Positions 1 through 64,000 of a stretch of DNA of 64,000 nucleotides are shown here, in pieces. How positions within the stretch are numbered: position 1 is the first letter of the stretch; the number at the start of each line of letters is the position of its first letter. The position numbers and the translations under genes are program-made. Source of the DNA: Chitinophagaceae bacterium IBVUCB2 (GTDB lineage Bacteria; Bacteroidota; Bacteroidia; Chitinophagales; Chitinophagaceae); contig NFUV01000001.1 in assembly GCA_002127295.1 (NCBI GenBank), forward strand, positions 682,001 to 746,000, in the 5' to 3' direction. The notes beneath the pieces were generated by a model that saw only the letters and a list, made by a program, of their open reading frames with translations, was not told the DNA's origin and ran no database searches.

Positions 1-2412
1 AAATTTATTGACCATGTAGCCATTTCAAAGAATACGGTGGTCTTCAATTATTTTAGTGATAACCGGAATTCCGTTTACAGTTGTGATAAAACAAAAGGGA
101 CCATTACCGATTCACTACTGGATGTCCCGACCTATAGCATGGCAACCGATAATAAGGATAATATTTTCTTCTGTACGCCATCGGGCATAAAGCAGCTGAA
201 CGCATCGTATCTGCAAAAGGGAAAACTAAAAATAGAAGACCCCTGGTTTCAAAAACTCTTACCCCCATCTTTTCAGGTCAGCAAACTTTTTTTTGATCGG
301 CAAGGGAATATTTGGCTGATAAACTCCCTAGACGGGTGTTGCAAAATCAATCTAACAACCGGGGAAAAGATTATGTTTTCTCCTAAGGATGGCTTATTCA
401 CTGGAACAACTTCTATCTACCAGGATCATGAAAACAATTTCTGGTTTATTGCGAAAGGCAAAGGGGTTCAAAAACTGGTACAAACAAATTTTGAACTTTT
501 TGATAAAGTAGGAGACAATTCTATGGGGGCCGTAAGTACCATCCTTACTTCAGAAGATAATAATCTTGTATTATTTACTGAAAAGGATATAGTAGTTGCC
601 GGAGAGCCGGCGATCAGATTGAATGACCCAGCTTATATTTCTTACTGGCAAAATAGTTCGTGGAAATTTTCTTCTGCAAATACTCTTTCTAATAATTTAA
701 AAAAAGAAATAATAATTACCGACAATACACCGGCAAAAATTCAACATTTCCCTTCCCCCAATATAACCATGGATAAAAAGGGCAATATGTTGATTGCCGG
801 CAATCATTTTGTATTAGTTCAAAAAAATGCTACTGCACAACGTATTGCCTTACCTTATTTTGCAGATAATATAGTTGCAGATGATAATAATAACTATTGG
901 GCATTTTGCAGAAGCAATGATATCCTCAAATTCAACATACAAGACAATAAACTGAAGAAAGTAAGCAGCTTTATATACCCACAATTAGAAGCCCGGTTCG
1001 CAGTACATTGGAATAAAGATACTTTTCTCATAGCCTCCCGTTCAAATGGTCTCTTACTCGCAAAAGTGAATGAAAAGTCTTTGTCTATAATAGGGCAACT
1101 AACAAGAGGGCAGGGATTATCGAATGATTTTGTAGAAACTTTATTACGTATAGATGATGATAGGATTGCAGCAGGCACTGCAGCAGGTTTGGATATTATT
1201 ACATTTGCTGGAAATGATACATTAATCGAAAATATATCAGCCCGCATTAATCACTTTGAACCAATTTTGCAATTGGCCCGGGATAGTAAGGGGAATATCT
1301 ACGCCAGAACTGAAAATCACCAGGTCTTTAAATACGATCCGAATACATTTATTCCCTCTGCTTATCAGCCACAAGCCTGGTTAAATCAGTTAGCCATTAA
1401 TGGGGAAATAATACCAATCACTAAAAATAGTTTTACTCATATCCAAAATAATTTTCACTTTACAGTATCCTCTCCCTCCTTTATCAATAGCCGGAGCATA
1501 AATTTTTTATTTGAACTAAAAGGGGAAAACAGCAGCTGGCAACAAAGTGGCAATAAAGTAGATTTTGAAATTAATAACCTTGAGCCGGGCAAATATGAAT
1601 TGAGTATAACGATTAAATACCCGGGAAGAATATATAAAGATAAAACAATCACTTACGGCTTTACTATCAATCCCCCTTTTTGGAAAACATGGTGGTTCAT
1701 ATCTATACTCACTATAGTATTCATTTTATCAATTTATCTTATTGTCCGATCGTACTTGCAACGCCAACTGCAAAAAAAGAAGATCATTATGGAAAAAGAG
1801 TTGGCCATAGAACAGGAACGAACCAGGATGGCCAGGGAACTGCATGATGGATTGGGCAGTATGCTCAGTGGGGTTAAGCATTCTTTTACGGCTATGCAAA
1901 AACAAATGAACCTTGACGAAGAACAGGAGAATAAATTCCAATATAATATTGGCAAACTAAATGAATCGATTATTGAATTGCGGGATATTTCACATAGCAT
2001 GGCATCAGAGAGCCTGTTAAAATACGGATTAGAAAATTCGTTGCGAGATTATTGCAACAACATCAGCCAACCCGGTGAATTCAACATTTCGTTCGAAGCA
2101 TTACATACATCCAATATGCACCTTTCGGAAGAGCAATCATTTCATATATTCAGGATCATACAGGAATTGATACAAAATGTGATCAAACATTCCGGCACCT
2201 CCCAGGCAATTCTTCAATTGAGCTATAACCATAACCGTTTATACATTACAGTAGAAGACAATGGAAAAGGCTTTTCCATGGATGAGGCAAAAAGAAAAAA
2301 AGGTATTGGCCTCAAAAATATAGAAAGCCGGATCAAAACACTAAAAGGGAAAATGGATCTGCGTACAGCACCAAATGAAGGGACATCTGTATTGATAGAG
2401 ATACCCTGTTGA
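1..2412 (+). CDS. Sensor histidine kinase with beta-propeller sensor and Y_Y_Y domain, 5' end outside window
   Basis: The reading frame is open from base 1, so the N-terminus lies upstream and 803 residues are visible. The first ~430 visible residues carry degenerate Reg_prop-type propeller repeats (N-x-W-x-x and GLS/GLF motifs). A Y_Y_Y-like beta-sandwich follows, then one membrane span (about 1680-1760) and a HisKA_3 domain whose phospho-acceptor His is in ELHDGLG (codon 615 of the visible frame). The C-terminal HATPase has the N box (QELIQNVIKH) and G boxes (DNGKGF, GIGLKN). This is a periplasmic-sensor, membrane-bound kinase of the two-component type. It converges on the response regulator at 2417-3034 with a 4-base gap. 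Its ligand cannot be told from sequence. Confidence 0.9.
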   Translation, partial: KFIDHVAISKNTVVFNYFSDNRNSVYSCDKTKGTITDSLLDVPTYSMATDNKDNIFFCTPSGIKQLNASYLQKGKLKIEDPWFQKLLPPSFQVSKLFFDRQGNIWLINSLDGCCKINLTTGEKIMFSPKDGLFTGTTSIYQDHENNFWFIAKGKGVQKLVQTNFELFDKVGDNSMGAVSTILTSEDNNLVLFTEKDIVVAGEPAIRLNDPAYISYWQNSSWKFSSANTLSNNLKKEIIITDNTPAKIQHFPSPNITMDKKGNMLIAGNHFVLVQKNATAQRIALPYFADNIVADDNNNYWAFCRSNDILKFNIQDNKLKKVSSFIYPQLEARFAVHWNKDTFLIASRSNGLLLAKVNEKSLSIIGQLTRGQGLSNDFVETLLRIDDDRIAAGTAAGLDIITFAGNDTLIENISARINHFEPILQLARDSKGNIYARTENHQVFKYDPNTFIPSAYQPQAWLNQLAINGEIIPITKNSFTHIQNNFHFTVSSPSFINSRSINFLFELKGENSSWQQSGNKVDFEINNLEPGKYELSITIKYPGRIYKDKTITYGFTINPPFWKTWWFISILTIVFILSIYLIVRSYLQRQLQKKKIIMEKELAIEQERTRMARELHDGLGSMLSGVKHSFTAMQKQMNLDEEQENKFQYNIGKLNESIIELRDISHSMASESLLKYGLENSLRDYCNNISQPGEFNISFEALHTSNMHLSEEQSFHIFRIIQELIQNVIKHSGTSQAILQLSYNHNRLYITVEDNGKGFSMDEAKRKKGIGLKNIESRIKTLKGKMDLRTAPNEGTSVLIEIPC

Positions 2413-2416
2413 TTTA

Positions 2417-3034
2417 TCAGATCAATTCAAACTGCATTGCCATCTTAACCAATGAAGCTGTATTTCTCGCATCGAATTTTGCCAGCAAATTTTTGCGGTG
2501 TGTATCAACAGTTGTAGAGCTTATAAATAATTTTTCGGCAACTTCTACATTCGTAAGCCCGTCAGCAATCAATAATAATACTTCCTTCTCCCGCCTCGTA
2601 AGAACCGGAATATCTGTAGCTGACGTTTTATGTAAAGTTTTTGAGGCTTCATCACTTAAATAAGTTTTCCCTTTCGCTGCAGCTGATATTGCCTCCATCA
2701 ATTCTTCCCGGGTTGCATTTTTAAGCACATATCCCGAAGCTCCGTTATCCATCATTTTTTGAATAAAACTTTGTTGGTTAAAGGTGCTTAACCCAATTAT
2801 AAAAACAGAAGGATGTCTTTCTCTTACTTCTTTGCACAGGTCGATACCACTTTTATCAGGCAGGTTAATATCCATTAAGATCACATCCGGCAACTGATGT
2901 TCTAAAAAAGCAAGACAGGAAGATGCATTGGTAGCATGCCCAAACCAGTCAATATCTTTTTCATGCTGCAACAATGAGCGGATACCTTCTATAACCATAT
3001 AATGGTCATCAACTATAAAAACTTTAGTGATCAT
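2417..3034 (-). CDS. NarL/LuxR-family response regulator
   Basis: 205 residues. The N-terminal receiver domain has acidic residues in VDD (9-10), the phospho-acceptor Asp55 in LMDINLPDKSG, and the conserved Lys near residue 105 (YVLKNA). The C-terminal LuxR-type helix-turn-helix is LTRREKEVLLLIADGLTN followed by STTVDTHRKNL. The start ATG directly abuts the stop codon of the kinase at 3035-4990, so the two are co-transcribed and translationally coupled. That kinase is its likely partner; the convergent kinase at 1-2412 could also feed it. Targets are unknown; the neighbouring secreted-protein block at 5.1 kb is a candidate by position. Confidence 0.93.
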   Translation of the reverse strand: MITKVFIVDDHYMVIEGIRSLLQHEKDIDWFGHATNASSCLAFLEHQLPDVILMDINLPDKSGIDLCKEVRERHPSVFIIGLSTFNQQSFIQKMMDNGASGYVLKNATREELMEAISAAAKGKTYLSDEASKTLHKTSATDIPVLTRREKEVLLLIADGLTNVEVAEKLFISSTTVDTHRKNLLAKFDARNTASLVKMAMQFELI

Positions 3035-4990
3035 TTATAAGTTTATCTCAATATGAACAGATGTACCTCTACCCGGCGCAGATTGCACATCTAAATTACC
3101 TTTTAAATATTCAATACGACTTTGGATATTACTCCATCCTATGCCGTTTGCCCTTTGTAATATAGCGGTATTAAACCCTTTTCCGTCATCTTCAACAGTG
3201 ATATTAATAGCTTGTCCTTCTTTGCTTACCTGAACAATAGCCGTTTTGGCAGCTGCATGTTTCATGGTGTTATTTATTAATTCCTGTACGATTCTATAGA
3301 TCGTTATCGCTGTAGTTTGCTCCACATTTGCCTCTTGCATACCTATGGACTGGTAACTCACCTGCAGTGCACCCGATTGATTTATATCGTTACAAAAATC
3401 CTTTAATGCAGTATCCAATCCAAATTTCACCAATGCTTCCGGCATCATATTGTGTGCCACCCGACGCATTTCCTTGATTGAACTGTCCAGCATATCCATG
3501 CTGCGTTCAAAAGCCTGTTGATTATCAGGCGTCATTACCAGGTTTCCTTTCATAGTTTGAAATGAGTATTTAATGCCCGACAACATGCCCCCTAATCCAT
3601 CATGCAGGTCTTTTGCCAGGCGGGTTCGTTCCTGCTCCTCTCCTTTTAATACAGCTTCTGTAGCCGTCAATTGTTTTTCCGTTTCTAATTCGTTGATACG
3701 TTGTTGTTGAAACTTTTGTTTCGTTCGATAATTTCTATACCCAAGCAATGAAATGAGCAGCAACACTGCTGCACTTCCAATTAATATATAGTTAAGAGTA
3801 TTTTTTTGCTGAATAGTTAGCTGCTGCACCTTCCGGTTAGCCTCCAGGTCTTTTATCTGGGATTCCTTTTTTGCTGTTTCATATTTTTTTTCAAGATTGG
3901 CCGACTGTTGAGAAATTACTTCTCTTACCATTGTCTCAAGTATAGCATTACTTTCTGTATCGAATTTCAAACCATTCACTACATCATTCATTGCATAATG
4001 AATACTAGAGAGAACACCGAGTATTGAAGATTCTTCCTGTTTATAATTATTAGCACGGCATATTGCCAATGATTGTTCTGCATACTCCTTTGCTTTTAAA
4101 AAATCCTTTTTCTGCAAATAGCAAACAGCCAGTGCCCGAAGAGCTCCCGCTTCACCATCTATAGAACCAATTTGTTTATATAATGCAAGACTTCGTAAAG
4201 CAAAGATTTCCATTTTCCCATAATCCCCTTTCCGCATAAACACACTGGCCATATTCTGTGTGGCCACTGCTTCAATTCTTGTATCATTTATTTCTTTTGC
4301 TAGTTGCAGAGCTTCTTTTATTAAGCCTTCCGCTTTATCATATTCATTCGTTTCCAGGTATGCCAATGACAAATTCAACAATGGCTGCGGAAGAAACTCC
4401 TTCATTTTAAGTTCCCGTGCCTGTTGTACCGCTTTTACTCCAAAGGGTATGGCCTTTTGATATTCTGTGCGACTGTTATATAGTGCAAGCAACGCATCAT
4501 TCATCTGCACTTCGATCTTCTTATGTCCTTTTGCTTCCATGATCACTCTTCCTTCGAGGCAATATTCAATTGCCTTTTCGAAATTGGAAGCCTGGCGATA
4601 AGCGATACCAATATTAAATAAAGCTATACCTATATTTAAGGAATCTTTTGCCAGGCGGGATAAAGCAAGTGCCTGTTCATTAAAATACAACATAGAATCC
4701 AGGTTGCCTTCTACCATAAATGTGCTGCTGTAATAGGTAAAGAATTTAATAGACCCTGCTGTAAAACCAAGCTTGTTACTTAGTTCCCCAGCTTTCCGGT
4801 AATATTCTTTTGCTTTTTGGGGGTTGTTATTTTCGTAACTACTACCAATGTCAAAATATAGATGTACAGCTACTGTATCTTCTTTGGCCGATGTTGCTAA
4901 TTTCAACAAACTATCGGTTACATGATTTTGCGCCACGACAGTTTGGGCGCAAAGCGAATAGAAACAAATAATTAAAAGGAGTTTATGCAT
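3035..4990 (-). CDS. TPR-containing sensor histidine kinase
   Basis: 651 residues. A signal peptide (about 1-20, cleavage near VVAQ) exports an N-terminal array of tetratricopeptide repeats (about 40-350). A short coiled coil, one membrane span (about 400-418) and a linker coil follow. The HisKA_3 domain has its phospho-acceptor His463 in DLHDGLGG. The HATPase has N-box ELINNTMKH, then VEDDGKGFN and GIGWSNI. The architecture is typical of Bacteroidota kinases that sense through periplasmic TPRs. It forms a zero-gap operon with the response regulator and is divergent from the lipoprotein at 5160, sharing a 169-base upstream region. The signal sensed is unknown. Confidence 0.92.
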   Translation of the reverse strand: MHKLLLIICFYSLCAQTVVAQNHVTDSLLKLATSAKEDTVAVHLYFDIGSSYENNNPQKAKEYYRKAGELSNKLGFTAGSIKFFTYYSSTFMVEGNLDSMLYFNEQALALSRLAKDSLNIGIALFNIGIAYRQASNFEKAIEYCLEGRVIMEAKGHKKIEVQMNDALLALYNSRTEYQKAIPFGVKAVQQARELKMKEFLPQPLLNLSLAYLETNEYDKAEGLIKEALQLAKEINDTRIEAVATQNMASVFMRKGDYGKMEIFALRSLALYKQIGSIDGEAGALRALAVCYLQKKDFLKAKEYAEQSLAICRANNYKQEESSILGVLSSIHYAMNDVVNGLKFDTESNAILETMVREVISQQSANLEKKYETAKKESQIKDLEANRKVQQLTIQQKNTLNYILIGSAAVLLLISLLGYRNYRTKQKFQQQRINELETEKQLTATEAVLKGEEQERTRLAKDLHDGLGGMLSGIKYSFQTMKGNLVMTPDNQQAFERSMDMLDSSIKEMRRVAHNMMPEALVKFGLDTALKDFCNDINQSGALQVSYQSIGMQEANVEQTTAITIYRIVQELINNTMKHAAAKTAIVQVSKEGQAINITVEDDGKGFNTAILQRANGIGWSNIQSRIEYLKGNLDVQSAPGRGTSVHIEINL

Positions 4991-5086
4991 AATAAAAGAT
5001 AAAAGCTTTCCAGCACATTACAAATAAACCCAGTTACAACCGCTTTAACTCTCCCCTTTTTCCATGATTTTTTATATTCTTTAAAA

Positions 5087-5108
5087 TATCCTGTTTTTAA
5101 GGGATAGT
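5087..5108 (+). promoter_or_regulatory. Candidate operator: ATCC-N2-TTTTT-N1-AGGGATAGT element
   Basis: A 21-base element with an internal inverted repeat (TATCC at 5087-5091, GGATA at 5102-5106) lies 51 bases upstream of the lipoprotein start at 5160, in the divergent region shared with the kinase at 4990. The same element recurs at 14366-14386 with 18 of 21 identical bases. Role as a regulator or promoter site is inference from recurrence and position. Confidence 0.45.
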
Positions 5109-5115
5109 AATGATT

Positions 5116-5142
5116 AATATCAATATCATTTTTACAATATCA
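5116..5142 (+). repeat. Three direct copies of AATATCA upstream of the secreted-protein block
   Basis: AATATCA occurs at 5116-5122, 5122-5128 and 5136-5142, just upstream of the start at 5160. Short direct repeats next to an operon start can be regulator-binding sites, but the sequence is AT-rich and could recur by chance. Confidence 0.3.
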
Positions 5143-5159
5143 AACCTTAAATAACCAAT

Positions 5160-5666
5160 ATGAAAAAAATTCTCTTCGTAGTTGTAGTAAGTGGCCTCCT
5201 CATCGCTTGTAAAAAAGATACAGCGAATACCATTGACAATTCACAGCCTATTGAAAACACAGATTCCTACACAACTGATGCCCAAGTCAACAAAAAAACT
5301 CCACCATTATCACAGTATATAACTACTATTACCTGGCGGGGTGCCCGGGTTTGGTATACACCCACCGCCGCATGGGTTGATTCAGTAACAGCGGTAAATT
5401 TCTATTCCAACGGTACTGTTGAGTGGGTAAAACAAGGGTGGGAATTTGTACCAAGAACTCCGGGCACTTATTCCATTCAGGCCAATACCATCAATATTAA
5501 TTTCAGCTACCCTCCTTACACACACAGTTTACAGGGAAGTTATGACCGAACGACAGGTATAATCAGCGGCACTTTTACAGAAGAGAGAGCTCCTGATGCA
5601 ACTGCACCGCCAGTTTACTCACCCGGCACCACCACTGGTGATTTTAATTTTTACAAAAAAAATTAA
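5160..5666 (+). CDS. Small lipoprotein of unknown function
   Basis: 168 residues. The N-terminus MKKILFVVVVSGLLIAC is a lipoprotein signal peptide with lipobox LIAC; the mature protein begins CKKD. The body is rich in Thr, Tyr, Trp and Pro and reads as an all-beta domain (segments such as AVNFYSNGTVEWV and GTYSIQANTININF), resembling lipocalin-like or META-like small beta domains, though I recognise no family. It is the first gene of a run of co-directional exported proteins and lies 21 bases ahead of the next. It is probably membrane-anchored in the outer or inner membrane. Confidence 0.8.
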   Translation: MKKILFVVVVSGLLIACKKDTANTIDNSQPIENTDSYTTDAQVNKKTPPLSQYITTITWRGARVWYTPTAAWVDSVTAVNFYSNGTVEWVKQGWEFVPRTPGTYSIQANTININFSYPPYTHSLQGSYDRTTGIISGTFTEERAPDATAPPVYSPGTTTGDFNFYKKN

Positions 5667-5687
5667 TTCATTCTAATCGCATTTATC

Positions 5688-8102
5688 ATGAGCACAAAAT
5701 TACTGGTCGTTTCTTGTCTCTTACTGTTAGTTAATCTAACAGCATCTGCACAACCTAAACCTAAATCAAAACAGCCATCACAAGCCGACATGAACAAAAT
5801 GATGGAAGATGCCATGAAAGCAGAAGGTATGAGCAAAGAAGAGCAGGCTGAGATGAAAAAAATGATGGGAGATGTGATGCCGGAACTTATGAAAAGCAAT
5901 AGCAAGACGGCTTATTATCCTGAATTTACCAACAACACAGAATTAATCCCTAAGAAAGAAATTGCAAAAATAAATGCTATACCAAAGAAAAAATTAACGC
6001 AAGCCGATATAACTGGTTATGCTGCTAATCTATATAATAAACTGCTGGCAAAAGGCAATGCTGCGGAAATGGCCATTGTGAAAAAAGTAATCGCACAATC
6101 ACCCAATGCAGGTGATATTAGCGGCGCTGCTATTTTAGCCATGCAGCAAGGTCACCCACAGGCTGCAATGGCTTTAAGTATAAAAGCAGTTCAATTAAAA
6201 CCGGCCAATCCCAGTTACCAAAATAACATGGCCTCCTTACTTACACAGTATGGCTACGCTGAGCAGGCACTTCCGGTACTTCAGAAACTACGTAACGATT
6301 TTCCAAAAAATAGTACCGTAATGAATAACCTTGCCCATGCCTGGTTAGGACTTGGAGAAATTGACAGCGCAAATGCGATTATCAAAATGGCAGGTGGACT
6401 TAATCCCTACCATCCTGAGTCAAAAGATACAGAAGGTGTGATTGAAGAAACAAACGGCGATCCTGAAAAAGCCGCAGAAAATTATGAGTCCTCCATGGAA
6501 AATGCGCTTAACCCATTTACAGAACAATTGATAAAAAACAATAAGAGTAGTAAATCAGGGAAACTTGATTATGAAAAACTAAAACGCAGCATAACCATAT
6601 ACGAATACTTTCCAAAAGACTGGATAAAAATACCTGCTTTATCAGATAATGTTTCAGGATATGAAAAAGACAGGCAAATTCAAAATGGCTACGAAAAAAT
6701 GTTCGATGATCTGGAAGCAAAAATAAAATTACTGCAAGAAGCCAGCGAAAATGAAGTGAATGCATTGATGGATAAAGGAGATGATGTTTTTGCAAAAGAA
6801 ATGATGAAAGAATCGATAAAAGGGATAAATATGATGAGTAAACCTGCTGTTATTGTTCAGCTTGTATTACAAAATTATATGGCCGAATGGATGCCGCAAT
6901 ATGTACAGGAATACCAGGTATTATTAAATACAATTAAGGCTAAAAAGGAACAAATAACAAAAAGCGGTAAAGATGACAAATGCCCGGATTATGATCGAAA
7001 AAATAATGAATTTCTGAGCTATGCAAATCCACTCATCAGGGAATTTCATACAAGAAAAATTGAAGAATTCCGCATATGGCTTAATACTTTCTGTACATGG
7101 ATCTGGTACCTGACCGGCAATCCAAAAAACACGATGATGTCGCAATGTATTGGATGGACAAATGCAATAGCAGAGTTCTACAAGTCAGCGATTGCCGACC
7201 AAAGAGCCCTGGCAAGAACTTGTGTAGAACAAAATGGTGATGGTATAGACCCGGTCTCCACACCGGAAATTCCAAATTTCAGCTGCCCAACTTTAATAAA
7301 GATGCCGATGGGTTCTGATTGGCAAGACTTAAGTAACGCTGCTCAAAATTTTGATAACAACAAATATGCAATTAAAAAAACAGATATTCCCGTTCCCAAT
7401 CATACGGTAGGGTATGGAGTCAATCCTGCCTCAATTGCAGAACCTGGACGGGATCCATTTGTTAAGTCAGCCAACGGGAGTATGACTCCGGGAATGGCTA
7501 CTGATGACGAGCTGACTCCGTTGTCAAAAATACCCTTGGATGAACTGACTCCATTACCTAAACTTCCCAATGAAAATGATCCGGTTCCTCTCCCCGACCT
7601 CCGTAAAAGCAAACTAGCAAAAGAGTTGCTTAAGAAGATGATGTCAAGCGATTGTAAAAATGTAAGAAACTCGAAAGACATTCTCAAAGAACAACTGGAA
7701 AGAATGATGAAAGGGGTGAAAGAACTGGAAGCTTATGAAAATGTAATAGAGGAAATAAAGCGATTGGAAAATGAAATAGCACAAAAAGAAGCGGATGGGC
7801 AAAAAAGGGAACAATTAAAAAAACAAATGGAGCGGATACAGCAGGAAGTAGATAAGATGGACAAATATGAACAGGTGCAGCAATCAAAAAAAGAGATTGA
7901 AAAAATTATAAAAGAAATGGAAGCGATGGATGATAAAAAGATGATGAAAGAAAAGTTTGCTAAAATAATGGAGTCAGTGGATGAAATGGAAGCGGCTCCT
8001 GCTATTCTTAAAGGTATTCAACAAAATGGCCTGCAATCTTCCATCAGTAGTGGCTTACAGGCACCCGGAACATTCACACCACAAAAAGGATTATTCAACT
8101 AA
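5688..8102 (+). CDS. Large exported TPR and coiled-coil protein, function unknown
   Basis: 804 residues with a signal peptide (about 1-22, ending ASAQ). A Met/Lys/Glu-rich segment follows, with the repeated motif MNKMMEDAMK / MKKMMGDVMP. Tetratricopeptide-like helical repeats occupy about 150-290 (paired phrases such as LLTQYGYAEQALPVL and LAHAWLGLGEIDSANAI). The centre is helical and holds Trp- and Cys-containing stretches. A Pro-rich hinge (DELTPLPKLP-type repeats, about 600-640) leads to a long Lys/Glu/Met coiled coil (about 655-775). It may be a periplasmic or surface scaffold. It sits 12 bases ahead of the next gene, so co-transcription is likely. No catalytic motif is visible. Confidence 0.8.
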   Translation: MSTKLLVVSCLLLLVNLTASAQPKPKSKQPSQADMNKMMEDAMKAEGMSKEEQAEMKKMMGDVMPELMKSNSKTAYYPEFTNNTELIPKKEIAKINAIPKKKLTQADITGYAANLYNKLLAKGNAAEMAIVKKVIAQSPNAGDISGAAILAMQQGHPQAAMALSIKAVQLKPANPSYQNNMASLLTQYGYAEQALPVLQKLRNDFPKNSTVMNNLAHAWLGLGEIDSANAIIKMAGGLNPYHPESKDTEGVIEETNGDPEKAAENYESSMENALNPFTEQLIKNNKSSKSGKLDYEKLKRSITIYEYFPKDWIKIPALSDNVSGYEKDRQIQNGYEKMFDDLEAKIKLLQEASENEVNALMDKGDDVFAKEMMKESIKGINMMSKPAVIVQLVLQNYMAEWMPQYVQEYQVLLNTIKAKKEQITKSGKDDKCPDYDRKNNEFLSYANPLIREFHTRKIEEFRIWLNTFCTWIWYLTGNPKNTMMSQCIGWTNAIAEFYKSAIADQRALARTCVEQNGDGIDPVSTPEIPNFSCPTLIKMPMGSDWQDLSNAAQNFDNNKYAIKKTDIPVPNHTVGYGVNPASIAEPGRDPFVKSANGSMTPGMATDDELTPLSKIPLDELTPLPKLPNENDPVPLPDLRKSKLAKELLKKMMSSDCKNVRNSKDILKEQLERMMKGVKELEAYENVIEEIKRLENEIAQKEADGQKREQLKKQMERIQQEVDKMDKYEQVQQSKKEIEKIIKEMEAMDDKKMMKEKFAKIMESVDEMEAAPAILKGIQQNGLQSSISSGLQAPGTFTPQKGLFN

Positions 8103-8114
8103 TAAAACCTATAC

Positions 8115-9134
8115 ATGAAAAAGAGAATATTAATAATTACCGCTGTTTTTGTTGCACTTACTGCAACAGCCATCAAAGTTGTTGATGACATTATTACACG
8201 TCTCGGTATGGATCAAAAATTCGTACAAGGAAATATTGTAAGCAACCTTGTGGGAAGCTTTTCATCGGGTCCGATGAACACTTATGAAGATGCAGGCGGT
8301 TTTGCCGGCGACCAACCTGCCACTTTTAGGCTTCCTTATGTACCGAAGTTAAAGCTCTCCACTATAATTTCTGGCGATAAGGCCGCCGCTGCAAAAGAGC
8401 TATGTGAATATGTAAAAAAATATATCAATAGCGAAGAGTTTATCATTGAGTATAACAAACAGCGGGAAAGTGCTATGCCCCTTACTGACAATGGCACCAG
8501 CATCAGCACACTCAAAGCCAACACAATTGTGTTTCAAAAAAATATAAACAACTATAAAACGGATACCAAATACGTAGCCGAACAACAAAAGCAATTAGAT
8601 GAAACGCAAAAGAAAATTGATGCCCTGACAGAAGCCGCTAAAAAACCTTTCCCCGGTAAAGCGAATTGGGAAAAAAGATACCCAGCTGATCCTTCTTCTA
8701 TTGTAAAGAAGAGATTACAGGAGTACCTGCAATTAGTCGCTACTGTAGATTTTAATGCGGCATTAACCGCCCCCGACAAATACAATATCAAAAAATTTGT
8801 GAGCCCTGCCTTTGAAAAGAAACCAAATAAGTGGAAAGCTGTTTATCGTGCAGGTAAGGAGGTAAACGATGTAGTTACAGCTTTTGTAAAGGAATGGTTG
8901 AAAGGTGAAATTATTTCTTCTACCAAAACAAAAATGACAGCTAATTCATCCAGTACTCCAACAACAAATTCTACTACTAACCAAACCATCAATGAACCAG
9001 TTAAAACAACCAGTACTACTACTGTCATCACTAATGAATCACCTGTCGCTGCTTCCAATAACAAGGCAAAAGCAGATTCTACCAAACCCAAAAAATCATT
9101 GCTCAATAAAGTGAAAGGAAAAATTGGTTTTTAA
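8115..9134 (+). CDS. Exported protein with Ser/Thr-rich tail, function unknown
   Basis: 339 residues. The N-terminus (MKKRILIITAVFVALTATA) is a signal peptide or single anchor. The middle is mixed alpha/beta with a probable coiled coil (about 150-190, rich in Gln/Lys/Thr). Residues about 275-320 are low-complexity Ser, Thr, Asn and Pro, typical of a disordered linker, and the C-terminus is basic (KPKKSLLNKVKGKIGF). I recognise no family. It is 12 bases after the TPR protein and 9 bases before the next gene, within one apparent transcription unit. A basic tail after a disordered linker might contact membrane, nucleic acid or peptidoglycan, but this is a guess. Confidence 0.75.
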   Translation: MKKRILIITAVFVALTATAIKVVDDIITRLGMDQKFVQGNIVSNLVGSFSSGPMNTYEDAGGFAGDQPATFRLPYVPKLKLSTIISGDKAAAAKELCEYVKKYINSEEFIIEYNKQRESAMPLTDNGTSISTLKANTIVFQKNINNYKTDTKYVAEQQKQLDETQKKIDALTEAAKKPFPGKANWEKRYPADPSSIVKKRLQEYLQLVATVDFNAALTAPDKYNIKKFVSPAFEKKPNKWKAVYRAGKEVNDVVTAFVKEWLKGEIISSTKTKMTANSSSTPTTNSTTNQTINEPVKTTSTTTVITNESPVAASNNKAKADSTKPKKSLLNKVKGKIGF

Positions 9135-9143
9135 ATCAGTAGT

Positions 9144-11009
9144 ATGAAAAAAACACTCCTTCTGTTATTATTGGCCGGATGCATTAAACTCCATGCTCAA
9201 CCAGAATATGTTGACCGTCTTGGATTTAAACTTGAAAGCATTGCCGATATTGATATTGGCTGGATGAAAACCTATAAACAAACTGCTGCTCCAAAAGGGA
9301 AAACACTGGGCAACAGAATATATAGTGCTAAACAAATTGGATATACCCAACAATTTATAGAATGGATGCAGCAATCGTACCTGCCTAAAGGTTGCCTGGG
9401 AGATGCGGGTTATTTTCAAAATGCAATGCCAAAGTCTAGTGGTACCATGGGCAGCTATTGGAATGCAGTAAGTCCGCATTTAGCGGCACTTCCTCATTTG
9501 TATGGTGCATACTCCAAAGTATACATGTTTTTAAAGAAGGATGCGTTCGGAAAGTTTGTTCCGCAAAATAATTTTGCACAATATTGGTATATAGAGGCCA
9601 ATCAAATACAATACATCAGCGCACCGGTATCTTTTATTTCTTCTCCGGACCAATATTACTTTGTAATGCCCCATTATCAAAGTGATGCAGGCAGCGATTT
9701 TGTTGCCCATAAAGCAGACTACGATTTTTTAGGGTTCAGCACACACAAGAATATTCAACCTTACACAAGTTTCTATATTCCACCTAAAGTAATTAATGAC
9801 AACCCGCATTATATTGTCATAATGACCAAAACCGGAAAGCTGCCATTTGAAAATGTGACCATAGGAGAGTTTTTTGAAAGAGCAGAAGTTCAATTACCTT
9901 TTTGGCAAAAGGTCGGAAACTATTCAGCAGAATACCTGGCAACTGCCCGGCAAAACATGGCCCGGCTTAAAGAAAAATATAAAAATCAATTAACTAAAAT
10001 TGCAACATTGCAAGCTCCCTATGGTCAAATTGGTTTTATTGATTTTGTAAATGCGATACCCGGTAATACAGATTTTTTTGATAGTAATAATGGTAGCGCT
10101 AAATTCCCTATACAGAAAGTAAATAAAACTGCAATGGAACTTAGTAAAACCGATCAGCCACAATGGATCGTTGTCCGCTGGACGATGGGTATGTACAACA
10201 GTGCTTTCAATGTACACATGATGGAGAGTATTCTCAATAATTTCAATTTTGACTATTTATATAATTATTTCTTTGGTAGCAATAAAATAGCAGAGCCCTA
10301 TAAGCCTCTTCGTTCACCCTCCTACAAAGAGCAAATTGTAACGGAAGACGCCTCCAACAAAGCCAAGGCAGCTGCTAATGATAAAAACATTTTTTATTTT
10401 GAAGACTTCTCAGCTAATCCCATCAACAAACCTGTTAGTAACTGGAATAGTAGTTTAAGTAACGGGAAAAAAGCTGAAGTAAAACAAATAGCCGGCGACC
10501 CTAATAAATGGTTGGAATTACAGGGAAGAGATGCGTCTCCAAAAAATTTAAAATACCCTTTACCACAAAACTTTGAATTATCATTTGATCTTGTGGCATC
10601 CAAAGACATTCCGTGGGGAGCAAAAGCGTTTGAATTGTATCTCGGTACTAAAACCAATTACGACCAGATGATTTCCCCGGCAATTAAACTCAGAATAAGA
10701 GCTGGCTACGGTGGCAGATCCGGAGAAATTTCTATTCATGGAAATTTTGGTAAAGGCTATTTTGAAAATATAAACCCTTACTATGAAGCTACCGGATTTT
10801 CCAATGAGAAAGAACTCAACAAGGTGAATATTGTCCTGAAAAGAAAAGGCGAATCCCTGGAACTTTATATTGGCAAAAATAAAATTACGGAAATCGTTAA
10901 AGCTATTCCCAACACAACTTCGTTTAATTTTTTAAAGTTTATACACATGGGCAGTAATAGCGACCAGGAAAAATACTTTTTAAGTAATTTTAAAATCACC
11001 AACCAGTAA
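9144..11009 (+). CDS. Exported protein with C-terminal concanavalin/LamG-like domain
   Basis: 621 residues with a signal peptide (MKKTLLLLLLAGCIKLHAQ, cleavage after HAQ; the Cys is not in a good lipobox). Residues 20-400 form a domain I do not recognise, rich in Tyr, Phe and Asn. From about residue 414 (YFEDFS, then NKWLELQGRDA) to the end the pattern matches a jelly-roll LamG/concanavalin-like fold, with the usual 'FSLSFDL ... ELYLG ... NKVNIVLKRKGESLELYIG' style of strands. Such domains usually bind glycans or protein ligands outside the cell. It lies within the 5-13 kb unit, with 9- and 25-base gaps. Confidence 0.75.
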   Translation: MKKTLLLLLLAGCIKLHAQPEYVDRLGFKLESIADIDIGWMKTYKQTAAPKGKTLGNRIYSAKQIGYTQQFIEWMQQSYLPKGCLGDAGYFQNAMPKSSGTMGSYWNAVSPHLAALPHLYGAYSKVYMFLKKDAFGKFVPQNNFAQYWYIEANQIQYISAPVSFISSPDQYYFVMPHYQSDAGSDFVAHKADYDFLGFSTHKNIQPYTSFYIPPKVINDNPHYIVIMTKTGKLPFENVTIGEFFERAEVQLPFWQKVGNYSAEYLATARQNMARLKEKYKNQLTKIATLQAPYGQIGFIDFVNAIPGNTDFFDSNNGSAKFPIQKVNKTAMELSKTDQPQWIVVRWTMGMYNSAFNVHMMESILNNFNFDYLYNYFFGSNKIAEPYKPLRSPSYKEQIVTEDASNKAKAAANDKNIFYFEDFSANPINKPVSNWNSSLSNGKKAEVKQIAGDPNKWLELQGRDASPKNLKYPLPQNFELSFDLVASKDIPWGAKAFELYLGTKTNYDQMISPAIKLRIRAGYGGRSGEISIHGNFGKGYFENINPYYEATGFSNEKELNKVNIVLKRKGESLELYIGKNKITEIVKAIPNTTSFNFLKFIHMGSNSDQEKYFLSNFKITNQ

Positions 11010-11034
11010 TACGACCTAACATCAATTCATCTAT

Positions 11035-13131
11035 ATGAAAAATATTCTTTTCCTTACGGCAATACTTTTAATTGCCGGTCATACAGAAATAAAAAGCCAA
11101 TCTATAAAAGGTAAATATCGTTTTGTGGCAGACAGCGATGGTAAAGAAGCAAGTGCTAAGGCAATCATTACGCTGCAATTTCTCGATAACACTTTCAAGT
11201 TAAAGGCAGAACAACCCGGCAATATTGTGACCGACGATGGAACCTACCAGATTAGCGGAAACAAAATCACCCTTACTTTCAAAACAATGGAGCAGGGTAA
11301 GAAAACCGGCAACTTTACTTTTCAGAATGGCACCCTCACTCTCCCATTCAAAATGCTTAATAATGCCGCAGGAAGTTCCAGCTGGTTCAGTACTGCAACT
11401 GTTTCTCCTAATACAAGCACTAAAAAACAAGTTATTGATAATGCACTGGCAGGCTCAGTAACAAAAGCAAAACTGTATAAAGAATTAGACAGCCGGGCCA
11501 GCAAGGGTGCTGGAACGTTGAAAGGTGGTTTGGCAGAGGCATACTATGTTCAGGCAACGCTATATTATTTCAGGAACTATAAATGGGAATCTCTTTATGG
11601 TTTTGCAAAAGCGTCACAATTACAGGAAACCAATGCACTTTATTTAAATAACTTCTCCAACCTTTTGCTGGAGTTGGGCAGAATTTATGATGCCAAAGTA
11701 CTAACCGAAGAGCTTACAAAAAGCTTCCCGAACCTGGCTTCTCCCTGGGCTAACCAGGCATATATTTATTTTAAGTTAGGTAATAGTAAAGAGGCAGCTG
11801 AAGCCATTCAAATGGCCATGCGACTAGCACCCGACAACGGCTTATACTGTTATACTGCTGCAAAAATTGCTGAAGAACGAGGTAATAAAAGTGAAGCCGA
11901 TAATCTTATTGCAAAAGCATGGGGATTAGGTTATGCAGGAAATAGTCGTGAAGGTCAATCAAAGAATGGTAATGAAAACAATGCCAGCAATGCAAGCCCC
12001 ACAAAAAATAATAATGCAAATAATAGTACAAAAAATGCAACTAAACCACCTGTATCAGCAAAAAAACCGCCTACAGGTTATAAGCTAAGCGATTGGCAGG
12101 GAAATTACCAGGCGAAAAATATTTCGGCCCGAAGCGGAGAAAATGCAACAGATGCTAATACAAAATTTGGAGCAGGAATGGCAACAACAATTATCAACTT
12201 GCAAACATTAGCCTGCGTTAAAAAATTTTCGATGCAGATTTCCGCTAGTGGGAATATAACCGGAAGCGGCGAAATTATGTATGTATACCAGGGCAACGCA
12301 GCAAATGCTGTGGCCGGTATGATGCCTTCCGCTTATAGCTACAATGGATTTTCTACCTATATCAAAGATGGCTTTCAGATAAGACAATGGAATTTCACCG
12401 GTACTGTTACTGAGGACGGCCGTGTAGAAATACAAGGACTGCCTTCTGAAAAACTGGATCTGCGCAATGTAAATGAATGGCAAAAAATAACTCCCTGGAG
12501 TCCGCTACCACCCGATGCCGCAGGTGCAGCAATGAAAGGCCCTTTTCATTTGCAATTATACATGAGCGATAAAAAAGAACCTTTTATTTATATTGATCAA
12601 TCGCTGGCATTGAACGATAAACTTATAAAGAAGGTTCACTACACGGGGCTTATAGTAAAAACGAACGAAAACATTGCACCTACCTGTACCAATTTTGAAC
12701 CACCGGCACCAGAGAAATGTCCTGCTACAGAATCAATAAAAACTAAAATAGCCATCAGCTCAAAAGATTATATTTTCATTGATAACTCAAATACTTATAC
12801 AAAAGGGGCTGATGGAAAAGTGAACAAGCAATCCGATACGAAAGTAGCCAGTCCTAAAGAAGTTTCCACTGGTGTATCAGTTGGTGTGGAAGCAGGCATG
12901 CTATCCGGCGGTGCTGAGTTTAATACCGACGGCAGTTATGAATTTTCAGTTGGTGTGGGTATGGATGCAGGCTTGTTTGGAAAAGATAGCCCGATAAAAA
13001 TTAGTGAGAAATTTGAACTTATCTATGATTCAAAATGCGGATGGGGTGCAAGAGGTACCGTAGGCGCAGGCGGAGGCGGTATTGCAGAAGCTTCTGTTCA
13101 GGGAGTGATATTCTTTAATAAAGGATTGTAA
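11035..13131 (+). CDS. Exported TPR protein with Gly-rich C-terminal domain, function unknown
   Basis: 698 residues with a signal peptide (cleavage near IKSQS). An N-terminal small beta domain (about 22-115, SIKGKYRFVAD ... GTYQISGNKITLTF) resembles lipocalin-like repeats. TPR-like helices occupy about 155-310 (LLLELGRIYDAKVLTEEL, YFKLGNSKEAAEAIQMAM). An Asn/Lys/Pro-rich linker (about 305-345) precedes a large beta-rich domain with two CxxxE/CP-type Cys pairs. The last ~90 residues are strikingly Gly-rich (GVSVGVEAGMLSGG; GAGGGGIAEASVQG), as in small beta-barrel or pore-forming segments. The family is not recognised. It ends the tightly spaced part of the block; a 101-base gap with a hairpin follows. 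Confidence 0.75.
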   Translation: MKNILFLTAILLIAGHTEIKSQSIKGKYRFVADSDGKEASAKAIITLQFLDNTFKLKAEQPGNIVTDDGTYQISGNKITLTFKTMEQGKKTGNFTFQNGTLTLPFKMLNNAAGSSSWFSTATVSPNTSTKKQVIDNALAGSVTKAKLYKELDSRASKGAGTLKGGLAEAYYVQATLYYFRNYKWESLYGFAKASQLQETNALYLNNFSNLLLELGRIYDAKVLTEELTKSFPNLASPWANQAYIYFKLGNSKEAAEAIQMAMRLAPDNGLYCYTAAKIAEERGNKSEADNLIAKAWGLGYAGNSREGQSKNGNENNASNASPTKNNNANNSTKNATKPPVSAKKPPTGYKLSDWQGNYQAKNISARSGENATDANTKFGAGMATTIINLQTLACVKKFSMQISASGNITGSGEIMYVYQGNAANAVAGMMPSAYSYNGFSTYIKDGFQIRQWNFTGTVTEDGRVEIQGLPSEKLDLRNVNEWQKITPWSPLPPDAAGAAMKGPFHLQLYMSDKKEPFIYIDQSLALNDKLIKKVHYTGLIVKTNENIAPTCTNFEPPAPEKCPATESIKTKIAISSKDYIFIDNSNTYTKGADGKVNKQSDTKVASPKEVSTGVSVGVEAGMLSGGAEFNTDGSYEFSVGVGMDAGLFGKDSPIKISEKFELIYDSKCGWGARGTVGAGGGGIAEASVQGVIFFNKGL

Positions 13132-13177
13132 ATTTTGTTACCCGGCTTATCACGACTATCAGTTGTGGTTGAAAATA

Positions 13178-13203
13178 GAAGAATAGTACGTAATCTATTC
13201 TTC
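13178..13203. repeat. 9-bp inverted repeat (hairpin) between exported-protein genes
   Basis: Perfect arms GAAGAATAG (13178-13186) and CTATTCTTC (13195-13203) flank an 8-base loop. There is no T-run, so it is either a weak terminator or an RNA-processing stem between the TPR gene and the NHL gene. Confidence 0.4.
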
Positions 13204-13232
13204 CACTTCATTAATTGAAAATAAATACCATA

Positions 13233-14291
13233 ATGAAACAAACACTTTTCACTTTTGGGTGCTGCATTTTTATGTTAACTGTGTTTTCTCAGTCACCTGC
13301 TGTAAAGTTGCCCAGCACTCCCAAACAAATTGTTGTAGACAGTAAAGACAATGTCATTATACATGTTTATGGGGGAAAGATCATGAAAATTACTCCCGAT
13401 GGAAAGACTTCTTTTATTACTGAAGATATCCGGAAAGACATTAAAAGGTCCCCTTACCCCACTTGTGTAGCTATGACCATTGACGGGAAGGACAATATTT
13501 ATATGGCCGACCAGGATGAAGTGATTTGGAAACTTACTCCTGATGGGAAAGTTTCACTTTTTGCCGGTGTGCCTTTTATGAGTACAGTAAAAGATGGCGA
13601 TTTAAAAACTGCACAGTTCAGAGATATTGAGTTTATGGAAACAGATCCTTACGGGAATATTTATATAGCAGAAAGAGATAACACCAATAAAGATAATCTC
13701 GGAGATTTTTATCTTATCCGGAAAATAAGTACCAATGGGAAAGTAACCACTCTGGCCAATACAAGAGAACATGCCGAACTAAAAACAAAATGGATTGCGG
13801 GCATGGGAATAGATTCTGTTGGCAATATTTACCTCAGCGATGGCAATGGACGCTGTATAAAGAAAATTGCACCTGATGGAGAGGTAACCACCCTGGCAGG
13901 GCTCTGCAATAAAAGAGAATTTCATCCTGTTTATGTCCAAGGTGATATTGCAAAAGCTGAACTTATGTCGCCGGACGACATTCTCATCAATAAAAAAGGT
14001 GAAATAATTTTTTGTGATAGCCGGTTAAACCGAATTATCAAAATTGCCAATAAAAAAGTAAGCACAATTGCTGGCAATAGTGTCATTCAACCTAATAGTG
14101 TAAATATGGGTGGACGGTCAAAAGAAGGCTATAAAGATGGTAAAGCATTGACCGCACTCTTCAATTTCCCTTTGCACTGTGACATGGCAATTGACAGCAA
14201 ACAAAACATTTATATAATTGATGGTGGCAATGATTGTATCAGAAAATTATCTTTCGATGGCATAGTAACTACTTTTGCAACCGCAAAATAA
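13233..14291 (+). CDS. Exported NHL-repeat beta-propeller protein
   Basis: 352 residues from the ATG at 13233; an in-frame TTG 18 bases upstream would only add a hydrophilic prefix before the signal peptide (MKQTLFTFGCCIFMLTVFSQ), so I prefer the ATG. About five NHL blades are visible as repeated 'I-x-x-D-x-x-D/G-N-I-Y-I/L-A/S-D' and 'I-x-K-I-x-P-D-G-x-V-x-T-L-A-G' phrases, for instance GNIYLSDGNGRCIKKIAPDG. Propellers of this kind mediate protein or ligand binding outside the cytoplasm; no enzyme signature is seen. It lies in the secreted-protein block between the TPR protein and the paralogous pair. Confidence 0.88.
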   Translation: MKQTLFTFGCCIFMLTVFSQSPAVKLPSTPKQIVVDSKDNVIIHVYGGKIMKITPDGKTSFITEDIRKDIKRSPYPTCVAMTIDGKDNIYMADQDEVIWKLTPDGKVSLFAGVPFMSTVKDGDLKTAQFRDIEFMETDPYGNIYIAERDNTNKDNLGDFYLIRKISTNGKVTTLANTREHAELKTKWIAGMGIDSVGNIYLSDGNGRCIKKIAPDGEVTTLAGLCNKREFHPVYVQGDIAKAELMSPDDILINKKGEIIFCDSRLNRIIKIANKKVSTIAGNSVIQPNSVNMGGRSKEGYKDGKALTALFNFPLHCDMAIDSKQNIYIIDGGNDCIRKLSFDGIVTTFATAK

Positions 14292-14365
14292 ATCTATAGG
14301 TACATCCGCCTCCCGACCCATCCAAAAGCTAATTCTATAAGGCTAATTAAAGGTGATACTTAAAA

Positions 14366-14386
14366 ATCCCTTTTTTCAGGGATAGT
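14366..14386 (+). promoter_or_regulatory. Second copy of the ATCC-N2-TTTTT-N1-AGGGATAGT element
   Basis: ATCCCT (14366-14371) and AGGGAT (14378-14383) form a perfect 6-base inverted repeat, and the 21-base element matches the one at 5088-5108 at 18 positions. It ends 31 bases before the ATG at 14418. Two copies in front of two genes of the same block suggest a shared regulator. Confidence 0.45.
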
Positions 14387-14417
14387 TGCCCACCGGAAAA
14401 GACTTCATATTTACGGT

Positions 14418-15761
14418 ATGAAATACTTTTTATTGCTTTTGTTTCTGGCACTGAACAACTGTTCTTTTTCCCAGCAGCAAACCTTTGATATTACCCATTT
14501 TACACCTCCGCAAGGATGGAAAAAACAAAATAGCGAAAGTGCCATCCAGCTTACCAAAGAAGATGAAGCAAAAGGTACCTACTGTATGATTACTCTTTTT
14601 AAAGCAGTACCGGGCACCACTAATTCAAAAGAAAATTTCGATGTAGCCTGGACATCTGTAGTAAAAGAAATGGTGACCATTTCAACTGCTCCTGAAATGC
14701 AGCCTGCGATTAAAGAGAATGGCTGGGAAGCACAAAGTGGTTATGCCCCTTTTGAAAGCGATGGCAATAAAGGTGTTGCATTGTTAGTAACATCGAGTGG
14801 GTTTGAAAAAATGGTCAATATCATCATCTTGACAAATTCAGATATATACGAAAAAGATATTACCGACTTTTTAGGATCAATAGATTTTAAAACTCTTTCA
14901 ACGGATCAACCTGTTAAACCAACTACACAACCTGTAAAATCAACTACAAAAGCTGACGGGTTTACTTTTACTACTACCAATTTTGATGACGGCTGGAACA
15001 GTACTGTACAGGAAGATTGGGTGGAGGCTACTAAAGGAAATATCAAAGTGCTGATCCATTATCCCAATAAAAAAGCAGATGCGTATAATTCAGTTTTGCT
15101 GGATGGATTAAAAAATGCCTGGGATATTTTGGTTGCTCCAAGATACAGTTCAGCATCCAATATGGAGTTCAAACCTGTTACCGGCTGGCAATCGATCGAG
15201 TTTGCTGAAGCAGATATGGTTGAAAAAGATTCCCGCAAAAAAGTGTACGTCGTTTTATTTAAGATGAACTATTCTAACGGCAGTGGAAAATACCTTGAGT
15301 TTATTACTCCTGATAAAAAAACATTTGAACAGGCCTTCGGTGCTTACCACCAGGAATCGTATGGTTGGGAAAAAATGGAAAAGATGGCTACCTATAACAA
15401 GTTTGCCATAGCGGCTTCCGATCTTTCAGGTAAATGGACCAGTGATTTCTCCGGTGCTATCCAATATGTAAATGCCAACACAGGCCTTGATGCTGGAATG
15501 GATACACATGCCTCAGCTGAAAATTTCTTTATGGCTGCTAATAGCACTTATAAATGGGATTTAGGTGTTGCCAGCGGACAAGTGGGTAATATCAAATTCC
15601 AATCAGCTAAATCAACAGGTCGCTTTTCACTTCCCTCTAATTGGCAAGTAAAGTTTTCTGACATCTCCGGAAAACCGAGGACGTATAATGCATTTTTTTC
15701 CTGTATAAAAGGGCTGCGTATATTATGGTTAGATGATCGGCCCTTTGCAAAGGCAGAATAA
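14418..15761 (+). CDS. Exported protein, first of a tandem paralogous pair
   Basis: 447 residues with a signal peptide (MKYFLLLLFLALNNCSFSQ; the Cys has Asn before it, so cleavage by signal peptidase I near FSQ is likelier than lipidation). An N-terminal domain (about 20-155) begins FDITHFTPPQGWKKQ and resembles PsbP/DUF-type small alpha-beta domains. A Thr/Pro linker and a second domain from about 175 follow, opening with TTNFDDGWNSTVQEDWVE. It is closely similar over its whole length to the next gene: both contain EMQP, SGYAPF, FDDGWNSTVQEDWVE, LVAPRYS and YNKFAIAASD. Function unknown. A copy of the AGGGATAGT element lies upstream. Confidence 0.8.
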   Translation: MKYFLLLLFLALNNCSFSQQQTFDITHFTPPQGWKKQNSESAIQLTKEDEAKGTYCMITLFKAVPGTTNSKENFDVAWTSVVKEMVTISTAPEMQPAIKENGWEAQSGYAPFESDGNKGVALLVTSSGFEKMVNIIILTNSDIYEKDITDFLGSIDFKTLSTDQPVKPTTQPVKSTTKADGFTFTTTNFDDGWNSTVQEDWVEATKGNIKVLIHYPNKKADAYNSVLLDGLKNAWDILVAPRYSSASNMEFKPVTGWQSIEFAEADMVEKDSRKKVYVVLFKMNYSNGSGKYLEFITPDKKTFEQAFGAYHQESYGWEKMEKMATYNKFAIAASDLSGKWTSDFSGAIQYVNANTGLDAGMDTHASAENFFMAANSTYKWDLGVASGQVGNIKFQSAKSTGRFSLPSNWQVKFSDISGKPRTYNAFFSCIKGLRILWLDDRPFAKAE

Positions 15762-15772
15762 ACTATTAACCA

Positions 15773-15811
15773 AACCGTCTTTAATTATTAAGTAAATAAT
15801 TAAAGACGGTT
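15773..15811. repeat. Perfect 17-bp inverted repeat between the paralogous genes
   Basis: The left arm 15773-15789 (starting AACCGTC) and right arm 15795-15811 (ending GACGGTT) are perfectly complementary around a 5-base loop. There is no trailing T-run on either strand. It may be a strong mRNA stem that sets differential expression of the two paralogs, or a bidirectional terminator. Confidence 0.75.
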
Positions 15812-15829
15812 AACGCAAAATAAAGAGTT

Positions 15830-17209
15830 ATGAAAAAAATATTGTTATGCCTGTTAATATTGCAAGCCAGTTGTTCGGCAAAAACACAACAGCAAAGCTT
15901 TGATATTACAAATTATATCGCACCCAAAGGTTGGAAAAAGCAAACAACCGAATCTGCAATGCAGTTCAGTAAAGAAGACGCCACAACTGGTGGTTATTGC
16001 ATCATTACGCTATTAAAAGCTATACCGGCCAATGCCGGCGCAAAAGAAAATTTTGATGCAGCCTGGGAAACAGTTGTCAAAGAAATGGTGAAAGTTTCTG
16101 CTGCTCCAGAAATGCAGCCTTCGGCAACTGAAGATGGATGGCAGATACAAAGCGGTTATGCCCCCTTTGATAATGAAGGTGAGAAAGGCCTTGCCTTGTT
16201 GGTAACATCAACAGGTTATGACAAAATGGTAAACCTGCTTGTTTTAACTAATACCGATGTTTATGAAAAAGAGATGACGGCTTTTATCGAATCGATCAGT
16301 TTTAAAAAACAAACGCAAACGAATAACAACTCTTCTACTGATAAAAATAAAACACCGGTATCAGCTGCAAAAAAAGATGGCTTTGCTTTTAGCACTACTA
16401 ATTTCGATGATGGATGGAACAGCACTGTGCAGGAAGATTGGGTGGAGGTTACAAACGGAAATATAAAAGTATTGCTTCACTATCCGAGGGATGAAACAAT
16501 ATTTCCTGCAGACCCTGAACCATTAACCAATGCAGTATGGAATATTTTAGTTGCTCCCCGTTACAGCACCCTGAAAAATTATAAAACCGCCTATATCAGC
16601 ACATATAACCGGCCTTATCTGGGTATGGGCTATTTAACTGATAATAGCAGTCGTAAAGAAGTATTTGTCGTTCTTTTCCGGCAAGGAGATACTGGTTGGC
16701 TGGAGGTCATTGCGCCTGACAAGAACAGTTTCATTCAACAATTTAAATTTGATCCTGAAACAATACAATGGAATAGTGAAACAGATTTACTGAAACATTT
16801 ATTAGTAATGCCCGGCTATAATAAATTTGCGATTGCTGCCAGTGATTTTACAGGGAGCTGGTCAAGCGATTTTACAGGAATACAACAATTATACAATGTG
16901 TATACTGGCAATTATGCCGGTATGAATATGAACCAATCAAACGAAACCTTTCAATTCGGAGCCGGTAATACCTACAACTGGAAATTTCTTGCCGTAAATG
17001 GAATGGCGGGTAATGCAAAATTTGCACAGGTAAAATCGGCTGGAAAATTCACCGTATTAAACAACTGGCAGATAAAATTTTCTGATATTGAAGGCAGACC
17101 ACAAACATACCATGCACAATTTTCCTGTATCAAAGGAGCCCGGGTATTAAAATTATTAAATGCCCAATCTCCCGGTAGTGGTATCTACACAGTTTTTGGT
17201 AAGCAGTAA
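15830..17209 (+). CDS. Exported protein, second of the tandem paralogous pair
   Basis: 459 residues, with signal peptide MKKILLCLLILQASCSAKTQ. It shares the full layout of the upstream paralog: an N-terminal domain opening FDITNYIAPKGWKKQ, a Lys/Asn/Ser linker at about 160-180, then TTNFDDGWNSTVQEDWVE and a C-terminal domain with NKFAIAASDFTGSW and IKFSDIEGRPQTY. The C-terminus extends ~15 residues past the paralog (QSPGSGIYTVFGKQ). Tandem duplication is clear. Both copies keep intact frames, which suggests both are used. The function is unknown. It precedes fmt by 30 bases. Confidence 0.8.
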   Translation: MKKILLCLLILQASCSAKTQQQSFDITNYIAPKGWKKQTTESAMQFSKEDATTGGYCIITLLKAIPANAGAKENFDAAWETVVKEMVKVSAAPEMQPSATEDGWQIQSGYAPFDNEGEKGLALLVTSTGYDKMVNLLVLTNTDVYEKEMTAFIESISFKKQTQTNNNSSTDKNKTPVSAAKKDGFAFSTTNFDDGWNSTVQEDWVEVTNGNIKVLLHYPRDETIFPADPEPLTNAVWNILVAPRYSTLKNYKTAYISTYNRPYLGMGYLTDNSSRKEVFVVLFRQGDTGWLEVIAPDKNSFIQQFKFDPETIQWNSETDLLKHLLVMPGYNKFAIAASDFTGSWSSDFTGIQQLYNVYTGNYAGMNMNQSNETFQFGAGNTYNWKFLAVNGMAGNAKFAQVKSAGKFTVLNNWQIKFSDIEGRPQTYHAQFSCIKGARVLKLLNAQSPGSGIYTVFGKQ

Positions 17210-17239
17210 TGAGCTTGATTTTCTACCTTCGCTGCCAAT

Positions 17240-18193
17240 ATGAAAGATTATCAATCATTACGAATCATTTTTATGGGAACACCTGAATTTGCTGTTGCAT
17301 CATTAGATGCATTAGTAAAAGCTGGTTGTAATATCGTAGCAGTCATTACAGCTCCCGATAAACCGGGTGGCAGGGGGATGAAATTACAACAAAGTGCCGT
17401 AAAAAAATATGCCATTGAACATACTCTTCCCGTTCTTCAACCAGAAAAATTAAAGAACCCGGAATTTTTAGCGGAGCTACAATCCCTGCATGCAGATGTA
17501 CAAGTTGTAGTGGCATTCAGAATGTTGCCCGAAATTGTTTGGAATATGCCTCCAATGGGTTCTGTTAACCTGCACGGGAGCTTGCTGCCGCAATATCGTG
17601 GGGCAGCACCTATTAATTGGGCCGTTATTAACGGAGAAAAAGCAACCGGCGTAACTACTTTTAAATTAAAACATGAAATCGATACCGGTGATATCCTGTT
17701 ACAGGAGTCTTTTCCCATTGGAGAAAACGATACGGCCGGCGAAGTACACGATAAAATGAAGGATATCGGAGCACAACTAATAGTTAAGACCATTAAAGGA
17801 TTAGCTGACGGATCATTAAAAGAAATGCCCCAACAGCAAACACTAACCACCCAAAATGAAACCTTACTACATGCGCCGAAAATCAATACAGATACCTGCA
17901 GAATAAACTGGAGCAAGCCTGTGGAAGAAGTATTTAATATGGTTCGTGGATTAAGCCCCTACCCGGCTGCATTTACAATTATGAATGAAAAAATGCTGAA
18001 GATCTATAAAGCAAAAAAAGAATTTACAACTCCCACCCATACGGAAGGCGAGTATGAAACCGATGGAAAAACATTTTTAAAAATCGCCTGCACCAATGGC
18101 TACCTGCATTTATTGGAAATACAATTAGAAGGCAAGAAAAAAATGGGCATTGAAGAATTTCTTCGTGGATTCAGAAATGCTGCTAACAAATAA
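17240..18193 (+). CDS. fmt: Methionyl-tRNA formyltransferase
   Basis: 317 residues. The enzyme transfers a formyl group from 10-formyltetrahydrofolate to Met-tRNA(fMet) for initiation. The N-terminal Rossmann-type catalytic domain opens IIFMGTPEFAV. The catalytic triad is visible as Asn110 and His112 (VNLHGSLLPQYRGAAP) and Asp148 (DTGDIL). The C-terminal OB-fold tRNA-binding domain (about 210-310) includes RGLSPYPAAF. Length matches the family (about 310-315). It follows the exported-protein block on the same strand and converges with the LysM gene with a 7-base gap. Confidence 0.97.
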   Translation: MKDYQSLRIIFMGTPEFAVASLDALVKAGCNIVAVITAPDKPGGRGMKLQQSAVKKYAIEHTLPVLQPEKLKNPEFLAELQSLHADVQVVVAFRMLPEIVWNMPPMGSVNLHGSLLPQYRGAAPINWAVINGEKATGVTTFKLKHEIDTGDILLQESFPIGENDTAGEVHDKMKDIGAQLIVKTIKGLADGSLKEMPQQQTLTTQNETLLHAPKINTDTCRINWSKPVEEVFNMVRGLSPYPAAFTIMNEKMLKIYKAKKEFTTPTHTEGEYETDGKTFLKIACTNGYLHLLEIQLEGKKKMGIEEFLRGFRNAANK

Positions 18194-18200
18194 GCAGGAA

Positions 18201-19172
18201 TCAATAGTTCACTTTTACAATAAACTTATCCTGTTCGGTAATTTCCAATGCTGCAGCTCCTGCATTGCTGATACGGATGTTTAATCCATCATTTTGCCGG
18301 ATACCACTCATCTCCCCCAATACTTTTGCATACACGGCTTTGTTATTAGTAGGATTTATGATTTTTACAATAGTGCCGGGTTGCACTGCATCAATCAATA
18401 AATAATATTTTGCATCCTGCCATCCGCTGGTTGTTTTAAAAATACCAGATGTAACAGTAGCGTCTTTCGACACCGGTGATTTTTTTATTTGTTGTTCAAA
18501 ATGAGATTGAAAATATCCCTTCCCTGGTACTTCCGGTTTTCTTGTTTCTTTAATAACCGGGGGAGGGTCTTTTTTCTCTTGCTTTTTTTCTGCCTTTTCT
18601 TCTGCCTCTGCTTCTTTTTCTTCCTGCTTTTTCTCATCCTTAGTAAGAACAGGATCGGTTGTAACGGGTTTTTCTTCTGTTTTTGCTACTGGTTTTGTAG
18701 TAACAGGTTGATTTGTGATGGCTATTGACTTAATGCCTTCATTACTCAGGAAACCAATAATGATTTTCTTATCCTTTTTTACGGCGTTACCTGTAAGACT
18801 ATTCCAGGAGCGAAGTTTCTCCACGGATACATTGTTATGCTTTTTGCTCACTGCTACCAGGTCTTCGCCATCATTTACTTTGTAAAAAACAGATGTTCCA
18901 TTCATCCTGTCCTGTGTAAAATTGGAATCGATAAGTGGTATGCGGAGTTTTTGATCAATCTGAAGCCCTTTGCTGATATCAAGTTTATTATAACTAGCCA
19001 GGAACTTGGGATTTAAATGATAAAGACGTCCTATAGAATAAAAACTTTGCTTGGCTGATACTTTGTGTTCCAGGTATATACCCTTGTCGCCACTTTTAGC
19101 AATCAACTCATTATCCTGTGCTGTTGCAGCAAAAGCGGTAAATAAAAACAAGGAAAAAATAAGCTGCTTCAT
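18201..19172 (-). CDS. Exported LysM protein with RlpA-like C-terminal domain
   Basis: 323 residues with a signal peptide (to about 18, ATAQ). One clear LysM motif (about 35-78, HKVSAKQSFYSIGRLYHLNPKF) and a second, weaker one (about 92-145, VNDGEDLVAVSKKHNNVSVEKL) bind peptidoglycan. A Lys/Glu-rich linker (about 165-215) leads to a C-terminal double-psi-barrel-like region (about 230-323: GTIVKIINPTNNKAVYAKVLGE, then LNIRISNAGAAAL), as in RlpA-like septal proteins. I infer a periplasmic cell-wall-binding role. It converges on fmt. The catalytic residues of RlpA are not clearly kept, so a binding role is as likely as hydrolysis. Confidence 0.8.
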   Translation of the reverse strand: MKQLIFSLFLFTAFAATAQDNELIAKSGDKGIYLEHKVSAKQSFYSIGRLYHLNPKFLASYNKLDISKGLQIDQKLRIPLIDSNFTQDRMNGTSVFYKVNDGEDLVAVSKKHNNVSVEKLRSWNSLTGNAVKKDKKIIIGFLSNEGIKSIAITNQPVTTKPVAKTEEKPVTTDPVLTKDEKKQEEKEAEAEEKAEKKQEKKDPPPVIKETRKPEVPGKGYFQSHFEQQIKKSPVSKDATVTSGIFKTTSGWQDAKYYLLIDAVQPGTIVKIINPTNNKAVYAKVLGEMSGIRQNDGLNIRISNAGAAALEITEQDKFIVKVNY

Positions 19173-19191
19173 ACCGATAAGATTAGGTATG

Positions 19192-19199
19192 CAAAGATG
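19192..19199 (-). promoter_or_regulatory. Possible -7 box of the LysM gene
   Basis: On the minus strand CATCTTTG matches the Bacteroidota -7 consensus TAnnTTTG at all but the first base, 20 bases upstream of the start at 19172. No good -33 element is seen. Confidence 0.3.
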
Positions 19200-19225
19200 T
19201 GGTTTTTTTTGCTTTCCCGGAGGCT

Positions 19226-20578
19226 CTAACTATCTTTTAATATTCTCAATTCTTTAGGATAATAATTGTTAACCCGGTTCTCCAATACATTGGCCCAGCC
19301 CAATGAATGCTGTTGAAAAATAAAGAGTTGCCACCCCTTTTTTTTAGTTTCCACTATTAGATCTTTTCGCTGCAAATATTTAATTGCCTGTTCGTAATCC
19401 AACTCAAATCGTTCAATTTCGTCAATTACCAAATTACTCATCGCCAAAGCATGGTCAGGCACCAACTTATCCCGCATTAATTCGCCAACTAACACTCCTG
19501 AATAAATTACACGAAGTTGCTCCAGCAGAAAGCTAAAATCTTTAAGCCATTCTGTTGGCCATGCGTATACCGTATTCTCATATTTAATAAATTCTTTCCC
19601 GGCTGTTTTCACCCATTTTTCTATTAATTCCATTTCCCTTTTGGTGGGCTGCTCCGGTTTTCTTTTGTAACGAATATCAGCTTCCGCTTCTCCCTCTTTT
19701 TTTTGAAAACAAGACAGGAAAAATCCTTCGCCTTTTACCTGGTCAGGCCAGAATCTGTATCCGTATGCTCCCCTACTACTTTGAACAGTTGTAATTCTCC
19801 ATTCAGGGTCTACTGGCAGTTCATAACTCACAACCGAAAACTGATCCATCATCCAATCCATTATTTCCTCATCTTCTTCTTTTGAATAAGAACATGTAGA
19901 ATAAATCAATACTCCATTTTCTTTTAAGGCAGGCCATACATCAGCCAGTATTCGCTGCTGCCTTTGCGAACAAAGACCCACATTATTTTCACTCCACTCT
20001 TCTATTGCATCCGGGTCACGGCGAAAAAGACCGCTGCCACTGCAAGGCGCATCAATTACAATTACATCAAAATAGTTTTCCAGTTTTGAAAAATGGCTGG
20101 GGTCATTATTGGTCACTACAGCATTCTCACATCCCCATTTAATGATATTATCTTTTAAAATATTTGCTCTTGAACGGATCACTTCATTGCTCACCAATAA
20201 ACTATCCTTTGAAATGACAGATTGAATATGTGTAGATTTTCCTCCCGGGGCTGCACATAAGTCCAATACTTTTATGGACTTCGTTAAATCTACCGTTTGT
20301 TTCAATGCCTGCTCTAAAAACATGGAAGATGCTTCCTGTACATAATAAGTACCAGCATGAAAAAGTGGGTCGAAGGTGAAGGAAGGGCGGGTTTCAAGAT
20401 AGTAGCCGTAATCAGTCCAATCAATTCTTGATTTTTGATTTTCGATTTTTGATTGCTTGGCAGGATTTATTCTAACGGAAGTTATCTGCTCGCCAGAAGT
20501 ATGTACGTTTTCAAAAGCTTCTTTGTTGAAGCCTTTGGTATTTGATAGAGAATCTAATAATGATAAAGGAATTTTCAA
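19226..20578 (-). CDS. rsmF: 16S rRNA m5C methyltransferase, RsmF/NOL1-NOP2-Sun family
   Basis: 450 residues. The SAM-dependent methyltransferase core has motif I VLDLCAAPGGKSTH, motif IV DAPCSGSG and motif VI YSTCSYSKEE; the two Cys are the catalytic pair that define RNA m5C methyltransferases. An N-terminal RNA-binding part (about 1-90) and C-terminal PUA-like part (about 300-450) match RsmF/YebU. An AT-rich repeat encodes KIENQKS at about residues 44-50 (20423-20455), which looks inserted between RINP and the following WTDYG. The exact target cytosine cannot be read from sequence. Confidence 0.9.
   Translation of the reverse strand: MKIPLSLLDSLSNTKGFNKEAFENVHTSGEQITSVRINPAKQSKIENQKSRIDWTDYGYYLETRPSFTFDPLFHAGTYYVQEASSMFLEQALKQTVDLTKSIKVLDLCAAPGGKSTHIQSVISKDSLLVSNEVIRSRANILKDNIIKWGCENAVVTNNDPSHFSKLENYFDVIVIDAPCSGSGLFRRDPDAIEEWSENNVGLCSQRQQRILADVWPALKENGVLIYSTCSYSKEEDEEIMDWMMDQFSVVSYELPVDPEWRITTVQSSRGAYGYRFWPDQVKGEGFFLSCFQKKEGEAEADIRYKRKPEQPTKREMELIEKWVKTAGKEFIKYENTVYAWPTEWLKDFSFLLEQLRVIYSGVLVGELMRDKLVPDHALAMSNLVIDEIERFELDYEQAIKYLQRKDLIVETKKKGWQLFIFQQHSLGWANVLENRVNNYYPKELRILKDS
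20422..20454 (-). repeat. AATC-A4 type short repeat inside the methyltransferase gene
   Basis: On the minus strand, four AATCnAA-like units (AATCAAAA, ATCGAAA, ATCAAAA, ATCAAGAAT) run in frame and encode SKIENQKSRI. A related run lies in the pntAA gene (23642-23669), encoding EIKNQKSKII. The pattern suggests a dispersed repeat that has colonised coding sequence. Confidence 0.5.
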
Positions 20579-20584
20579 TATTTA

Positions 20585-20992
20585 CTAATACGATTTTGAT
20601 ATGCCCATTGTATCAGTTAGCTCGTTACTTGATCCATCTACTTTAGAAGTAAACACATAAAAGTCAGGTGTAACTTTATTAATAACTGTCCTTACTACTG
20701 CTGTTTTAGCACTTTCATACATTGTTGAATCTCTTCCTTTTTCTTTAAATCTTCTCCATGTTAATACATATTCGCATGGTGAAGTCCAGTTAATATTAAA
20801 TTCTAAAATAGTTCCGCTCGCCTCATCTGTTTCAATTTGTATAGAATCGTTTCTCTCAATAAGGTAACCTCTGTTAATTATGTTACCCTGGAAACCAAAT
20901 TTACCTTTTCTAACCTTTTCACAACCCGAACTAGTAGAGTCGCTTTTGCAACAAATGAAAAACAAAGGTATTACTATGAAGAAAAATTTCAT
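20585..20992 (-). CDS. Small lipoprotein, function unknown
   Basis: 135 residues. MKFFFIVIPLFFICC is a lipoprotein signal sequence (lipobox FICC), and the mature part begins with Cys-Lys-Ser-Asp. The rest is a small beta-rich domain (GTILEFNINWTSPCEYVLTWRRF) with one further Cys pair. I recognise no family, although the phrase 'CEYVLTWRR' is common in short Bacteroidota lipoproteins. It starts one base after the stop of pntB and ends 6 bases before the methyltransferase start, so it is read through from the transhydrogenase operon. Confidence 0.75.
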   Translation of the reverse strand: MKFFFIVIPLFFICCKSDSTSSGCEKVRKGKFGFQGNIINRGYLIERNDSIQIETDEASGTILEFNINWTSPCEYVLTWRRFKEKGRDSTMYESAKTAVVRTVINKVTPDFYVFTSKVDGSSNELTDTMGISKSY

Positions 20993-20993
20993 A

Positions 20994-22403
20994 CTACAAA
21001 TTCTTTATCTCAGCAATCAGATCCTGCAACACTTTCTTCGCATCACCAAACAACATCGACGTTTTTGGCTGGAAGAATAAATCATTTTCAATACCTGCAT
21101 AGCCAGGCTTCATGCTTCGTTTGTTTACTACAACATTTTTGGCTAATTCAACATCGAGTATTGGCATACCATATATGGGAGAAGATGGGTCTGTTTTTGC
21201 TGCGGGATTCACTACATCATTAGCACCTAATATTAATACAACATCTGTATTTGGAAATTCATCATTAGCTTGCTCCATTTCCAATAATTTTTCATAGGAA
21301 ACATCAGCTTCAGCCAGCAATACGTTCATGTGGCCAGGCATCCGTCCTGCTACCGGGTGAATAGCATATTTTACATCAACACCTTTTGCCTCTAATAATT
21401 TTTCAAGCTCATGACAAGCATGTTGAGCCTGCGCCACTGCTAATCCATAGCCCGGAACTATATATACCCTGCTGGCATAACTCATTACCACAGCCGTATC
21501 ACTCAATGAAATTTCTTTGTAGCTGCCTTGTTCTTTATCACCAGCCGGACCAGCTTTGCTGCCACCACCAAATGAGCCGATCAATACATTGGTAAGAGAA
21601 CGGTTCATAGCTTTACACATCAGCATTGTCAACAATGTACCTGCTGCACCAACAAGAATACCACCGGTAAGCATTACTTTATTATCATACAAGAAACCAC
21701 CACAGGCTGCGGCAACACCTGTAAATGAATTGAGCAATGAAATTACAACCGGCATATCTGCACCGCCGATCGGGAAAACGAAAAACACTCCATATAATAA
21801 TGACAAAGCAAGAATGGCATAGAAAATAATATTTGCATTATCAGATGGCCAACCGACCAAATAGACAGCCAATCCAACAATTACTAATAATAAGATGATA
21901 TTGAAAATATGCTGACCAGTAAATGAAAAATCTTTGACCTTACCATTCAATTTACCCCAGGCAATCATACTACCTGCAAAAGATACAGAACCGATAATTA
22001 ATCCCAATAAAATAATAAGAACAGTTCCAACTGGTAATTCTGATGCAGGGTAAGCATGAACCAAATGATTAAACTCCACAATAGAGATCAACATTGCACA
22101 GGCACCACCCATTCCATTGAACATACTCACCATTTCCGGCATGGCGGTCATCTTTACTTTTTTGGCTGATAAAAAACCAATGACAGTTCCTATTGCAATA
22201 CCTCCAAATATCCATCCGTAGTTGCCTAATTTTTGTCCATGCTCTTCGTACAAAAAGATAGTTCCAAGTATGGCGATAATCATTCCCGCAGCCGCAATCA
22301 GGTTTCCTTTTCTTGCAGTAGCAGGATTGGATAGCATTTTTAATCCCAGTATAAATGTTACTGAGCCGATGAGATAGCAGAGGGTAAGTATATTCAGTTC
22401 CAT
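20994..22403 (-). CDS. pntB: NAD(P) transhydrogenase subunit beta
   Basis: 469 residues. The proton-translocating enzyme couples hydride transfer from NADH to NADP+ to proton entry. The N-terminal two-thirds are membrane-spanning (at least eight hydrophobic segments, starting YLIGSVTFILGLKML). The C-terminal ~170 residues form the NADP-binding domain III (VYIVPGYGLAVAQAQH; AIHPVAGRMPGHMNVLLAEA; LVILGANDVVNPAA; MPILDVELAKNVVV; PGYAGIENDLFF). Length agrees with E. coli PntB (about 460). It is the last transhydrogenase gene of the operon pntAA-pntAB-pntB and is separated from pntAB by a 73-base AT-rich inverted repeat. Confidence 0.97.
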   Translation of the reverse strand: MELNILTLCYLIGSVTFILGLKMLSNPATARKGNLIAAAGMIIAILGTIFLYEEHGQKLGNYGWIFGGIAIGTVIGFLSAKKVKMTAMPEMVSMFNGMGGACAMLISIVEFNHLVHAYPASELPVGTVLIILLGLIIGSVSFAGSMIAWGKLNGKVKDFSFTGQHIFNIILLLVIVGLAVYLVGWPSDNANIIFYAILALSLLYGVFFVFPIGGADMPVVISLLNSFTGVAAACGGFLYDNKVMLTGGILVGAAGTLLTMLMCKAMNRSLTNVLIGSFGGGSKAGPAGDKEQGSYKEISLSDTAVVMSYASRVYIVPGYGLAVAQAQHACHELEKLLEAKGVDVKYAIHPVAGRMPGHMNVLLAEADVSYEKLLEMEQANDEFPNTDVVLILGANDVVNPAAKTDPSSPIYGMPILDVELAKNVVVNKRSMKPGYAGIENDLFFQPKTSMLFGDAKKVLQDLIAEIKNL

Positions 22404-22407
22404 TCTA

Positions 22408-22476
22408 AAAATTAAAAAGTAAAAAGTAAAAATTCAAAAACCGACCGTTTTGATTTTTTACTTTTGAATTTTGACT
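22408..22476. repeat. AT-rich imperfect inverted repeat between pntAB and pntB
   Basis: The left side (22408-22440) holds repeated AAAGTAAAAA and AAAATTCAAAA units; the right side (22447-22476) holds their complements TTTTGATTTTTTAC and TTTTGAATTTTGAC. The centre is ACCGACCG. The whole 73-base intergenic region forms one long stem on the mRNA. Similar A-rich repeats are widespread in Bacteroidota intergenic DNA as far as I know. Confidence 0.6.
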
Positions 22477-22788
22477 TTATTTCTTCTTCTTTTTAAACAT
22501 CTCCAGCATTCTGTCGGTTACCACAAATCCGCCTACCACATTCAATGTACCTACTATTACCGCAATGAAACCTAAAACCAATGCGAGATAGTTATCGCTT
22601 TCGGCTTTACCCATTACAATGATTGCTCCAATGATAACCACACCGTGAATGGCATTAGCACCACTCATCAGTGGCGTATGCAATACACTTGGCACACGGC
22701 CAATTACTTCTATTCCTACAAAGATCATCAGGATAACGATGTAGATGATCTGTTGATTTACTGTTATCCAACTTAAAATATTATCCAT
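22477..22788 (-). CDS. pntAB: NAD(P) transhydrogenase subunit alpha, membrane part
   Basis: 103 residues with three hydrophobic segments and a basic C-terminus (RMLEMFKKKKK). It corresponds to the C-terminal membrane part of E. coli PntA (GVEVIGRVPSVLHTPLMSGANAIHGVVIIGA is characteristic, here from about residue 24). In many Bacteroidota the alpha subunit is split into two proteins, and the soluble half is encoded 5 bases upstream. Confidence 0.95.
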   Translation of the reverse strand: MDNILSWITVNQQIIYIVILMIFVGIEVIGRVPSVLHTPLMSGANAIHGVVIIGAIIVMGKAESDNYLALVLGFIAVIVGTLNVVGGFVVTDRMLEMFKKKKK

Positions 22789-22793
22789 TCAAC

Positions 22794-23903
22794 TTATTTT
22801 AAACGTTCATGAACAATTTCACCACCATGTGTAACACAACTTCCTTTTACTAAATCATCTTCCCAATTCAGATTTATTTCGCCTTCCTTCGTAATAATCA
22901 GTTGCAAAAAATTCAACACATTCTTCCCGTACAATTTACTTGCATCAGAAGGCATGGTTGATTGTAAGGATGAATTACCGATAATACTTACCCCATTGTA
23001 ACTGATAGTCTCATTATTTTTTGTAACCGGGGTATTGCCACCTGTAGCAGCAGCCAAGTCGATGATTACAGAACCATTGCGCATGGCCTGTATCATTTCT
23101 TCGGTAATTAATATCGGTGCTTTTTTACCGGGTATTTGTGCCGTGGTAATAACAATATCGGCTTTGGCAATACTTTCAGCTATTCTTGCTTTTTGCCGTT
23201 GTATAAAATCTTCGCTTTGCTCTACGGCATAACCACCAGCTTTACTGGCATCAGCAGCGCCTTCTACTTCCACGAATTTTGCACCAAGGCTCATTACTTC
23301 TTCTTTCACTGCGGGTCTTGTATCGAACACTTCAACAACTGAACCTAATCTTTTAGCAGTAGCGATGGCTTGTAATCCAGCAACACCAGCTCCCAATATC
23401 AAAACTTTTGCAGGGGCAATACTACCTGCAGCTGTCATAAACATGGGAAAATATCTTCCATAAGAATTAGCAGCTGTTAATACTGCTTTGTACCCGGCAA
23501 TATTTGCCTGCGAACTCAATACATCCATTGCTTGCGCCCTGGTGGTACGGGGCAACATATCTAAGGAGAAAGTTGTAACTCCTGCAGAAGCCCACTCTTT
23601 CATGGTGTCGGTGTTGAACAAAGGTTGGAAAACACCGATTATGATCTTTGATTTTTGATTCTTGATTTCTTCTACTGGCGGTTGATGGATACTCAGCAAT
23701 AAATCGGATGAACTGAAAATTTCAGATCTATTCTTTATTTGCGCACCGGCTTTTTCATAATCTGCATTACTACAAAAAGCTTTTTCGCCGGCTCCGTTTT
23801 CTACGAGAACGGTAATACCTTTTTTTGTCAGGGTGGCTACCGCTTCCGCCAGAAGCGATACTCTTGTCTCATGGGTGGGTTCTTTAAGCAGTCCTATGGT
23901 CAT
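22794..23903 (-). CDS. pntAA: NAD(P) transhydrogenase subunit alpha, NAD-binding part
   Basis: 369 residues from the ATG at 23903; an in-frame TTG nine bases upstream would add only three residues. The protein has the alanine dehydrogenase/PNT fold. The N-terminal domain opens IGLLKEPTHETRVSLL and includes the AEAVATL and ENGAGE motifs. The Rossmann core is KVLILGAGVAGLQAIATAKRLG, then VEVFDTRP and ADIVITTAQIPGKKAPILITEEM. It binds NADH on the cytoplasmic side. The segment EIKNQKSKII (23642-23669) is encoded by an AT-rich repeat similar to one in the m5C methyltransferase gene. Upstream neighbour is a methyltransferase read from the same strand. Confidence 0.95.
   Translation of the reverse strand: MTIGLLKEPTHETRVSLLAEAVATLTKKGITVLVENGAGEKAFCSNADYEKAGAQIKNRSEIFSSSDLLLSIHQPPVEEIKNQKSKIIIGVFQPLFNTDTMKEWASAGVTTFSLDMLPRTTRAQAMDVLSSQANIAGYKAVLTAANSYGRYFPMFMTAAGSIAPAKVLILGAGVAGLQAIATAKRLGSVVEVFDTRPAVKEEVMSLGAKFVEVEGAADASKAGGYAVEQSEDFIQRQKARIAESIAKADIVITTAQIPGKKAPILITEEMIQAMRNGSVIIDLAAATGGNTPVTKNNETISYNGVSIIGNSSLQSTMPSDASKLYGKNVLNFLQLIITKEGEINLNWEDDLVKGSCVTHGGEIVHERLK
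23642..23669 (-). repeat. AATC-A4 type short repeat inside pntAA
   Basis: On the minus strand, GAAATCAAGAATCAAA then AATCAAAGATC encode EIKNQKSKII. The same peptide theme (KIENQKSRI) is encoded at 20422-20454 in another gene. Here family members have a similar length, so the repeat replaced rather than lengthened this loop. Confidence 0.45.
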
Positions 23904-23948
23904 AGAAAGCAATTCTTTTTTTGGATTCCGGTTTGAAGATAGTGATTT

Positions 23949-24746
23949 TTAAAAACGGATGGTAAAATGTTGTTTTTCCCGAAATTCCTGTCGGAAAATC
24001 ACTATCCCTATAAAAAATAAGTCGATGGTACAACGAACTGATGGATGGTTTTTTATTGTTTCCCAGGCCAATTCCATTTCACTGCTCCAATGTATATCGT
24101 CAAAAATTAATATAGATTCATTGTTTGTCTTAGGAAGTAATTCCAGAAAATATTTTTCCGTGGGCTCCCTGCGATGGTTACCGTCGATAAAGGCAAAGTC
24201 CACGGCTGACAGATCGTTGACCACAGCAGATAATGTGTGGTCGAAATTACCTTGAATGAGCGAATAGTTTTGAAGGTCTAAGATTTGGAAGTTTTTCTTT
24301 GCCCTATTAGCAACTTCAGCTGCCCCTTCCATGGTTACCAGTTTTGCACCCGGTTTTGCTAACGATAAATAAGAACTGGTGATGCCTAAAGATGTTCCCA
24401 GTTCCATTATTGTTTGAGGCTGGTATTCTTTAACCATTCTAAAAAGTAGCTGTGCGAATTTTTTTGGCTTAGCAGCATTTTTTGCAATGCTGGCTACAGT
24501 CCTGCTATTTGTTTTAGCAACCGCAGAACCGGCTCCAAAATCTTCAATCGTTAAAACAATATTATCTGCCAGTAATTGTTTACGCAGCTTCTCTACCTTT
24601 TCATATTCGGGATAAGGAGTTTTATCATTCAATATTTTTGTAATGAAATTAAAAACAAAAGGAGAATGTACACCGTGCCCCTTGCCATTTGAAGACGTAA
24701 AAAAGTAACTTAGATATTTAAATGCTAACTGTGTTTTTGAATACAT
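23949..24746 (-). CDS. Class I SAM-dependent methyltransferase
   Basis: 265 residues. A Rossmann methyltransferase core is visible with motif I IMELGTSLGITSSYLSL, motif II acidic end LVTMEG, and a metal-type motif VDFAFIDGNHRREPT followed by LIFDDIHWS. The 'FIDGNH' and 'DDIHWS' pair resembles catechol-O-methyltransferase-like enzymes (Methyltransf_24), which often use a divalent metal. The N-terminus (GKGHGVHSPFVFNFITKIL) is typical of a Bacteroidota-only family. Substrate unknown. It lies between folA and the pnt operon with short spacers on the same strand. Confidence 0.85.
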   Translation of the reverse strand: MYSKTQLAFKYLSYFFTSSNGKGHGVHSPFVFNFITKILNDKTPYPEYEKVEKLRKQLLADNIVLTIEDFGAGSAVAKTNSRTVASIAKNAAKPKKFAQLLFRMVKEYQPQTIMELGTSLGITSSYLSLAKPGAKLVTMEGAAEVANRAKKNFQILDLQNYSLIQGNFDHTLSAVVNDLSAVDFAFIDGNHRREPTEKYFLELLPKTNNESILIFDDIHWSSEMELAWETIKNHPSVRCTIDLFFIGIVIFRQEFREKQHFTIRF

Positions 24747-24798
24747 AACTGAAATCTAGAAAATCCATTTGCTCATCGGCATACTTGATATCCGCACA

Positions 24799-25296
24799 TC
24801 AAATTCTCTCCCATACCTGGAAAGAATAATTATATGCATTCTTTTCATCCGCCTCATGATTTTTTTGACTTACGAGATACCAATCTTTAGGATCTAATGA
24901 AGGGAAAAAAGTGTCACCCTCCGGTTCTGCTTCTACTCTTGTCAGGTAAATGCGTTTAGCCTTATCAAATAATGTTTTATAAATCTCACCGCCACCAATC
25001 ACCATTATTTCTTTGGCATCTGTTTCTTTAGCTACAAATAAAGCATCATCTATACTTCTTACACCCACCGTGCCTTCTACCTGCCATCCGGACTGGCGGG
25101 AAATAACAATGTTCTTTCTGCCCGGCAATACTTTTCCCAGCGACTCAAAAGTTTTTCTGCCCATTACTACCGGCATACCCCATGTTACATTTTTAAAATG
25201 CTTCATATCATTTGGCAAATGCCAGGGCATTTTACCATCTTTTCCAATGGCGTTGTTGGTTGCGGCTGCTACTACGAGTGAGATTGAAACCCCCAT
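24799..25296 (-). CDS. folA: Dihydrofolate reductase
   Basis: 165 residues. The enzyme reduces dihydrofolate with NADPH. Seen are the folate-site motif AIGKDGKMPWHLPNDMKHFK, in which Asp replaces the usual catalytic Asp/Glu pattern (LPNDMKHF), then VVMGRKTFESLG, LPGRKNIVISR and the nucleotide site MVIGGGEIYKTLF. Length is typical. It follows thyA on the same strand, so tetrahydrofolate oxidised by thymidylate synthase can be regenerated by the neighbouring product. Confidence 0.97.
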   Translation of the reverse strand: MGVSISLVVAAATNNAIGKDGKMPWHLPNDMKHFKNVTWGMPVVMGRKTFESLGKVLPGRKNIVISRQSGWQVEGTVGVRSIDDALFVAKETDAKEIMVIGGGEIYKTLFDKAKRIYLTRVEAEPEGDTFFPSLDPKDWYLVSQKNHEADEKNAYNYSFQVWERI

Positions 25297-25324
25297 AATT
25301 AATTTTAAAGTTTAAGTTTCCTTT

Positions 25325-25336
25325 GCCCCTAAAGGG
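25325..25336. repeat. CCCCTAAAGGGG hairpin between thyA and folA
   Basis: CCCC TAAA GGGG forms a short GC-clamped inverted repeat in the 73-base spacer between thyA and folA. No T-run follows on the minus strand, so it is not a simple terminator. CCTTTAGGGG-type repeats are frequent in Bacteroidota spacers to my knowledge. Confidence 0.4.
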
Positions 25337-25369
25337 GAGTATGAAAGATTCATTTGTGCTAAGCCCATA

Positions 25370-26164
25370 TTATACCGCCACCGGCGCCTTTATTCCCGGA
25401 TGGCTTTGATAATTCTCCAACGTAAAATCTTCAAATTGAAAATCGAAAATATTTTTTACCGCCGGATTCAATTTCATGGTCGGTAATGGAAATGGCTCCC
25501 GGCTTAATTGCAAATTCACCTGTTCTATGTGGTTACTGTAAATATGAACGTCGCCAAATGTATGTACAAACTCTCCGGGCTCCAGATCGCAAACCTGTGC
25601 TATCATCATCGTTAGTAAAGCATAAGAAGCGATGTTGAAAGGAACGCCTAAGAAGACATCGGCACTGCGTTGGTATAACTGACAACTTAATTTTCCATCT
25701 GCCACATAAAACTGGAACATATTATGACAAGGCATTAATGCCATTTCCGGCAAATCGGCCACATTCCATGCACTAATGATTAAACGACGGCTATCCGGGT
25801 TCTTTTTTATTTGTGCGATCAAATCAGTTACCTGGTCTATTACTTTTCCATCTTTGCCTTCCCAGCTGCGCCATTGCTTGCCATACACCGGGCCGAGTTC
25901 GCCATTTTCATCCGCCCATTCGTCCCATATTTTTACGCCATGCTCTTTTAAATAAGCAATATTGGTTTCACCTTTTAAAAACCAAAGCAATTCATAAATA
26001 ATACTTTTCAGGTGAACTTTCTTTGTGGTAACTAAAGGAAACCCCTTTTGTAAATCAAACCGCATCTGGTAACCAAAAACACTTTGTGTACCAGTACCGG
26101 TACGATCCGTTTTGTGAGTGCCATTTTCCAATATATGCTGAAGAAGATCGAGATATTGTTGCAT
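25370..26164 (-). CDS. thyA: Thymidylate synthase
   Basis: 264 residues, the length of E. coli ThyA. It methylates dUMP to dTMP with 5,10-methylene-tetrahydrofolate. Seen are [12 protein letters not shown], the catalytic Cys146 in [38 protein letters not shown] and the folate-binding DVHIYSNH. The stop region ([10 protein letters not shown]) matches the conserved C-terminus. It is transcribed with folA downstream. The presence of ThyA means this organism does not rely on ThyX for dTMP. Confidence 0.98.
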
Positions 26165-26165
26165 G

Positions 26166-26212
26166 GCTGCAAGTTAGATAAAAGCTGCAAGCCCTGAGCT
26201 ACCCCCTGCAAG
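26166..26212. repeat. Three CTGCAAG repeats upstream of thyA
   Basis: GCTGCAAG occurs at 26166-26173 and 26184-26191, and CTGCAAG again at 26206-26212, in the divergent region between thyA and the cupin lipoprotein. They may be a remnant of a dispersed AGCTTGCAG-type repeat or a regulator site. Evidence is limited to recurrence. Confidence 0.35.
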
Positions 26213-26349
26213 CTGTGGGGAAACTGTGGATTGAAGATGGCAAAGCATATCCCGGCCAGGCACCACAGATATTCTCAACTTCAGTAACTTTATTCAGCTA
26301 CCATTCGGGAAAAGAAAATTCTTCAACCGCCCTGACTAATGAAGGGCCG

Positions 26350-26357
26350 TAAATTTG
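26350..26357 (+). promoter_or_regulatory. -7 promoter box of the cupin gene
   Basis: TAAATTTG matches the Bacteroidota -7 consensus TAnnTTTG exactly. It lies 54 bases upstream of the start at 26411. The -33 region has no clear TTTG. Confidence 0.4.
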
Positions 26358-26410
26358 AGCCCTATTATTTAGTGACGACCCAATTTATTAACCTTCACTA
26401 AAATGCTATT

Positions 26411-26980
26411 ATGAGAAGTTCAATAATTTTCTTGATAATTTTTACTCTCTGTACTATCTCATGCAAACATAAAGATAATTCTATCAAAGATAAAAGCCCG
26501 GCAGTTAAGGAATTGCCCGATACCAGCTTCTGGAATAAAGCGGTTTCAAAGTTTGACACAAGTAATTATGTCATTCAATTAAAGCACATGCAGGAGTTTT
26601 ATGATGTTCCGGGAGAATTTGGCTATATAGGAGAAGGAAAGGATTATGGATTTAGTTCATTATCCTTCATTCTGACCAATACGCAACCCAATGGAGGGCC
26701 GCCTTTGCATGTTCATAAATCCGAGGAAGCACATATTCTTCATGAAGGATCCATATTATACACGATGGGAGATAAAACATTTACTGCCACAGGTCCATAT
26801 ATTGTTAGAATTCCCGCAGGCGTACCACACACTTTTCTTAATACAGGAGACAAAGAATTACATTTGACCGCAGCCTTCCCCACCAATGTGATTAGTTATA
26901 CCGAATTAGGTAGAAATCCTCTCGTTAAAGACACAAGCGTATACAAAAAAAAACATAAGCACAACAGCCAACATAACTGA
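26411..26980 (+). CDS. Cupin-domain lipoprotein
   Basis: 189 residues. MRSSIIFLIIFTLCTISC is a lipoprotein signal (lipobox TISC). A single conserved cupin barrel (about 80-160) has motif 1 GGPPLHVHKSEEAHILHEG, where the two His plus Glu and a third His fit the metal site, and motif 2 PAGVPHTFLNTGD with the fourth metal His. The family includes small-molecule binding proteins and dioxygenases, and the substrate cannot be told. The short basic tail (KKKHKHNSQHN) may add metal affinity. It is a separate + strand transcription unit with the heat-shock gene 150 bases downstream. Confidence 0.85.
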   Translation: MRSSIIFLIIFTLCTISCKHKDNSIKDKSPAVKELPDTSFWNKAVSKFDTSNYVIQLKHMQEFYDVPGEFGYIGEGKDYGFSSLSFILTNTQPNGGPPLHVHKSEEAHILHEGSILYTMGDKTFTATGPYIVRIPAGVPHTFLNTGDKELHLTAAFPTNVISYTELGRNPLVKDTSVYKKKHKHNSQHN

Positions 26981-27118
26981 ATTTCAACAGAAATTTTGAC
27001 ACCCAAACTGCCTTTTTTTATCTCAAAAAAAGACAAATTTTCATTTGCAAAACCCGTAACCTGGAATGGCACAAGGCTTGATTTCTCCCTTTTTGAATTT
27101 CATTTTTTAACCATTAAA

Positions 27119-27126
27119 AAGGAGGT
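27119..27126 (+). promoter_or_regulatory. Unusually strong Shine-Dalgarno site fixing the Hsp20 start
   Basis: AAGGAGGT sits four bases before the ATG at 27131 and matches the anti-Shine-Dalgarno almost perfectly. Bacteroidota genes usually lack such sites. Upstream in-frame codons from 26996 encode no plausible Hsp20 N-terminus, so the start is at 27131. Confidence 0.75.
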
Positions 27127-27130
27127 GTTT

Positions 27131-27580
27131 ATGACACTCGTTAAAAGAAATGGAAATTTATTAAATCCATTGCCATTACTTTTTGATGATTTCTTTAACC
27201 GGGATTTGTTCAATTGGAATAATTCCAATTTCTCAAACACTAACACCACCATTCCGGCAGTAAACATTAAAGAAACCCCGGAAAATTATGAAGTGGAAGT
27301 AGCTGCACCCGGAATGACTAAAAAAGATTTTAAAGTAGAACTTGACGGGAATTTATTGACCATCAGCTCCGAGAGCAGTCAAAAAGAAGAAAGGGAAGAT
27401 GATAAATATTCCCTTCGTGAATTCAGCTATCAATCTTTCCAACGATCATTTACGCTACAAAAAGATGTAGTAGATATTGAAAGAATTGAGGCGAAATATG
27501 AAAACGGATTGCTTCATCTTTTGATTCCCAAAAAAGAGGAAGTAAAACAGAAACCACCCAGGCAGATTCAAATCTCTTAG
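27131..27580 (+). CDS. Small heat-shock protein, Hsp20/alpha-crystallin family
   Basis: 149 residues, an ATP-independent holdase chaperone. The short Asn/Phe-rich N-terminal arm (LLFDDFFNRDLFNW) precedes the alpha-crystallin domain (about 38-140), with IPAVNIKETPENYEVEVAAPGMTKKDFKVEL and the signature A-x-Y-x-N-G-L-L (AKYENGLLHLLIPKK). The C-terminal I-x-I motif is present as IQIS. A near-perfect ribosome binding site indicates very efficient translation, as suits a stress protein. It stands alone with a terminator just downstream. Confidence 0.95.
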   Translation: MTLVKRNGNLLNPLPLLFDDFFNRDLFNWNNSNFSNTNTTIPAVNIKETPENYEVEVAAPGMTKKDFKVELDGNLLTISSESSQKEEREDDKYSLREFSYQSFQRSFTLQKDVVDIERIEAKYENGLLHLLIPKKEEVKQKPPRQIQIS

Positions 27581-27609
27581 GAGTTATTAATTACAATTAC
27601 TTTAAAAAA

Positions 27610-27636
27610 GTTGTCCCAGGCGGGCAGCTTTTTTTA
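27610..27636 (+). terminator. Rho-independent terminator of the Hsp20 gene
   Basis: GTTGTCCC pairs with GGGCAGC with one bulged T around a short AGGC loop, followed by seven T. It lies 30 bases after the Hsp20 stop. Confidence 0.7.
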
Positions 27637-27765
27637 TTGCTCTTACTATACGTTCACCTTGTTGAAACTGTATACCATTTTACTATAAAATGATTATACA
27701 GGATTTTAACCTCCCCCTTTAACCTGTAAATTTATAGACGGTATATACCATTACAATCTTACAAC

Positions 27766-28851
27766 ATGAAAAAGAAGATCTTCACCTACTTGTTATCATT
27801 CAATTGCATGACCCTTTTTTCGCAGCAACCTTTTTTTTACAAGTTAAGTACCGCAGCTACAGCCAATGAAAAACTAACAAAATTGTATATAGCGTATGAA
27901 GTGGCCGGCATTAAATATAAAGACAGTTTGGAGCTGGGTAAAAAAACATTGACATTAAAAAAGACATTGTCACAACCAGTCGCTGCAACAATCTACACTA
28001 ACTATAATAAAATTGAACCAGTTTCCGTAATGTTAGCCAACAATACAATATCTGTGATTATCACTAACAACAGCATCTCTATTGGTAAATCCAAATTACA
28101 AAACGACTTTTTATATTTAACCGCCAATGACAGAATACGGCCGGGCTATTTCCCACTTTATGGCGAACTGTCTGCTAAAAATGACACCGCAGGCCTAAAT
28201 AAATTAGGAGTAATATTTGACAGCCTTAAAAAAGATGATATAAAAAAATCACTGGCTTATTTCAAATCCAATAAAACTTCATTATTAAGTCTTTTTTCAT
28301 TTAACAGGTTTACCACCTTCTTTGCTGATTACTCTAAAGTAGAGACAGACTTTGCCCTTTTGCCTTCCTGGGCTAAGACTAGCCCGGATGGAAAAAATAT
28401 TATTGCTAAAATTGAAGGTGCAAAATCTGCCCAAATAAATACCGTCGCTAACAATTTTATACAGGAATCTTCAACAGGTGAAATGATCAGTTTAGACTCC
28501 TTTGCAGGAAAATATGTTTTGCTTGACTTTTGGGCTAGCTGGTGTGCTCCCTGCAGAAAAGAACATCCCAACCTGATAAAAACCTATGAACAATTTAAAA
28601 ATAAAAATTTTCAGATAATATCCGTTTCATTAGATGCTGAAAAAGAAAGCTGGTTAAATGCCATTGCAAAGGATAAAATAACATGGACACAAATCTCAGA
28701 TTTAAAAGGACAAAATAATGATATAGCAGTGCAATATGGGGTGCAGTCTGTTCCGGCAAATTTTTTAATTAATCCCAAAGGGATAATCATTGATAAAAAT
28801 CTAACAGGTGAAGAGCTTTATAAAAAACTGAACACTTTGCTGGATAAATAA
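27766..28851 (+). CDS. TlpA-like thiol-disulfide oxidoreductase with DUF4369-like N-terminal domain
   Basis: 361 residues. A signal peptide (about 1-19, LFSQ) exports a protein whose N-terminal ~200 residues resemble the DUF4369 beta-sandwich found before thioredoxin folds in Bacteroidota. The C-terminal TlpA/AhpC-TSA domain (about 225-361) has the active site WASWCAPCRKEHP (Cys260 and Cys263) and the cis-Pro in QSVPANFLINPKG. It presumably reduces periplasmic disulfides, for instance for cytochrome c maturation or redox homeostasis. It is transcribed alone between the Hsp20 terminator and the YceI gene. Confidence 0.9.
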   Translation: MKKKIFTYLLSFNCMTLFSQQPFFYKLSTAATANEKLTKLYIAYEVAGIKYKDSLELGKKTLTLKKTLSQPVAATIYTNYNKIEPVSVMLANNTISVIITNNSISIGKSKLQNDFLYLTANDRIRPGYFPLYGELSAKNDTAGLNKLGVIFDSLKKDDIKKSLAYFKSNKTSLLSLFSFNRFTTFFADYSKVETDFALLPSWAKTSPDGKNIIAKIEGAKSAQINTVANNFIQESSTGEMISLDSFAGKYVLLDFWASWCAPCRKEHPNLIKTYEQFKNKNFQIISVSLDAEKESWLNAIAKDKITWTQISDLKGQNNDIAVQYGVQSVPANFLINPKGIIIDKNLTGEELYKKLNTLLDK

Positions 28852-29066
28852 AAGAATTTCACTCCGGGGTTTTCCATACTGGAAACGTAACTCATAAATT
28901 CAGTTTTCCGTCATTCCATGGAACTTAGCTGTTGGGAAAAATGTCTCTAATCAAAACATTTCGAAATAGTTGTTAAAGAGATACCTTTACTGCATCAACT
29001 TCCCTCGCCCTATGGAAAAAAGAATTCCATATTAGCAACTAATTTTTCATACTTAAAAAATTAAAA

Positions 29067-29606
29067 ATGGGAGCAACAGGACCTACAACAACAAAATGGG
29101 TTTTAGACCCTGCGCACAGTGAAATTACTTTCAAAGTAAAACACATGATGATTACGAATGTTAAAGGTGAGTTCAAAGTCTTTTCGGTAGCGGTAGATGG
29201 CGAAGATATTTTTACTTCACCCATCACAGCAACAATCGACGCCTCCTCCATTAGTACCAATAACGAACAACGAGATGGCCACTTAAAATCAGCAGACTTC
29301 TTTGATGTGGAAAATCACAAAGAGCTAATTTTTAAAAGTAATTCATTTAAAAAAGCCGGGGATGAATATGAATTGAAAGGAATACTCACTATTAAAGGCA
29401 TTAGTAAAGAAGTAAGTTTTGATGTAGAGTTTGGCGGTATCAATAAAGATCCCTGGGGTAATGATAAAGCAGGTTTTTCTGTCAGCGGTAAGATCAACCG
29501 TAAAGATTGGGGACTGAACTGGAATACAGCACTGGAAACAGGTGGTGTTTTAGTGAGTGAGGATGTAAAAGTTTTTGGTGAATTTCAATTTACAAAACAG
29601 GCCTAA
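29067..29606 (+). CDS. YceI family protein (cytoplasmic variant)
   Basis: 179 residues, no signal peptide. The YceI lipocalin-like barrel is plain: WVLDPAHSEITFKVKHMMITNVKGEF at the start, TATIDASSISTNNEQRDGHLKSADFFDVENHKELIFKS in the centre, and FSVSGKINRKDWGLNWN near the end. Most YceI proteins are periplasmic, but this one begins MGATGPTTTKWVLDP, so it likely stays in the cytoplasm. Members bind isoprenoid or amide-containing lipids. The gene is followed 12 bases later by a small membrane protein, suggesting a two-gene unit. Confidence 0.92.
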   Translation: MGATGPTTTKWVLDPAHSEITFKVKHMMITNVKGEFKVFSVAVDGEDIFTSPITATIDASSISTNNEQRDGHLKSADFFDVENHKELIFKSNSFKKAGDEYELKGILTIKGISKEVSFDVEFGGINKDPWGNDKAGFSVSGKINRKDWGLNWNTALETGGVLVSEDVKVFGEFQFTKQA

Positions 29607-29618
29607 TTATTCAAGCAT

Positions 29619-30149
29619 ATGAATGTTACTTCGGAGATAAAACTTCATTTGCTAAACATCAATGAATTACTTCGTTCACCCACTTCTCTTTATCGTAAGA
29701 GAACACTCAAAACCGACGCTGAAGAATTTATTGTTGAGGAAGCTGAGGCTCTTCCCCGTAAAGGTTCCATTACGCTGAAAATAGATCTGGCGTTATCCGC
29801 AATTCAACATAAAGATGAAATAGGCCCTGCTATACATCAACATTTTTGTTATCGCAGGAAGCAGTCGCAAAAAAAATATAACCGCATATTAAAATATGGC
29901 TGGAGAATATTGTTCATTGCATTAGGAATGCTTGCTCTAATATTTGCATTAACAGAAATTGCATTGCATCGTATACCCGATAACCGTCTTATTCTTTTTA
30001 TCCGTGAATCCTTTATAATTTTTGGTTGGGTGGCCTTATGGCGACCGCTGGAAATGTTGCTCTACGATTGGTATCCAATAAAAGCAGATATCAAATTATA
30101 CAAAAGGCTTGAGGAAAGCGAAGTAGAGGTAGTTATTAACGAAGCTTAG
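29619..30149 (+). CDS. Small membrane protein, function unknown
   Basis: 176 residues. Two membrane spans are visible (about 110-128, ILFIALGMLALIFALT, and about 140-160, LILFIRESFIIFGWVALW), with a soluble N-terminal region of ~105 residues and a short Glu-rich tail (ESEVEVVINEA). The phrase 'LILFIRESFIIFGWVALWRPLEMLLYDW' is characteristic of a conserved family of small Bacteroidota membrane proteins, but I recall no function. It follows the YceI gene by 12 bases and converges on the PAS protein with a 17-base gap. It might act on the lipid that YceI carries. Confidence 0.8.
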   Translation: MNVTSEIKLHLLNINELLRSPTSLYRKRTLKTDAEEFIVEEAEALPRKGSITLKIDLALSAIQHKDEIGPAIHQHFCYRRKQSQKKYNRILKYGWRILFIALGMLALIFALTEIALHRIPDNRLILFIRESFIIFGWVALWRPLEMLLYDWYPIKADIKLYKRLEESEVEVVINEA

Positions 30150-30166
30150 AGTGATATTTGCATTTA

Positions 30167-30691
30167 TCATTCCTTTTGGTTTTTTCCCTGGCGTTCTAAA
30201 ACAGCGTTGGTAGTTTCCATACAGGTTACCAATACACCTTTCACCTTGTCATCTTCACCAAAGGCAGGACTGTAACTAAATGTCCAATAAATATCTTCTA
30301 CCCTTCCATTCCGTTCAAACGGCACCAGTTGATCTTCAAACCATACTGGCTCATGCGTTACAATAACTTTCTGAATAAGCGGACCAATAAAATGCCATAT
30401 CTCTCCCCATACAACGATGGCTTTTTTACCAATAGCAGGATGTTTGCCATTTACTCCAAGGCTGGGACGAAATGCTTCATTATAAAAGCAAACAAAATCA
30501 TCACCCCAGAATAAGAACATCGGAAAAGCGGAATGAAGGACATTACTAAGGGTGATTCTTAAGCTAACAGGCCAGTTGTCTATATCTCCAACACAGGTTT
30601 TAGACCAATCGTATTCAAATATCAGCTTTCCCATCTCGCCGGTATTTTGCAAAAAGGGATAATCTTCAATATGTTTTACATAACCTGTCAA
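30167..30691 (-). CDS. Stand-alone PAS-domain protein
   Basis: 174 residues from a TTG at 30691; no upstream ATG exists before an in-frame stop, and an internal ATG (residue 20, GEMGKL) is the alternative. The body is one PAS domain of the type usually found at the N-terminus of hybrid kinases (EYDWSKTCVGDIDNWPVSLRITLSNVL, PMFLFWGDDFVCFYNEAFRPSLG, then WTFSYSPAFGEDDKVKGVLVTCMETTNAVL). The following GAF, kinase or cyclase part is missing and a stop follows at once. It is either a truncated kinase or a free sensor. A TetR-type operator-like palindrome lies upstream. Confidence 0.8.
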   Translation of the reverse strand: MTGYVKHIEDYPFLQNTGEMGKLIFEYDWSKTCVGDIDNWPVSLRITLSNVLHSAFPMFLFWGDDFVCFYNEAFRPSLGVNGKHPAIGKKAIVVWGEIWHFIGPLIQKVIVTHEPVWFEDQLVPFERNGRVEDIYWTFSYSPAFGEDDKVKGVLVTCMETTNAVLERQGKNQKE

Positions 30692-30709
30692 GCCTCTGTT
30701 TAATGTAAA

Positions 30710-30727
30710 TATAACCGTTCGGTTATA
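30710..30727. promoter_or_regulatory. Candidate operator: TATAACCG-TT-CGGTTATA palindrome
   Basis: Perfect 8-base arms separated by TT lie 19 bases upstream of the PAS gene start, next to a -7-like TATATTTA on the minus strand. AACCG-N2-CGGTT palindromes are typical of TetR-family operators. No TetR gene is present in the window, so the regulator would act in trans. Confidence 0.55.
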
Positions 30728-30849
30728 AACTTAAACACTATACCCCCATTTTTGTATAAAACAGCCAGAGAGTATACGGGTATCAACGCAACTTTCAATA
30801 AGGTTTGAGTTTTCCTGAAAGACGTAAACTAAAAACTAATGAAACGCTG

Positions 30850-32040
30850 TTACTGATACACTCTTATATAGTCCACCACCAGCCACTGTGGAAAGTTGGT
30901 AGTGGCATCGGGACTACCGGGCCAGTTACCACCAACAGCAAGGTTGAAAATAAAGAAGAAGTCTTCATTAAACGGCCAGGTGGCCGCTCCAACATCTGGT
31001 TTATTAACAGTAGAAATTAAAATACCATCCACAAAAACCTTTATCTGGTCTTGTTTCCATTCCATAGAGAAAACATGGAACTCATCATTAAAAGTAGCGC
31101 CACCAGGTAATGAATAGCTGCGGTTAATTGAAGTACTGCCCGGCCCCGGTCCGAAATGCAGGGTGGTGTGAGTTCTTCCGGGTTCATGTCCCACCAATTC
31201 CATAATATCTATTTCACCACTGGTTGGCCATCCGCCATATACATTGCTTTGTGGCAACATCCAGAGTGCAGGCCAGATGCCCTTTCCTTTGGGTAGTTTA
31301 GCCCTGATATCTACTTTAGCATATTTGAAAAACTTTTTACCCCTCGATACAATTTTTGAAGATGTATAATTTTTCCCACTGAAACTTTCTTTACGGGCTT
31401 CAATTATTAATTTTCCATCCTGGAAAAAAAGATTCTCCGGACGACCCGTATAATATTCTAATTCATTATTCCCCCAACCGCAAATACTTGGGCAACCATC
31501 TCCGCCTTCCACTGTCCATGCTGCTCCGTTTAAGGTGCCTGTATTAAATTCATCGGCCCATGCAAGTGTATATCCGGCGTAGCTTGCCGGGGCATCGTAT
31601 CCTGCATTGGTAAAGGGAACTCTTATATCATCATTAACTATAGTAGCGGTGCCCATAAATGTGCCAAGCGATGCATTGGTAGTTCCTGTTATCATTACTG
31701 TAAACAGATCGTCTGCTTCCCGTATATCGTCGGCAGTTACAGCGATATTAATTGTCTTTTGTGTTTCGTTGGGTTGAAAAGTTACCGACTGGTTCGTAAC
31801 CGCTGTATAGTCTTCCCCTGCTTTTGCTGTTCCTTCTGTAGTAGAGTAAGTAACGGTTACCGGATTCGGAAAGCTTTTGCTCAACGTAAGGGTAAAACCA
31901 AAATTAGTGGTGGCTGCATTTCCCTCGTTTAAGCTGATACTATTGATAGAAACAGAAGGTTGTGTTGGCGGAGGGGAATCGCCACCATTTTTTTTACAGG
32001 CTGTACTAACTAACAGCAAGAGGCTAATTATAATTCGCAT
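30850..32040 (-). CDS. Lipoprotein GH16 beta-glucanase with Calx-beta domain
   Basis: 396 residues. MRIIISLLLLVSTAC is a lipoprotein signal (mature N-terminus CKKNGGD). A Calx-beta domain (about 31-138) precedes a GH16 jelly roll (about 150-396) with the catalytic motif GEIDIME: Glu276 nucleophile, Asp278 and Glu281 acid/base. WPALWMLP and the 'VDYIRVYQ' end are typical of laminarinase-like GH16 enzymes. The role is endo-cleavage of beta-1,3- or mixed-linkage glucan at the cell surface. It is the last gene of the PUL and follows GH30 by 31 bases. Substrate is inferred from the GH set. Confidence 0.92.
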   Translation of the reverse strand: MRIIISLLLLVSTACKKNGGDSPPPTQPSVSINSISLNEGNAATTNFGFTLTLSKSFPNPVTVTYSTTEGTAKAGEDYTAVTNQSVTFQPNETQKTINIAVTADDIREADDLFTVMITGTTNASLGTFMGTATIVNDDIRVPFTNAGYDAPASYAGYTLAWADEFNTGTLNGAAWTVEGGDGCPSICGWGNNELEYYTGRPENLFFQDGKLIIEARKESFSGKNYTSSKIVSRGKKFFKYAKVDIRAKLPKGKGIWPALWMLPQSNVYGGWPTSGEIDIMELVGHEPGRTHTTLHFGPGPGSTSINRSYSLPGGATFNDEFHVFSMEWKQDQIKVFVDGILISTVNKPDVGAATWPFNEDFFFIFNLAVGGNWPGSPDATTNFPQWLVVDYIRVYQ

Positions 32041-32071
32041 ATTAATTCTTTAAAACTATTAATTATTTTAT

Positions 32072-33520
32072 TTACCAAACATAGGTAGCAACTGCTCCTG
32101 CATCGAGGGCTGTTGTCACCCATTTACCTTTATACTTAATATTAAATGTTTGTACAGAACTACCGTCGTTCAATACGATCAATACTTTTTTACCATCCTG
32201 TCTTTTAAATGCCACATTTTGGATGTTGCCATATATTTCGCTTTTAATACGGGTAGAACCATCCGGTACAAATTTTGAAGCATGTGCAATTATATAGTAC
32301 GCTACATTTCTTGTAATAACACTTCCGCTTATCGTTAATGCACCTTTACATACATCACAACCACCGGGTGTGTGCGGACCATAAGTTGCATCATTTGCCA
32401 AATTCCACTCCAATGCATTCCGGCTCCAATTACGCATAGAACCAATAATCACATTTTTTAAATGCCATTTTAAATCGCCGCCAAATCCTCCCGTAGAAGA
32501 AGTGTATTGCTCTGTAAAATATACATGCTTATCTGGGTAAGCATTATGCACCTGTGATAGTGCACTTATGTCCCCGTTATATAAATGAAAGGCAGCGCCA
32601 TCAACATATTGTTTTGCTGCGGCATCATTTAATACTTCTAGCGGGTAGCCGGGATTATCACAATTATGATCCCACACAATTATTTTAGTGCTGATGTTTG
32701 CCGCCTGAAACGCTGGCCCTAGATTATTTTTTACAAATGTCGCCTGTTGAGCTGCTGTCATTAACATACTCGGGTTATTCCCACCATGCAATGGTTCATT
32801 TTGTATAGTGATGGCATCCATACGAATACCTTTTGCCTGCATGGCCTGTATATATTTCACAAAATAATTTGCATACACACTATAATATTGCGGCAACAAA
32901 CTTCCACCAATAGAACTATTATTATCCTTCATCCATGTGGGGGGTGACCACGGTGAGCCCAATATTTTAATGTTAGGATTAATTAATAAAATTTCTTTCA
33001 ATACAGGGATAAGATTGGTTTCATCATGACTAAGACTAAAATTAGTTAGATTAACATCTGTCTGTCCTGCCGGTAAATCATTGTACGAAAAAACTTGTGC
33101 ACTTAAATCCGATGCGCCAATACTTACCCGCAGATAATTTACTCCGATTCCATTATTACCCGCAGAAAATAATTCTTGCAATAATGACTGGCGGGTGGAA
33201 GGAGGAAGCGCATTGATAAGATCAGCACTACCGCCGGTTAACGTGTAACCGAATCCATCTATTTGCTGATAAGCAACTGTTGAGTCAACATCTATTACAG
33301 GGTGAGCATTGGCTGTTGTTCCAAAAACCAATGGAGCAATTTGTTTTTGTAATAAAGATGATTGGTCACCTTTTGTAACCCAGTAATCCACTTCTGAAAC
33401 AGGAGGCGGTGGTGGTGGCTCAACAGAGGTATTGGAACTACCTCCTGATTTTTTTTGACAACCAGAATTGTAGCCCGAAAATGTAAACAATATTGCCAGC
33501 AAAAAAATCTTACTTATCAT
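32072..33520 (-). CDS. Lipoprotein GH30 glycosidase (probable endo-beta-1,6-glucanase)
   Basis: 482 residues. The signal peptide ends at Cys21 (NSGC), followed by a Ser/Gly/Pro linker. The GH30 catalytic (beta/alpha)8 barrel has the 'QQIDGFGYTLTGGSAD' start, the acid/base Glu242 in IQNEPLHGG and the nucleophile Glu337 in VYFTEQYTSSTG. The C-terminal beta domain (about 410-482, FKRQDGKKVLIVLNDG) completes the family. Subfamily GH30_3 enzymes are beta-1,6-glucanases, and the neighbourhood supports that. The gap to GH3 is 2 bases, so the two are co-translated. Glucosylceramidase activity is the alternative. Confidence 0.9.
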   Translation of the reverse strand: MISKIFLLAILFTFSGYNSGCQKKSGGSSNTSVEPPPPPPVSEVDYWVTKGDQSSLLQKQIAPLVFGTTANAHPVIDVDSTVAYQQIDGFGYTLTGGSADLINALPPSTRQSLLQELFSAGNNGIGVNYLRVSIGASDLSAQVFSYNDLPAGQTDVNLTNFSLSHDETNLIPVLKEILLINPNIKILGSPWSPPTWMKDNNSSIGGSLLPQYYSVYANYFVKYIQAMQAKGIRMDAITIQNEPLHGGNNPSMLMTAAQQATFVKNNLGPAFQAANISTKIIVWDHNCDNPGYPLEVLNDAAAKQYVDGAAFHLYNGDISALSQVHNAYPDKHVYFTEQYTSSTGGFGGDLKWHLKNVIIGSMRNWSRNALEWNLANDATYGPHTPGGCDVCKGALTISGSVITRNVAYYIIAHASKFVPDGSTRIKSEIYGNIQNVAFKRQDGKKVLIVLNDGSSVQTFNIKYKGKWVTTALDAGAVATYVW

Positions 33521-33522
33521 TT

Positions 33523-35688
33523 CTATAAGTTTACTTTTCCAGAAAGTTTAATATCCCTGGATGAATTACCAACTAGTATATCAAATACTCCGGGTTCCAT
33601 TACCCATTTATTCAAATTCTCGTTGAAGTATTTAAATGCATCTTCATTTAATGTAATTGTAATTTGCTTAGACTCTTCTGGGTTCAGAAATACTTTCTGA
33701 AAACCTTTTAATTCTTTTTCAGGTCTTGCCAGGGTTGATTTTTGCTGATGTACATACACCTGCGCAACATCTGCCCCGGCCACTTTACCTATATTTTTCA
33801 CCGTTAGTGTTACTATTACTTTTTTACTATTACCTGATACTTTTAAATTGCTATACGAAAATGATGTATAAGACAATCCAAAACCAAAGGCGAATTCCGG
33901 TGCTACTTTGTAGGTGTCATAATAACGATACCCTACATAAATATCATCCAGGTAATACAAATTCTTCTTTGCATCATGGGGGTATGTCCCCAATTTATGT
34001 GCCGGAACATCGTCTAATTTTTTAGGGAATGTCATTGGCAATTTGCCAGAGGGATTAAGTTTTCCAAAAATGATTTTAGCTAATGCATTACCTCCTTCCA
34101 TTCCGGGATACCATGCTTGAACTATTCCTTTTGCACTGGCAATCCATTCTGACATATCAATGGGTCCACCACCCATCAGCACAACAATTGTATTCGGATT
34201 AGCTTTCAAAACAGCTTTTACCAGTTCATCCTGTCCAAACGGCATTTTCATATCCGGCTTGTCCGTATCTTCTGCATCGTAGGCATTATCAGACCATACA
34301 CTATAGTTATATCCATGTGTCCATCCTACAACCAGTATTGCCATTTCCGATTTTGATGCTGCATCAACAGCTTGCTGAATCAAAGCTGCATCAGCCTTTG
34401 CACCACGTTCAATTTTATAACCCGGACTATAAGTTATACTGGTACTTCCCGCCATTTTTTTTATTCCTTCCAATGGTGTCACTTCATAAAATGCTCTTAC
34501 CTGTGAGCTGCCTCCTCCCATCGATTGTTTTCGTTCAGCATTATATCCAATTACTGCAATTGATTTTACGGATGAAGCCAATGGCAATATATTATTTTCG
34601 TTTTTTAATAATACAATACCTTCCTCGGCCACTGTAGCAGCAGTTTTTTGATGCGCTGCAGTATTATACTCTCCTTTCATTCTTTTTCCATCAAGCATAT
34701 TGGTCTTCGTCATCACATATAAAATTCGTCGCACTTTCTCATCTACTAGTGATTCTGGTATTTGACCTGAACGAACCAATTTCAAAACGGTATCACCCAT
34801 GAAAAACTTACCATAGTTGGGATTAGGAAGCATACTTAGATCAGTTCCCATTTCAATATCGCATCCGTTCCATAATGCTTCCATCGTATTATGTACGGCA
34901 CCCCAGTCGCTGATAACAGCTCCTTTAAAATTCCATTCTGTTTTTAATATTTGATTAATGAGATAACTGTTCTGCGTTGCATATTGCCCCCTGAAAAGAT
35001 TGTAAGAACCCATCAGCGTATTTACATTGGCTTCGGTAACGGCAGCTTTAAAACCGGGTAAATAAATCTCTCTCAATGCTCTTTCGCTCATGTGAACGTT
35101 TACAAAATTCCGGTTCACTTCCTGGTTATTAGCAATGTAATGTTTTACACAGGCAGATACTCCCTGGCCTTGCACTCCATTAATATATCCAACCGTCATG
35201 CGGGAAATGAGAAAAGGATCTTCACTCTGGTATTCAAAATTTCTTCCATTCAGCGGCGTACGAATGATATTAATTCCCGGTCCAAGAATGATATCCTTGC
35301 CCCGGTAATTTGCTTCGCTTCCCAATACTTTTCCAAATTCATAACCTAATGACGGATTCCAGGTGGCAGCTAAACAAACGCCGGTTGGTAAATAGGTACC
35401 GGAATCATATACATTTTTATCTGCTTCCCAATCCCGTCCATGCTCTACCCGTACGCCATGAGGTCCATCCGACATTACTATTTCCGGAATACCTAATCTT
35501 GCAACGCCACCCGATGTAAAAGATGAAGTAGCATGAATCATAGCTACTTTCTCTTCCAGTGTCATTTTTTTTACCAGGTCTTCAATTTTTGCTGATGTCT
35601 TTACAGCTTGTGCAGTTGACTGCAACGTAACTACTACTACACATACTAAAGCAAAGATTGAACGGATAGAAAAAGAAATATTTATCAT
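33523..35688 (-). CDS. GH3 beta-glucosidase
   Basis: 721 residues from the ATG at 35688; a TTG nine bases upstream is in frame but adds only three residues. A signal peptide (to about 27, STAQ) sends it to the periplasm. GH3 N-terminal barrel: MTLEEKVAMIHA, KHYIANNQE, and nucleophile Asp261 in GAVISDWGAVH. The C-terminal alpha/beta sandwich (LLKNENNILPL, VVLMGGGPIDMSEW) and the fibronectin III-like end domain (VKNIGKVAGADVAQVYVHQQ) follow. It would release glucose from oligosaccharides made by the GH16 and GH30 enzymes. No PA14 insert is present. Confidence 0.94.
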   Translation of the reverse strand: MINISFSIRSIFALVCVVVVTLQSTAQAVKTSAKIEDLVKKMTLEEKVAMIHATSSFTSGGVARLGIPEIVMSDGPHGVRVEHGRDWEADKNVYDSGTYLPTGVCLAATWNPSLGYEFGKVLGSEANYRGKDIILGPGINIIRTPLNGRNFEYQSEDPFLISRMTVGYINGVQGQGVSACVKHYIANNQEVNRNFVNVHMSERALREIYLPGFKAAVTEANVNTLMGSYNLFRGQYATQNSYLINQILKTEWNFKGAVISDWGAVHNTMEALWNGCDIEMGTDLSMLPNPNYGKFFMGDTVLKLVRSGQIPESLVDEKVRRILYVMTKTNMLDGKRMKGEYNTAAHQKTAATVAEEGIVLLKNENNILPLASSVKSIAVIGYNAERKQSMGGGSSQVRAFYEVTPLEGIKKMAGSTSITYSPGYKIERGAKADAALIQQAVDAASKSEMAILVVGWTHGYNYSVWSDNAYDAEDTDKPDMKMPFGQDELVKAVLKANPNTIVVLMGGGPIDMSEWIASAKGIVQAWYPGMEGGNALAKIIFGKLNPSGKLPMTFPKKLDDVPAHKLGTYPHDAKKNLYYLDDIYVGYRYYDTYKVAPEFAFGFGLSYTSFSYSNLKVSGNSKKVIVTLTVKNIGKVAGADVAQVYVHQQKSTLARPEKELKGFQKVFLNPEESKQITITLNEDAFKYFNENLNKWVMEPGVFDILVGNSSRDIKLSGKVNL

Positions 35689-35717
35689 GCGATACAATTA
35701 CTGTTAAAAGGAAATTT

Positions 35718-35766
35718 AAAAAAGGGTGGAGAATATCCTACCTGGAAAAGTAAATATTTCCACCCT
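35718..35766 (-). terminator. Terminator-like hairpin between the SusD side and the GH genes
   Basis: On the minus strand AGGGTGGA (35766-35759) pairs with TCCACCCT (35730-35723), an 8-bp GC-rich stem, and is followed by six T. It sits between the PKD lipoprotein stop and the GH3 start, so it may end the susCD transcript or attenuate readthrough into the glycosidases. Confidence 0.6.
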
Positions 35767-35807
35767 GACGAACTGCTTGCTTGATTGCTTAGCCTTATGA
35801 GAAAAAA

Positions 35808-36701
35808 TTATAGTGCAACATAAGTAAACCTCCAGGCGCCCCAACCATAGTCGAGTCGTAATACAAGTCGTGTAGCAGAAATAGAAACAATATCATAGGT
35901 AACACTTGCAGCAGGAGCTGGTAAAGCAGCATCTGGTGGTGTTCCAGCTTTATATAAACCAAGATGAGCTCCTGTTCCGGTTACTTTTAATTTGTTATTG
36001 CCAATCACTTCAAAAGCAAACGTTCCATTATTAGCCCAAGCCTGGAACTGTGATGGTATAGCGCCGTTCGAATAGCAACCTACTGCCGGCATACCTGCCG
36101 GATGCGGGTTACCACCTTCTTCGTCCACATAAAAATCGCCTTTACTATCATAGGTTACTGTACTACCTGCTTTGGTAAATGTATACTCATCATTAAATAA
36201 ACATGATCTGGTAGTAAGTTCTCCCGTACCATTTGCCCACCATGTTGTGGCAGGATCCGGGCCAATCCACAAGGCGCCGGGCTCAGGAGCCAATTTCCAT
36301 TTTCTTGTACTGTTACCAGTAAGTAATTTAAATGGTGTAATAGCTGCAGGATCATCCGCTGCTACATTCACTGTTTGTTTTGCACTGTCAATTCCATTAT
36401 GACCAAATACAAAAAGCCTTACCAGGTAATCTCCCCTGTCGGGAAAATAAACGGTATCAATTTGTTTTCCTTGCACATAACCAGTACCTGTTGCTTTATC
36501 CCAATCATACCGAAAAGCATTTTGAGAGGTGCTGGTGAGTAAAAATTTATTGGTTTGTCCTGCAATTGGTGTTACAGTGAAAGACGCTGTTGGTTTTGCT
36601 CCAAGGTCTCTTACATCATATTTACAGGAGAAAAAAAGTATAGATGAAAAAATGACGACTAATATGTATATATAAGACTGCTTGTCAATTAACTTTCGCA
36701 T
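35808..36701 (-). CDS. PKD-domain surface lipoprotein of the PUL
   Basis: 297 residues. The signal sequence ends in the lipobox FFSC (mature CKYDVRDLG). Residues ~35-115 form a PKD-like domain (PTASFTVTPIAGQTNKFLLTS, then DYLVRLFVFGHNGIDSAKQTVNV). The C-terminal ~170 residues (NSTRKWKLAPEPGALWIGP ... GAWRFTYVAL) have the Trp-rich look of a glycan-binding domain. By position directly after susD it fits the SusE/F or SGBP-B role of a surface glycan-binding protein. Trp-rich patches such as TTWWANGTGEL may bind sugar. Confidence 0.85.
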   Translation of the reverse strand: MRKLIDKQSYIYILVVIFSSILFFSCKYDVRDLGAKPTASFTVTPIAGQTNKFLLTSTSQNAFRYDWDKATGTGYVQGKQIDTVYFPDRGDYLVRLFVFGHNGIDSAKQTVNVAADDPAAITPFKLLTGNSTRKWKLAPEPGALWIGPDPATTWWANGTGELTTRSCLFNDEYTFTKAGSTVTYDSKGDFYVDEEGGNPHPAGMPAVGCYSNGAIPSQFQAWANNGTFAFEVIGNNKLKVTGTGAHLGLYKAGTPPDAALPAPAASVTYDIVSISATRLVLRLDYGWGAWRFTYVAL

Positions 36702-36748
36702 ATAAAAAAGTTGAATTGTAAAAAAATTGTTTGCTAACCTTTACCTTC

Positions 36749-38278
36749 TTAGTAAAAGGGGTTTTGTGGTAAACCTGCTGTTCTTACATCGAAATCAGGT
36801 ATAGGCAACACACCGTGTTTGTTTGACTGGTATCCCAGCGAAGCCAGTTCTGTTGCAGCTAATCCCCAACGTACCAGGTCGGGATAACGATAACCTTCGA
36901 ACGCAAGTTCCAGTTGTCTTTCCTTTACGATATCAGTAAAGAGAGCAGGCCCTGAGGTACCCACATCAGCTAATCCACCAACCCGTTGACGAACCTGGTT
37001 GAGGTATTGTCTTGCTTTCAGATCGTTACTTGATTTATTGTACGCCTCGGCTGCCATTAATAATACATCCGCATAGCGGATGAGGCGCCAGTTCGTACCA
37101 TAATTCAATTCGCCTATCGGGCTTCCGGTTTGAGATTGGAATGACCCGTATTTACGTTGAAAGAATCCTTCATAATCATACGCTGTTGGATTTGTCCAGT
37201 TTCCACCAGCAGAAATTAATTCTCCTACAGACATAACAGTTTGTCTTCTTCTGTTAACATCGCCTGCAGCAATAAATGCATCCCACATCTTTTGTTTTGG
37301 CAAATTGAAACCCCAACCAGCGATCAAAGAATCAGCAGGTGCTTTGGTATAAAAGTCGCCACGGGGTCCCATTATTTGAATATGGATATTACTTTCCGGA
37401 GCACCACCCCAGGGGAAGTTTCCCCAATCATAACTGCGGGCATTGGTGTAAGATGTTTCAAATAATGATTCCTGTCCAAACTCATAGGTTGGTGAGAATG
37501 CAGCACCAACAGAGGGAGCCAATGAATATTGATTAGAAGTAATTACTAATTCAAATTGTGCTGCAGCCTCTGCATACTTTGCCTGGTATAATAATGCTTT
37601 TCCCAGCAAAGCTTGTGCTGCACCTTTTGAAGCTCTGAACCTATCACCACCAACATACGTACTCCGCAATGGAAGATCAGTAATTGCCTCATTAAGATCT
37701 TTTTGAATTTGCGCATATACATCTGCTTTTGCTTTACGACCTGTACTGGTATATTCTGCAGGTGGTATATCATTTAAAACCAAGGGCACATCTCCCCATA
37801 ATGAAACCAACTCAAAATAATTGTAAGCCCTGATGAATTTTGCTTCGGCTATTAATCGTTTGCGAAGATCTGTTTCAGGCACCGTTCTGTTAATTACTTT
37901 GTTGGCCCTGTAAATAGTGAAGTAGCACATCCGCCAGGCTTCTCTTACTTTATCGTTTGTAGCATCGAAGTTGTAATTATCTAACGTCTGGTATCCGGGC
38001 TGGTCACCAGCATCACTTCCACCGGCGTTGCTTTCATCGGACAACAACATTTTAATCATGTAAAGGCTACCCCAATTTGTATTGTAATGTGCCTGCATCA
38101 TATCATAAGTTGCAGTTACGGCCTGGGTAGCATCTAAATCAGTCTTATAAAAATCTTCTTCTGCATAAGCACCTGGTACTTCCTGGTCAAGAAACTTTTT
38201 ACAGCCACTTGTTAGGAATAATGCAGACAAACAAACTATCGTAGTATTTATTAAATAATTTTTCATTTTTGTTTCCAT
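36749..38278 (-). CDS. susD: SusD/RagB-family glycan-binding lipoprotein
   Basis: 509 residues. Lipobox LTSGC with mature CKKFLDQE, typical of SusD proteins. The N-terminal TPR helices (about 45-250; ETDLRKRLIAEAKFIRAYNYFELVSLWGDVPLVL) and C-terminal SusD_RagB domain (WRLIRYADVLLMAAEAYN, then RQLELAFEGYRYPDLVRWG) are intact. It caps the SusC pore and hands oligosaccharides to it. A second ATG four codons in (MKNYLIN) is an equally good start. It follows susC by 7 bases. Symbol denotes the family, not the Bacteroides starch gene. Confidence 0.95.
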   Translation of the reverse strand: METKMKNYLINTTIVCLSALFLTSGCKKFLDQEVPGAYAEEDFYKTDLDATQAVTATYDMMQAHYNTNWGSLYMIKMLLSDESNAGGSDAGDQPGYQTLDNYNFDATNDKVREAWRMCYFTIYRANKVINRTVPETDLRKRLIAEAKFIRAYNYFELVSLWGDVPLVLNDIPPAEYTSTGRKAKADVYAQIQKDLNEAITDLPLRSTYVGGDRFRASKGAAQALLGKALLYQAKYAEAAAQFELVITSNQYSLAPSVGAAFSPTYEFGQESLFETSYTNARSYDWGNFPWGGAPESNIHIQIMGPRGDFYTKAPADSLIAGWGFNLPKQKMWDAFIAAGDVNRRRQTVMSVGELISAGGNWTNPTAYDYEGFFQRKYGSFQSQTGSPIGELNYGTNWRLIRYADVLLMAAEAYNKSSNDLKARQYLNQVRQRVGGLADVGTSGPALFTDIVKERQLELAFEGYRYPDLVRWGLAATELASLGYQSNKHGVLPIPDFDVRTAGLPQNPFY

Positions 38279-38285
38279 TTAATAA

Positions 38286-41200
38286 TTAAAAATTAAATGT
38301 CGCTCCAATAATGGCTTTTCTTGGAATAGGATAGCCACCACGATCTATACCAATACTGTTTTGACCATTGCTTCCACCTTCAGGATCTACACCCGGATAC
38401 TTAGTGAAAGTGAAAAAGTCATCCAGTGAAACATAGAAGCGGGCATTTTTAACCTTAATCCTGTCCATTAAACCTTGTGGTAGTGTATACCCTAATTGCA
38501 ATTGCCTGATCTTGGTATAAGCACCATTAAAAATCATCAGGTCGCCATTATAGATATACGGATTGGCAGTATTAGAAGCAAACCAGGTGTTGGTACTTCC
38601 AGGTCCTGTCCATCTGTTTTCATAAAAGAAAGCTGGTTTATTAGCAGTACTACGATCAGTACGATTGAAGCCCATTAAAATATCGTTACCGGTTTGTCCC
38701 TGAACAAATACTAACAGATCAAATCCTTTATAAGCAAGATTTACACGGCCACCATAAGTAAGTGTTGGGTGCGGACTTCCGATATAAGTCATATCTGCTG
38801 GAGATATTTGCTTATCACCATTTACATCTATAACAATTGGCTCTCCGGGTTTTGGTGCATAACCAGTAATACCTGTTTTTGATAGATAGTCAGCTACCTC
38901 ACCGGTTGTTTGGAAAATTCCATCTGTTTTATATCCGTTAAAGAACCAGAGTGGTTGCCCTACTTGCATAGCTGTTGCAGACCATCCTGTACCAATACCT
39001 GCACCATAAATTATGGGTGAGTTAGGATCAAGAAAAGTTACCTCATTATTCAATGTAGAAAGGTTAGCACCAATTTCATACATGAATGCTCTTTTGGAAG
39101 TAGGTCTGTTATTATAAGCTAATTCAAACTCAAATCCTTTATTAACAACATTACCTGCATTTTTAGTACGCAAGGTGTTTCCTGCAATCAAGGGTGCGTT
39201 TCCATCTGTCAGCAAATCTTTTGTTGTTTTTTTATAATAATCAATTGTAATATTCAATTTGTTATTAAGAAAGGCCATATCTGCGCCAATGTCAAATTGT
39301 TCGCTGGTTTCCCATGTCAGATCAGGATTGGCAAGGCTTGAAGGTGCTGCACCCACAATAAGATTACCATTTGCATCGGGGTATAACATTCCCGCACCAA
39401 TTGCATTTTTCCATTCGCCAATTCCAATTGATGATACATTACCATTTTGTCCCCAGCTTGCTCTTAATTTCAGGTAGTTGATTTTATCAGCGGCTCCCCT
39501 GAAGAATTCTTCGCTGGAAACAATCCATCCTGCTGAAACAGCCGGGTATATTTTCCATTGATTACCGGGAGCTAATTTGGAGCTTCCATCTCTCCTTACA
39601 GATGCATTAAATAAGTAGCGGTCTTTAAAGCTATAGTTAACTCTGCCAAAAGCAGAAGCTAATGTATAATCAAAAGCATTACTACCAATTCTGTCGATAT
39701 CATCAGGTACAAAGTCGGCATAAGAAAAACGGTCATCTTCTTTAAATAAACCGGAGTAGCTACCGCCGATATGATACTCATGTGTTTTAATTGCAGACAG
39801 ACCTGCAAGAACAGTCATATTATGATCTCCAAAACTTTTCTTATAGGTTGCAAAATTCTCCCACTGCCAGGTGTACCAGTTATTATTATAATCATACCCG
39901 GTTGCAACAGTATTCAGACTTTCGCTTGAATACCAAAAAGTGGGTGTCCATCCGTGGCCTGTTTGAAAAGCAGCGTCAATACCAAATCTTGAAGTGAATG
40001 TAAAATCTTTGAATGGCTGAATTTCTGCATAAACATTTCCAACTATTTTATTCTGCACATTTTCCCCTTTTGCTAACTCAATCCTTGAAATTGGATTACC
40101 ATATTCACCTCTCAGGTAATTTGATATACCATAAAGGTTTCCGTTAGCATCTCTTTTAAGTAATGAACTGATAGGCGTGCCACCCGGAGTAGAACCTGCC
40201 AATGCAGAAAGAACATGTCCCGGCAACGTTCCCGAGTAAGTAACGGGAGTTACAGGATCCATCACCAAAGCTGATGATAGTATTGAACCAAATTCATTGT
40301 TTTCAGAAATCGCTCTTCTCTTGTGATGAGAATAAGACAACCTGTTACCAACAGTTAACCATGATTTTATTTTATGATCGCCATTAAAGCGAACAGTGTA
40401 ACGGTTGAATCTTGCTTTTTCACCACCCACAATACCTTCTTGTGTAAAAATCGTTCCACTAAGCAGGTAAGTGGATTTATCTGTACCACCACTAAATTGT
40501 AAAGAGTGGTGTTGTTGCGGTGCTGTTTTCATAACAGCTTTAAGCCAGTTGGTACCTTCACCAATATTGGCAACATCAGCAGGTGTAGGAGCTCCGGCCA
40601 CTCCAGCTTCCTGCAGGTATTGCTGGTATTGCTGCGCATTCATCATCTTGATGAAATTATCCCGCACCGATTGTTGTGAATACTGACCACTGTAAGCAAT
40701 TTCTGCAGTATTTTTTTTACCAGTTTTTGTGGTAAGAATAATAACACCATTAGCACCTTCAGCACCATAAATAGCGGCTGATGCGGCGTCTTTCAAAATT
40801 TCTATTGATGCAACTTCTGAAGGATCGATATATTCAATACCACCAGCTCTTACCCCATCAATAATATAAAGCGGATTAGAATTTCTATTTGAACCTGCAC
40901 CACGGATGCGGATATTTAAGCCAGCTCCTGGTTGACCAGATGTAGGTAAAACAACAACACCAGCCGTACGTCCCTGCAAAGCCTGGTCAATACGGGTAGA
41001 TGAAACGGTAGTAAGTTGTTCAGCTTTTACTGAAGATATAGATCCGGTAACAAGACTTTTTCTTTGTTGTCCGTAACCCACCACTACCACTTCTGAAATG
41101 GTGCGGTTCAATGCAAGCAATTGAACATTAACTGAAGTGCGGCTATCGAGCTTTATTTCTTGTGTAGCAAAACCAACATAACTCACAATTAATGTAGCGT

Positions 41201-41738
41201 CGGCACTGCTTACATTTATTACAAACAATCCGTCATCTCTTGTTGAGACACCGTTATTAGTTCCTTTTTCTATTATACTAACGCCACCTAATGGGTCACC
41301 TTTTTCATCGGTTATTTTTCCACTGATAACGACAAAGGAAGGAGCAGTAATATCTCCTTTTTTATCGCTTTCAGGTGTATTGGTGATAACTACCAGGTTG
41401 CCATTCATCCGGGTATAAACCAGGGATGTATTGCGAAGCATTTTGTCGAGCACTTCATTTAATGGCCTTTCCTGAACATGAATGCTGATGCGGAGATCTT
41501 TCGGGAGCACTTCGTCTTTGTAAACAAACCGATAAACTCCTTGCTCCTCAATGGCTTTAAATGCCTTTTTGAGGTGTGCTTTGTCGAGGCGCAAGCTGAT
41601 ATTATCCTGACCGTAGCCATTGGAAAAGGCCTGTAAAGAAAATACAGCAATTAGCAGAACAGTTAATTTCATCAGCAGCAAGCATTTGATAATTTGTACA
41701 GCCACGCCAATGGGCATAGCTTGTCCATTTTTTTTCAT
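38286..41738 (-). CDS. susC: SusC/RagA-family TonB-dependent transporter with STN domain
   Basis: 1150 residues. After the signal region come the STN domain (about 45-120; DKAHLKKAFKAIEEQ, then RPLNEVLDKML), a carboxypeptidase-D regulatory-like domain (about 137-213), the EVVVVGYGQQ TonB-box region, the plug (about 225-340) and a 22-strand barrel ending YPIPRKAIIGATFNF. The STN domain is the signal-relay part that contacts FecR, so substrate binding can switch on the adjacent sigma factor. Transport of beta-glucan oligosaccharides is inferred from the linked GH16, GH30 and GH3 genes. It precedes susD by 7 bases. Confidence 0.96.
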   Translation of the reverse strand: MKKNGQAMPIGVAVQIIKCLLLMKLTVLLIAVFSLQAFSNGYGQDNISLRLDKAHLKKAFKAIEEQGVYRFVYKDEVLPKDLRISIHVQERPLNEVLDKMLRNTSLVYTRMNGNLVVITNTPESDKKGDITAPSFVVISGKITDEKGDPLGGVSIIEKGTNNGVSTRDDGLFVINVSSADATLIVSYVGFATQEIKLDSRTSVNVQLLALNRTISEVVVVGYGQQRKSLVTGSISSVKAEQLTTVSSTRIDQALQGRTAGVVVLPTSGQPGAGLNIRIRGAGSNRNSNPLYIIDGVRAGGIEYIDPSEVASIEILKDAASAAIYGAEGANGVIILTTKTGKKNTAEIAYSGQYSQQSVRDNFIKMMNAQQYQQYLQEAGVAGAPTPADVANIGEGTNWLKAVMKTAPQQHHSLQFSGGTDKSTYLLSGTIFTQEGIVGGEKARFNRYTVRFNGDHKIKSWLTVGNRLSYSHHKRRAISENNEFGSILSSALVMDPVTPVTYSGTLPGHVLSALAGSTPGGTPISSLLKRDANGNLYGISNYLRGEYGNPISRIELAKGENVQNKIVGNVYAEIQPFKDFTFTSRFGIDAAFQTGHGWTPTFWYSSESLNTVATGYDYNNNWYTWQWENFATYKKSFGDHNMTVLAGLSAIKTHEYHIGGSYSGLFKEDDRFSYADFVPDDIDRIGSNAFDYTLASAFGRVNYSFKDRYLFNASVRRDGSSKLAPGNQWKIYPAVSAGWIVSSEEFFRGAADKINYLKLRASWGQNGNVSSIGIGEWKNAIGAGMLYPDANGNLIVGAAPSSLANPDLTWETSEQFDIGADMAFLNNKLNITIDYYKKTTKDLLTDGNAPLIAGNTLRTKNAGNVVNKGFEFELAYNNRPTSKRAFMYEIGANLSTLNNEVTFLDPNSPIIYGAGIGTGWSATAMQVGQPLWFFNGYKTDGIFQTTGEVADYLSKTGITGYAPKPGEPIVIDVNGDKQISPADMTYIGSPHPTLTYGGRVNLAYKGFDLLVFVQGQTGNDILMGFNRTDRSTANKPAFFYENRWTGPGSTNTWFASNTANPYIYNGDLMIFNGAYTKIRQLQLGYTLPQGLMDRIKVKNARFYVSLDDFFTFTKYPGVDPEGGSNGQNSIGIDRGGYPIPRKAIIGATFNF

Positions 41739-41766
41739 ACCTTAGTTTTGATTTGATGATTGGAAT

Positions 41767-41836
41767 TTGCTCAGGCTTGAGCAAGTTTTCGTTCATTGTA
41801 ACGGGGAATGCTGCAAACATTCTCCGTTCTTTTTTT
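41767..41836. promoter_or_regulatory. Two hairpins in the susC leader
   Basis: A 7-bp hairpin (TTGCTCA at 41767-41773, TGAGCAA at 41778-41784) and an 11-bp hairpin with one G-U pair (AACGGGGAATG at 41800-41810, CATTCTCCGTT at 41818-41828) lie between fecR and susC. On the + strand the larger one is followed by seven T. On the minus strand, the coding one, there is no T-run, so it is likely an mRNA leader stem or marks an overlapping small ORF starting at 41820. Confidence 0.55.
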
Positions 41837-41918
41837 AAGTTATTTTTTTCATATTCAAGCAGTTTTTTAGTGAGCAATCGTATAATCTAACAGACAGTTC
41901 AAGAGTTTTCTTCCCCAT

Positions 41919-43040
41919 TTATCTTTCCGCCGACACCATCACTTCTTTCTTATTGATCGAATACCGAAATCCTCCACCAGCTTGTTTTAATGCACTCATA
42001 ACTTCCTGCAGGGTTTCATCTTCAAATGTTGCAGTGTATGATTCCTTTTTCAGATTTTCATCAGTGATGATCAATTTAACATCATACCATCTTTCGATTT
42101 TCAGAGCAATTTCTTCCAGGGTTTCTTTATCAAAAGCCAGTTTATTTTTTGTCCATAATATTTCAACTGCACTACTGTCTTTTTCTTTATAATGAATTTT
42201 TCCCAACGTCAGCACAGGAGTATTCTTTCTCTTCTTCTCATCATTTTCCAGCGCCATTGTGCTTTCGCTATTATTTACGATCAGCTTATCATTCGGTTTA
42301 AGGATTATTTTTTTCATATCAGGGCTTTTCACCAATGTAATCTCTACTGATCCCCTGATCAATGATGTCTCTGTATTTTTTTCCTCTGCGTATGACCGCA
42401 CATTAAAGGCTGTACCTAAAACTTTCACATCTATTGCAGATGTATGAATAATGAAGGGACGGGTTTCATCTCTTACGACGTCAAAAAAAGCTTCCCCTGT
42501 AAGTTCTACTTCTCTTATGCTTCCCTGGAAATTTTCATTATAAGTAATCTTGCTATCTGCATTTAACCATACCTGGGTACCATCCGGTAAATTAACTTTA
42601 GACTTTGATCCTCGTTTAGTACTTACTGTATTATGGGCATTGGATTTTGTTTCTTTTTTAGTTCCCGCAACGCCAGAATAAACAAAAAAACCAACAAGCA
42701 AAGAAGCAGCAATACCCGTCACCCACAACATTCTTTTTAATTTGGACGGATTTTTTGTAATGGGTTGTTCTTCATCAAAGGTGTCAGCTACGTCAACGTT
42801 TTCGTATTGTAATACAGGCTCCGACAAGTGATTACTAAGTCGTTGCATATGCCTGTTATAAGCTTCTTTTTTTTGAATTGCAGGATACTGGTGGGAGTTC
42901 CAGATAGCAATTAATGTTTCCATGCGTAGGCCTTCGCCGGGGTTTTCTTGCAAAAACTCCTCCAGTTCAGTCAATTCTGCCGGTTGCGCCTCTCCTGATA
43001 ATTTCAAACTGATTAATTCCCAAAAACGGTCCTGCTTCAT
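41919..43040 (-). CDS. FecR-family anti-sigma factor / signal relay
   Basis: 373 residues. The cytoplasmic N-terminal domain (about 1-100) binds the sigma factor, one membrane span lies at about 104-123 (LWVTGIAASLLVGFFVYSGVAG), and the periplasmic FecR domain (about 135-240) has KVNLPDGTQVWLNADSKITY and FFDVVRDETRPFIIHTSAIDVKVLGTAFNVRSY. The C-terminal DUF4974-like STN-fold domain (about 300-373) pairs with the STN of SusC. In the usual scheme SusC substrate binding triggers FecR to release or activate the ECF sigma factor at 43120. It ends 180 bases before susC. Confidence 0.94.
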   Translation of the reverse strand: MKQDRFWELISLKLSGEAQPAELTELEEFLQENPGEGLRMETLIAIWNSHQYPAIQKKEAYNRHMQRLSNHLSEPVLQYENVDVADTFDEEQPITKNPSKLKRMLWVTGIAASLLVGFFVYSGVAGTKKETKSNAHNTVSTKRGSKSKVNLPDGTQVWLNADSKITYNENFQGSIREVELTGEAFFDVVRDETRPFIIHTSAIDVKVLGTAFNVRSYAEEKNTETSLIRGSVEITLVKSPDMKKIILKPNDKLIVNNSESTMALENDEKKRKNTPVLTLGKIHYKEKDSSAVEILWTKNKLAFDKETLEEIALKIERWYDVKLIITDENLKKESYTATFEDETLQEVMSALKQAGGGFRYSINKKEVMVSAER

Positions 43041-43119
43041 ATTTCTAGTTGGTTATTAACTAAGACAAGAAACAGGTGAAGAATGTACCAAAGGAAAAAG
43101 AAAAATATTTTTTCTTTCA

Positions 43120-43713
43120 TCAGGATCTTGAGAACCTGCTAATTAAAGAAGGATTGGGCTGAAAAGAGGCAGGTAAAAAATCGGCTATTTTACGAATGGC
43201 TATCGCAAGCTGGTTGCGAACTGTGAGAACGGAAATGTTTAGTACTTCAGCGGCTTCTTTATACTTTAACCCATCTTCTTTTACTAATTGAAATACAAGC
43301 CTGCATTGTGGAGGAAGCTCCTGGATCGCTTGTTTTATCTTATTTATAGTTTCTGCGGAAATGTATAATTCTTCAGGATTACCAATACTAACTACAGCCT
43401 GGATATCAATATCATCTATACAATACGGAACATTCTTATAGTTCTTATGAATATAATTGATAGAAAAATTTTTGGTAATGGTAAAAAGATAAACTTTAAG
43501 ATTCTCAATTTCCATTAGCCTCGCCTTTATCTGCCATACTTTAATGAACACATCTGATACAATTTCTTCCGCTGCTTCATTGGATTTTACAATGGAAAAA
43601 GAAAATTTGTGAAGATGCTCAAACATATGATGGTAAAGCGTTTCATACGCTTTAATATCCTCGTACAATGCAATACGATTTTGCAGGTCTAGTATATTAC
43701 TATGTGGTATCAA
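43120..43713 (-). CDS. ECF sigma-70 family RNA polymerase sigma factor
   Basis: 197 residues. Region 2 (about 20-95; AEEIVSDVFIKVWQIKARL, then KVYLFTITKNFSINYIHK) and region 4 (about 130-185; LPPQCRLVFQLVKEDGLKYKEAAEVLNISVLTVRNQLAIAIRKI) are complete. It is paired with FecR downstream and directs transcription of the PUL, probably including susC and susD. Length fits the family (about 170-200). A long leader of ~230 bases separates it from the next upstream gene, which is on the same strand. Confidence 0.94.
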   Translation of the reverse strand: MIPHSNILDLQNRIALYEDIKAYETLYHHMFEHLHKFSFSIVKSNEAAEEIVSDVFIKVWQIKARLMEIENLKVYLFTITKNFSINYIHKNYKNVPYCIDDIDIQAVVSIGNPEELYISAETINKIKQAIQELPPQCRLVFQLVKEDGLKYKEAAEVLNISVLTVRNQLAIAIRKIADFLPASFQPNPSLISRFSRS

Positions 43714-43947
43714 TTTAAGCAGTTGATGAGCAATCGTAATTCAATGTTATTATTTTTTATTGATATAAAAAAAAATAGATAACAACAAACTGAATTGCGA
43801 CAGCAATTTTACTGCATCACCAATAAAATTTTACTCCTTACATTGATATGACAAATCTGTAACGGGCTTTATTTTAGCTACACCCTTCATCATAAATTAG
43901 TTGGCAACTAATACGTTTAAAACTTACTGAGTTAATTATCGGTTTTA

Positions 43948-45042
43948 TTAAACAGCGGCCAGATGTGAAGTTTCCTTCTCCTCTTCTAAACAATTGGCAA
44001 ATTCATTGTACATACGTTGCAGCAATTGTTTATTCGATAATAATTTCTTTTCCATAGCTGCTACTCTTGACTCTTCTTGCTGGAGCTGAAGAGAAAGATT
44101 CTCATTATTATCCTTAGTATCTGCAACTGCAGCACTTAGTATTTGATTTTGTTCTTTAATTTCATTTAGCACATTTTCCATGTATATAAGCTGGTCTTGC
44201 TTTGCATTGAGCAATTGCTGATTTTCGGTTAATAGTTGATTTTTTTCATCTACCAGTTTTTTGAAATGCTCCAGGTCAACATCCTTTTGCTGTACTTGCT
44301 CTTTAAGCAACTCGACTTCTCCCACTTTCGTTTGCTGATTCTTTCTCAGTTCTTCTAATTCATTTTTAAAAAAGGATCTCTCCTGCTCTGTAATATGATT
44401 TCTTTTAACCCGAATATCAATTTGGTTTTGCAGAAATTCAATCTGCTTATTTTTCTCTTCCAGTAAATCCTGCAGCCAGCTTTGTTCATTTACATTACAC
44501 TTCATTGTTGCGTTCTCTACAGCAGAGTTTTCTTCCAACAGAACATTCTGATCCGTTACAACTGGATTTAACACCACTTCCTGATCAGAAGATTCATTAA
44601 CCATTATACTTAATGGATCTCCAGATTGATGCATCATTTGGCCCATTGAATTTTCCATATTAATATTTTTAAGATTATTAAAAAGAGGATATCTATCAAC
44701 CGGGAAAGTTGTAGTCGATGCTTTTAATTTTCCGAAATCTTGTTTAAGTGCTGCATACCTGGCATTGCTATAGGATAATTTTCTTTTGAATTCTCTTAAA
44801 AGTCCTGTATGATCCAGAAAAATAAATTTCCCATCACCAGTCTTATAACAAAAATTTTCAGGGGAGGAACCAATATCCATTTCTATTTCCTTTTCTTCTG
44901 TTTCATCAAGCCTTTTCCTTTTTTTACCGTAATGGATCAGGACTGTGACCAGTAAAGAAAATAATAGTAAAGGCAACACTATCCATACTATACCCTGGAT
45001 GAACATAGTTAGCTCAGTAAATGGCGCAGCGCTTAAAAGCAT
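43948..45042 (-). CDS. Single-pass membrane protein with long coiled coil, function unknown
   Basis: 364 residues. One membrane span near the N-terminus (about 15-38, IVWIVLPLLLFSLLVTVLIHY) is followed by a basic stop-transfer stretch (GKKRKRL). Residues ~185-345 form a long coiled coil rich in Gln, Glu, Leu and Asn (EEKNKQIEFLQNQIDIRV, EELRKNQQTKVGEVELLKEQVQQKDVDLEHFK). The layout resembles ZapB- or EzrA-like scaffold proteins, but I recognise no family. The large 233- and 255-base flanking spacers show that it is a single transcription unit. Confidence 0.75.
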   Translation of the reverse strand: MLLSAAPFTELTMFIQGIVWIVLPLLLFSLLVTVLIHYGKKRKRLDETEEKEIEMDIGSSPENFCYKTGDGKFIFLDHTGLLREFKRKLSYSNARYAALKQDFGKLKASTTTFPVDRYPLFNNLKNINMENSMGQMMHQSGDPLSIMVNESSDQEVVLNPVVTDQNVLLEENSAVENATMKCNVNEQSWLQDLLEEKNKQIEFLQNQIDIRVKRNHITEQERSFFKNELEELRKNQQTKVGEVELLKEQVQQKDVDLEHFKKLVDEKNQLLTENQQLLNAKQDQLIYMENVLNEIKEQNQILSAAVADTKDNNENLSLQLQQEESRVAAMEKKLLSNKQLLQRMYNEFANCLEEEKETSHLAAV

Positions 45043-45298
45043 CTAAAAAAAATTACGTAAAATTCTTTCATGCATAGCAAACATTACCCGGTAAGGGATA
45101 AAAACAAAAATTATGTAAGTGGTGGAAATATAAGCGGCTGTAACCTCAAAATCAATACAACATCATCATCATTTATTCATTTTTATATTTCAAATGAAGA
45201 CCAAATAAACTTCAATAATGATACCAGAATGGTAAATATGATTATATAGAATGAATTTTATTAATCCACATTAAGAAATGCAGAAAGAAAAAGAAGAA

Positions 45299-46531
45299 TC
45301 AGCCTGCTCTTCGTTGTAATTCTTTTTTGATCAGGCCTAATTCTCTTCCGGTCTGACCTTTTACAGATGTGTTTTCCTGTGCCCGGCGCATCAGGTAAGG
45401 GATCACATCCTTAATGGGGCCGAAAGGTAAATATTTACTTACGCTACAGCCTGCATGTGCCAGGTTGAAGGTGATATTATCACTCATGCCATATAACTGG
45501 CTCCAGTGAATATGTGGGTGATTGAGAGATAAACCTTTTTTTAACAATAACTCTGTTGCATACAAATTACTGTACTCATTATGTGAAGCTACTATCAATC
45601 CTATACGCTGCAGGTTGTCCACACAAAATTCAAGGCCGGCATTATAATCCCTGTCACTGCTTTGTTTATCGGGTTGTATGGGAGACGGATAATTTTTTTC
45701 TTCCGCTCTTTTTCTTTCTTTTTCCATATATGCTCCACGAACTAATTTTGCACCGAGGATAAAATCCCTCTCTTCTGCTGCTGCATAGGAATCTTTTAAA
45801 AATTTTAACCTGTCATGCCGGTAATGCTGGATAGTATTGTAAACCACACAACGATTTTTGTTAAATGTATCCATCATTAAAATAGTAAGTGCATCAACCG
45901 GATCTTGTATCCAGGTTTCTTCTGCATCTACCAATACGCCAATTTTTTTCTCTGCAGCTGTTTCACATATCCTCATCATACGGTGACGAACTTTATGCCA
46001 CTCCTCTTTCTCCTCGGCTGTTAATTCGTCCACAGATTTTAAAAACCGCTTCATCAAAGTACCTTCGGAAGCATGCATCATGCTATCTAATTTCTCCAAC
46101 AAAGCAAAACGGGCAAAGCCTGTTACTTTGATACTCATAAATGGAATATTCGGCTGTGTAGATGCATACTCAATAACACGGATAAATTCTTCTGTAGCAT
46201 GATCGAAACCATGCTCCCCATCATCTCCACCCTCCACACCATAGTCAAGTATCGCTTTTACATTGTACCCGCCCAGTTTTTTAGCCACAATTGAAGTTTC
46301 AGCCAATGTTTCACCACCCACAAATTGTTGAAATATGGTGTTGCGGATAATCCTTCTTACTGGCAAGCCTGCTTTGATTGACCAGGGAGTAAGGCGGGTG
46401 CCTATTTTTACTAACCAGGGTTTTCCCATCAGGGAGAAAAGAAAACTGGCTTTTTTTAATTGTTTACTTGTCTTGTATTCAAACGCAAACTCTGTATTGT
46501 CGAAAGAAATGACTGGCTCCGTATTGCTCAT
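45299..46531 (-). CDS. Proline dehydrogenase
   Basis: 410 residues from the ATG at 46531; a TTG 24 bases upstream is in frame but encodes only MQVSYNSH before it. It oxidises proline to delta-1-pyrroline-5-carboxylate with FAD. The (beta/alpha)8 barrel shows LVDAEETWIQDPVDAL, NTIQHYRHDRLKFL, GAKLVRGAYMEKER, and the C-terminal flavin-site motif PYLMRRAQENTSV. Only the PRODH domain is present, so the P5C dehydrogenase step is done by a separate gene elsewhere. It stands alone between short AT-rich spacers. Confidence 0.95.
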   Translation of the reverse strand: MSNTEPVISFDNTEFAFEYKTSKQLKKASFLFSLMGKPWLVKIGTRLTPWSIKAGLPVRRIIRNTIFQQFVGGETLAETSIVAKKLGGYNVKAILDYGVEGGDDGEHGFDHATEEFIRVIEYASTQPNIPFMSIKVTGFARFALLEKLDSMMHASEGTLMKRFLKSVDELTAEEKEEWHKVRHRMMRICETAAEKKIGVLVDAEETWIQDPVDALTILMMDTFNKNRCVVYNTIQHYRHDRLKFLKDSYAAAEERDFILGAKLVRGAYMEKERKRAEEKNYPSPIQPDKQSSDRDYNAGLEFCVDNLQRIGLIVASHNEYSNLYATELLLKKGLSLNHPHIHWSQLYGMSDNITFNLAHAGCSVSKYLPFGPIKDVIPYLMRRAQENTSVKGQTGRELGLIKKELQRRAG

Positions 46532-46630
46532 ATGGCTATTATAAGATACCTGCAAAAATAGCCGAAAGGATTTAAATGAAACCCCTAGTTATTGCGAAAA
46601 TGGGTGAGATTGCAAGAACTTTATTGATTT

Positions 46631-46906
46631 TTACCGCTTCGATATTTTATTGCCCGTAATAATTTTTTGCCTGCTGCATTTAAACCGGTTAATTGCTTTA
46701 TTCCTTTTTTGGGCATGCTTGCTTTTCCTTCCATTCATTCTTTTACGCCACATCAGGAAACTGCTTTTCTGCATGTAACGGCGCATTAATTCTATTACCT
46801 GCTTTTCCGGCAAGCCGAACTGGTGTTCGATAGCTTCAAAAGGGGTTCTGTCTTCCCACCCCATTTCAATGATACGATCTATATCTTTTTCTGTTAAAGA
46901 AATCAT
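46631..46906 (-). CDS. TIGR03643/DUF2805 family small protein
   Basis: 91 residues from the ATG at 46906; longer forms would run into the divergent gene and are hydrophobic junk. MISLTEKDIDRIIEMGWEDRTPFEAIEHQFG and the RRYMQKSSFLMWRKRMNGRKSKH end are characteristic of the TIGR03643 family, a helix-turn-helix-like fold with a basic tail. The family is often next to photolyase-like genes, as here: the divergent neighbour at 46988 is one, with 81 bases between the starts. A DNA-binding role is plausible but unproven. Confidence 0.88.
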   Translation of the reverse strand: MISLTEKDIDRIIEMGWEDRTPFEAIEHQFGLPEKQVIELMRRYMQKSSFLMWRKRMNGRKSKHAQKRNKAINRFKCSRQKIITGNKISKR

Positions 46907-46987
46907 TATTGAAAGAATAGAATAATAAAACAATATTTTATCCTGTATCCTATACAACCAATAAACAGGCAATTTGTTATAGTATAT

Positions 46988-48139
46988 ATGCAGCAATACC
47001 CATTTCCGGTTTCTTACAATGAAATACTTGAACGGATCGACCAAATTGATCCTGTACAATATGCCACATCAAGAAATTTTCTCGATGGAGCAGTAACCTA
47101 TCTCTCCCCATACATTTCAAGGGGTGTGATTAGCTGCCACCAAATATTTCAATCGCTGCTTTCTAAAGGTTATACTATTGACTCCTGTAAAAAATTGATA
47201 CAGGAATTAGCATGGAGAGAATATTTTCAACGGGTATGGCAATACCTGGAAGATGACATATTTAAAGATATCCGGAAAAGCTACCAGCAAATACAGCATA
47301 CCCGGATGCCTGTCTCTTTGCTGGAAGCATCAACAGGTATTATTGCTATCGATAAAGGAATTAAAGCGCTGTATGAAACGGGTTACATGCATAACCATAT
47401 CAGAATGTATACTGCCAGTATTACAACCAATATTGGCAAAGCACACTGGCAAATTCCTTCGCAATGGATGTATTACCATTTACTGGATGGCGATATTGCC
47501 TGTAATACCTGTAGCTGGCAGTGGGTAGCCGGCACCTTTTCTACAAAAAAATATTTTTGCAACCAGGAGAACATCAATAAATATACAGGCACATCACAAC
47601 AGCATACTTACCTGGATAAAAGTTATGATGAATTGCCCACTATGGCTGTGCCACCAACACTTTCAAAAGCTACTTCGCTGCAGTTAAAAACATCTTTACC
47701 GTCGACGACGATGCCGGAATTAGACAGTTCTCTTCCATTATTATTATATAATTCATATAATCTTGATCCGCTATGGCATGAAGATATAGAGGCTAACAGA
47801 ATATTATTGTTGGAGCCATCTCATTTTAATCAATATCCGGTCAGTGAAAAAGTGATTGATTTTATTATGGGGCTTTCAAAAAATATTCCCGGGCTGCAAG
47901 TAATGACAGGTGAAGTAAAAAATATTCCGGGAATGCAAAAGTTTCCGGCCATTTATTCAAAAGAGCATCCTCTTTTCAAACATTACCCAGGTAAAAAAGA
48001 TGAAAGAACCTGGCTTTTCCCGGAAGTAAATAGCTTTCCTGATTCATTTTTCAGCTATTGGAAAAAATGTGAAAAAACACTCTTGACTGATAACAAGCAC
48101 TACCCCGTATATAATATGAACAACAAGCAGGTTAGTTAG
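46988..48139 (+). CDS. Photolyase/cryptochrome-like FAD-binding protein with permuted domain order
   Basis: 383 residues. Residues 1-215 match the FAD-binding domain of the photolyase/cryptochrome family: TYLSPYISRGVIS, LIQELAWREYFQRVW, YETGYMHNHIRM, and DGDIACNTCSWQWVAGTFSTK (the WQW and the Asn for flavin are kept). The usual N-terminal alpha/beta antenna domain is absent from the front; a segment of similar type (RILLLEPSHFNQYPVSEKVIDFI, about 270-292) lies at the C-terminus. It may repair DNA photoproducts or sense blue light. It overlaps the convergent gene end by 8 bases. Confidence 0.85.
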   Translation: MQQYPFPVSYNEILERIDQIDPVQYATSRNFLDGAVTYLSPYISRGVISCHQIFQSLLSKGYTIDSCKKLIQELAWREYFQRVWQYLEDDIFKDIRKSYQQIQHTRMPVSLLEASTGIIAIDKGIKALYETGYMHNHIRMYTASITTNIGKAHWQIPSQWMYYHLLDGDIACNTCSWQWVAGTFSTKKYFCNQENINKYTGTSQQHTYLDKSYDELPTMAVPPTLSKATSLQLKTSLPSTTMPELDSSLPLLLYNSYNLDPLWHEDIEANRILLLEPSHFNQYPVSEKVIDFIMGLSKNIPGLQVMTGEVKNIPGMQKFPAIYSKEHPLFKHYPGKKDERTWLFPEVNSFPDSFFSYWKKCEKTLLTDNKHYPVYNMNNKQVS

Positions 48140-49175
48140 AGACATTTAATATAACTACTGCATCCCGCTGCAACGATGCAGATAAGTTTATATCATATCG
48201 CTTTTTACCTGCTTTAATAATCAGGACGGCTGTATTAGGCGGTATTTGACCAACATTTTCAGCATACAATCTTAACTGATTCTCTTTGCCCCGTTCTAAT
48301 TGTAATTGAAACTGGAATGGTTTTTCAGATAACTTGATATTCTCCGCAATTTTTATATCATTAAGAAATAAAGAGACAACATCGCCATCTACCACTCCAT
48401 TGTCATAAAGCAATATTTGTACTGATGCGGTATCTAACTGCAGGCTTTGTTGTACATCTTGTATCCTTGGTCCATTAATTGGTTCTTCAACATTCTTTTT
48501 TTCTGAACTGGAATCTTTTGCAGCAACATCCGCATTTTCCCCGTCAGGTTTCTTTTTAAATAAAGTGAATTTATTTTTTCTGTCCTTCTCTCTTTTACCA
48601 TCAGCCTTTTTATCTTTTTCTTCATTACCTGTTAATCGTATTCTTTTTTCACGGCCAGGATGAAACTCTTCTATAAAACCGGGTGTTTTTCCAGACAAAC
48701 GCTTAATTAAAACCTTGTTAGCTCCGATCGTTGCTCTTACATTTTCTCCCATCGGTGCTACCCATTCTCCAGACAATTCAGCAATTGAATCTTCAACATT
48801 ATAGTACAACAGAAAAGAAGAAAAGGTTTCACAAAAGCGAGGGGCCATAAAAAGTGTAGCAGTATTCCGGGTACTAAACGATACCTGGCTGTTTCTTTCA
48901 AGTATAGCAGGCACTGTGCCTGAAACAGGATAACGGCAGCGTAATTCGTCTTCAAAAAAATCGGTAATATCTCTTACCCTGCTTTTCTCAACACTCATTG
49001 CCTCACAAACTCCCCAAACAAAATCATCTTCCTGCTCCAGGTAAATACGAATAAAAAATTCACTTCGTTTTCCTAAACGATCTGAATAAAAAACTCCCTC
49101 CCAGGTACCAGAAAGATCCTGCGCCACACCCCAATAATGTGATAAGAGTAGTATAAAGCAAGAGAGAAACTTCAC
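48132..49175 (-). CDS. Exported protein with Lys/Glu-rich linker, function unknown
   Basis: 347 residues with a signal peptide (to about 19, GVAQ). An N-terminal beta domain (about 20-165; LSGTWEGVFYSDRLGKRSEFFIRIYL) resembles META/lipocalin-like sheets. A very charged linker (about 185-235, KDKKADGKREKDRKNK) leads to a C-terminal jelly-roll-like domain (about 245-347; SVQILLYDNGVVDGDVVSLFLNDIKIAENIKLSEKPF) as in many secreted Bacteroidota proteins. No catalytic motif. The gene end overlaps the photolyase-like gene end by 8 bases (tail to tail). Confidence 0.75.
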   Translation of the reverse strand: MKFLSCFILLLSHYWGVAQDLSGTWEGVFYSDRLGKRSEFFIRIYLEQEDDFVWGVCEAMSVEKSRVRDITDFFEDELRCRYPVSGTVPAILERNSQVSFSTRNTATLFMAPRFCETFSSFLLYYNVEDSIAELSGEWVAPMGENVRATIGANKVLIKRLSGKTPGFIEEFHPGREKRIRLTGNEEKDKKADGKREKDRKNKFTLFKKKPDGENADVAAKDSSSEKKNVEEPINGPRIQDVQQSLQLDTASVQILLYDNGVVDGDVVSLFLNDIKIAENIKLSEKPFQFQLQLERGKENQLRLYAENVGQIPPNTAVLIIKAGKKRYDINLSASLQRDAVVILNVSN

Positions 49176-49298
49176 TGGTTCTTTTTAAAAAGATAAGCAA
49201 TTTGATACATTCAGAAATGTTTTTTTAGTATGAAAGACCGGTCTGAAAACTAACTGCTAAATGTTTTAATCTGACCTTTTTAATCATTTCATATCCAG

Positions 49299-49306
49299 TA
49301 CCTTTG
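49299..49306 (+). promoter_or_regulatory. -7 promoter box of the thioesterase gene
   Basis: TACCTTTG matches the Bacteroidota -7 consensus TAnnTTTG exactly and sits 17 bases before the start at 49324. The -33 region holds only a T-run. Confidence 0.45.
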
Positions 49307-49323
49307 CCAAAATTTTCTTTGCT

Positions 49324-49839
49324 ATGGAAGCTAAAAAGGCCTCACAAAGTATTACAATAATGACCGAGTTGGTACTTCCCAACGATACGAATGTATTCGG
49401 CAACCTGATGGGTGGACGACTAATGTATTGGATGGATATAGCCGCTGCATTATCAGCACAGAAACATTGTAATGCCCCGGTAGTAACCGCTTCTGTTGAT
49501 AATATATCATTCGAGAATCCTATAAAACTTGGAAATGTTGTTCATATTGAAGCCAAAATAACAAGGGCTTTCAACTCATCCATGGAAGTGCATATGAAAG
49601 TTTGGGGAGAAGACCTGACCCAACAGTACAAATATAAAAGCAATGAAGCCTATTATACCTTCGTTGCATTAGATCCCAATCGTAAGCCAAGAGTGGTTCC
49701 ACAATTGGTAACTGAAACCGAAGAAGAGAAAAAATTATTTGACGGCGCTTTAAGAAGAAGACAATTACGATTGATATTAGGGGGCAAGATGAAGCCTGAT
49801 GATGCTGCTGAGTTGAAAGCTCTCTTTGTGAAAGATTAA
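49324..49839 (+). CDS. Acyl-CoA thioesterase (hotdog fold)
   Basis: 171 residues. The hotdog domain shows NDTNVFGNLMGGRLMYWMDIAAALSAQKHC, in which the Asn/Gly-rich helix and Asp are typical of the YciA/Acot branch, followed by VTASVDNISFENPIKLGNVVHIEA. It hydrolyses acyl-CoA thioesters, with chain-length preference unknown. The gene converges on the acyltransferase at 49966 across a 126-base spacer carrying an inverted repeat, so its mRNA probably ends there. Confidence 0.92.
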   Translation: MEAKKASQSITIMTELVLPNDTNVFGNLMGGRLMYWMDIAAALSAQKHCNAPVVTASVDNISFENPIKLGNVVHIEAKITRAFNSSMEVHMKVWGEDLTQQYKYKSNEAYYTFVALDPNRKPRVVPQLVTETEEEKKLFDGALRRRQLRLILGGKMKPDDAAELKALFVKD

Positions 49840-49845
49840 CTCAAT

Positions 49846-49972
49846 AGTCCGAAAGTCTGTAAGACGGAAAGTCGGAAAGAAATTGTCTGAGAGCAAGGAG
49901 TTTTTTATAGATTTTGGAATGGAATATAGCATTCGGTCTTCCCCTGACCTTACTGTCTTGCGGACTTACTTT
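49846..49972. repeat. Imperfect inverted GTCCG/AAGAC repeat pair between convergent genes
   Basis: The left arm (49846-49880) has GTCCGAAAGTCTGTAAGAC and GGAAAGTCGGAAAG. The right arm (49946-49972), read on the minus strand, has AAGTAAGTCCGCAAGACAG. They could pair in RNA and act as a bidirectional terminator. GTCnGAAAGTC-type units are reminiscent of dispersed Chitinophagaceae spacer repeats. Confidence 0.45.
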
Positions 49973-50736
49973 TCTACTGTTTGCCAATGATGCTTTCCCA
50001 TCATCATGTACTTTTTACTTTGCTCGATGGCATCCATAATCTGCGAAAGAATAGTTTCTGCCGGTGCATCGTAATCGATTTCCAATGGAGCTTTAAAAGT
50101 TACAGATAATAATGTTCCTTTCTTTTTAAATTTTAACCCCTTTTTATTAAAGGCCCGCCAGAATCCATTTATCACTACTGGTATTACTATTGGCTTCATT
50201 TGCTTAATGATGAGTGCAGTTCCCTTTCGACCCGGTGCAAATGGCTTGGTAGTTCCCTGGGGGAAAGTGATCACCCAGTTATTTTCTAGTGCCTTGAAAA
50301 TTTTTCTTGTGTCAGAAGCATCTAATCCTTTTCTCACTTCTTTTTTCGGACCGTCATTCCAGGTTCTTTTTACGGTAAGTCCTCCTGCCAATAAAAACAA
50401 ACGACTTATTAAACTTCCTTTCATAGTCGCTTCTGCAGCTACATAATTTACTCTTGTAAATGGATTGAGTAAATAATAAGGAATACCGAGACGATTTTTT
50501 TTACCCCATTTAATAGCACAGAAAATATGCAGAAAGGTTATTACGTCGGCAAAATATGTTTGGTGATTACTTACAAAGAGAACCCGTTGCCGGGGTAATT
50601 TGCTGATATGTTCGGTACCGGATATTTTCAGCTTATTGACGATAGCAAGTCCAGGATATGAAAATAAGCCTACAAAAAAGTAAACTAGTTTTCTTACCGG
50701 GTGGAAATTTCTTAACCTTTCGCCTATAGAAGCCAT
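49966..50736 (-). CDS. 1-acyl-sn-glycerol-3-phosphate acyltransferase (PlsC-like)
   Basis: 256 residues. The PlsC acyltransferase motifs are clear: NHQTYFAD (H-x4-D, catalytic), then the glycerol-phosphate-binding block FPQGTTKPFAPGRKGTA and the IPVVINGF motif. A short hydrophobic N-terminal segment (RKLVYFFVGLFSYPGLAIV) anchors it at the membrane. It acylates lysophosphatidate in phospholipid synthesis. A second, related acyltransferase is at 53147. Which of the two is the housekeeping PlsC is not evident. Confidence 0.88.
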   Translation of the reverse strand: MASIGERLRNFHPVRKLVYFFVGLFSYPGLAIVNKLKISGTEHISKLPRQRVLFVSNHQTYFADVITFLHIFCAIKWGKKNRLGIPYYLLNPFTRVNYVAAEATMKGSLISRLFLLAGGLTVKRTWNDGPKKEVRKGLDASDTRKIFKALENNWVITFPQGTTKPFAPGRKGTALIIKQMKPIVIPVVINGFWRAFNKKGLKFKKKGTLLSVTFKAPLEIDYDAPAETILSQIMDAIEQSKKYMMMGKHHWQTVEK

Positions 50737-50859
50737 TCGGATTAATTTTGAGTGGCAATGATGATTGAAATTAAGGAATTGTACAGAACGAATGACGGAT
50801 TGATTGATTTTAATGGATTAACACGGAGACTTCGAAAATGTTCATCTGTGTTACTACTG

Positions 50860-50918
50860 TACAAGTGAGTGACACAAGGGACGATGCCAATAGCAATTAG
50901 CCGGTTAAATAATTGTAT
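50860..50918 (+). repeat. Dispersed repeat, copy A (TACAAG-AGTG-CAA-GATG-GCCGG)
   Basis: The order TACAAG, GAGTGACACAA, GATGCCAATAGCAATT, AGCCGGTTAAATAATTG matches, in the same order, a segment on the minus strand at 53041-53097. The two copies flank rpsA in opposite orientation. I infer an imperfect dispersed repeat of the kind spread in Chitinophagaceae genomes. Confidence 0.55.
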
Positions 50919-50955
50919 TAAAAAAAGACCCCCATAAATTAATATGGAGGTCTTT
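50918..50955 (-). terminator. Rho-independent terminator of rpsA
   Basis: On the minus strand AAAGACCTCCATA pairs with TATGGGGGTCTTT (13 bp, one G-U) around a TTAATT loop, followed by seven T. It starts 25 bases after the rpsA stop. Confidence 0.88.
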
Positions 50956-50979
50956 GTATCATAAGAATATTCTTTCGAA

Positions 50980-52899
50980 TTATTCTGGTTTAGCTTCTTC
51001 TTCAGTAGAAGCAGCTTCGTCGCTGCTGCCACCTTCCATTTTTTTCTTCAATTCTGCTAAAACACCCAGGTCGCCTAATGTAGATTTCTCTACTTTGCCC
51101 TGGATAGTTTTTACTGCCTTCTTGGTTTTATCAGCTTCAGCTCTAACTTCTTTTTTAGCGGCTTCAGCTACTTCTACCTGGCCCTGCTCCCAAATGCGGG
51201 TATGAGAAACCACAATGCGTTTTTCATTGCGATCGAACTCAATCACTACAAATTGTGCAGTTTCATCAGCAGCAATGCTCTTACCATCTTCTTTTGCAAG
51301 ATGACGGTTAGGTGCAAAACCTTCTAAACCGTAAGGTAACTGGATAGTAGCGCCTTTATCATCTCTGCGGCTAACAGTTCCTTCATGCAATGTACCTACA
51401 GCGAAAGTATCCTGTAGTGTGTTCCAGGGATCTTCTTCCAGTTGTTTGTGGCCTAATTGCAATTTGCGGTTTTCTTTATCTATACCCAGTATAGCAACAT
51501 CAATTGTTGCACCTACTTTAGTGTACTCACTTGGGTGATTGAAACGCTTCAACCAGCTTAGATCGCTGATGTGGATCATTCCACCGATACCAGCAGCTAA
51601 TTCAACAAACACGCCGTAGTTAGTGATGTTCTTCACCAATCCGCTGTGCTTGCTGCCTTCAGCAAACTTAGTTTCGATATCATTCCATGGATCTGCAGAA
51701 AGTTGTTTGATAGACAAGCTCATCTTGCGACTTGCTTTATCTAATGTTACAACCTTAGCTTCATGCTCGTCGCCCAACTTAAAGAATTCTTTAGCGTTGA
51801 TCGGAGTATTAGCCCATGTAATTTCTGAAACGTGTACAAGACCTTCAACACCTGGTTGAATTTCAAGGAAAGCACCGTAGTCTTCAATATTCACTACTTT
51901 GCCTTTTACAACATTGCCTTCAACAATGTTTTCTCCCAATACATCCCAAGGATGCGGAGTCAATTGCTTCAAGCCAAGGCTGATACGTTTTTTCTCATCA
52001 TCAAAATCAAGTACTACTACATTGATCTTCTGATCAAGTTTAAGTACTTCAGTTGGGTGAGAAATACGGCCCCATGAAATATCGGTGATATAAAGCAGAC
52101 CATCTAAGCCACCAAGATCCATGAAAGCACCGAAGTCTGTGATGTTCTTCACAGTTCCTTCCAATACTTGTCCTTTCTCGAGTTTGCTCATGATCTCTGC
52201 TCTTTGAGCTTCGATATCGCTTTCGATAAGTGCTTTGTGAGATACAACAGCATTCTTAATAGTTTCGTTGATCTTAACTACTTTAAATTCCATTGTCTTA
52301 CCTACAAACTGATCGTAATCAGTAACAGGCTTCACATCAATTTGAGATCCTGGTAAGAATGTTTCCATTCCAAATACATCCACGATCAAACCGCCTTTGG
52401 TTTTAGAAGTAACAGTACCAGTGATGATCTCACCAGTTTTATGTACTTCCACAATTCTTTCCCATGCTCTTGTAATACGAGCCTGGCGACGGCTAAGATT
52501 AAGATGACCATCTCTGTCTTCTTTCTCAACGATCATTACTTCTACTTCATCACCAACAGCCAAATTTTGCAAGTCACGGAATTCATTCAAAGAAATCAAT
52601 CCATCACTTTTAAATCCGATGTTCAATACCACGTCAGTTTTTGTTAAACCAACAACAGTACCTGTCATCATTTGTCCGTCGTTCAATTGTACGAAAGTGT
52701 TGTCGTACACAGAATCGTACTTCTCTTTTTCTTCTTTCGTATAAGAAGTAACATTTCTTTTGTCAACGCTCCAGTCGAAATCGTCGTGAGCCGTTGGCGC
52801 AGGATAGTTTGGTGTCGCTGTAGTTGCCTCTGCTGTATCAGCAGCTGCCCCTTCCTGTACGTCAGCGTTTAGGTTTTTGTTAATAATGTTTTCAAACAT
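50980..52899 (-). CDS. rpsA: 30S ribosomal protein S1
   Basis: 639 residues. Six S1/OB repeats are visible, each with a 'G-x-V-x-x-I-x-D-Y/F-G-A-F' theme: MMTGTVVGLTKTDVVLNIGF, IITGTVTSKTKGGLIVDV, VLEGTVKNITDFGAFMDLGG, VVKGKVVNIEDYGAFLEI, KHSGLVKNITNYGVFVELAAG and LHEGTVSRRDDKGATIQL. An acidic N-terminal extension precedes the first repeat, and a Lys/Glu-rich tail follows the sixth. It unwinds and presents mRNA to the ribosome, which matters greatly in Bacteroidota as most mRNAs lack a Shine-Dalgarno site. Length is at the upper end of the family. Confidence 0.97.
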   Translation of the reverse strand: MFENIINKNLNADVQEGAAADTAEATTATPNYPAPTAHDDFDWSVDKRNVTSYTKEEKEKYDSVYDNTFVQLNDGQMMTGTVVGLTKTDVVLNIGFKSDGLISLNEFRDLQNLAVGDEVEVMIVEKEDRDGHLNLSRRQARITRAWERIVEVHKTGEIITGTVTSKTKGGLIVDVFGMETFLPGSQIDVKPVTDYDQFVGKTMEFKVVKINETIKNAVVSHKALIESDIEAQRAEIMSKLEKGQVLEGTVKNITDFGAFMDLGGLDGLLYITDISWGRISHPTEVLKLDQKINVVVLDFDDEKKRISLGLKQLTPHPWDVLGENIVEGNVVKGKVVNIEDYGAFLEIQPGVEGLVHVSEITWANTPINAKEFFKLGDEHEAKVVTLDKASRKMSLSIKQLSADPWNDIETKFAEGSKHSGLVKNITNYGVFVELAAGIGGMIHISDLSWLKRFNHPSEYTKVGATIDVAILGIDKENRKLQLGHKQLEEDPWNTLQDTFAVGTLHEGTVSRRDDKGATIQLPYGLEGFAPNRHLAKEDGKSIAADETAQFVVIEFDRNEKRIVVSHTRIWEQGQVEVAEAAKKEVRAEADKTKKAVKTIQGKVEKSTLGDLGVLAELKKKMEGGSSDEAASTEEEAKPE

Positions 52900-52908
52900 T
52901 TTATTTGT

Positions 52909-52929
52909 CCCGAAGGGTTTTATTTCGGG
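52909..52929 (-). promoter_or_regulatory. 5' leader hairpin of rpsA
   Basis: On the minus strand CCCGAA (52929-52924) pairs with TTCGGG (52914-52909), loop of 9 bases, between the -7 box and the start codon. With a start site near 52928 the stem would be at the extreme 5' end of the mRNA, so it may stabilise the transcript or take part in S1 self-regulation. Confidence 0.4.
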
Positions 52930-52933
52930 GTTG

Positions 52934-52941
52934 CAAAGATA
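52934..52941 (-). promoter_or_regulatory. -7 promoter box of rpsA
   Basis: On the minus strand TATCTTTG matches the consensus TAnnTTTG exactly, 35 bases upstream of the ATG. No clear -33 box is seen. Confidence 0.5.
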
Positions 52942-53040
52942 GGTTTTTACTATCGGGTTTTGGGCTAGCAGTGAAAGGTTTTTTAAAGATCAAATAAGAT
53001 CTGCAGTATATTGTTTTTCAATAACTTATGATAAGTTAAA

Positions 53041-53097
53041 CATAACTATTGAGCCGGCCAATCACTACCATCGGTTTAGTTGCGTCGCACTCTTGTA
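53041..53097 (-). repeat. Dispersed repeat, copy B
   Basis: On the minus strand the order TACAAGAGTGCGACGCAAC, CGATGGTAGTGATTGG, CCGGCTCAATAGTTATG matches copy A at 50860-50918 with the same order of blocks. The two lie in inverted orientation either side of rpsA. Confidence 0.55.
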
Positions 53098-53146
53098 CTT
53101 CCTGTACTTTACTCGGCATTTTTCAGGTTGTTGAAAGTGGGCCAAA

Positions 53147-54109
53147 CTAATCCAGTTGCTGCTTCACTTGTATATAAGCCCAGGCAGTAAATGGTAATAG
53201 GGGGATTATTAAAAGGCTCCACCAACTACAGGTAAGTAAATACGAGGCTGCAGATAATAGCAACAAATAAAAGGGGTATAAGAAGATCAGCAATGCCATT
53301 ACTACCGAATCAAAATGATCTGTATCCATTGTTTTTGTGTTAGCAAAATATCGAACAGGTAAATAGAGAGGCGCATTCAATACAAAACCAAGCATTGCAG
53401 GGATTGATAGCAATACTTTTGTAACAAGTTTTACATTAACTGAAAGTTTTTGGTTTTTCTTATCACTATCTGTAGCAGGAATTTCAAAAACCAATTGCTC
53501 CAATTCAGTTTGGAGTTTAGTATTAAAAGCAAGGTTTTTTTTTCCATCTGTATCGAACTGCAATATCTCTTCTTTAGAAATGACTGATCCAAAATTTAGA
53601 AATATGTTTTTCCCAACCCGCTTGAAAGAACTATAGTTGATGCCCACTGGTAGTACTTTCAAATCAATACCTTCCTGCCAGCTATTGATTGCCAACCTGG
53701 CTGTTCCTTTTTTTAAAGGACGTAAATGCCATTCATTAACACATTTTCCTTCGCTGAACATCAACACCAATCCATTCTTTCGAAAAATTTCCTTGCAGGC
53801 ATCAAAGGTTGTATAATTCGTTTCCAAATTCTCTACTCCCTCACTGGTTCGATATACCGGAAGTATCTTAAGTTTTGTTAGCAGTTTTATATAAAATGGT
53901 TTTTTGAAAACATCTCCTCTTGCCAGCGACCAAATTGGTTTATCAAAAAGAATATCCAGTATGATGGCATCTAAAAATGAATTGGGATGATTAGCGGCCA
54001 GCAATAATGGACCTTTCATCTTCAAACGTTCTGGATTATTGATAACAATTCTGCGGCAGAAAGTTATTGAAGCCAGGCGAACCCATATTTTAAGAAATCC
54101 GTAAAGCAA
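53147..54109 (-). CDS. Membrane acyltransferase, PlsC superfamily, next to the arsenosugar genes
   Basis: 320 residues. The acyltransferase signature NHPNSFLD (H-x4-D) and a phosphate-binding FSEGKCVNEWHLRPLKKGTARLA block are visible, with a KVLPVGINY motif. Two or three C-terminal membrane spans (about 225-310) make it longer than usual PlsC. Its substrate is unknown. It is separated by 85 bases from the arsenosugar glycosyltransferase on the same strand and could be the last gene of that unit, which raises the possibility of arsenolipid formation; a plain lipid role is as likely. Confidence 0.85.
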   Translation of the reverse strand: MLYGFLKIWVRLASITFCRRIVINNPERLKMKGPLLLAANHPNSFLDAIILDILFDKPIWSLARGDVFKKPFYIKLLTKLKILPVYRTSEGVENLETNYTTFDACKEIFRKNGLVLMFSEGKCVNEWHLRPLKKGTARLAINSWQEGIDLKVLPVGINYSSFKRVGKNIFLNFGSVISKEEILQFDTDGKKNLAFNTKLQTELEQLVFEIPATDSDKKNQKLSVNVKLVTKVLLSIPAMLGFVLNAPLYLPVRYFANTKTMDTDHFDSVVMALLIFLYPFYLLLLSAASYLLTCSWWSLLIIPLLPFTAWAYIQVKQQLD

Positions 54110-54193
54110 TTAGTCTTTTAAGAATGAATATACTACATCGGTTCTATTTATTCCTCTATACATACAAATACTATTTACCCTTATGTTGATCTA

Positions 54194-54790
54194 TTATTTC
54201 AATAGTTGCTGAAAGCGATGCAGGTCTTCTGCGGTATCTATATCAGATAACTCGGTCAAAAAATAGCTGGATCTTTTTAACCGCACAACATCCTTGATAG
54301 TTTCTGCAAGCACCTTTTCGGTACTCCATTCCTTATCCTTAAATAAATCAGGAAGTAAGTGTGTTAATCCAAGCAGGTAATAGCCGCCATCTGTTGATGG
54401 CCCGATCACAACATCATGTGAATCTAATTTATCAAATGCATCATCTATAACAAAACTGGTTAGTTCCGGACAATCACTGCCGATGATAACTACTTTCGAA
54501 TACCCCTGTTGGAATAATTCGAAAAAAGCCAGCATCATTCTGTCGCCTAAATTGTCGCCTTCTTGCAATTTCTTTTCGAATCGATCCGCATCCCATATGT
54601 CGCTATCCACTATATTTTCGCTGTAGAAAACAAACCTATCACAATCCAAATTACAAGTAGTGTCACGGGTATGCATTAACAACTCACTGTACACCTGCAA
54701 TGTCAACTCATCCCCTATTTGCCTTGCCAGTCTTGTTTTCACTTTCCCTAATTCAGGATTGCGTACGAAAATGATAATTGCTTTTTTCAT
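54194..54790 (-). CDS. Arsenosugar biosynthesis glycosyltransferase, TIGR04282 family
   Basis: 198 residues. It has a CofC/MobA-like nucleotidyl- or glycosyl-transferase fold (DUF2064), here with IIIFVRNPELGKVKTRLARQ, KKLQEGDNLGDRM, VVIIGSDCPEL and GPSTDGGYYLLGL. DIDTAEDL lies near the C-terminus. TIGR04282 proteins are tied to arsenosugar gene clusters, and the ArsM gene is 45 bases upstream. It probably adds or activates the sugar group on the dimethylarsinoyl-riboside. The exact donor is unknown. Confidence 0.9.
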   Translation of the reverse strand: MKKAIIIFVRNPELGKVKTRLARQIGDELTLQVYSELLMHTRDTTCNLDCDRFVFYSENIVDSDIWDADRFEKKLQEGDNLGDRMMLAFFELFQQGYSKVVIIGSDCPELTSFVIDDAFDKLDSHDVVIGPSTDGGYYLLGLTHLLPDLFKDKEWSTEKVLAETIKDVVRLKRSSYFLTELSDIDTAEDLHRFQQLLK

Positions 54791-54835
54791 ATTCTAAGGT
54801 TTTGGTTTATATATCATACTCAATTCTGCGAGGCA

Positions 54836-55807
54836 TCAGCAACAACCACCACCATCATAAAACCAGGTAGAATTGGAAATAAAAATATCCTCTCTTTTCA
54901 ATGAAGCTAATGCACCAGCCGTTTTATCACAAACTGCTAATGGTTGATTGGGTAATAATACATGCCCCTTATTATCATCAAAGCATTCGTCACTTCCAAA
55001 ATAAATAGCGGTTTTGCCAGTAAATACACAAGGCCCATCCGCCGGCATCGTATCTTTAATGGCGCATACTTCTACACTTTCAATATAGATCAATTTATCA
55101 GTAGCATAGTTTTCCGGATCAAGAATACGATAAGGACGTTTTGCTCTTACCTCTACGGTTCCGAATCCAACCTCAGTTATCATTTTAATATAGTCCCATA
55201 ATGGCAACGAACCACTAAGGCACAATGCTCTTAACCGTTCATCATTGCGCAAATTATCTGGAATGGCTGTTTCGCAGATGGGGTCACTCATCACCAAACG
55301 GCCGCGGGGCTTTAATACCCTGTACATTTCTTCTAATGCTTTTTTCAATTCCTCCTGCTTAAAAATATTGAACAAGCAGTTCTGTGCTGCCACATCAATA
55401 CTATTATCTTTTACGGGCAATTGTAATGCATCGCCCTTTTTTACTTCTACAAATTCACTCCTAAACCAGGGATTCATTTTTTCGGCATCCTTAAAATTCT
55501 CCTTGCAGGCTATTAACATTTCATCTACTACATCTACCCCAATTACTCCACCCTGCTGCCGGCTGAAATAAGCAAATTGCAATAACTCCATTCCACCCCC
55601 AACACCTACATATAAAATTTTAGGATTATTTACTAAATCCCTGGGATGCACCGTGCTGCCGCAACCATAATTCATCTGCTGCATTTTTACGGGAATATCT
55701 AAACCCGGTAATTGCCAAACAGGTGTAGTAGTGCAACACAAACCAACATTTGGATTTTCTGCAGCTTCCTTGTAAACATCCTTTGTTGTTTCTAAATATG
55801 TCATCAT
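54836..55807 (-). CDS. arsM: Arsenosugar biosynthesis arsenite methyltransferase
   Basis: 323 residues. The SAM methyltransferase core is PKILYVGVGGGMELLQ, then IGVDVVDEML, and VKKGDALQLPVKDNSIDVAAQNC. The three arsenic-binding Cys of ArsM are present: Cys49 (NYGCGS), Cys144 (QNCLFN) and Cys196 (LCLSGS). A Cys pair at 24-25 and a GGGCC end add extra thiols. It methylates arsenite to di- or trimethylated arsenic. It lies 16 bases downstream of arsS and is the start of the pathway to arsenosugars. A C-terminal extension of ~60 residues is typical of the arsenosugar subgroup. Confidence 0.95.
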   Translation of the reverse strand: MMTYLETTKDVYKEAAENPNVGLCCTTTPVWQLPGLDIPVKMQQMNYGCGSTVHPRDLVNNPKILYVGVGGGMELLQFAYFSRQQGGVIGVDVVDEMLIACKENFKDAEKMNPWFRSEFVEVKKGDALQLPVKDNSIDVAAQNCLFNIFKQEELKKALEEMYRVLKPRGRLVMSDPICETAIPDNLRNDERLRALCLSGSLPLWDYIKMITEVGFGTVEVRAKRPYRILDPENYATDKLIYIESVEVCAIKDTMPADGPCVFTGKTAIYFGSDECFDDNKGHVLLPNQPLAVCDKTAGALASLKREDIFISNSTWFYDGGGCC

Positions 55808-55823
55808 AATTATTTTTTTAAGC

Positions 55824-56879
55824 TTATGCTACAGCCCCACCACAACTGCTTCCAGCTCCTGCCGTGCAGCCATAACAATGCTGATTGACAACTATATTTC
55901 TATTACTCAATACTGCCTCACTATATTGTGAAATATGCTGAGCCGAACAATCCACCTTCATATCCAACATCTGGTTAAAATCGCAATCATAAATAAATCC
56001 ATCCCAACTTATAGAAACTGTGTTACGGCACATTACATTAGCTGCAGCTACCGGGTTATACGCAGTCACTAATTTTTCCATATACTTTTCATAATTACTG
56101 CTCTGCAATAAATAATCAAGAAATCTGCTAATGGGCAGGTTGGTTATAGCATACAGCGAATGAAAAGAAATATCAAAATCTTTTTTTAAAACAAGCTTGA
56201 ATTCCTTCTCCAAAGAATCCTGTGTTGATGGTAAAAATGCACCGGCTGGATTATATACCAGGTTTAATTTTTGTTCGCTTCCTTCTATTCCATACCCAAC
56301 CGCATTCAGCATTTGTAAGGCTTTAATAGAATCTTCAAAAACTCCATCTCCCCGCTGCCTGTCCGTTCTGTCCTTTGAATAAAAAGGAAGCGAGGACACT
56401 ACTTCAATAGAATGTTGCTTAAAAAATTCAGGAAGATCATGATACTTCTTGTTTGCTAAAATAATTGTCAGGTTACACCGGACAATGATATGCTTATCCA
56501 ACTCTTTTATTTTCGCTACGAACCAGCGAAAATCCGGATTTAATTCAGGTGCGCCACCAGTAAGGTCAACAGTTTTAAAAGAAGGATTAGCTGCCAAAAT
56601 ATTTAAGCATTGTTGCATAGTTTCCCTGGTCATTATCTCCTTTCTGTCAGGACCTGCATCAACATGACAATGCTTGCAAACCTGGTTACACATTTTACCA
56701 ACGTTGATCTGGAAAATTTCTAATTGAGTTGGCTTTAAAGGAAACAATCCTGCGGCTTCCATTTTCTGTTGAAAAGGGATTAGCTTAAAACTATCGTCAT
56801 GATTAATACCATGTTCCAGAATTTCAATCTGTTCATGTGTATCTGAAAGTATATGTTGCTGTGCTTTTAGCGATTTCAT
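55824..56879 (-). CDS. arsS: Arsenosugar biosynthesis radical SAM protein
   Basis: 351 residues. The radical-SAM cluster motif is CNQVCKHC (Cys64, Cys68, Cys71), and a Gly-rich SAM site GGAPELNPDFRWF follows. The C-terminal DUF3641-like Cys-rich region has YDCDFNQMLD and CYGCTAGAGSSCGG. ArsS cleaves SAM and transfers the 5'-deoxyadenosyl group to dimethylarsenic, forming 5'-deoxy-5'-dimethylarsinoyl-adenosine. Some members use selenocysteine; here all motif positions are Cys codons. It lies between ArsM and the CMD protein with 16- and 29-base gaps. Confidence 0.95.
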   Translation of the reverse strand: MKSLKAQQHILSDTHEQIEILEHGINHDDSFKLIPFQQKMEAAGLFPLKPTQLEIFQINVGKMCNQVCKHCHVDAGPDRKEIMTRETMQQCLNILAANPSFKTVDLTGGAPELNPDFRWFVAKIKELDKHIIVRCNLTIILANKKYHDLPEFFKQHSIEVVSSLPFYSKDRTDRQRGDGVFEDSIKALQMLNAVGYGIEGSEQKLNLVYNPAGAFLPSTQDSLEKEFKLVLKKDFDISFHSLYAITNLPISRFLDYLLQSSNYEKYMEKLVTAYNPVAAANVMCRNTVSISWDGFIYDCDFNQMLDMKVDCSAQHISQYSEAVLSNRNIVVNQHCYGCTAGAGSSCGGAVA

Positions 56880-56908
56880 TTCTTAAGTAATTAAATTAGA
56901 TCATCTAC

Positions 56909-57244
56909 TTACATCGCTATTTCTTTCACTTTATTCATCATTTGTACCCCATGCACTAATACTGCACCACCTTTAATAGCGGAAGCTACATGAACAGCTT
57001 CCATCATTTGCGCTTCGCTCCACCCTTTTTCAAAGGCATCGCTGCTATAGGCATCAATACAATATGGACACTGAACTGCATGAGCAACTGCTAAAGCAAT
57101 CAATGATTTTTCCCTGGCAGACAAATTTCCTTCAGCGAAAACTTCACCGTACCAGGCAAAAAATTTATCTGCTAATGGTTTTTGAAATTTGTCGATACCT
57201 GAAAACTTACCCAGGTCGTCTGCATTGTAATAATGATTTGCCAT
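56909..57244 (-). CDS. Arsenosugar biosynthesis-associated peroxidase-like (CMD) protein
   Basis: 111 residues, carboxymuconolactone decarboxylase/AhpD-like fold. The redox motif is CPYCIDAYSSDAFEKG (Cys-x-x-Cys plus the downstream His region HAVQCPYC), with the KSLIALAVAHAVQ helix typical of the family. TIGR04169 proteins accompany ArsS in many clusters. It may protect or reduce arsenic or peroxide intermediates. It follows the thioredoxin-DUF547 gene by 3 bases, a sign of translational coupling. Confidence 0.92.
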   Translation of the reverse strand: MANHYYNADDLGKFSGIDKFQKPLADKFFAWYGEVFAEGNLSAREKSLIALAVAHAVQCPYCIDAYSSDAFEKGWSEAQMMEAVHVASAIKGGAVLVHGVQMMNKVKEIAM

Positions 57245-57247
57245 GCT

Positions 57248-58516
57248 TTATGATTTATAGTTTTGTAAATAAAGTGTCCAATCGTATTCTTTGAATTTAA
57301 TTGTTGGATTCCTATCCATCGGGACAATTGATAGCTGCTTTAACAACGCAAGCATTTTTTTCTTACCTCCAAAATCCTGTCGAAACCAGCTCATTAACCG
57401 GGGTAGCTCAACTGTATTGGTACTTTCATTGTAGTCTGCTTCTCCCGTTAAAAATGCTTTTGTTGCCAGGTCTAACTGCTGGTCTATGTTTTCTGATTTA
57501 TAAAAAGCAATGGGAGGACAACTTTTAGCCCCACAGTTCAGGGCAAAGTGCAATCTGTAATCTAGTTTATTAACCCTTAATTGTTTCTCCGTCTTTCCCG
57601 CAAACAATTTATTAAAATGGCCCAGGCTCCATTTTATTTTAGAACGTCGTAAAATACCATGTTCAATATCATCAAGACTAAAGGATGCCCCTGCTATTTT
57701 TATAAACTTACTACTAAAGAATTTTGACCTTTTTTTATACTGTTCCGGATCATTCTTTAATGCTACCTGTGTGTACGCATTATATAAATTGATCCAAAAG
57801 GCTTTCTTTTCTTCATCCGTTCTAATAGCTTGTTGTAAATCATTCATACTTATTTGCTGCAGTTGAGCCATAAAAGTCGAAGTCTCATCACCCGTCTTCG
57901 CTGCATACATAAATACCTGGGATAATTGCACTAATTTATTTTGTGATGGCTCCACTCCGCTTTTTTGATTATTACCGGAAGATACCGATGGTTCGGTTAT
58001 ATTATTGGTCGTGCCTATGACAGGTTCATTATACTGGGTCCTGAGCCATTTGTCAATATTAGTTGCAGTAATTTCTTCTTGTGAGGGAATGGCAATTACT
58101 TTTCCCCCGGTTCCTACAATAACAGTATAGGGATAGGAAGGCGGTTGAAATCGTTCAATAAAATTTTTTTCCTCATCTACTACAATCGGAAGTATTATGT
58201 TGGTTTGTTTTTTTAGAAATATTTCCAATTTTATTGACGATTCTTCTGACACCAAAATAATATTGATTTCATTTTTATACTTTTCCTGCAATGCATTTAA
58301 TTTCGGCAATGCTTTTACACAAGGGACGCACCAGGTACCAAAAAAATCAACGATCAATAATTTTGTTTTGAATTGCTGAAAAGTGGAAGTGTTTGATGAA
58401 TGATTCAGGATTTTAGGAATTGAAAAATTACCTGTCATATCATTCACTGCATAGCCATTCTGAGCGGTTAGAATAGAGGATAGCCCGGCAAGTACTATTA
58501 AAAATGCTATTTTCAT
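57248..58516 (-). CDS. Exported thioredoxin-DUF547 fusion protein of the arsenosugar operon
   Basis: 422 residues. A signal peptide (to about 18, ILTAQ) precedes a thioredoxin/TlpA-like domain (about 30-165) with active site FGTWCVPCVKALPKL (Cys63, Cys66). A Ser/Asn-rich linker leads to a DUF547 domain (about 200-420; ARNGAKSCPPI-like 'NCGAKSCPPIAFYKS' at about 340, and RLMSWFRQDFGG). DUF547 proteins are frequent near thiol chemistry, but function is unknown. It is the first gene of the minus-strand arsenosugar unit, 86 bases from the divergent phosphorylase. Confidence 0.88.
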   Translation of the reverse strand: MKIAFLIVLAGLSSILTAQNGYAVNDMTGNFSIPKILNHSSNTSTFQQFKTKLLIVDFFGTWCVPCVKALPKLNALQEKYKNEINIILVSEESSIKLEIFLKKQTNIILPIVVDEEKNFIERFQPPSYPYTVIVGTGGKVIAIPSQEEITATNIDKWLRTQYNEPVIGTTNNITEPSVSSGNNQKSGVEPSQNKLVQLSQVFMYAAKTGDETSTFMAQLQQISMNDLQQAIRTDEEKKAFWINLYNAYTQVALKNDPEQYKKRSKFFSSKFIKIAGASFSLDDIEHGILRRSKIKWSLGHFNKLFAGKTEKQLRVNKLDYRLHFALNCGAKSCPPIAFYKSENIDQQLDLATKAFLTGEADYNESTNTVELPRLMSWFRQDFGGKKKMLALLKQLSIVPMDRNPTIKFKEYDWTLYLQNYKS

Positions 58517-58538
58517 TAAGGATATAACAGGTTGGTCA

Positions 58539-58548
58539 AACTATAGTT
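58539..58548. promoter_or_regulatory. 10-bp palindrome AACTATAGTT between divergent arsenosugar-region genes
   Basis: A perfect 10-base palindrome lies in the 86-base gap between the DUF547 gene and the phosphorylase, near the middle of the region. It could be a site for a shared regulator. It is short and AT-rich, so chance is possible. Confidence 0.3.
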
Positions 58549-58602
58549 AAACAATAAACGTAAATTTATCGCCTTAGGATTTGGATTGTAAATTTTGTTT
58601 AT

Positions 58603-59427
58603 ATGAAACTTAGCCATGAAATCATTGCTCAAACTACTTCATTTTTAAGGGAATATGGAGTTAATGAGGCTACAGTAGCTATAATAATGGGGACCGGGCT
58701 GGGTGAAATGGTGCATAAAATTGACAACCCAATAACTATTCCTTTTGCGAAAATTCCCAATTTTCCAGAGGCAACCGTTGAATTTCATAAAGGCAATCTT
58801 GTTTATGGACAAATTGGGGAGCTGAAAGTGATAGCCCTGCAAGGTCGTTTTCATTATTATGAAGGCTATACTATGCAGCAGATCACTTTTCCTATCCGGG
58901 TAATGAAAGAACTGGGAGTAAGATATCTATTGTTGAGTAATGCAGCCGGAGCTATGAATTTGTCATATAAAAAAGGTGACCTGGTTTTAATAGAAGATCA
59001 TATCAATTTACTTCCCGACAATCCGTTGCGGGGAATTAATGATCCTGCTTTGGGACAACGGTTTGTGGATATGAGTGAACCGTATGACAATGTTTTGATC
59101 CAACAGATAGAGCAGAATGCTGTATCACAAAATGTGCCGTTGAAAAAAGGAATCTATATTGCTGTGATGGGTCCAAATTTAGAGACCAAAGCAGAGTACA
59201 GGTGGCTACGTAGCATGGGTGCAGATATGGTGGGAATGAGTACGGTTCCCGAAGTAATTGTGGCTAATCAAATTGGAATAAAATGCGCTGCTGTAAGTGT
59301 CATCACGGATGAATGTGACCCCAATAATTTAAAGCCGATTAATATACCAGAGATAATTGAAGTAGCGGGAAGGTCGGACAAACTATTAAGTAACATATTT
59401 ACAGCATTAATTAAAGACATGGAGTAA
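58603..59427 (+). CDS. Purine nucleoside phosphorylase, trimeric family
   Basis: 274 residues. The trimeric PNP fold shows GTGLGEMV, ALQGRFHYYEGY (His84), LSNAAGAMN, the Glu194 motif MGPNLETKAEYRWLRSMGADMVGMST and SVITDECDP. The residue corresponding to the Asn that selects 6-oxopurines (Asn243 in human PNP) is Asp236, as in MTAP-type enzymes that prefer adenine nucleosides. It splits nucleosides to base and ribose-1-phosphate. Its place in the arsenosugar cluster fits phosphorolysis of the dimethylarsinoyl-adenosine made by ArsS. A housekeeping salvage role is the alternative. Confidence 0.93.
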   Translation: MKLSHEIIAQTTSFLREYGVNEATVAIIMGTGLGEMVHKIDNPITIPFAKIPNFPEATVEFHKGNLVYGQIGELKVIALQGRFHYYEGYTMQQITFPIRVMKELGVRYLLLSNAAGAMNLSYKKGDLVLIEDHINLLPDNPLRGINDPALGQRFVDMSEPYDNVLIQQIEQNAVSQNVPLKKGIYIAVMGPNLETKAEYRWLRSMGADMVGMSTVPEVIVANQIGIKCAAVSVITDECDPNNLKPINIPEIIEVAGRSDKLLSNIFTALIKDME

Positions 59428-59434
59428 TAAAAGA

Positions 59435-60127
59435 TTACCTGTAGTCAAGCATTTTTTTATATGTATCTACCATCGATTGCTGGTCAGCTCCATTCCTATA
59501 CATACTTACTATTTTTTTATTTGCCATTTGAACCTGCCACCAGCTATTAGTATCATATTTGCGGGCGGAAACCAATGCTGGTTTTTTGAAAATTTTATAC
59601 TGCGCCAGCTTTCTTACTCTTGGAACGAATTCAAACTCTTCCATAATGGCCATATCTGTTCTAAACCCACCACTCTTCTCATATAAACCCTTAGTAATAA
59701 AAAGTGTTTGGTCACCACCCATGCAAACAAACCAATCAAAACGGGTAAACCAGGCATTGATCTTTAAATACCATTTTCTCGAATTGAATTTTGTACGATA
59801 ACGACCCACTTCGAATCCTTCGGTAACCGCCTCTGTAATATCATTATCAAAAGAAGTAGGTGGAATTGTATCTGCATGAATAAAATATAAAATATCGCCT
59901 TGCGCCAAAGATGCCCCATAATTCATTTGGGCAGCTCTTCCTTTTTGTGGCGAAATAATAGTTTTGGCACCAGCTTGTCTTGCGATTTCCATCGTGTTAT
60001 CAGTACTACCGGCATCAATAGCCAGTATCTCAACTACTGAATCTTTTCTATGATGAAAAATATAATTAACCAACCTCCCAATATTATCTGCTTCATTATA
60101 AACAGGTATGATGATACTGATCTTCAT
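59435..60127 (-). CDS. Arsenosugar biosynthesis glycosyltransferase, TIGR04283 family
   Basis: 230 residues. GT-A family 2 fold: ISIIIPVYNEADNIGRLVNYIF, then AIDAGSTDNTMEIARQAGAKTI, with LYFIHADTIPPTSFD carrying the DxD-like metal site. The C-terminus (QMANKKIVSMYRNGADQQSM) is soluble. TIGR04283 proteins occur in arsenosugar clusters together with TIGR04282, so it likely forms the glycosidic bond of the arsenosugar. It is convergent with the phosphorylase across 7 bases and downstream of the flavoprotein by 32 bases. Confidence 0.9.
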   Translation of the reverse strand: MKISIIIPVYNEADNIGRLVNYIFHHRKDSVVEILAIDAGSTDNTMEIARQAGAKTIISPQKGRAAQMNYGASLAQGDILYFIHADTIPPTSFDNDITEAVTEGFEVGRYRTKFNSRKWYLKINAWFTRFDWFVCMGGDQTLFITKGLYEKSGGFRTDMAIMEEFEFVPRVRKLAQYKIFKKPALVSARKYDTNSWWQVQMANKKIVSMYRNGADQQSMVDTYKKMLDYR

Positions 60128-60159
60128 TATTGAAATTTACATAGATACGATACTTCCTG

Positions 60160-61389
60160 TTAAGAAGATTGAGCAATCGTTTTTCCAGCTATATATCCAC
60201 TCGTCCATGCATGCTGAAAATTAAATCCACCGGTTACACCATCCACATCCATCACTTCACCTGCGAAGAATAGATTTGGCACTTTTTTACTCATCATTGT
60301 AATATGATCAATCTCATTCAGTTTTATTCCACCGGCAGTTACAAATTCTTCTTTAAAAGTTGTTTTCCCTTTTACTTCAAATTCGCAGGTACATAAATTT
60401 TTAATCAATTTATTTGCTTCCTTTGATGGCAAATCTGCCCATCTTTTTTCCCCTTTTACTTCTGAATAGATTAATAAAAAATCCCACAATCTTGCTGGCA
60501 ATCCGAGGGGATTTTTATTGGTTATTTTTTGTGTGGCGATACTCACCCTAAATAATTGAAATTTTTCAGCCAATTGATGTTCATTGTATTCAGGCAACCA
60601 GTTAACGGTAATTTTAAAATCATAATTTTTGGAAGCTAATTCTCTTGCGCCCCAGGCACTTAATTTTAAAACTGCGGGACCACTCAACCCCCAATGTGTA
60701 ATCAGCAGAGGACCTTCCTGTTCCAATTTTGTACCTGTAATTTTTACTCTTGCACTTTCTACACTCACCCCCATCAATTCTCTTATAGGATGACCGGGCA
60801 TGTTAAATGTAAATAAAGAAGGAACTGGTTCTTCTATAGAATGACCGAGTTTTCTTAACCATTCAAACATGGAAGGTTTTGGATAACCGCCGCTTGCAAT
60901 ACAAACGTAATCTGAAGTAAAATGTTTGTGGTCTTTTAGTTCTATCGTGAATTCTCCGTTTTCAGACTTCAGATTTCTTACTTCCGTGCTTATAAAAACT
61001 TCAACATTATACTTTTTCACTTCTGTCATCAAGCAATCAATAATAGTTTGTGAGGAATCTGTAACAGGGAACATTCTTCCGTCTGTTTCTGTTTTCAACT
61101 CCACTCCTCTTTCTTTAAACCAGTTAATTGTATCGGTAGTAAAAAACTGGTGAAATGTTTTCTTTACAAAATTGCCACCTCTTGGATACTTCTTGCTCAT
61201 TTCTACAATATCAAAGCAAGCATGCGTTGTATTACACCGACCACCGCCGCTTACTTTTACTTTTGACAGCAGCTTGTGGGTCTTCTCAATCAAAATAACT
61301 TTCAAATCCTTATTCATCCGTGCAGCATTCACTGCACAAAAAAAACCAGCTGCCCCACCACCAATTACTATGAGTTTCTTCTTTGACAT
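60160..61389 (-). CDS. NAD(P)/FAD-dependent oxidoreductase, HI0933 family
   Basis: 409 residues. N-terminal FAD Rossmann motif LIVIGGGAAGFFCAVNAARMN and the family signature VKVSGGGRCNTTHACFD; C-terminal flavin site FAGEVMDVDGVTGGFNFQHAWTSGY. The insert domain (about 190-330) with EGPLLITHWGLSGPAVLKLSAWGAREL is typical. Members such as BaiN/RdsA are flavin-dependent reductases of uncertain substrates. Its start is 15 bases past the map stop and just beyond the map terminator. It may be co-transcribed with the TIGR04283 gene. Confidence 0.9.
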   Translation of the reverse strand: MSKKKLIVIGGGAAGFFCAVNAARMNKDLKVILIEKTHKLLSKVKVSGGGRCNTTHACFDIVEMSKKYPRGGNFVKKTFHQFFTTDTINWFKERGVELKTETDGRMFPVTDSSQTIIDCLMTEVKKYNVEVFISTEVRNLKSENGEFTIELKDHKHFTSDYVCIASGGYPKPSMFEWLRKLGHSIEEPVPSLFTFNMPGHPIRELMGVSVESARVKITGTKLEQEGPLLITHWGLSGPAVLKLSAWGARELASKNYDFKITVNWLPEYNEHQLAEKFQLFRVSIATQKITNKNPLGLPARLWDFLLIYSEVKGEKRWADLPSKEANKLIKNLCTCEFEVKGKTTFKEEFVTAGGIKLNEIDHITMMSKKVPNLFFAGEVMDVDGVTGGFNFQHAWTSGYIAGKTIAQSS

Positions 61390-61394
61390 TTATT

Positions 61395-61419
61395 AAAAAC
61401 AAACCCCTCAGTTGAGGGG
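61395..61419 (-). terminator. Terminator overlapping the map stop codon
   Basis: On the minus strand CCCCTC-AACT-GAGGGG forms a 6-bp GC stem followed by TTTGTTTTT. It overlaps the TGA stop of map and ends 6 bases before the next start at 61389. This leaves almost no space for a promoter of the downstream flavoprotein gene. Confidence 0.8.
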
Positions 61420-62226
61420 CTGAAGTATTTTATTAGTAAATAGATGTGGATTTTCCTGCTCTGCATTTTCGATAGTGCTGTAGTTGGAAAGAATATCGGC
61501 TTTACCCTTTCTTACACAAACATCATGTTCAAAATGAACAGAAGGTTTACCATCTTTTGTTTTCACTGTCCACCCATCTTCATCAGTATAAACATCCCTT
61601 TTCCCAAGATTGATCATGGGCTCAATGGCCAATACCAATCCTTCTTTTAGTTTCTTTCCACTACCCCTCTTTCCGTAGTTTGGCACCTGGGGATCTTCAT
61701 GCAAATTTTTTCCTAAGCCATGTCCCACCAGATCTCTTACTACTCCATATCCATTTTTTCTTTCGGTATGTTCTTGTATTGCAAACCCAATATCACCTGT
61801 ATAATTTCCTGCTACCGCCTTTTCAATTCCTTTGTATAATGATTCTTTCGTTACTTGTATCAGCTTCATTATTACTGGACCCGGATCTCCAATCGCAAAA
61901 GTATACGCATGGTCGCCGTGCCACCCGTTTAATATTACACCTACATCAATTGTAACAATATCTCCTTCATTCAATTCATTGTCACTTGGGAAACCATGCA
62001 CTACTACATCGTTTACAGATATGCAAGAGTTAAAAGGATATCCATTATAATTCAAAAAAGAAGGGATAGCCCCATTATCCCTGATGAATTCACCAATCAT
62101 TTTATCAATGTTGATAGTAGGAAGGCCTGGCTTGAGGATTTTAGCGACTTCCGTCAAAGTCTTACTTACCAGCAATGCACTTTGCCGCATTAATTCTACC
62201 TGCTCATTGGTTTTTAAAATCATCAT
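61408..62226 (-). CDS. map: Methionine aminopeptidase type I
   Basis: 272 residues from the ATG at 62226 (a second ATG follows directly). It removes the initiator Met. The pita-bread fold's metal ligands are visible: DVGVILNGWHGDHA (Asp and Asp), GHGLGKNLHEDP (His), AIEPMIN (Glu) and HFEHDVCV (Glu). Location after secY is typical of the spc operon in Bacteroidota, but here a strong terminator lies between them and infA, rpmJ and rpsM do not follow. Confidence 0.97.
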   Translation of the reverse strand: MMILKTNEQVELMRQSALLVSKTLTEVAKILKPGLPTINIDKMIGEFIRDNGAIPSFLNYNGYPFNSCISVNDVVVHGFPSDNELNEGDIVTIDVGVILNGWHGDHAYTFAIGDPGPVIMKLIQVTKESLYKGIEKAVAGNYTGDIGFAIQEHTERKNGYGVVRDLVGHGLGKNLHEDPQVPNYGKRGSGKKLKEGLVLAIEPMINLGKRDVYTDEDGWTVKTKDGKPSVHFEHDVCVRKGKADILSNYSTIENAEQENPHLFTNKILQPLN

Positions 62227-62240
62227 AATGCAAATATCAG

Positions 62241-62280
62241 AAAAAAAAACAAACCCGTCTCGCTTGAGGCGGGACGGGTT
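62241..62280 (-). terminator. Strong terminator between secY and map
   Basis: On the minus strand AACCCGTC pairs with GACGGGTT, with an inner CGC/GCG pair and CTCAA loop, followed by TTTGTTTTTTTTT. It lies just after the secY stop and would end the ribosomal-protein transcript before map. Confidence 0.85.
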
Positions 62281-62301
62281 GCTGTATAAAAATTAATTTT
62301 T

Positions 62302-63639
62302 TTACATCTGAACGGCAGAAGTTGTTTGTCTGCCTTGGATACGACCACTCTTCATCAATCCATCATATTGACGCATCAATAATTGGGTCTCTATTTGTTG
62401 CAAAGTATCCAATACAACACCTACCATAATCAACAGTGATGTACCACCGAAGAAAGTAGAGAACTGCTGCGTCACACCTAAACGCTCTGCAATACCAGGA
62501 AGAATACCCACAAAGGCAAGTAAGAATGCACCCGGAAGTGTAATCCTGTCCATGATGGTTCCAATATAATCTGCAGTTGGTTGTCCTGGTTTTACTCCGG
62601 GAATGAATCCATTGTTTTGCTTCAGGTTATCCGCAATTTGTTTAGGATTAAATATCAAAGCCGTATATAAGAAGGTAAAGCCGATTACTACAATGGAGTA
62701 AATCAACATATACCAAAGACTCTTATGATCATTTAATTGCTGTAAGAATCCTCCACTTGTTGGATTAAAATTCGTAAAGATTGTAGGAATGAAAATAATA
62801 GCCTGGGCAAAGATGATTGGCATTACACCAGCACTGTTAACCTTCAATGGTAAAAATTGTCTTGCACCGCCAAACTGCCTGTTACCAACAATTTGTTTTG
62901 CATAGTTTACAGGAACTTTTCTTACACCTTGAATCAGCAGGATACAACCCATGATGATAGCGATAAGAATAGCTATCTCTATAATGAAAACTAATATTTG
63001 TCCATTACGTACTGACTTAGCACTTAACTCTTGCAAGAATGACTGTGGAAGACGGGCTAAGATACCAATCATAATGATTAATGAAGTACCATTACCTAAT
63101 CCCTTATCAGTAATTTTTTCACCCATCCACATTACAAACATAGTTCCCGCTGTAAGTACCAATAGACTTGACAACCAGAAGTAAGCAGAGAATGCAGGCA
63201 TTATAGCGCCTGACTGATCAAACATCCCACGGAGATACGATACATAAGCAGAAGCCTGCAACAATGTAACTATTACAGTAAGATATCGGGTGTATTGGGT
63301 AATTTTTTTACGTCCACTTTCTCCTTCCTTCTGCATTTTTTGAAAACGGGGTACTAAAACTGTCATCAACTGCATAAAAATAGATGCAGAGATGTAAGGC
63401 ATGATACCTAATGCAAAAATGGACGCATTACTAAATGCGCCTCCGGAAAAGGCATCTATCAATCCAAGAATACCGGTATTGCTACCAGAGCCTGCATCAA
63501 TCTTTGTAGGGTCAATACCTGGTAGAACAATATGAGAACCTAAGCGATAGACAGCTATCATCATGATGGTAAATAAAATTTTACCTCTCAGTTCTTCTAT
63601 GCTCCAGATATTTTTTAGTGTCTGTATTAATTTCTTCAC
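62302..63639 (-). CDS. secY: Preprotein translocase subunit SecY
   Basis: 445 residues with ten membrane spans. The protein-conducting channel is recognised by LRGKILFTIMMIAVYRLGSHIVLPG, the plug/TM2 region GGAFSNASIFALGIMPYISASIFMQ, NPKQIADNLKQNNGFIPGVKPG and the C-terminal TLQQIETQLLMRQYDGLMKSGRI. It follows rplO, the usual order in the spc operon. Length is typical for Bacteroidota. Confidence 0.98.
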   Translation of the reverse strand: MKKLIQTLKNIWSIEELRGKILFTIMMIAVYRLGSHIVLPGIDPTKIDAGSGSNTGILGLIDAFSGGAFSNASIFALGIMPYISASIFMQLMTVLVPRFQKMQKEGESGRKKITQYTRYLTVIVTLLQASAYVSYLRGMFDQSGAIMPAFSAYFWLSSLLVLTAGTMFVMWMGEKITDKGLGNGTSLIIMIGILARLPQSFLQELSAKSVRNGQILVFIIEIAILIAIIMGCILLIQGVRKVPVNYAKQIVGNRQFGGARQFLPLKVNSAGVMPIIFAQAIIFIPTIFTNFNPTSGGFLQQLNDHKSLWYMLIYSIVVIGFTFLYTALIFNPKQIADNLKQNNGFIPGVKPGQPTADYIGTIMDRITLPGAFLLAFVGILPGIAERLGVTQQFSTFFGGTSLLIMVGVVLDTLQQIETQLLMRQYDGLMKSGRIQGRQTTSAVQM

Positions 63640-63670
63640 GGTGATAAAACAAATTTAAAAGCACTTTAAA

Positions 63671-63697
63671 CATAAAAGACGCATGGTCAGTGCGTCA
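63671..63697 (-). terminator. Weak terminator or attenuator between rplO and secY
   Basis: On the minus strand GACGCA pairs with TGCGTC around a 7-base loop, followed by TTTTATG. With only four T it is likely a partial terminator that would lower secY relative to the ribosomal proteins. Confidence 0.35.
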
Positions 63698-63714
63698 ATG
63701 CAATTTAGTGAAAT

Positions 63715-64000
63715 TTACTTTACTATTTCCACCGAACCACCTGCAGCCTCAATTGCTGATTTAGCTTTTTCACTAACAGCATTTACTTTGAAGGTAAATT
63801 TGCCTGTCAATTCTCCATTACCTAAAACCTTTACTCTATCAGTCTGACTTATCAGTCCATTGATGTAAAGATTTTCCAAAGAAAACTCCGTGATACCATA
63901 TTTCTCAGAAAGTTGAACAACCTGTCCAAGGTTAATCACTTTATATTCTATACGGTTGTAGTTTGTAAATCCACGTTTTGGTACACGACGCTGAATTGGC
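63715..64000 (-). CDS. rplO: 50S ribosomal protein L15, 5' part outside window
   Basis: 94 C-terminal residues are visible; the reading frame runs past the window end. The visible start, PIQRRVPKRGFTNYNRIEYK, and VINLGQVVQLS are typical of the L15 core, and the end AKSAIEAAGGSVEIVK matches the family's C-terminus. It is transcribed ahead of secY in the spc operon order. Confidence 0.97.
   Translation of the reverse strand, partial: PIQRRVPKRGFTNYNRIEYKVINLGQVVQLSEKYGITEFSLENLYINGLISQTDRVKVLGNGELTGKFTFKVNAVSEKAKSAIEAAGGSVEIVK

Follow-up and report, generated by a model that had tools for sequence, protein, structure and literature searches.

A modular cassette of exported proteins with an adjacent two-component system and a putative palindromic operator in a Chitinophagaceae genome

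The eight-gene block at positions 5160–17209 of the window (the whole stretch of 64,000 nucleotides analysed here) is best read as the local version of a modular exported-protein cassette, which forms a narrow regulon with an adjacent two-component system and whose products act as an envelope module; we put the probability of this reading at roughly 0.7. It is directly supported by the gene content, the conservation of the cassette, an 18-bp box and its spacing, the presence of two box types in one genome, and the predicted folds. The co-regulated envelope module is well supported, and the two-component regulon with its defined putative operator is a stronger finding than the gene set itself. 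A row of unannotated exported proteins becomes in this way a testable regulon with a kinase, a regulator, a putative operator and a promoter geometry. To our knowledge, few operators of such regulators have been identified in environmental Bacteroidota.

We propose that the TPR kinase senses something extracytoplasmic and phosphorylates the NarL-type regulator, a dimer of which would bind an 18-bp palindrome centred near −43 and activate weak promoters, one before gene 1, one before gene 7, and those of unlinked gene-7-type genes. The exported PsbP/DcrB-type, TPR, jelly-roll and propeller proteins would function in the periplasm or on the cell surface, and the versions of this envelope module in relatives would add an M48 peptidase and a protein of the Hcp fold. 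We infer that the regulator encoded in the window binds the box and activates, and that the products cooperate in the envelope. An envelope-stress or surface-remodelling response is our best, though tentative, guess for the role.

All eight open reading frames of the block lie on the plus strand, with gaps of 21, 12, 9, 25, 101, 126 and 68 bp; the positions, common direction and 9–126-bp gaps given in the initial annotation are reproduced in the list of open reading frames. The N-terminus is strongly hydrophobic in all eight proteins and, judged from this hydrophobicity, represents an export signal or anchor, in agreement with the signal peptides originally claimed; gene 3 could have an uncleaved anchor. 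Gene 1 (5160–5666) encodes a lipoprotein (lipobox LLIAC) that is lipocalin-like by eye, and its relatives sit near the cassette head at L077, L080 and L098. Gene 2 (5688–8102) encodes an exported TPR protein and gene 6 (13233–14291, with an in-frame TTG at 13215 as a possible alternative start) an NHL/SGL-type beta-propeller, Pfam matches to TPR_19 (PF14559, 6.5e-9) and TEN_NHL (3.1e-15) confirming both earlier assignments. The product of gene 3 (8115–9134) is helical and exported or anchored, with a Ser/Thr/Asn-rich tail (15-row alignment). In gene 4 (9144–11009), an N-terminal domain without a known match is followed by a ConA-like jelly roll; it is to this C-terminal part, by predicted structure and Foldseek, that the earlier LamG-like label applies. 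Gene 5 (11035–13131) combines lipocalin-like and TPR regions with a Gly-rich C-terminal part, and its description as a TPR protein is backed by a weak TPR match, found together with a weak lipocalin match. Gene 7 (14418–15761) encodes an exported protein with two predicted PsbP/DcrB-type domains, a C-terminal beta-barrel and the signature TTNFDDGW. Gene 8 (15830–17209) is its paralog at approximately 51% identity, as the initial annotation had recognised. Separate orthologs of genes 7 and 8 are both present at L022, indicating that the duplication predates that split. Searches of Pfam, PHROGs and PADLOC gave no family match for genes 3, 4, 7 and 8, PDB sequence searches with genes 7, 4 and 3 gave nothing useful, and no plasmid relatives of gene 4 were found. 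A phage origin and a known defence system were considered for the block and rejected, the PHROGs and PADLOC searches having given weak matches only. Co-transcription of genes 1–6 is assumed from the gap sizes.

The unit should also take in the gene pair at 2417–4990 on the minus strand, which runs divergent from the block. The NarL/LuxR-family response regulator (2417–3034), the proposed activator of the cassette, carries the recognition helix TVDTHRKNLL. The sensor histidine kinase (3035–4990) has a signal peptide, an extracytoplasmic TPR region (TPR_12, 2.9e-24), one transmembrane segment by sequence, and HisKA_3 (4.7e-12) and HATPase_c (2.3e-13) domains. With the receiver and HTH domains of the regulator read from its sequence and a homolog alignment, the pair has the composition of a two-component system. 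It is similar to the NarL/LuxR-type systems in its HisKA_3 kinase, HTH response regulator, palindrome near −43 and divergent target, but differs from them in the TPR sensor, the box sequence and the exported-protein regulon, and none of this kind is described in the literature searched. At the far end of the block, fmt (17240–18193, plus strand; Formyl_trans) is a recurring flank of the cassette in many relatives and lies outside the system. A second sensor kinase (37–2412), cut by the window start, converges on the regulator gene; this order (>HK <RR <HK) is also found at L106.

The intergenic regions between kinase and cassette contain an 18-bp palindrome of the ATCCC-N8-GGGAT type, in many cases as two tandem copies 36–39 bp apart. 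The motif common to the kinase upstream regions is ATCCCCTTTTTAnGGGAT (22.8 bits). Of 54 such regions, 38 have the box, compared to 0.4 in Markov controls, and 22 have box pairs 34–44 bp apart, compared to none in controls. Three boxes are found on the plus strand of the window. Box 1 (CTCCCCTTTTTCCATGAT, 5051–5068; PWM score 26.0 bits), which is poorly symmetric, is the upstream member of a pair with a distance of 37 bp, and box 2 (ATCCTGTTTTTAAGGGAT, 5088–5105; 26.4 bits) is the promoter-proximal member; box 3 (ATCCCTTTTTTCAGGGAT, 14366–14383; 24.9 bits) indicates a candidate internal promoter in the 126-bp gap before gene 7. The matrix was trained on the kinase upstream regions, and the loci were then scanned, reduced and de-duplicated. 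This yielded 127 sites, 51 of which lie upstream of kinase genes, the type of region used for training. Among the 76 sites outside the training regions, in loci that were fetched around gene 7 and are not a random sample, 53 are followed within 200 bp by a cassette gene on the same strand; positions of this kind account for 1.9% of all strand-positions. The other 23 have no recognised cassette gene behind them. The reversed matrix gave no sites on the same loci. The box also precedes unlinked copies of gene 7 and of gene 5, the latter at L033 and L055.

The position of the box relative to the promoter is also conserved. Across 83 sites, a TT at +44/+45 from the box start is 91–92% conserved, accompanied by an A at +41. 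The box-to-−7 spacing holds for boxes 2 and 3 in the window: a degenerate, TAnnTTTG-like −7 element at 5128–5135 (plus strand) shows the TT spacing from the box ahead of the gene 1–6 transcript, and a −7-like element, CATATTTA, at 14406–14413 (plus strand) would serve as the gene 7 promoter and predicts a near-leaderless mRNA. The predicted transcription starts lie near 5140 and at or near 14418. TAnnTTTG is the published −7 consensus (PMC6847099; PMC9723704), and the published numbering places the box at about −52 to −35 with its centre near −43. The −7 element of the box-bearing promoters is poor and their −33 element is not clear; combined with a box near −43, this has the appearance of an activator-dependent promoter. 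Sigma-70 and terminator scans of the block performed no better than shuffles. An RNA hairpin or terminator, in place of an operator, is suggested by box 3, which is listed among the terminator-like sites of the minus strand. We consider this extremely improbable, given that the sites lie upstream of genes at a fixed spacing to the −7 element with pair members 36–39 bp apart, that box 1 has poor symmetry, that box type follows the regulator subtype as described below, and that terminator-like matches in the block do not exceed those in shuffles.

Since the scanned loci were chosen around gene 7, a whole-genome pattern test also matters. The box plus spaced TT, a pattern that was designed after the sites were known and that rests on few matches, has ten separate matches across the 4.0-Mb genome compared to one for the control. 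Five of these are accounted for by the two boxes of the window pair, box 3 ahead of gene 7, and the sites before two other gene-7-type genes; the remaining five, which lie inside open frames on the opposite strand, we attribute to chance. Applied mechanically, the same criterion would also place box 3 and the site at C2:940988 within an open frame, but each directly precedes the start of a gene-7-type gene. All intergenic matches genome-wide precede the window cassette or gene-7-type genes and, at the pattern level, no box pair other than that of the window occurs in the genome. One of the two other gene-7-type genes encodes a single-domain exported protein (L182, G000:C1:130678-131184), which was missed by the first protein search and was found by the DNA pattern, and later by a profile. 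The box alone retrieves unlinked members, which makes it a handle for finding function.

The same genome contains a second TPR-kinase/response-regulator locus (L056, G000:C2:34492-38004), which has its own tandem boxes of an ATCAT type and encodes a gene-7-like protein; another ATCAT box there precedes the gene for an exported protein of 183 aa. Three of only four ATCAT boxes genome-wide are found at this locus; no CCC-type box was found there and no ATCAT box in the window. Most regulators with a TVD(T/S)(H/Y)RK helix are associated with CCC-type boxes, a few of the TVD type being without a recognisable box, and two regulators with TVN/TAN-THRKS helices are associated with ATCAT-type sites; regulators of the other kinase type have no such box. 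Comparison of the sequences suggests that box type follows the subtype of the recognition helix, this being an association and not a measure of binding. With two paralogous systems that carry different palindromes, this genome is well suited to testing how specific the regulators are. Palindromes of the GGTGTTAACACC type were seen upstream of the kinase in a different kinase subfamily, at L034:978-1012 (in tandem) and L028:14366-14377.

We examined the cassette in relatives using 77 named loci fetched from the gene 7 alignment, for a total of 78 with the window, and using genus searches with genes 2, 3, 4, 5 and 7 as queries followed by locus maps; a single-sequence search of genome contigs with gene 2 found nothing. 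The initial annotation had named homologs that are scattered and never adjacent as the outcome that would speak against a common assembly. The synteny check gave a different result, with at least one partner family in the gene-7 directon at 56 of the 78 loci and at least two at 50. Gene 4 is a directon partner at 36 loci, gene 2 at 32 and a mixed PGTW/propeller cluster at 31, with gene 3 (15), Hcp-like (14) and M48 (10) as rarer partners; about a quarter of the gene-7 loci have no partner family nearby. A kinase of the same cluster is found inside the fetched stretch at 35 of the 78 loci, many of the 78 stretches being truncated at contig ends. In the genus, the stretch from the kinase pair to fmt often holds variable exported genes from the same families, full-length gene-4 matches sit in such cassettes, and the non-self gene-3 matches are inside cassettes in eight of eight cases. 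Gene 5 often lies away from the cassette, the occurrence of gene 1 varies, and gene-7 copies are also found alone. Cassette records span Chitinophagaceae, Sphingobacteriaceae, Flavobacteriaceae and Cytophagales, and include Pedobacter, Mariniflexile, Lutibacter and Polaribacter; Pedobacter ginsenosidimutans and Terrimonas pollutisoli are examples of cultivable species that carry it. Gene 7 is patchy, being present in 3 of 248 genomes of an even phylum sample, and gene-4 matches in that sample are mostly to the C-terminal part alone. Cassette-type loci also appear in records named Chloracidobacterium, Armatimonadetes, Tepidiphilus and Thiobacillus (L076, L105, L128 and L131), which are probably mis-binned Bacteroidota contigs.

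These data modify the initial view of the eight genes as one set: the families do recur together, but membership is modular and not a fixed eight. Families that join the cassette in relatives are PF05638 Hcp, M48 peptidase, SET, YadA_head/S74 fibres, Fib_succ_major and PD40 propellers, so that the earlier statement that no enzyme is visible is true of the window but does not extend to relatives with M48 and SET genes. The cluster first labelled as propeller is mixed, consisting of PD40 propellers and a separate PGTW-type family that are joined by fusions. Fusions between cassette families include C11 with a propeller (L040:7053-9986, 977 aa) and a PGTW-type protein with a PD40 propeller (L120:11389-14157, 922 aa); OmpA domains are borne by 3 of 35 gene-4 relatives. 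The fusions and OmpA domains hint that the products may form one physical assembly. The suggestion that the set is undescribed also stands, in that the genes belong together and neither cassette nor box was found described in the literature searched. A potential concern is whether the genes share a regulatory neighbourhood only, the stretch between kinase pair and fmt being a variable island that collects unrelated exported proteins without joint function. Its highly variable content, the unlinked members and the solitary gene-7 copies are consistent with such an island. However, the same families occur together in distant genera (Pedobacter, Mariniflexile, Lutibacter), where they are located elsewhere in the genome and lack the fmt flank, unlinked members bear the same box, and cassette families are fused to each other, and we regard the island explanation as unlikely.

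Function in the envelope module was also approached through predicted structures. The AlphaFold2 model of gene 7 has high local confidence (mean pLDDT 91.8) and a pTM of 0.61, the latter making domain placement uncertain. Foldseek recovered the PsbP/Mog1 fold, with matches to PsbP, DcrB, MTC28/Apa/LpqN, Tsi3 and the Eag chaperones EagT6 and SciW (best E 3.4e-4, probability 1.00). Genes 7 and 8 are predicted to encode two PsbP/DcrB-type domains and a beta-barrel. Their N-terminal domains resemble the PsbP/DcrB/Mog1 group (DUF1795), which includes LpqN, Apa, Tsi3 and EagT6, in predicted fold, but differ from it in an identity of only about 10%, the tandem domains with beta-barrel, and the lack of a Pfam match: no relevant Pfam match, such as to a DcrB/PsbP (DUF1795) profile, was found among 30 gene-7 members, and no PDB sequence match. 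DcrB is a membrane-anchored periplasmic protein (PMC7716261). For gene 4 (pLDDT 87), the C-terminal jelly roll was matched by Foldseek in the PDB, and none of the top matches was specific to the N-terminal domain. Many of these top matches are receptor-binding domains of clostridial toxins, and others are glycosidases, at 10–16% identity; the matches reflect the common jelly-roll fold and do not point to a toxin, and this fold is all that the domain shares with ConA-like (LamG-type) lectins as well. Both the PsbP/DcrB and the jelly-roll folds are widespread, and fold alone gives no function.

The presence of Tsi3, EagT6 and SciW among the PsbP-fold matches raises the question of whether the cassette is used in interactions with phages or other bacteria, in adaptor, immunity or adhesin-like roles. 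Exported Hcp-like proteins in relatives, two of three tested scoring above the PF05638 cut-off, the YadA/S74 fibres of relatives, and the multi-copy, patchy occurrence of gene 7 point in the same direction. We nevertheless consider such a role quite unlikely: the likeness is at the fold level only, PsbP and DcrB match equally well or better, the products are exported, and the block is without a toxin or baseplate gene or a PADLOC system. The Hcp-like protein of relatives matches the type VI family PF05638 but has an apparent signal peptide, the window is without Hcp, and no other type VI secretion gene was noticed in the loci. A very unlikely extension of the envelope module is that the products of the full cassette, all controlled by a single two-component system dedicated to them, assemble into an extracytoplasmic structure that is independent of any type VI machine. 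It would consist of YadA/S74 fibres, PsbP/Eag-type adaptors and the exported protein of the Hcp fold, the window then holding a reduced version. Within gene 7, a 21-bp tandem repeat at 14907–14955 of the window encodes a Pro/Thr/Lys linker that joins the PsbP-type domains.

Follow-up and report, generated by a model that had tools for sequence, protein, structure and literature searches.

Dimethylarsenite, the product of arsenite methylation by ArsM, is coupled by ArsS to the 5′-deoxyadenosyl group of SAM, which gives 5′-deoxy-5′-dimethylarsinoyl-adenosine. Which genes account for the steps that turn this ArsS product into an arsenosugar is the question raised by the locus analysed here, located at positions 53147-60127 of a 64,000-nt stretch of DNA (hereafter the window) from Chitinophagaceae bacterium IBVUCB2 (GCA_002127295.1 NFUV01000001.1:682001-746000). 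The source genome, of about 4.0 Mb in three contigs, is near complete. The 2021 study of Cheng and co-workers (Angew. Chem. 60:7570; cited in PMC12159101) reportedly characterised ArsS, and is said to concern the adenosylation step. The ArsS studied there belongs to the same family and has the same CxxxCxxC motif as the enzyme encoded in the window; our proposal concerns the steps that follow adenosylation.

All eight ORFs named in the preliminary description were recovered where it had placed them, and families were assigned with NCBIfam and Pfam (Table 1). The genes from TIGR04282 to the thioredoxin-DUF547 fusion form a minus-strand run with intergenic gaps of 45, 16, 29 and 3 bases. The gene for the purine nucleoside phosphorylase (PNP) diverges from this run across a gap of 86 bases, and the TIGR04283 gene lies beyond it; the TTG start of the acyltransferase is found 84 bases downstream of the TIGR04282 gene. 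A search of the divergent gap for a Bacteroidota-type promoter pattern returned no site, and a sigma-70 promoter scan gave matches at chance level.

Table 1. Features of the arsenosugar locus (window positions) and further genes found beside arsS in related genomes (locus:positions)
Feature	Position	Strand	Assignment
PF01553 acyltransferase	53147..54109	(-)	PF01553; start codon TTG
TIGR04282 / DUF2064 protein	54194..54790	(-)	204 bits, cut-off 134
ArsM, arsenosugar-type arsenite methyltransferase	54836..55807	(-)	AsSugarArsM NF038099, 572 bits, cut-off 400
ArsS, radical SAM enzyme	55824..56879	(-)	TIGR04167, 444 bits, cut-off 300
CMD/AhpD-like "arsenosugar biosynthesis-associated peroxidase-like" protein	56909..57244	(-)	TIGR04169, 175 bits, cut-off 120
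Thioredoxin-DUF547 fusion	57248..58516	(-)	PF04784 + AhpC-TSA
Class I PNP	58603..59427	(+)	NF006054, 335 bits, cut-off 218
TIGR04283 GT2-type glycosyltransferase	59435..60127	(-)	218 bits, cut-off 182
Fatty acid hydroxylase beside arsS	L111:14359-15258		PF04116
Rhodanese beside arsS	L117:11026-11547		
Glyoxalase/VOC protein beside arsS	L084:13698-14756		~350 aa
SDR beside arsS	L084:14741-15535		
Pyridine nucleotide-disulphide oxidoreductase beside arsS	L101:15792-17102		

As five of the proteins (ArsM, ArsS, the CMD protein, TIGR04282 and TIGR04283) exceed the cut-offs of the five NCBIfam models already named for arsenosugar biosynthesis (NF038099, TIGR04167, TIGR04169, TIGR04282 and TIGR04283), the core of the cluster is of a known kind. 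The ArsM-ArsS arsenosugar core that had been claimed is supported by the scores of both enzymes over the curated cut-offs and by the residues of the translated sequences: ArsM has cysteines at positions 24, 25, 49, 144 and 196, the last three of which had been reported, and the CNQVCKHC motif described for ArsS is indeed present as C64-x3-C68-x2-C71, that is, CxxxCxxC. ArsS is 51-81% identical to its relatives. For comparisons of gene neighbourhoods we used those named Bacteroidota arsS loci that have 7 kb of flanking sequence to either side (full-flank loci, 62 in all). A protein of the CMD family is encoded near arsS in 60 of them, a TIGR04283 protein in 23 and a DUF547 homologue in 21. The CMD protein carries a CPYC motif; the thioredoxin-DUF547 fusion, the predicted structure of which reaches a pLDDT of only 65, carries a CVPC motif and an N-terminal hydrophobic stretch. 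Both proteins probably take part in redox or thiol chemistry.

A PNP gene lies within 7 kb of arsS in 26 of the 62 full-flank loci, in several gene orders. Within Chitinophagaceae, a gap in the profile scores (at least 398 bits, as against 376 bits or fewer for other PNPs) defines the subtype to which the window PNP belongs; a truncated copy in genome G320 was included in the count because it adjoins ArsS. Among 249 genomes of this family, ArsS was found in 22 and the PNP subtype in 30, which divide into 21 of the 22 ArsS-positive and nine of the 227 ArsS-negative genomes. The corresponding Fisher p value of 2e-22 ignores shared ancestry and, as related genomes are not independent, is not to be read as a probability; contrasts within genera and a second family provide the better argument. 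Ten genera (g1, g2, g5, g7, g87, g101, g106, g148, g154 and g168) hold both genomes with the two genes and genomes with neither, and two (g123 and g142) include ArsS-less members that retain the PNP subtype. In G314, the only ArsS-positive genome that lacks the subtype, the ArsS reading frame is disrupted. In at least four genomes (G209, G236, G346 and G366) PNP and ArsS are far apart or on different contigs, and hence the association is more than linkage. Among 201 Flavobacteriaceae genomes, the subtype is present in 148 of 150 with ArsS and in 16 of 51 without it, and of the 136 genomes in which the positions of both genes could be determined, 111 have them no more than 15 kb apart. The preliminary description had proposed that the phosphorylase removes adenine; this predicted step is supported by the strong genome-wide co-occurrence with ArsS in two families.

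Two of the nine ArsS-negative carriers in Chitinophagaceae retain PNP in recognisable surroundings, beside the acyltransferase and yqgE in G071 (L200) and near VOC and SDR genes in G191 (L294); both are possible remnants of a lost cluster. ArsS itself is present in 150 of the 201 sampled Flavobacteriaceae, as against 22 of the 249 Chitinophagaceae, and at such a frequency the arsenosugar pathway looks near-standard for the former family.

The window PNP is a class I enzyme: besides NF006054 it exceeds the cut-off of TIGR01700 (307 bits, cut-off 293), and Arg82, His84, Glu194 and Met212 are conserved. Upon alignment with human PNP and with human MTAP, the sequence of the latter having been verified against 1cb0, its key residues are Thr31, Leu193, Glu194, Asp236 and Ile248. 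The second, housekeeping PNP of the same genome (C2:816636) has Ser, Phe, Glu, Asp and His at these five positions, the aspartate corresponding to Asp236 being common to both. Human MTAP acts on adenosine that lacks the 5′-hydroxyl. With an aspartate at PNP position 243, 6-aminopurines can be accepted; where PNP His257 is replaced by a hydrophobic residue, such as Val233 in MTAP, the partner of the 5′-hydroxyl is lost. Like MTAP, the window PNP has a threonine, an aspartate and a hydrophobic residue at the phosphate, adenine and 5′-group positions (Thr31, Asp236 and Ile248, aligned with Thr18, Asp220 and Val233), a combination by which the pocket would fit a 5′-deoxy-5′-substituted adenosine. 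Unlike MTAP, it has Glu194 and Leu193 where the human enzyme has Ser178 and Phe177, and it scores 97 bits with the MTAP model TIGR01694, below the cut-off of 275. Judged from these residues, the pocket permits the removal of adenine, without proving it.

The contrast with the housekeeping PNP had suggested an arsenic-specific adaptation of the active site. We rejected this candidate explanation: the Thr/Leu/Ile subtype proved to be the usual PNP in the sampled Flavobacteriaceae, Cytophagales and Sphingobacteriales, and residues that are normal in most other Bacteroidota sampled cannot have arisen as an arsenic adaptation. Cluster PNPs from several families fall into a single supported clade.

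Since many Bacteroidota outside Chitinophagaceae have no class I PNP besides this subtype, whether or not they carry ArsS, the enzyme could instead serve the salvage of adenosine from the S-adenosylhomocysteine that ArsM leaves, of 5′-deoxyadenosine or of methylthioadenosine, and be tied to ArsS only through the use of SAM by the pathway. The MTAP-like pocket suits methylthioadenosine and 5′-deoxyadenosine, and neither an MTAP nor an MTA/SAH nucleosidase scores over cut-off among the six PNP_UDP proteins of the genome, four of which were compared by their matched portions only. We nevertheless consider a salvage role unlikely. In Chitinophagaceae the subtype follows ArsS as described above, mostly in genomes that carry a second class I PNP besides it. 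Moreover, ArsS is reported to build the deoxyadenosyl group into its product, and little 5′-deoxyadenosine should therefore arise from it. On the strength of its co-occurrence with ArsS across hundreds of genomes, the cluster PNP is at present the leading candidate for removing adenine from the arsenic-bearing nucleoside. A literature search, with most subscription journals outside its reach, returned no paper that joins PNP with arsenosugar synthesis.

The TIGR04282 protein had been described, together with TIGR04283, as one of two glycosyltransferases that attach the sugar. Its family is also distributed with ArsS in Chitinophagaceae (20 of the 22 ArsS-positive genomes, as against 6 of the 227 ArsS-negative ones). 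An AlphaFold2 model of the protein (pLDDT 95.5) was searched with Foldseek; the closest structure, 3cgx, is that of a protein without an assigned reaction, and it is followed by FbiD (Rv2983), 3-phosphoglycerate guanylyltransferase (7p97) and CofC, glycosyltransferases ranking below these nucleotidyltransferases. FbiD, 3-phosphoglycerate guanylyltransferase and CofC all join a nucleotide to a phosphate. Asp106, Asp183 and Asp185 are invariant in 35 TIGR04282 sequences and align with aspartates of CofC; in the active site of FbiD, three aspartates hold two Mg ions (PMC6450877). The TIGR04282 protein hence combines the CofC-type fold with the three metal-binding aspartates of the CofC/FbiD guanylyltransferases, and scores 39 bits with the CofC family model TIGR03552, below the cut-off of 105; it may work like CofC, yet is no CofC. 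As fold and metal motif are both closer to CofC/FbiD, activation of a sugar 1-phosphate is the more likely function, and from the model it is plausible to reassign TIGR04282 as an arsenosugar-1-phosphate nucleotidyltransferase. Of the two glycosyltransferases proposed, TIGR04282 is therefore the one more likely to have another role.

Putting these assignments together, we propose that after ArsM and ArsS have acted, PNP would use phosphate to cleave off adenine, giving 5-deoxy-5-dimethylarsinoyl-ribose-1-phosphate. TIGR04282 would then couple this arsenic-bearing sugar phosphate to a nucleotide, as CofC and FbiD do with other phosphates, and the resulting NDP-arsenosugar would be the donor from which the GT2 enzyme TIGR04283 makes the final transfer of the arsenosugar to an acceptor. 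We give this reading of the locus, in which we infer the steps after ArsS, a probability of roughly 0.55. More tentatively, and at somewhat short of even odds, the nucleotide-sugar route, not yet described, may be widespread in the phylum Bacteroidota, given ArsS in 150 of the 201 sampled Flavobacteriaceae, and no algal speciality. In the proposed algal AsSugPhytol route, attachment of the aglycone likewise follows the loss of adenine from an arsenic-bearing adenosine (PMC10456119). That step is given to a hypothetical nucleosidase without a gene (PMC10456119), whereas a specific phosphorylase gene and a sugar-1-phosphate intermediate are proposed here. NCBIfam gives the PNP model no arsenosugar role and terms TIGR04282 a glycosyltransferase, in contrast with the tracking of ArsS by PNP and the nucleotidyltransferase-like features of TIGR04282 reported above. 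The cluster is of a known kind; the functional assignment of its PNP is new and well supported. The proposal names two genes for steps that turn the ArsS product into an arsenosugar, the enzymes for which were not identified in the literature searched. If it is true, arsenosugars would be supplied by a very common bacterial group, a point of importance both to the arsenic cycle and to the arsenic found in seafood; the TIGR04282 family would also need a new name.

In the proposed pathway the acyltransferase would stand outside, as a resident gene that adjoins the cluster. It had been suggested that it makes an arsenolipid, acylating a glycerol-arsenosugar to an arsenosugar phospholipid. The protein scores 50 bits with the PlsC model TIGR00530, below the cut-off of 103, and has orthologues with 45-57% identity in ArsS-less Chitinophagaceae. 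In three of these genomes, G082 (of the same genus), G114 and G136, the orthologue lies between rpsA and map/secY, the site that it occupies in the window, although the gene is oriented differently and its HI0933-like neighbour is placed elsewhere. Since the gene neither tracks ArsS among the 35 genomes compared nor is absent from this site in ArsS-less relatives, it is probably resident independently of the cluster; as a pathway gene at the window locus it was rejected on this synteny, and the arsenolipid suggestion is left weak here. Acyltransferases of the same family are encoded near arsS in eight other loci (L076, L080, L084, L085, L271, L273, L277 and L279), and those of the Flavobacterium turcicum and Chitinophagaceae G273 loci group together as if moved with the cluster, which suggests that some clusters carry an acyltransferase of their own; the window copy, by contrast, groups with copies from ArsS-less genomes. 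Weighing both, we find an arsenolipid route decidedly improbable. Resident and cluster-borne copies alike would be accounted for if the cluster had possibly been brought in through recombination at an acyltransferase gene. A second PF01553 acyltransferase is encoded at window positions 49966-50736, on the opposite side of rpsA.

The genes listed at 49.9-64 kb of the window include, as had been stated, neither an ArsR nor a pump nor a reductase. The conclusion drawn from this, that the route is metabolic rather than a resistance response, fails as an argument from absence, since an ArsR/SmtB regulator (L313:8519-8848, at C2:470 kb) and an Acr3 pump (L313:9438-10514, 456 bits, cut-off 283) are present elsewhere in the genome; the choice between metabolism and detoxification is thereby left undecided. 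Under plain detoxification, the pathway would end at dimethylarsinoyl-adenosine or its export, and PNP, TIGR04282 and TIGR04283 would have substrates outside it. This reading agrees with the arsR-acr3 pair and with the finding that 32 of the 62 full-flank loci have no arsM in the 7 kb to either side of arsS, so that these genes do not invariably form a unit, but it is very improbable given that the distributions of TIGR04282 and of the PNP subtype follow that of ArsS across genomes even when the genes are unlinked. The arsR-acr3 run (G000:C2:470479-471468, in L313) has a gene for a 157 aa protein in between, and nearby genes encode a MerTP-type transporter and another ArsR-like regulator.

Five further kinds of gene, absent from the window, recur beside arsS in related genomes and are represented in Table 1 by examples from L111, L117, L084 and L101. 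In another Chitinophagaceae genome, G262, ArsS is present three times, each copy in a cluster of its own (L266, L267 and L269).
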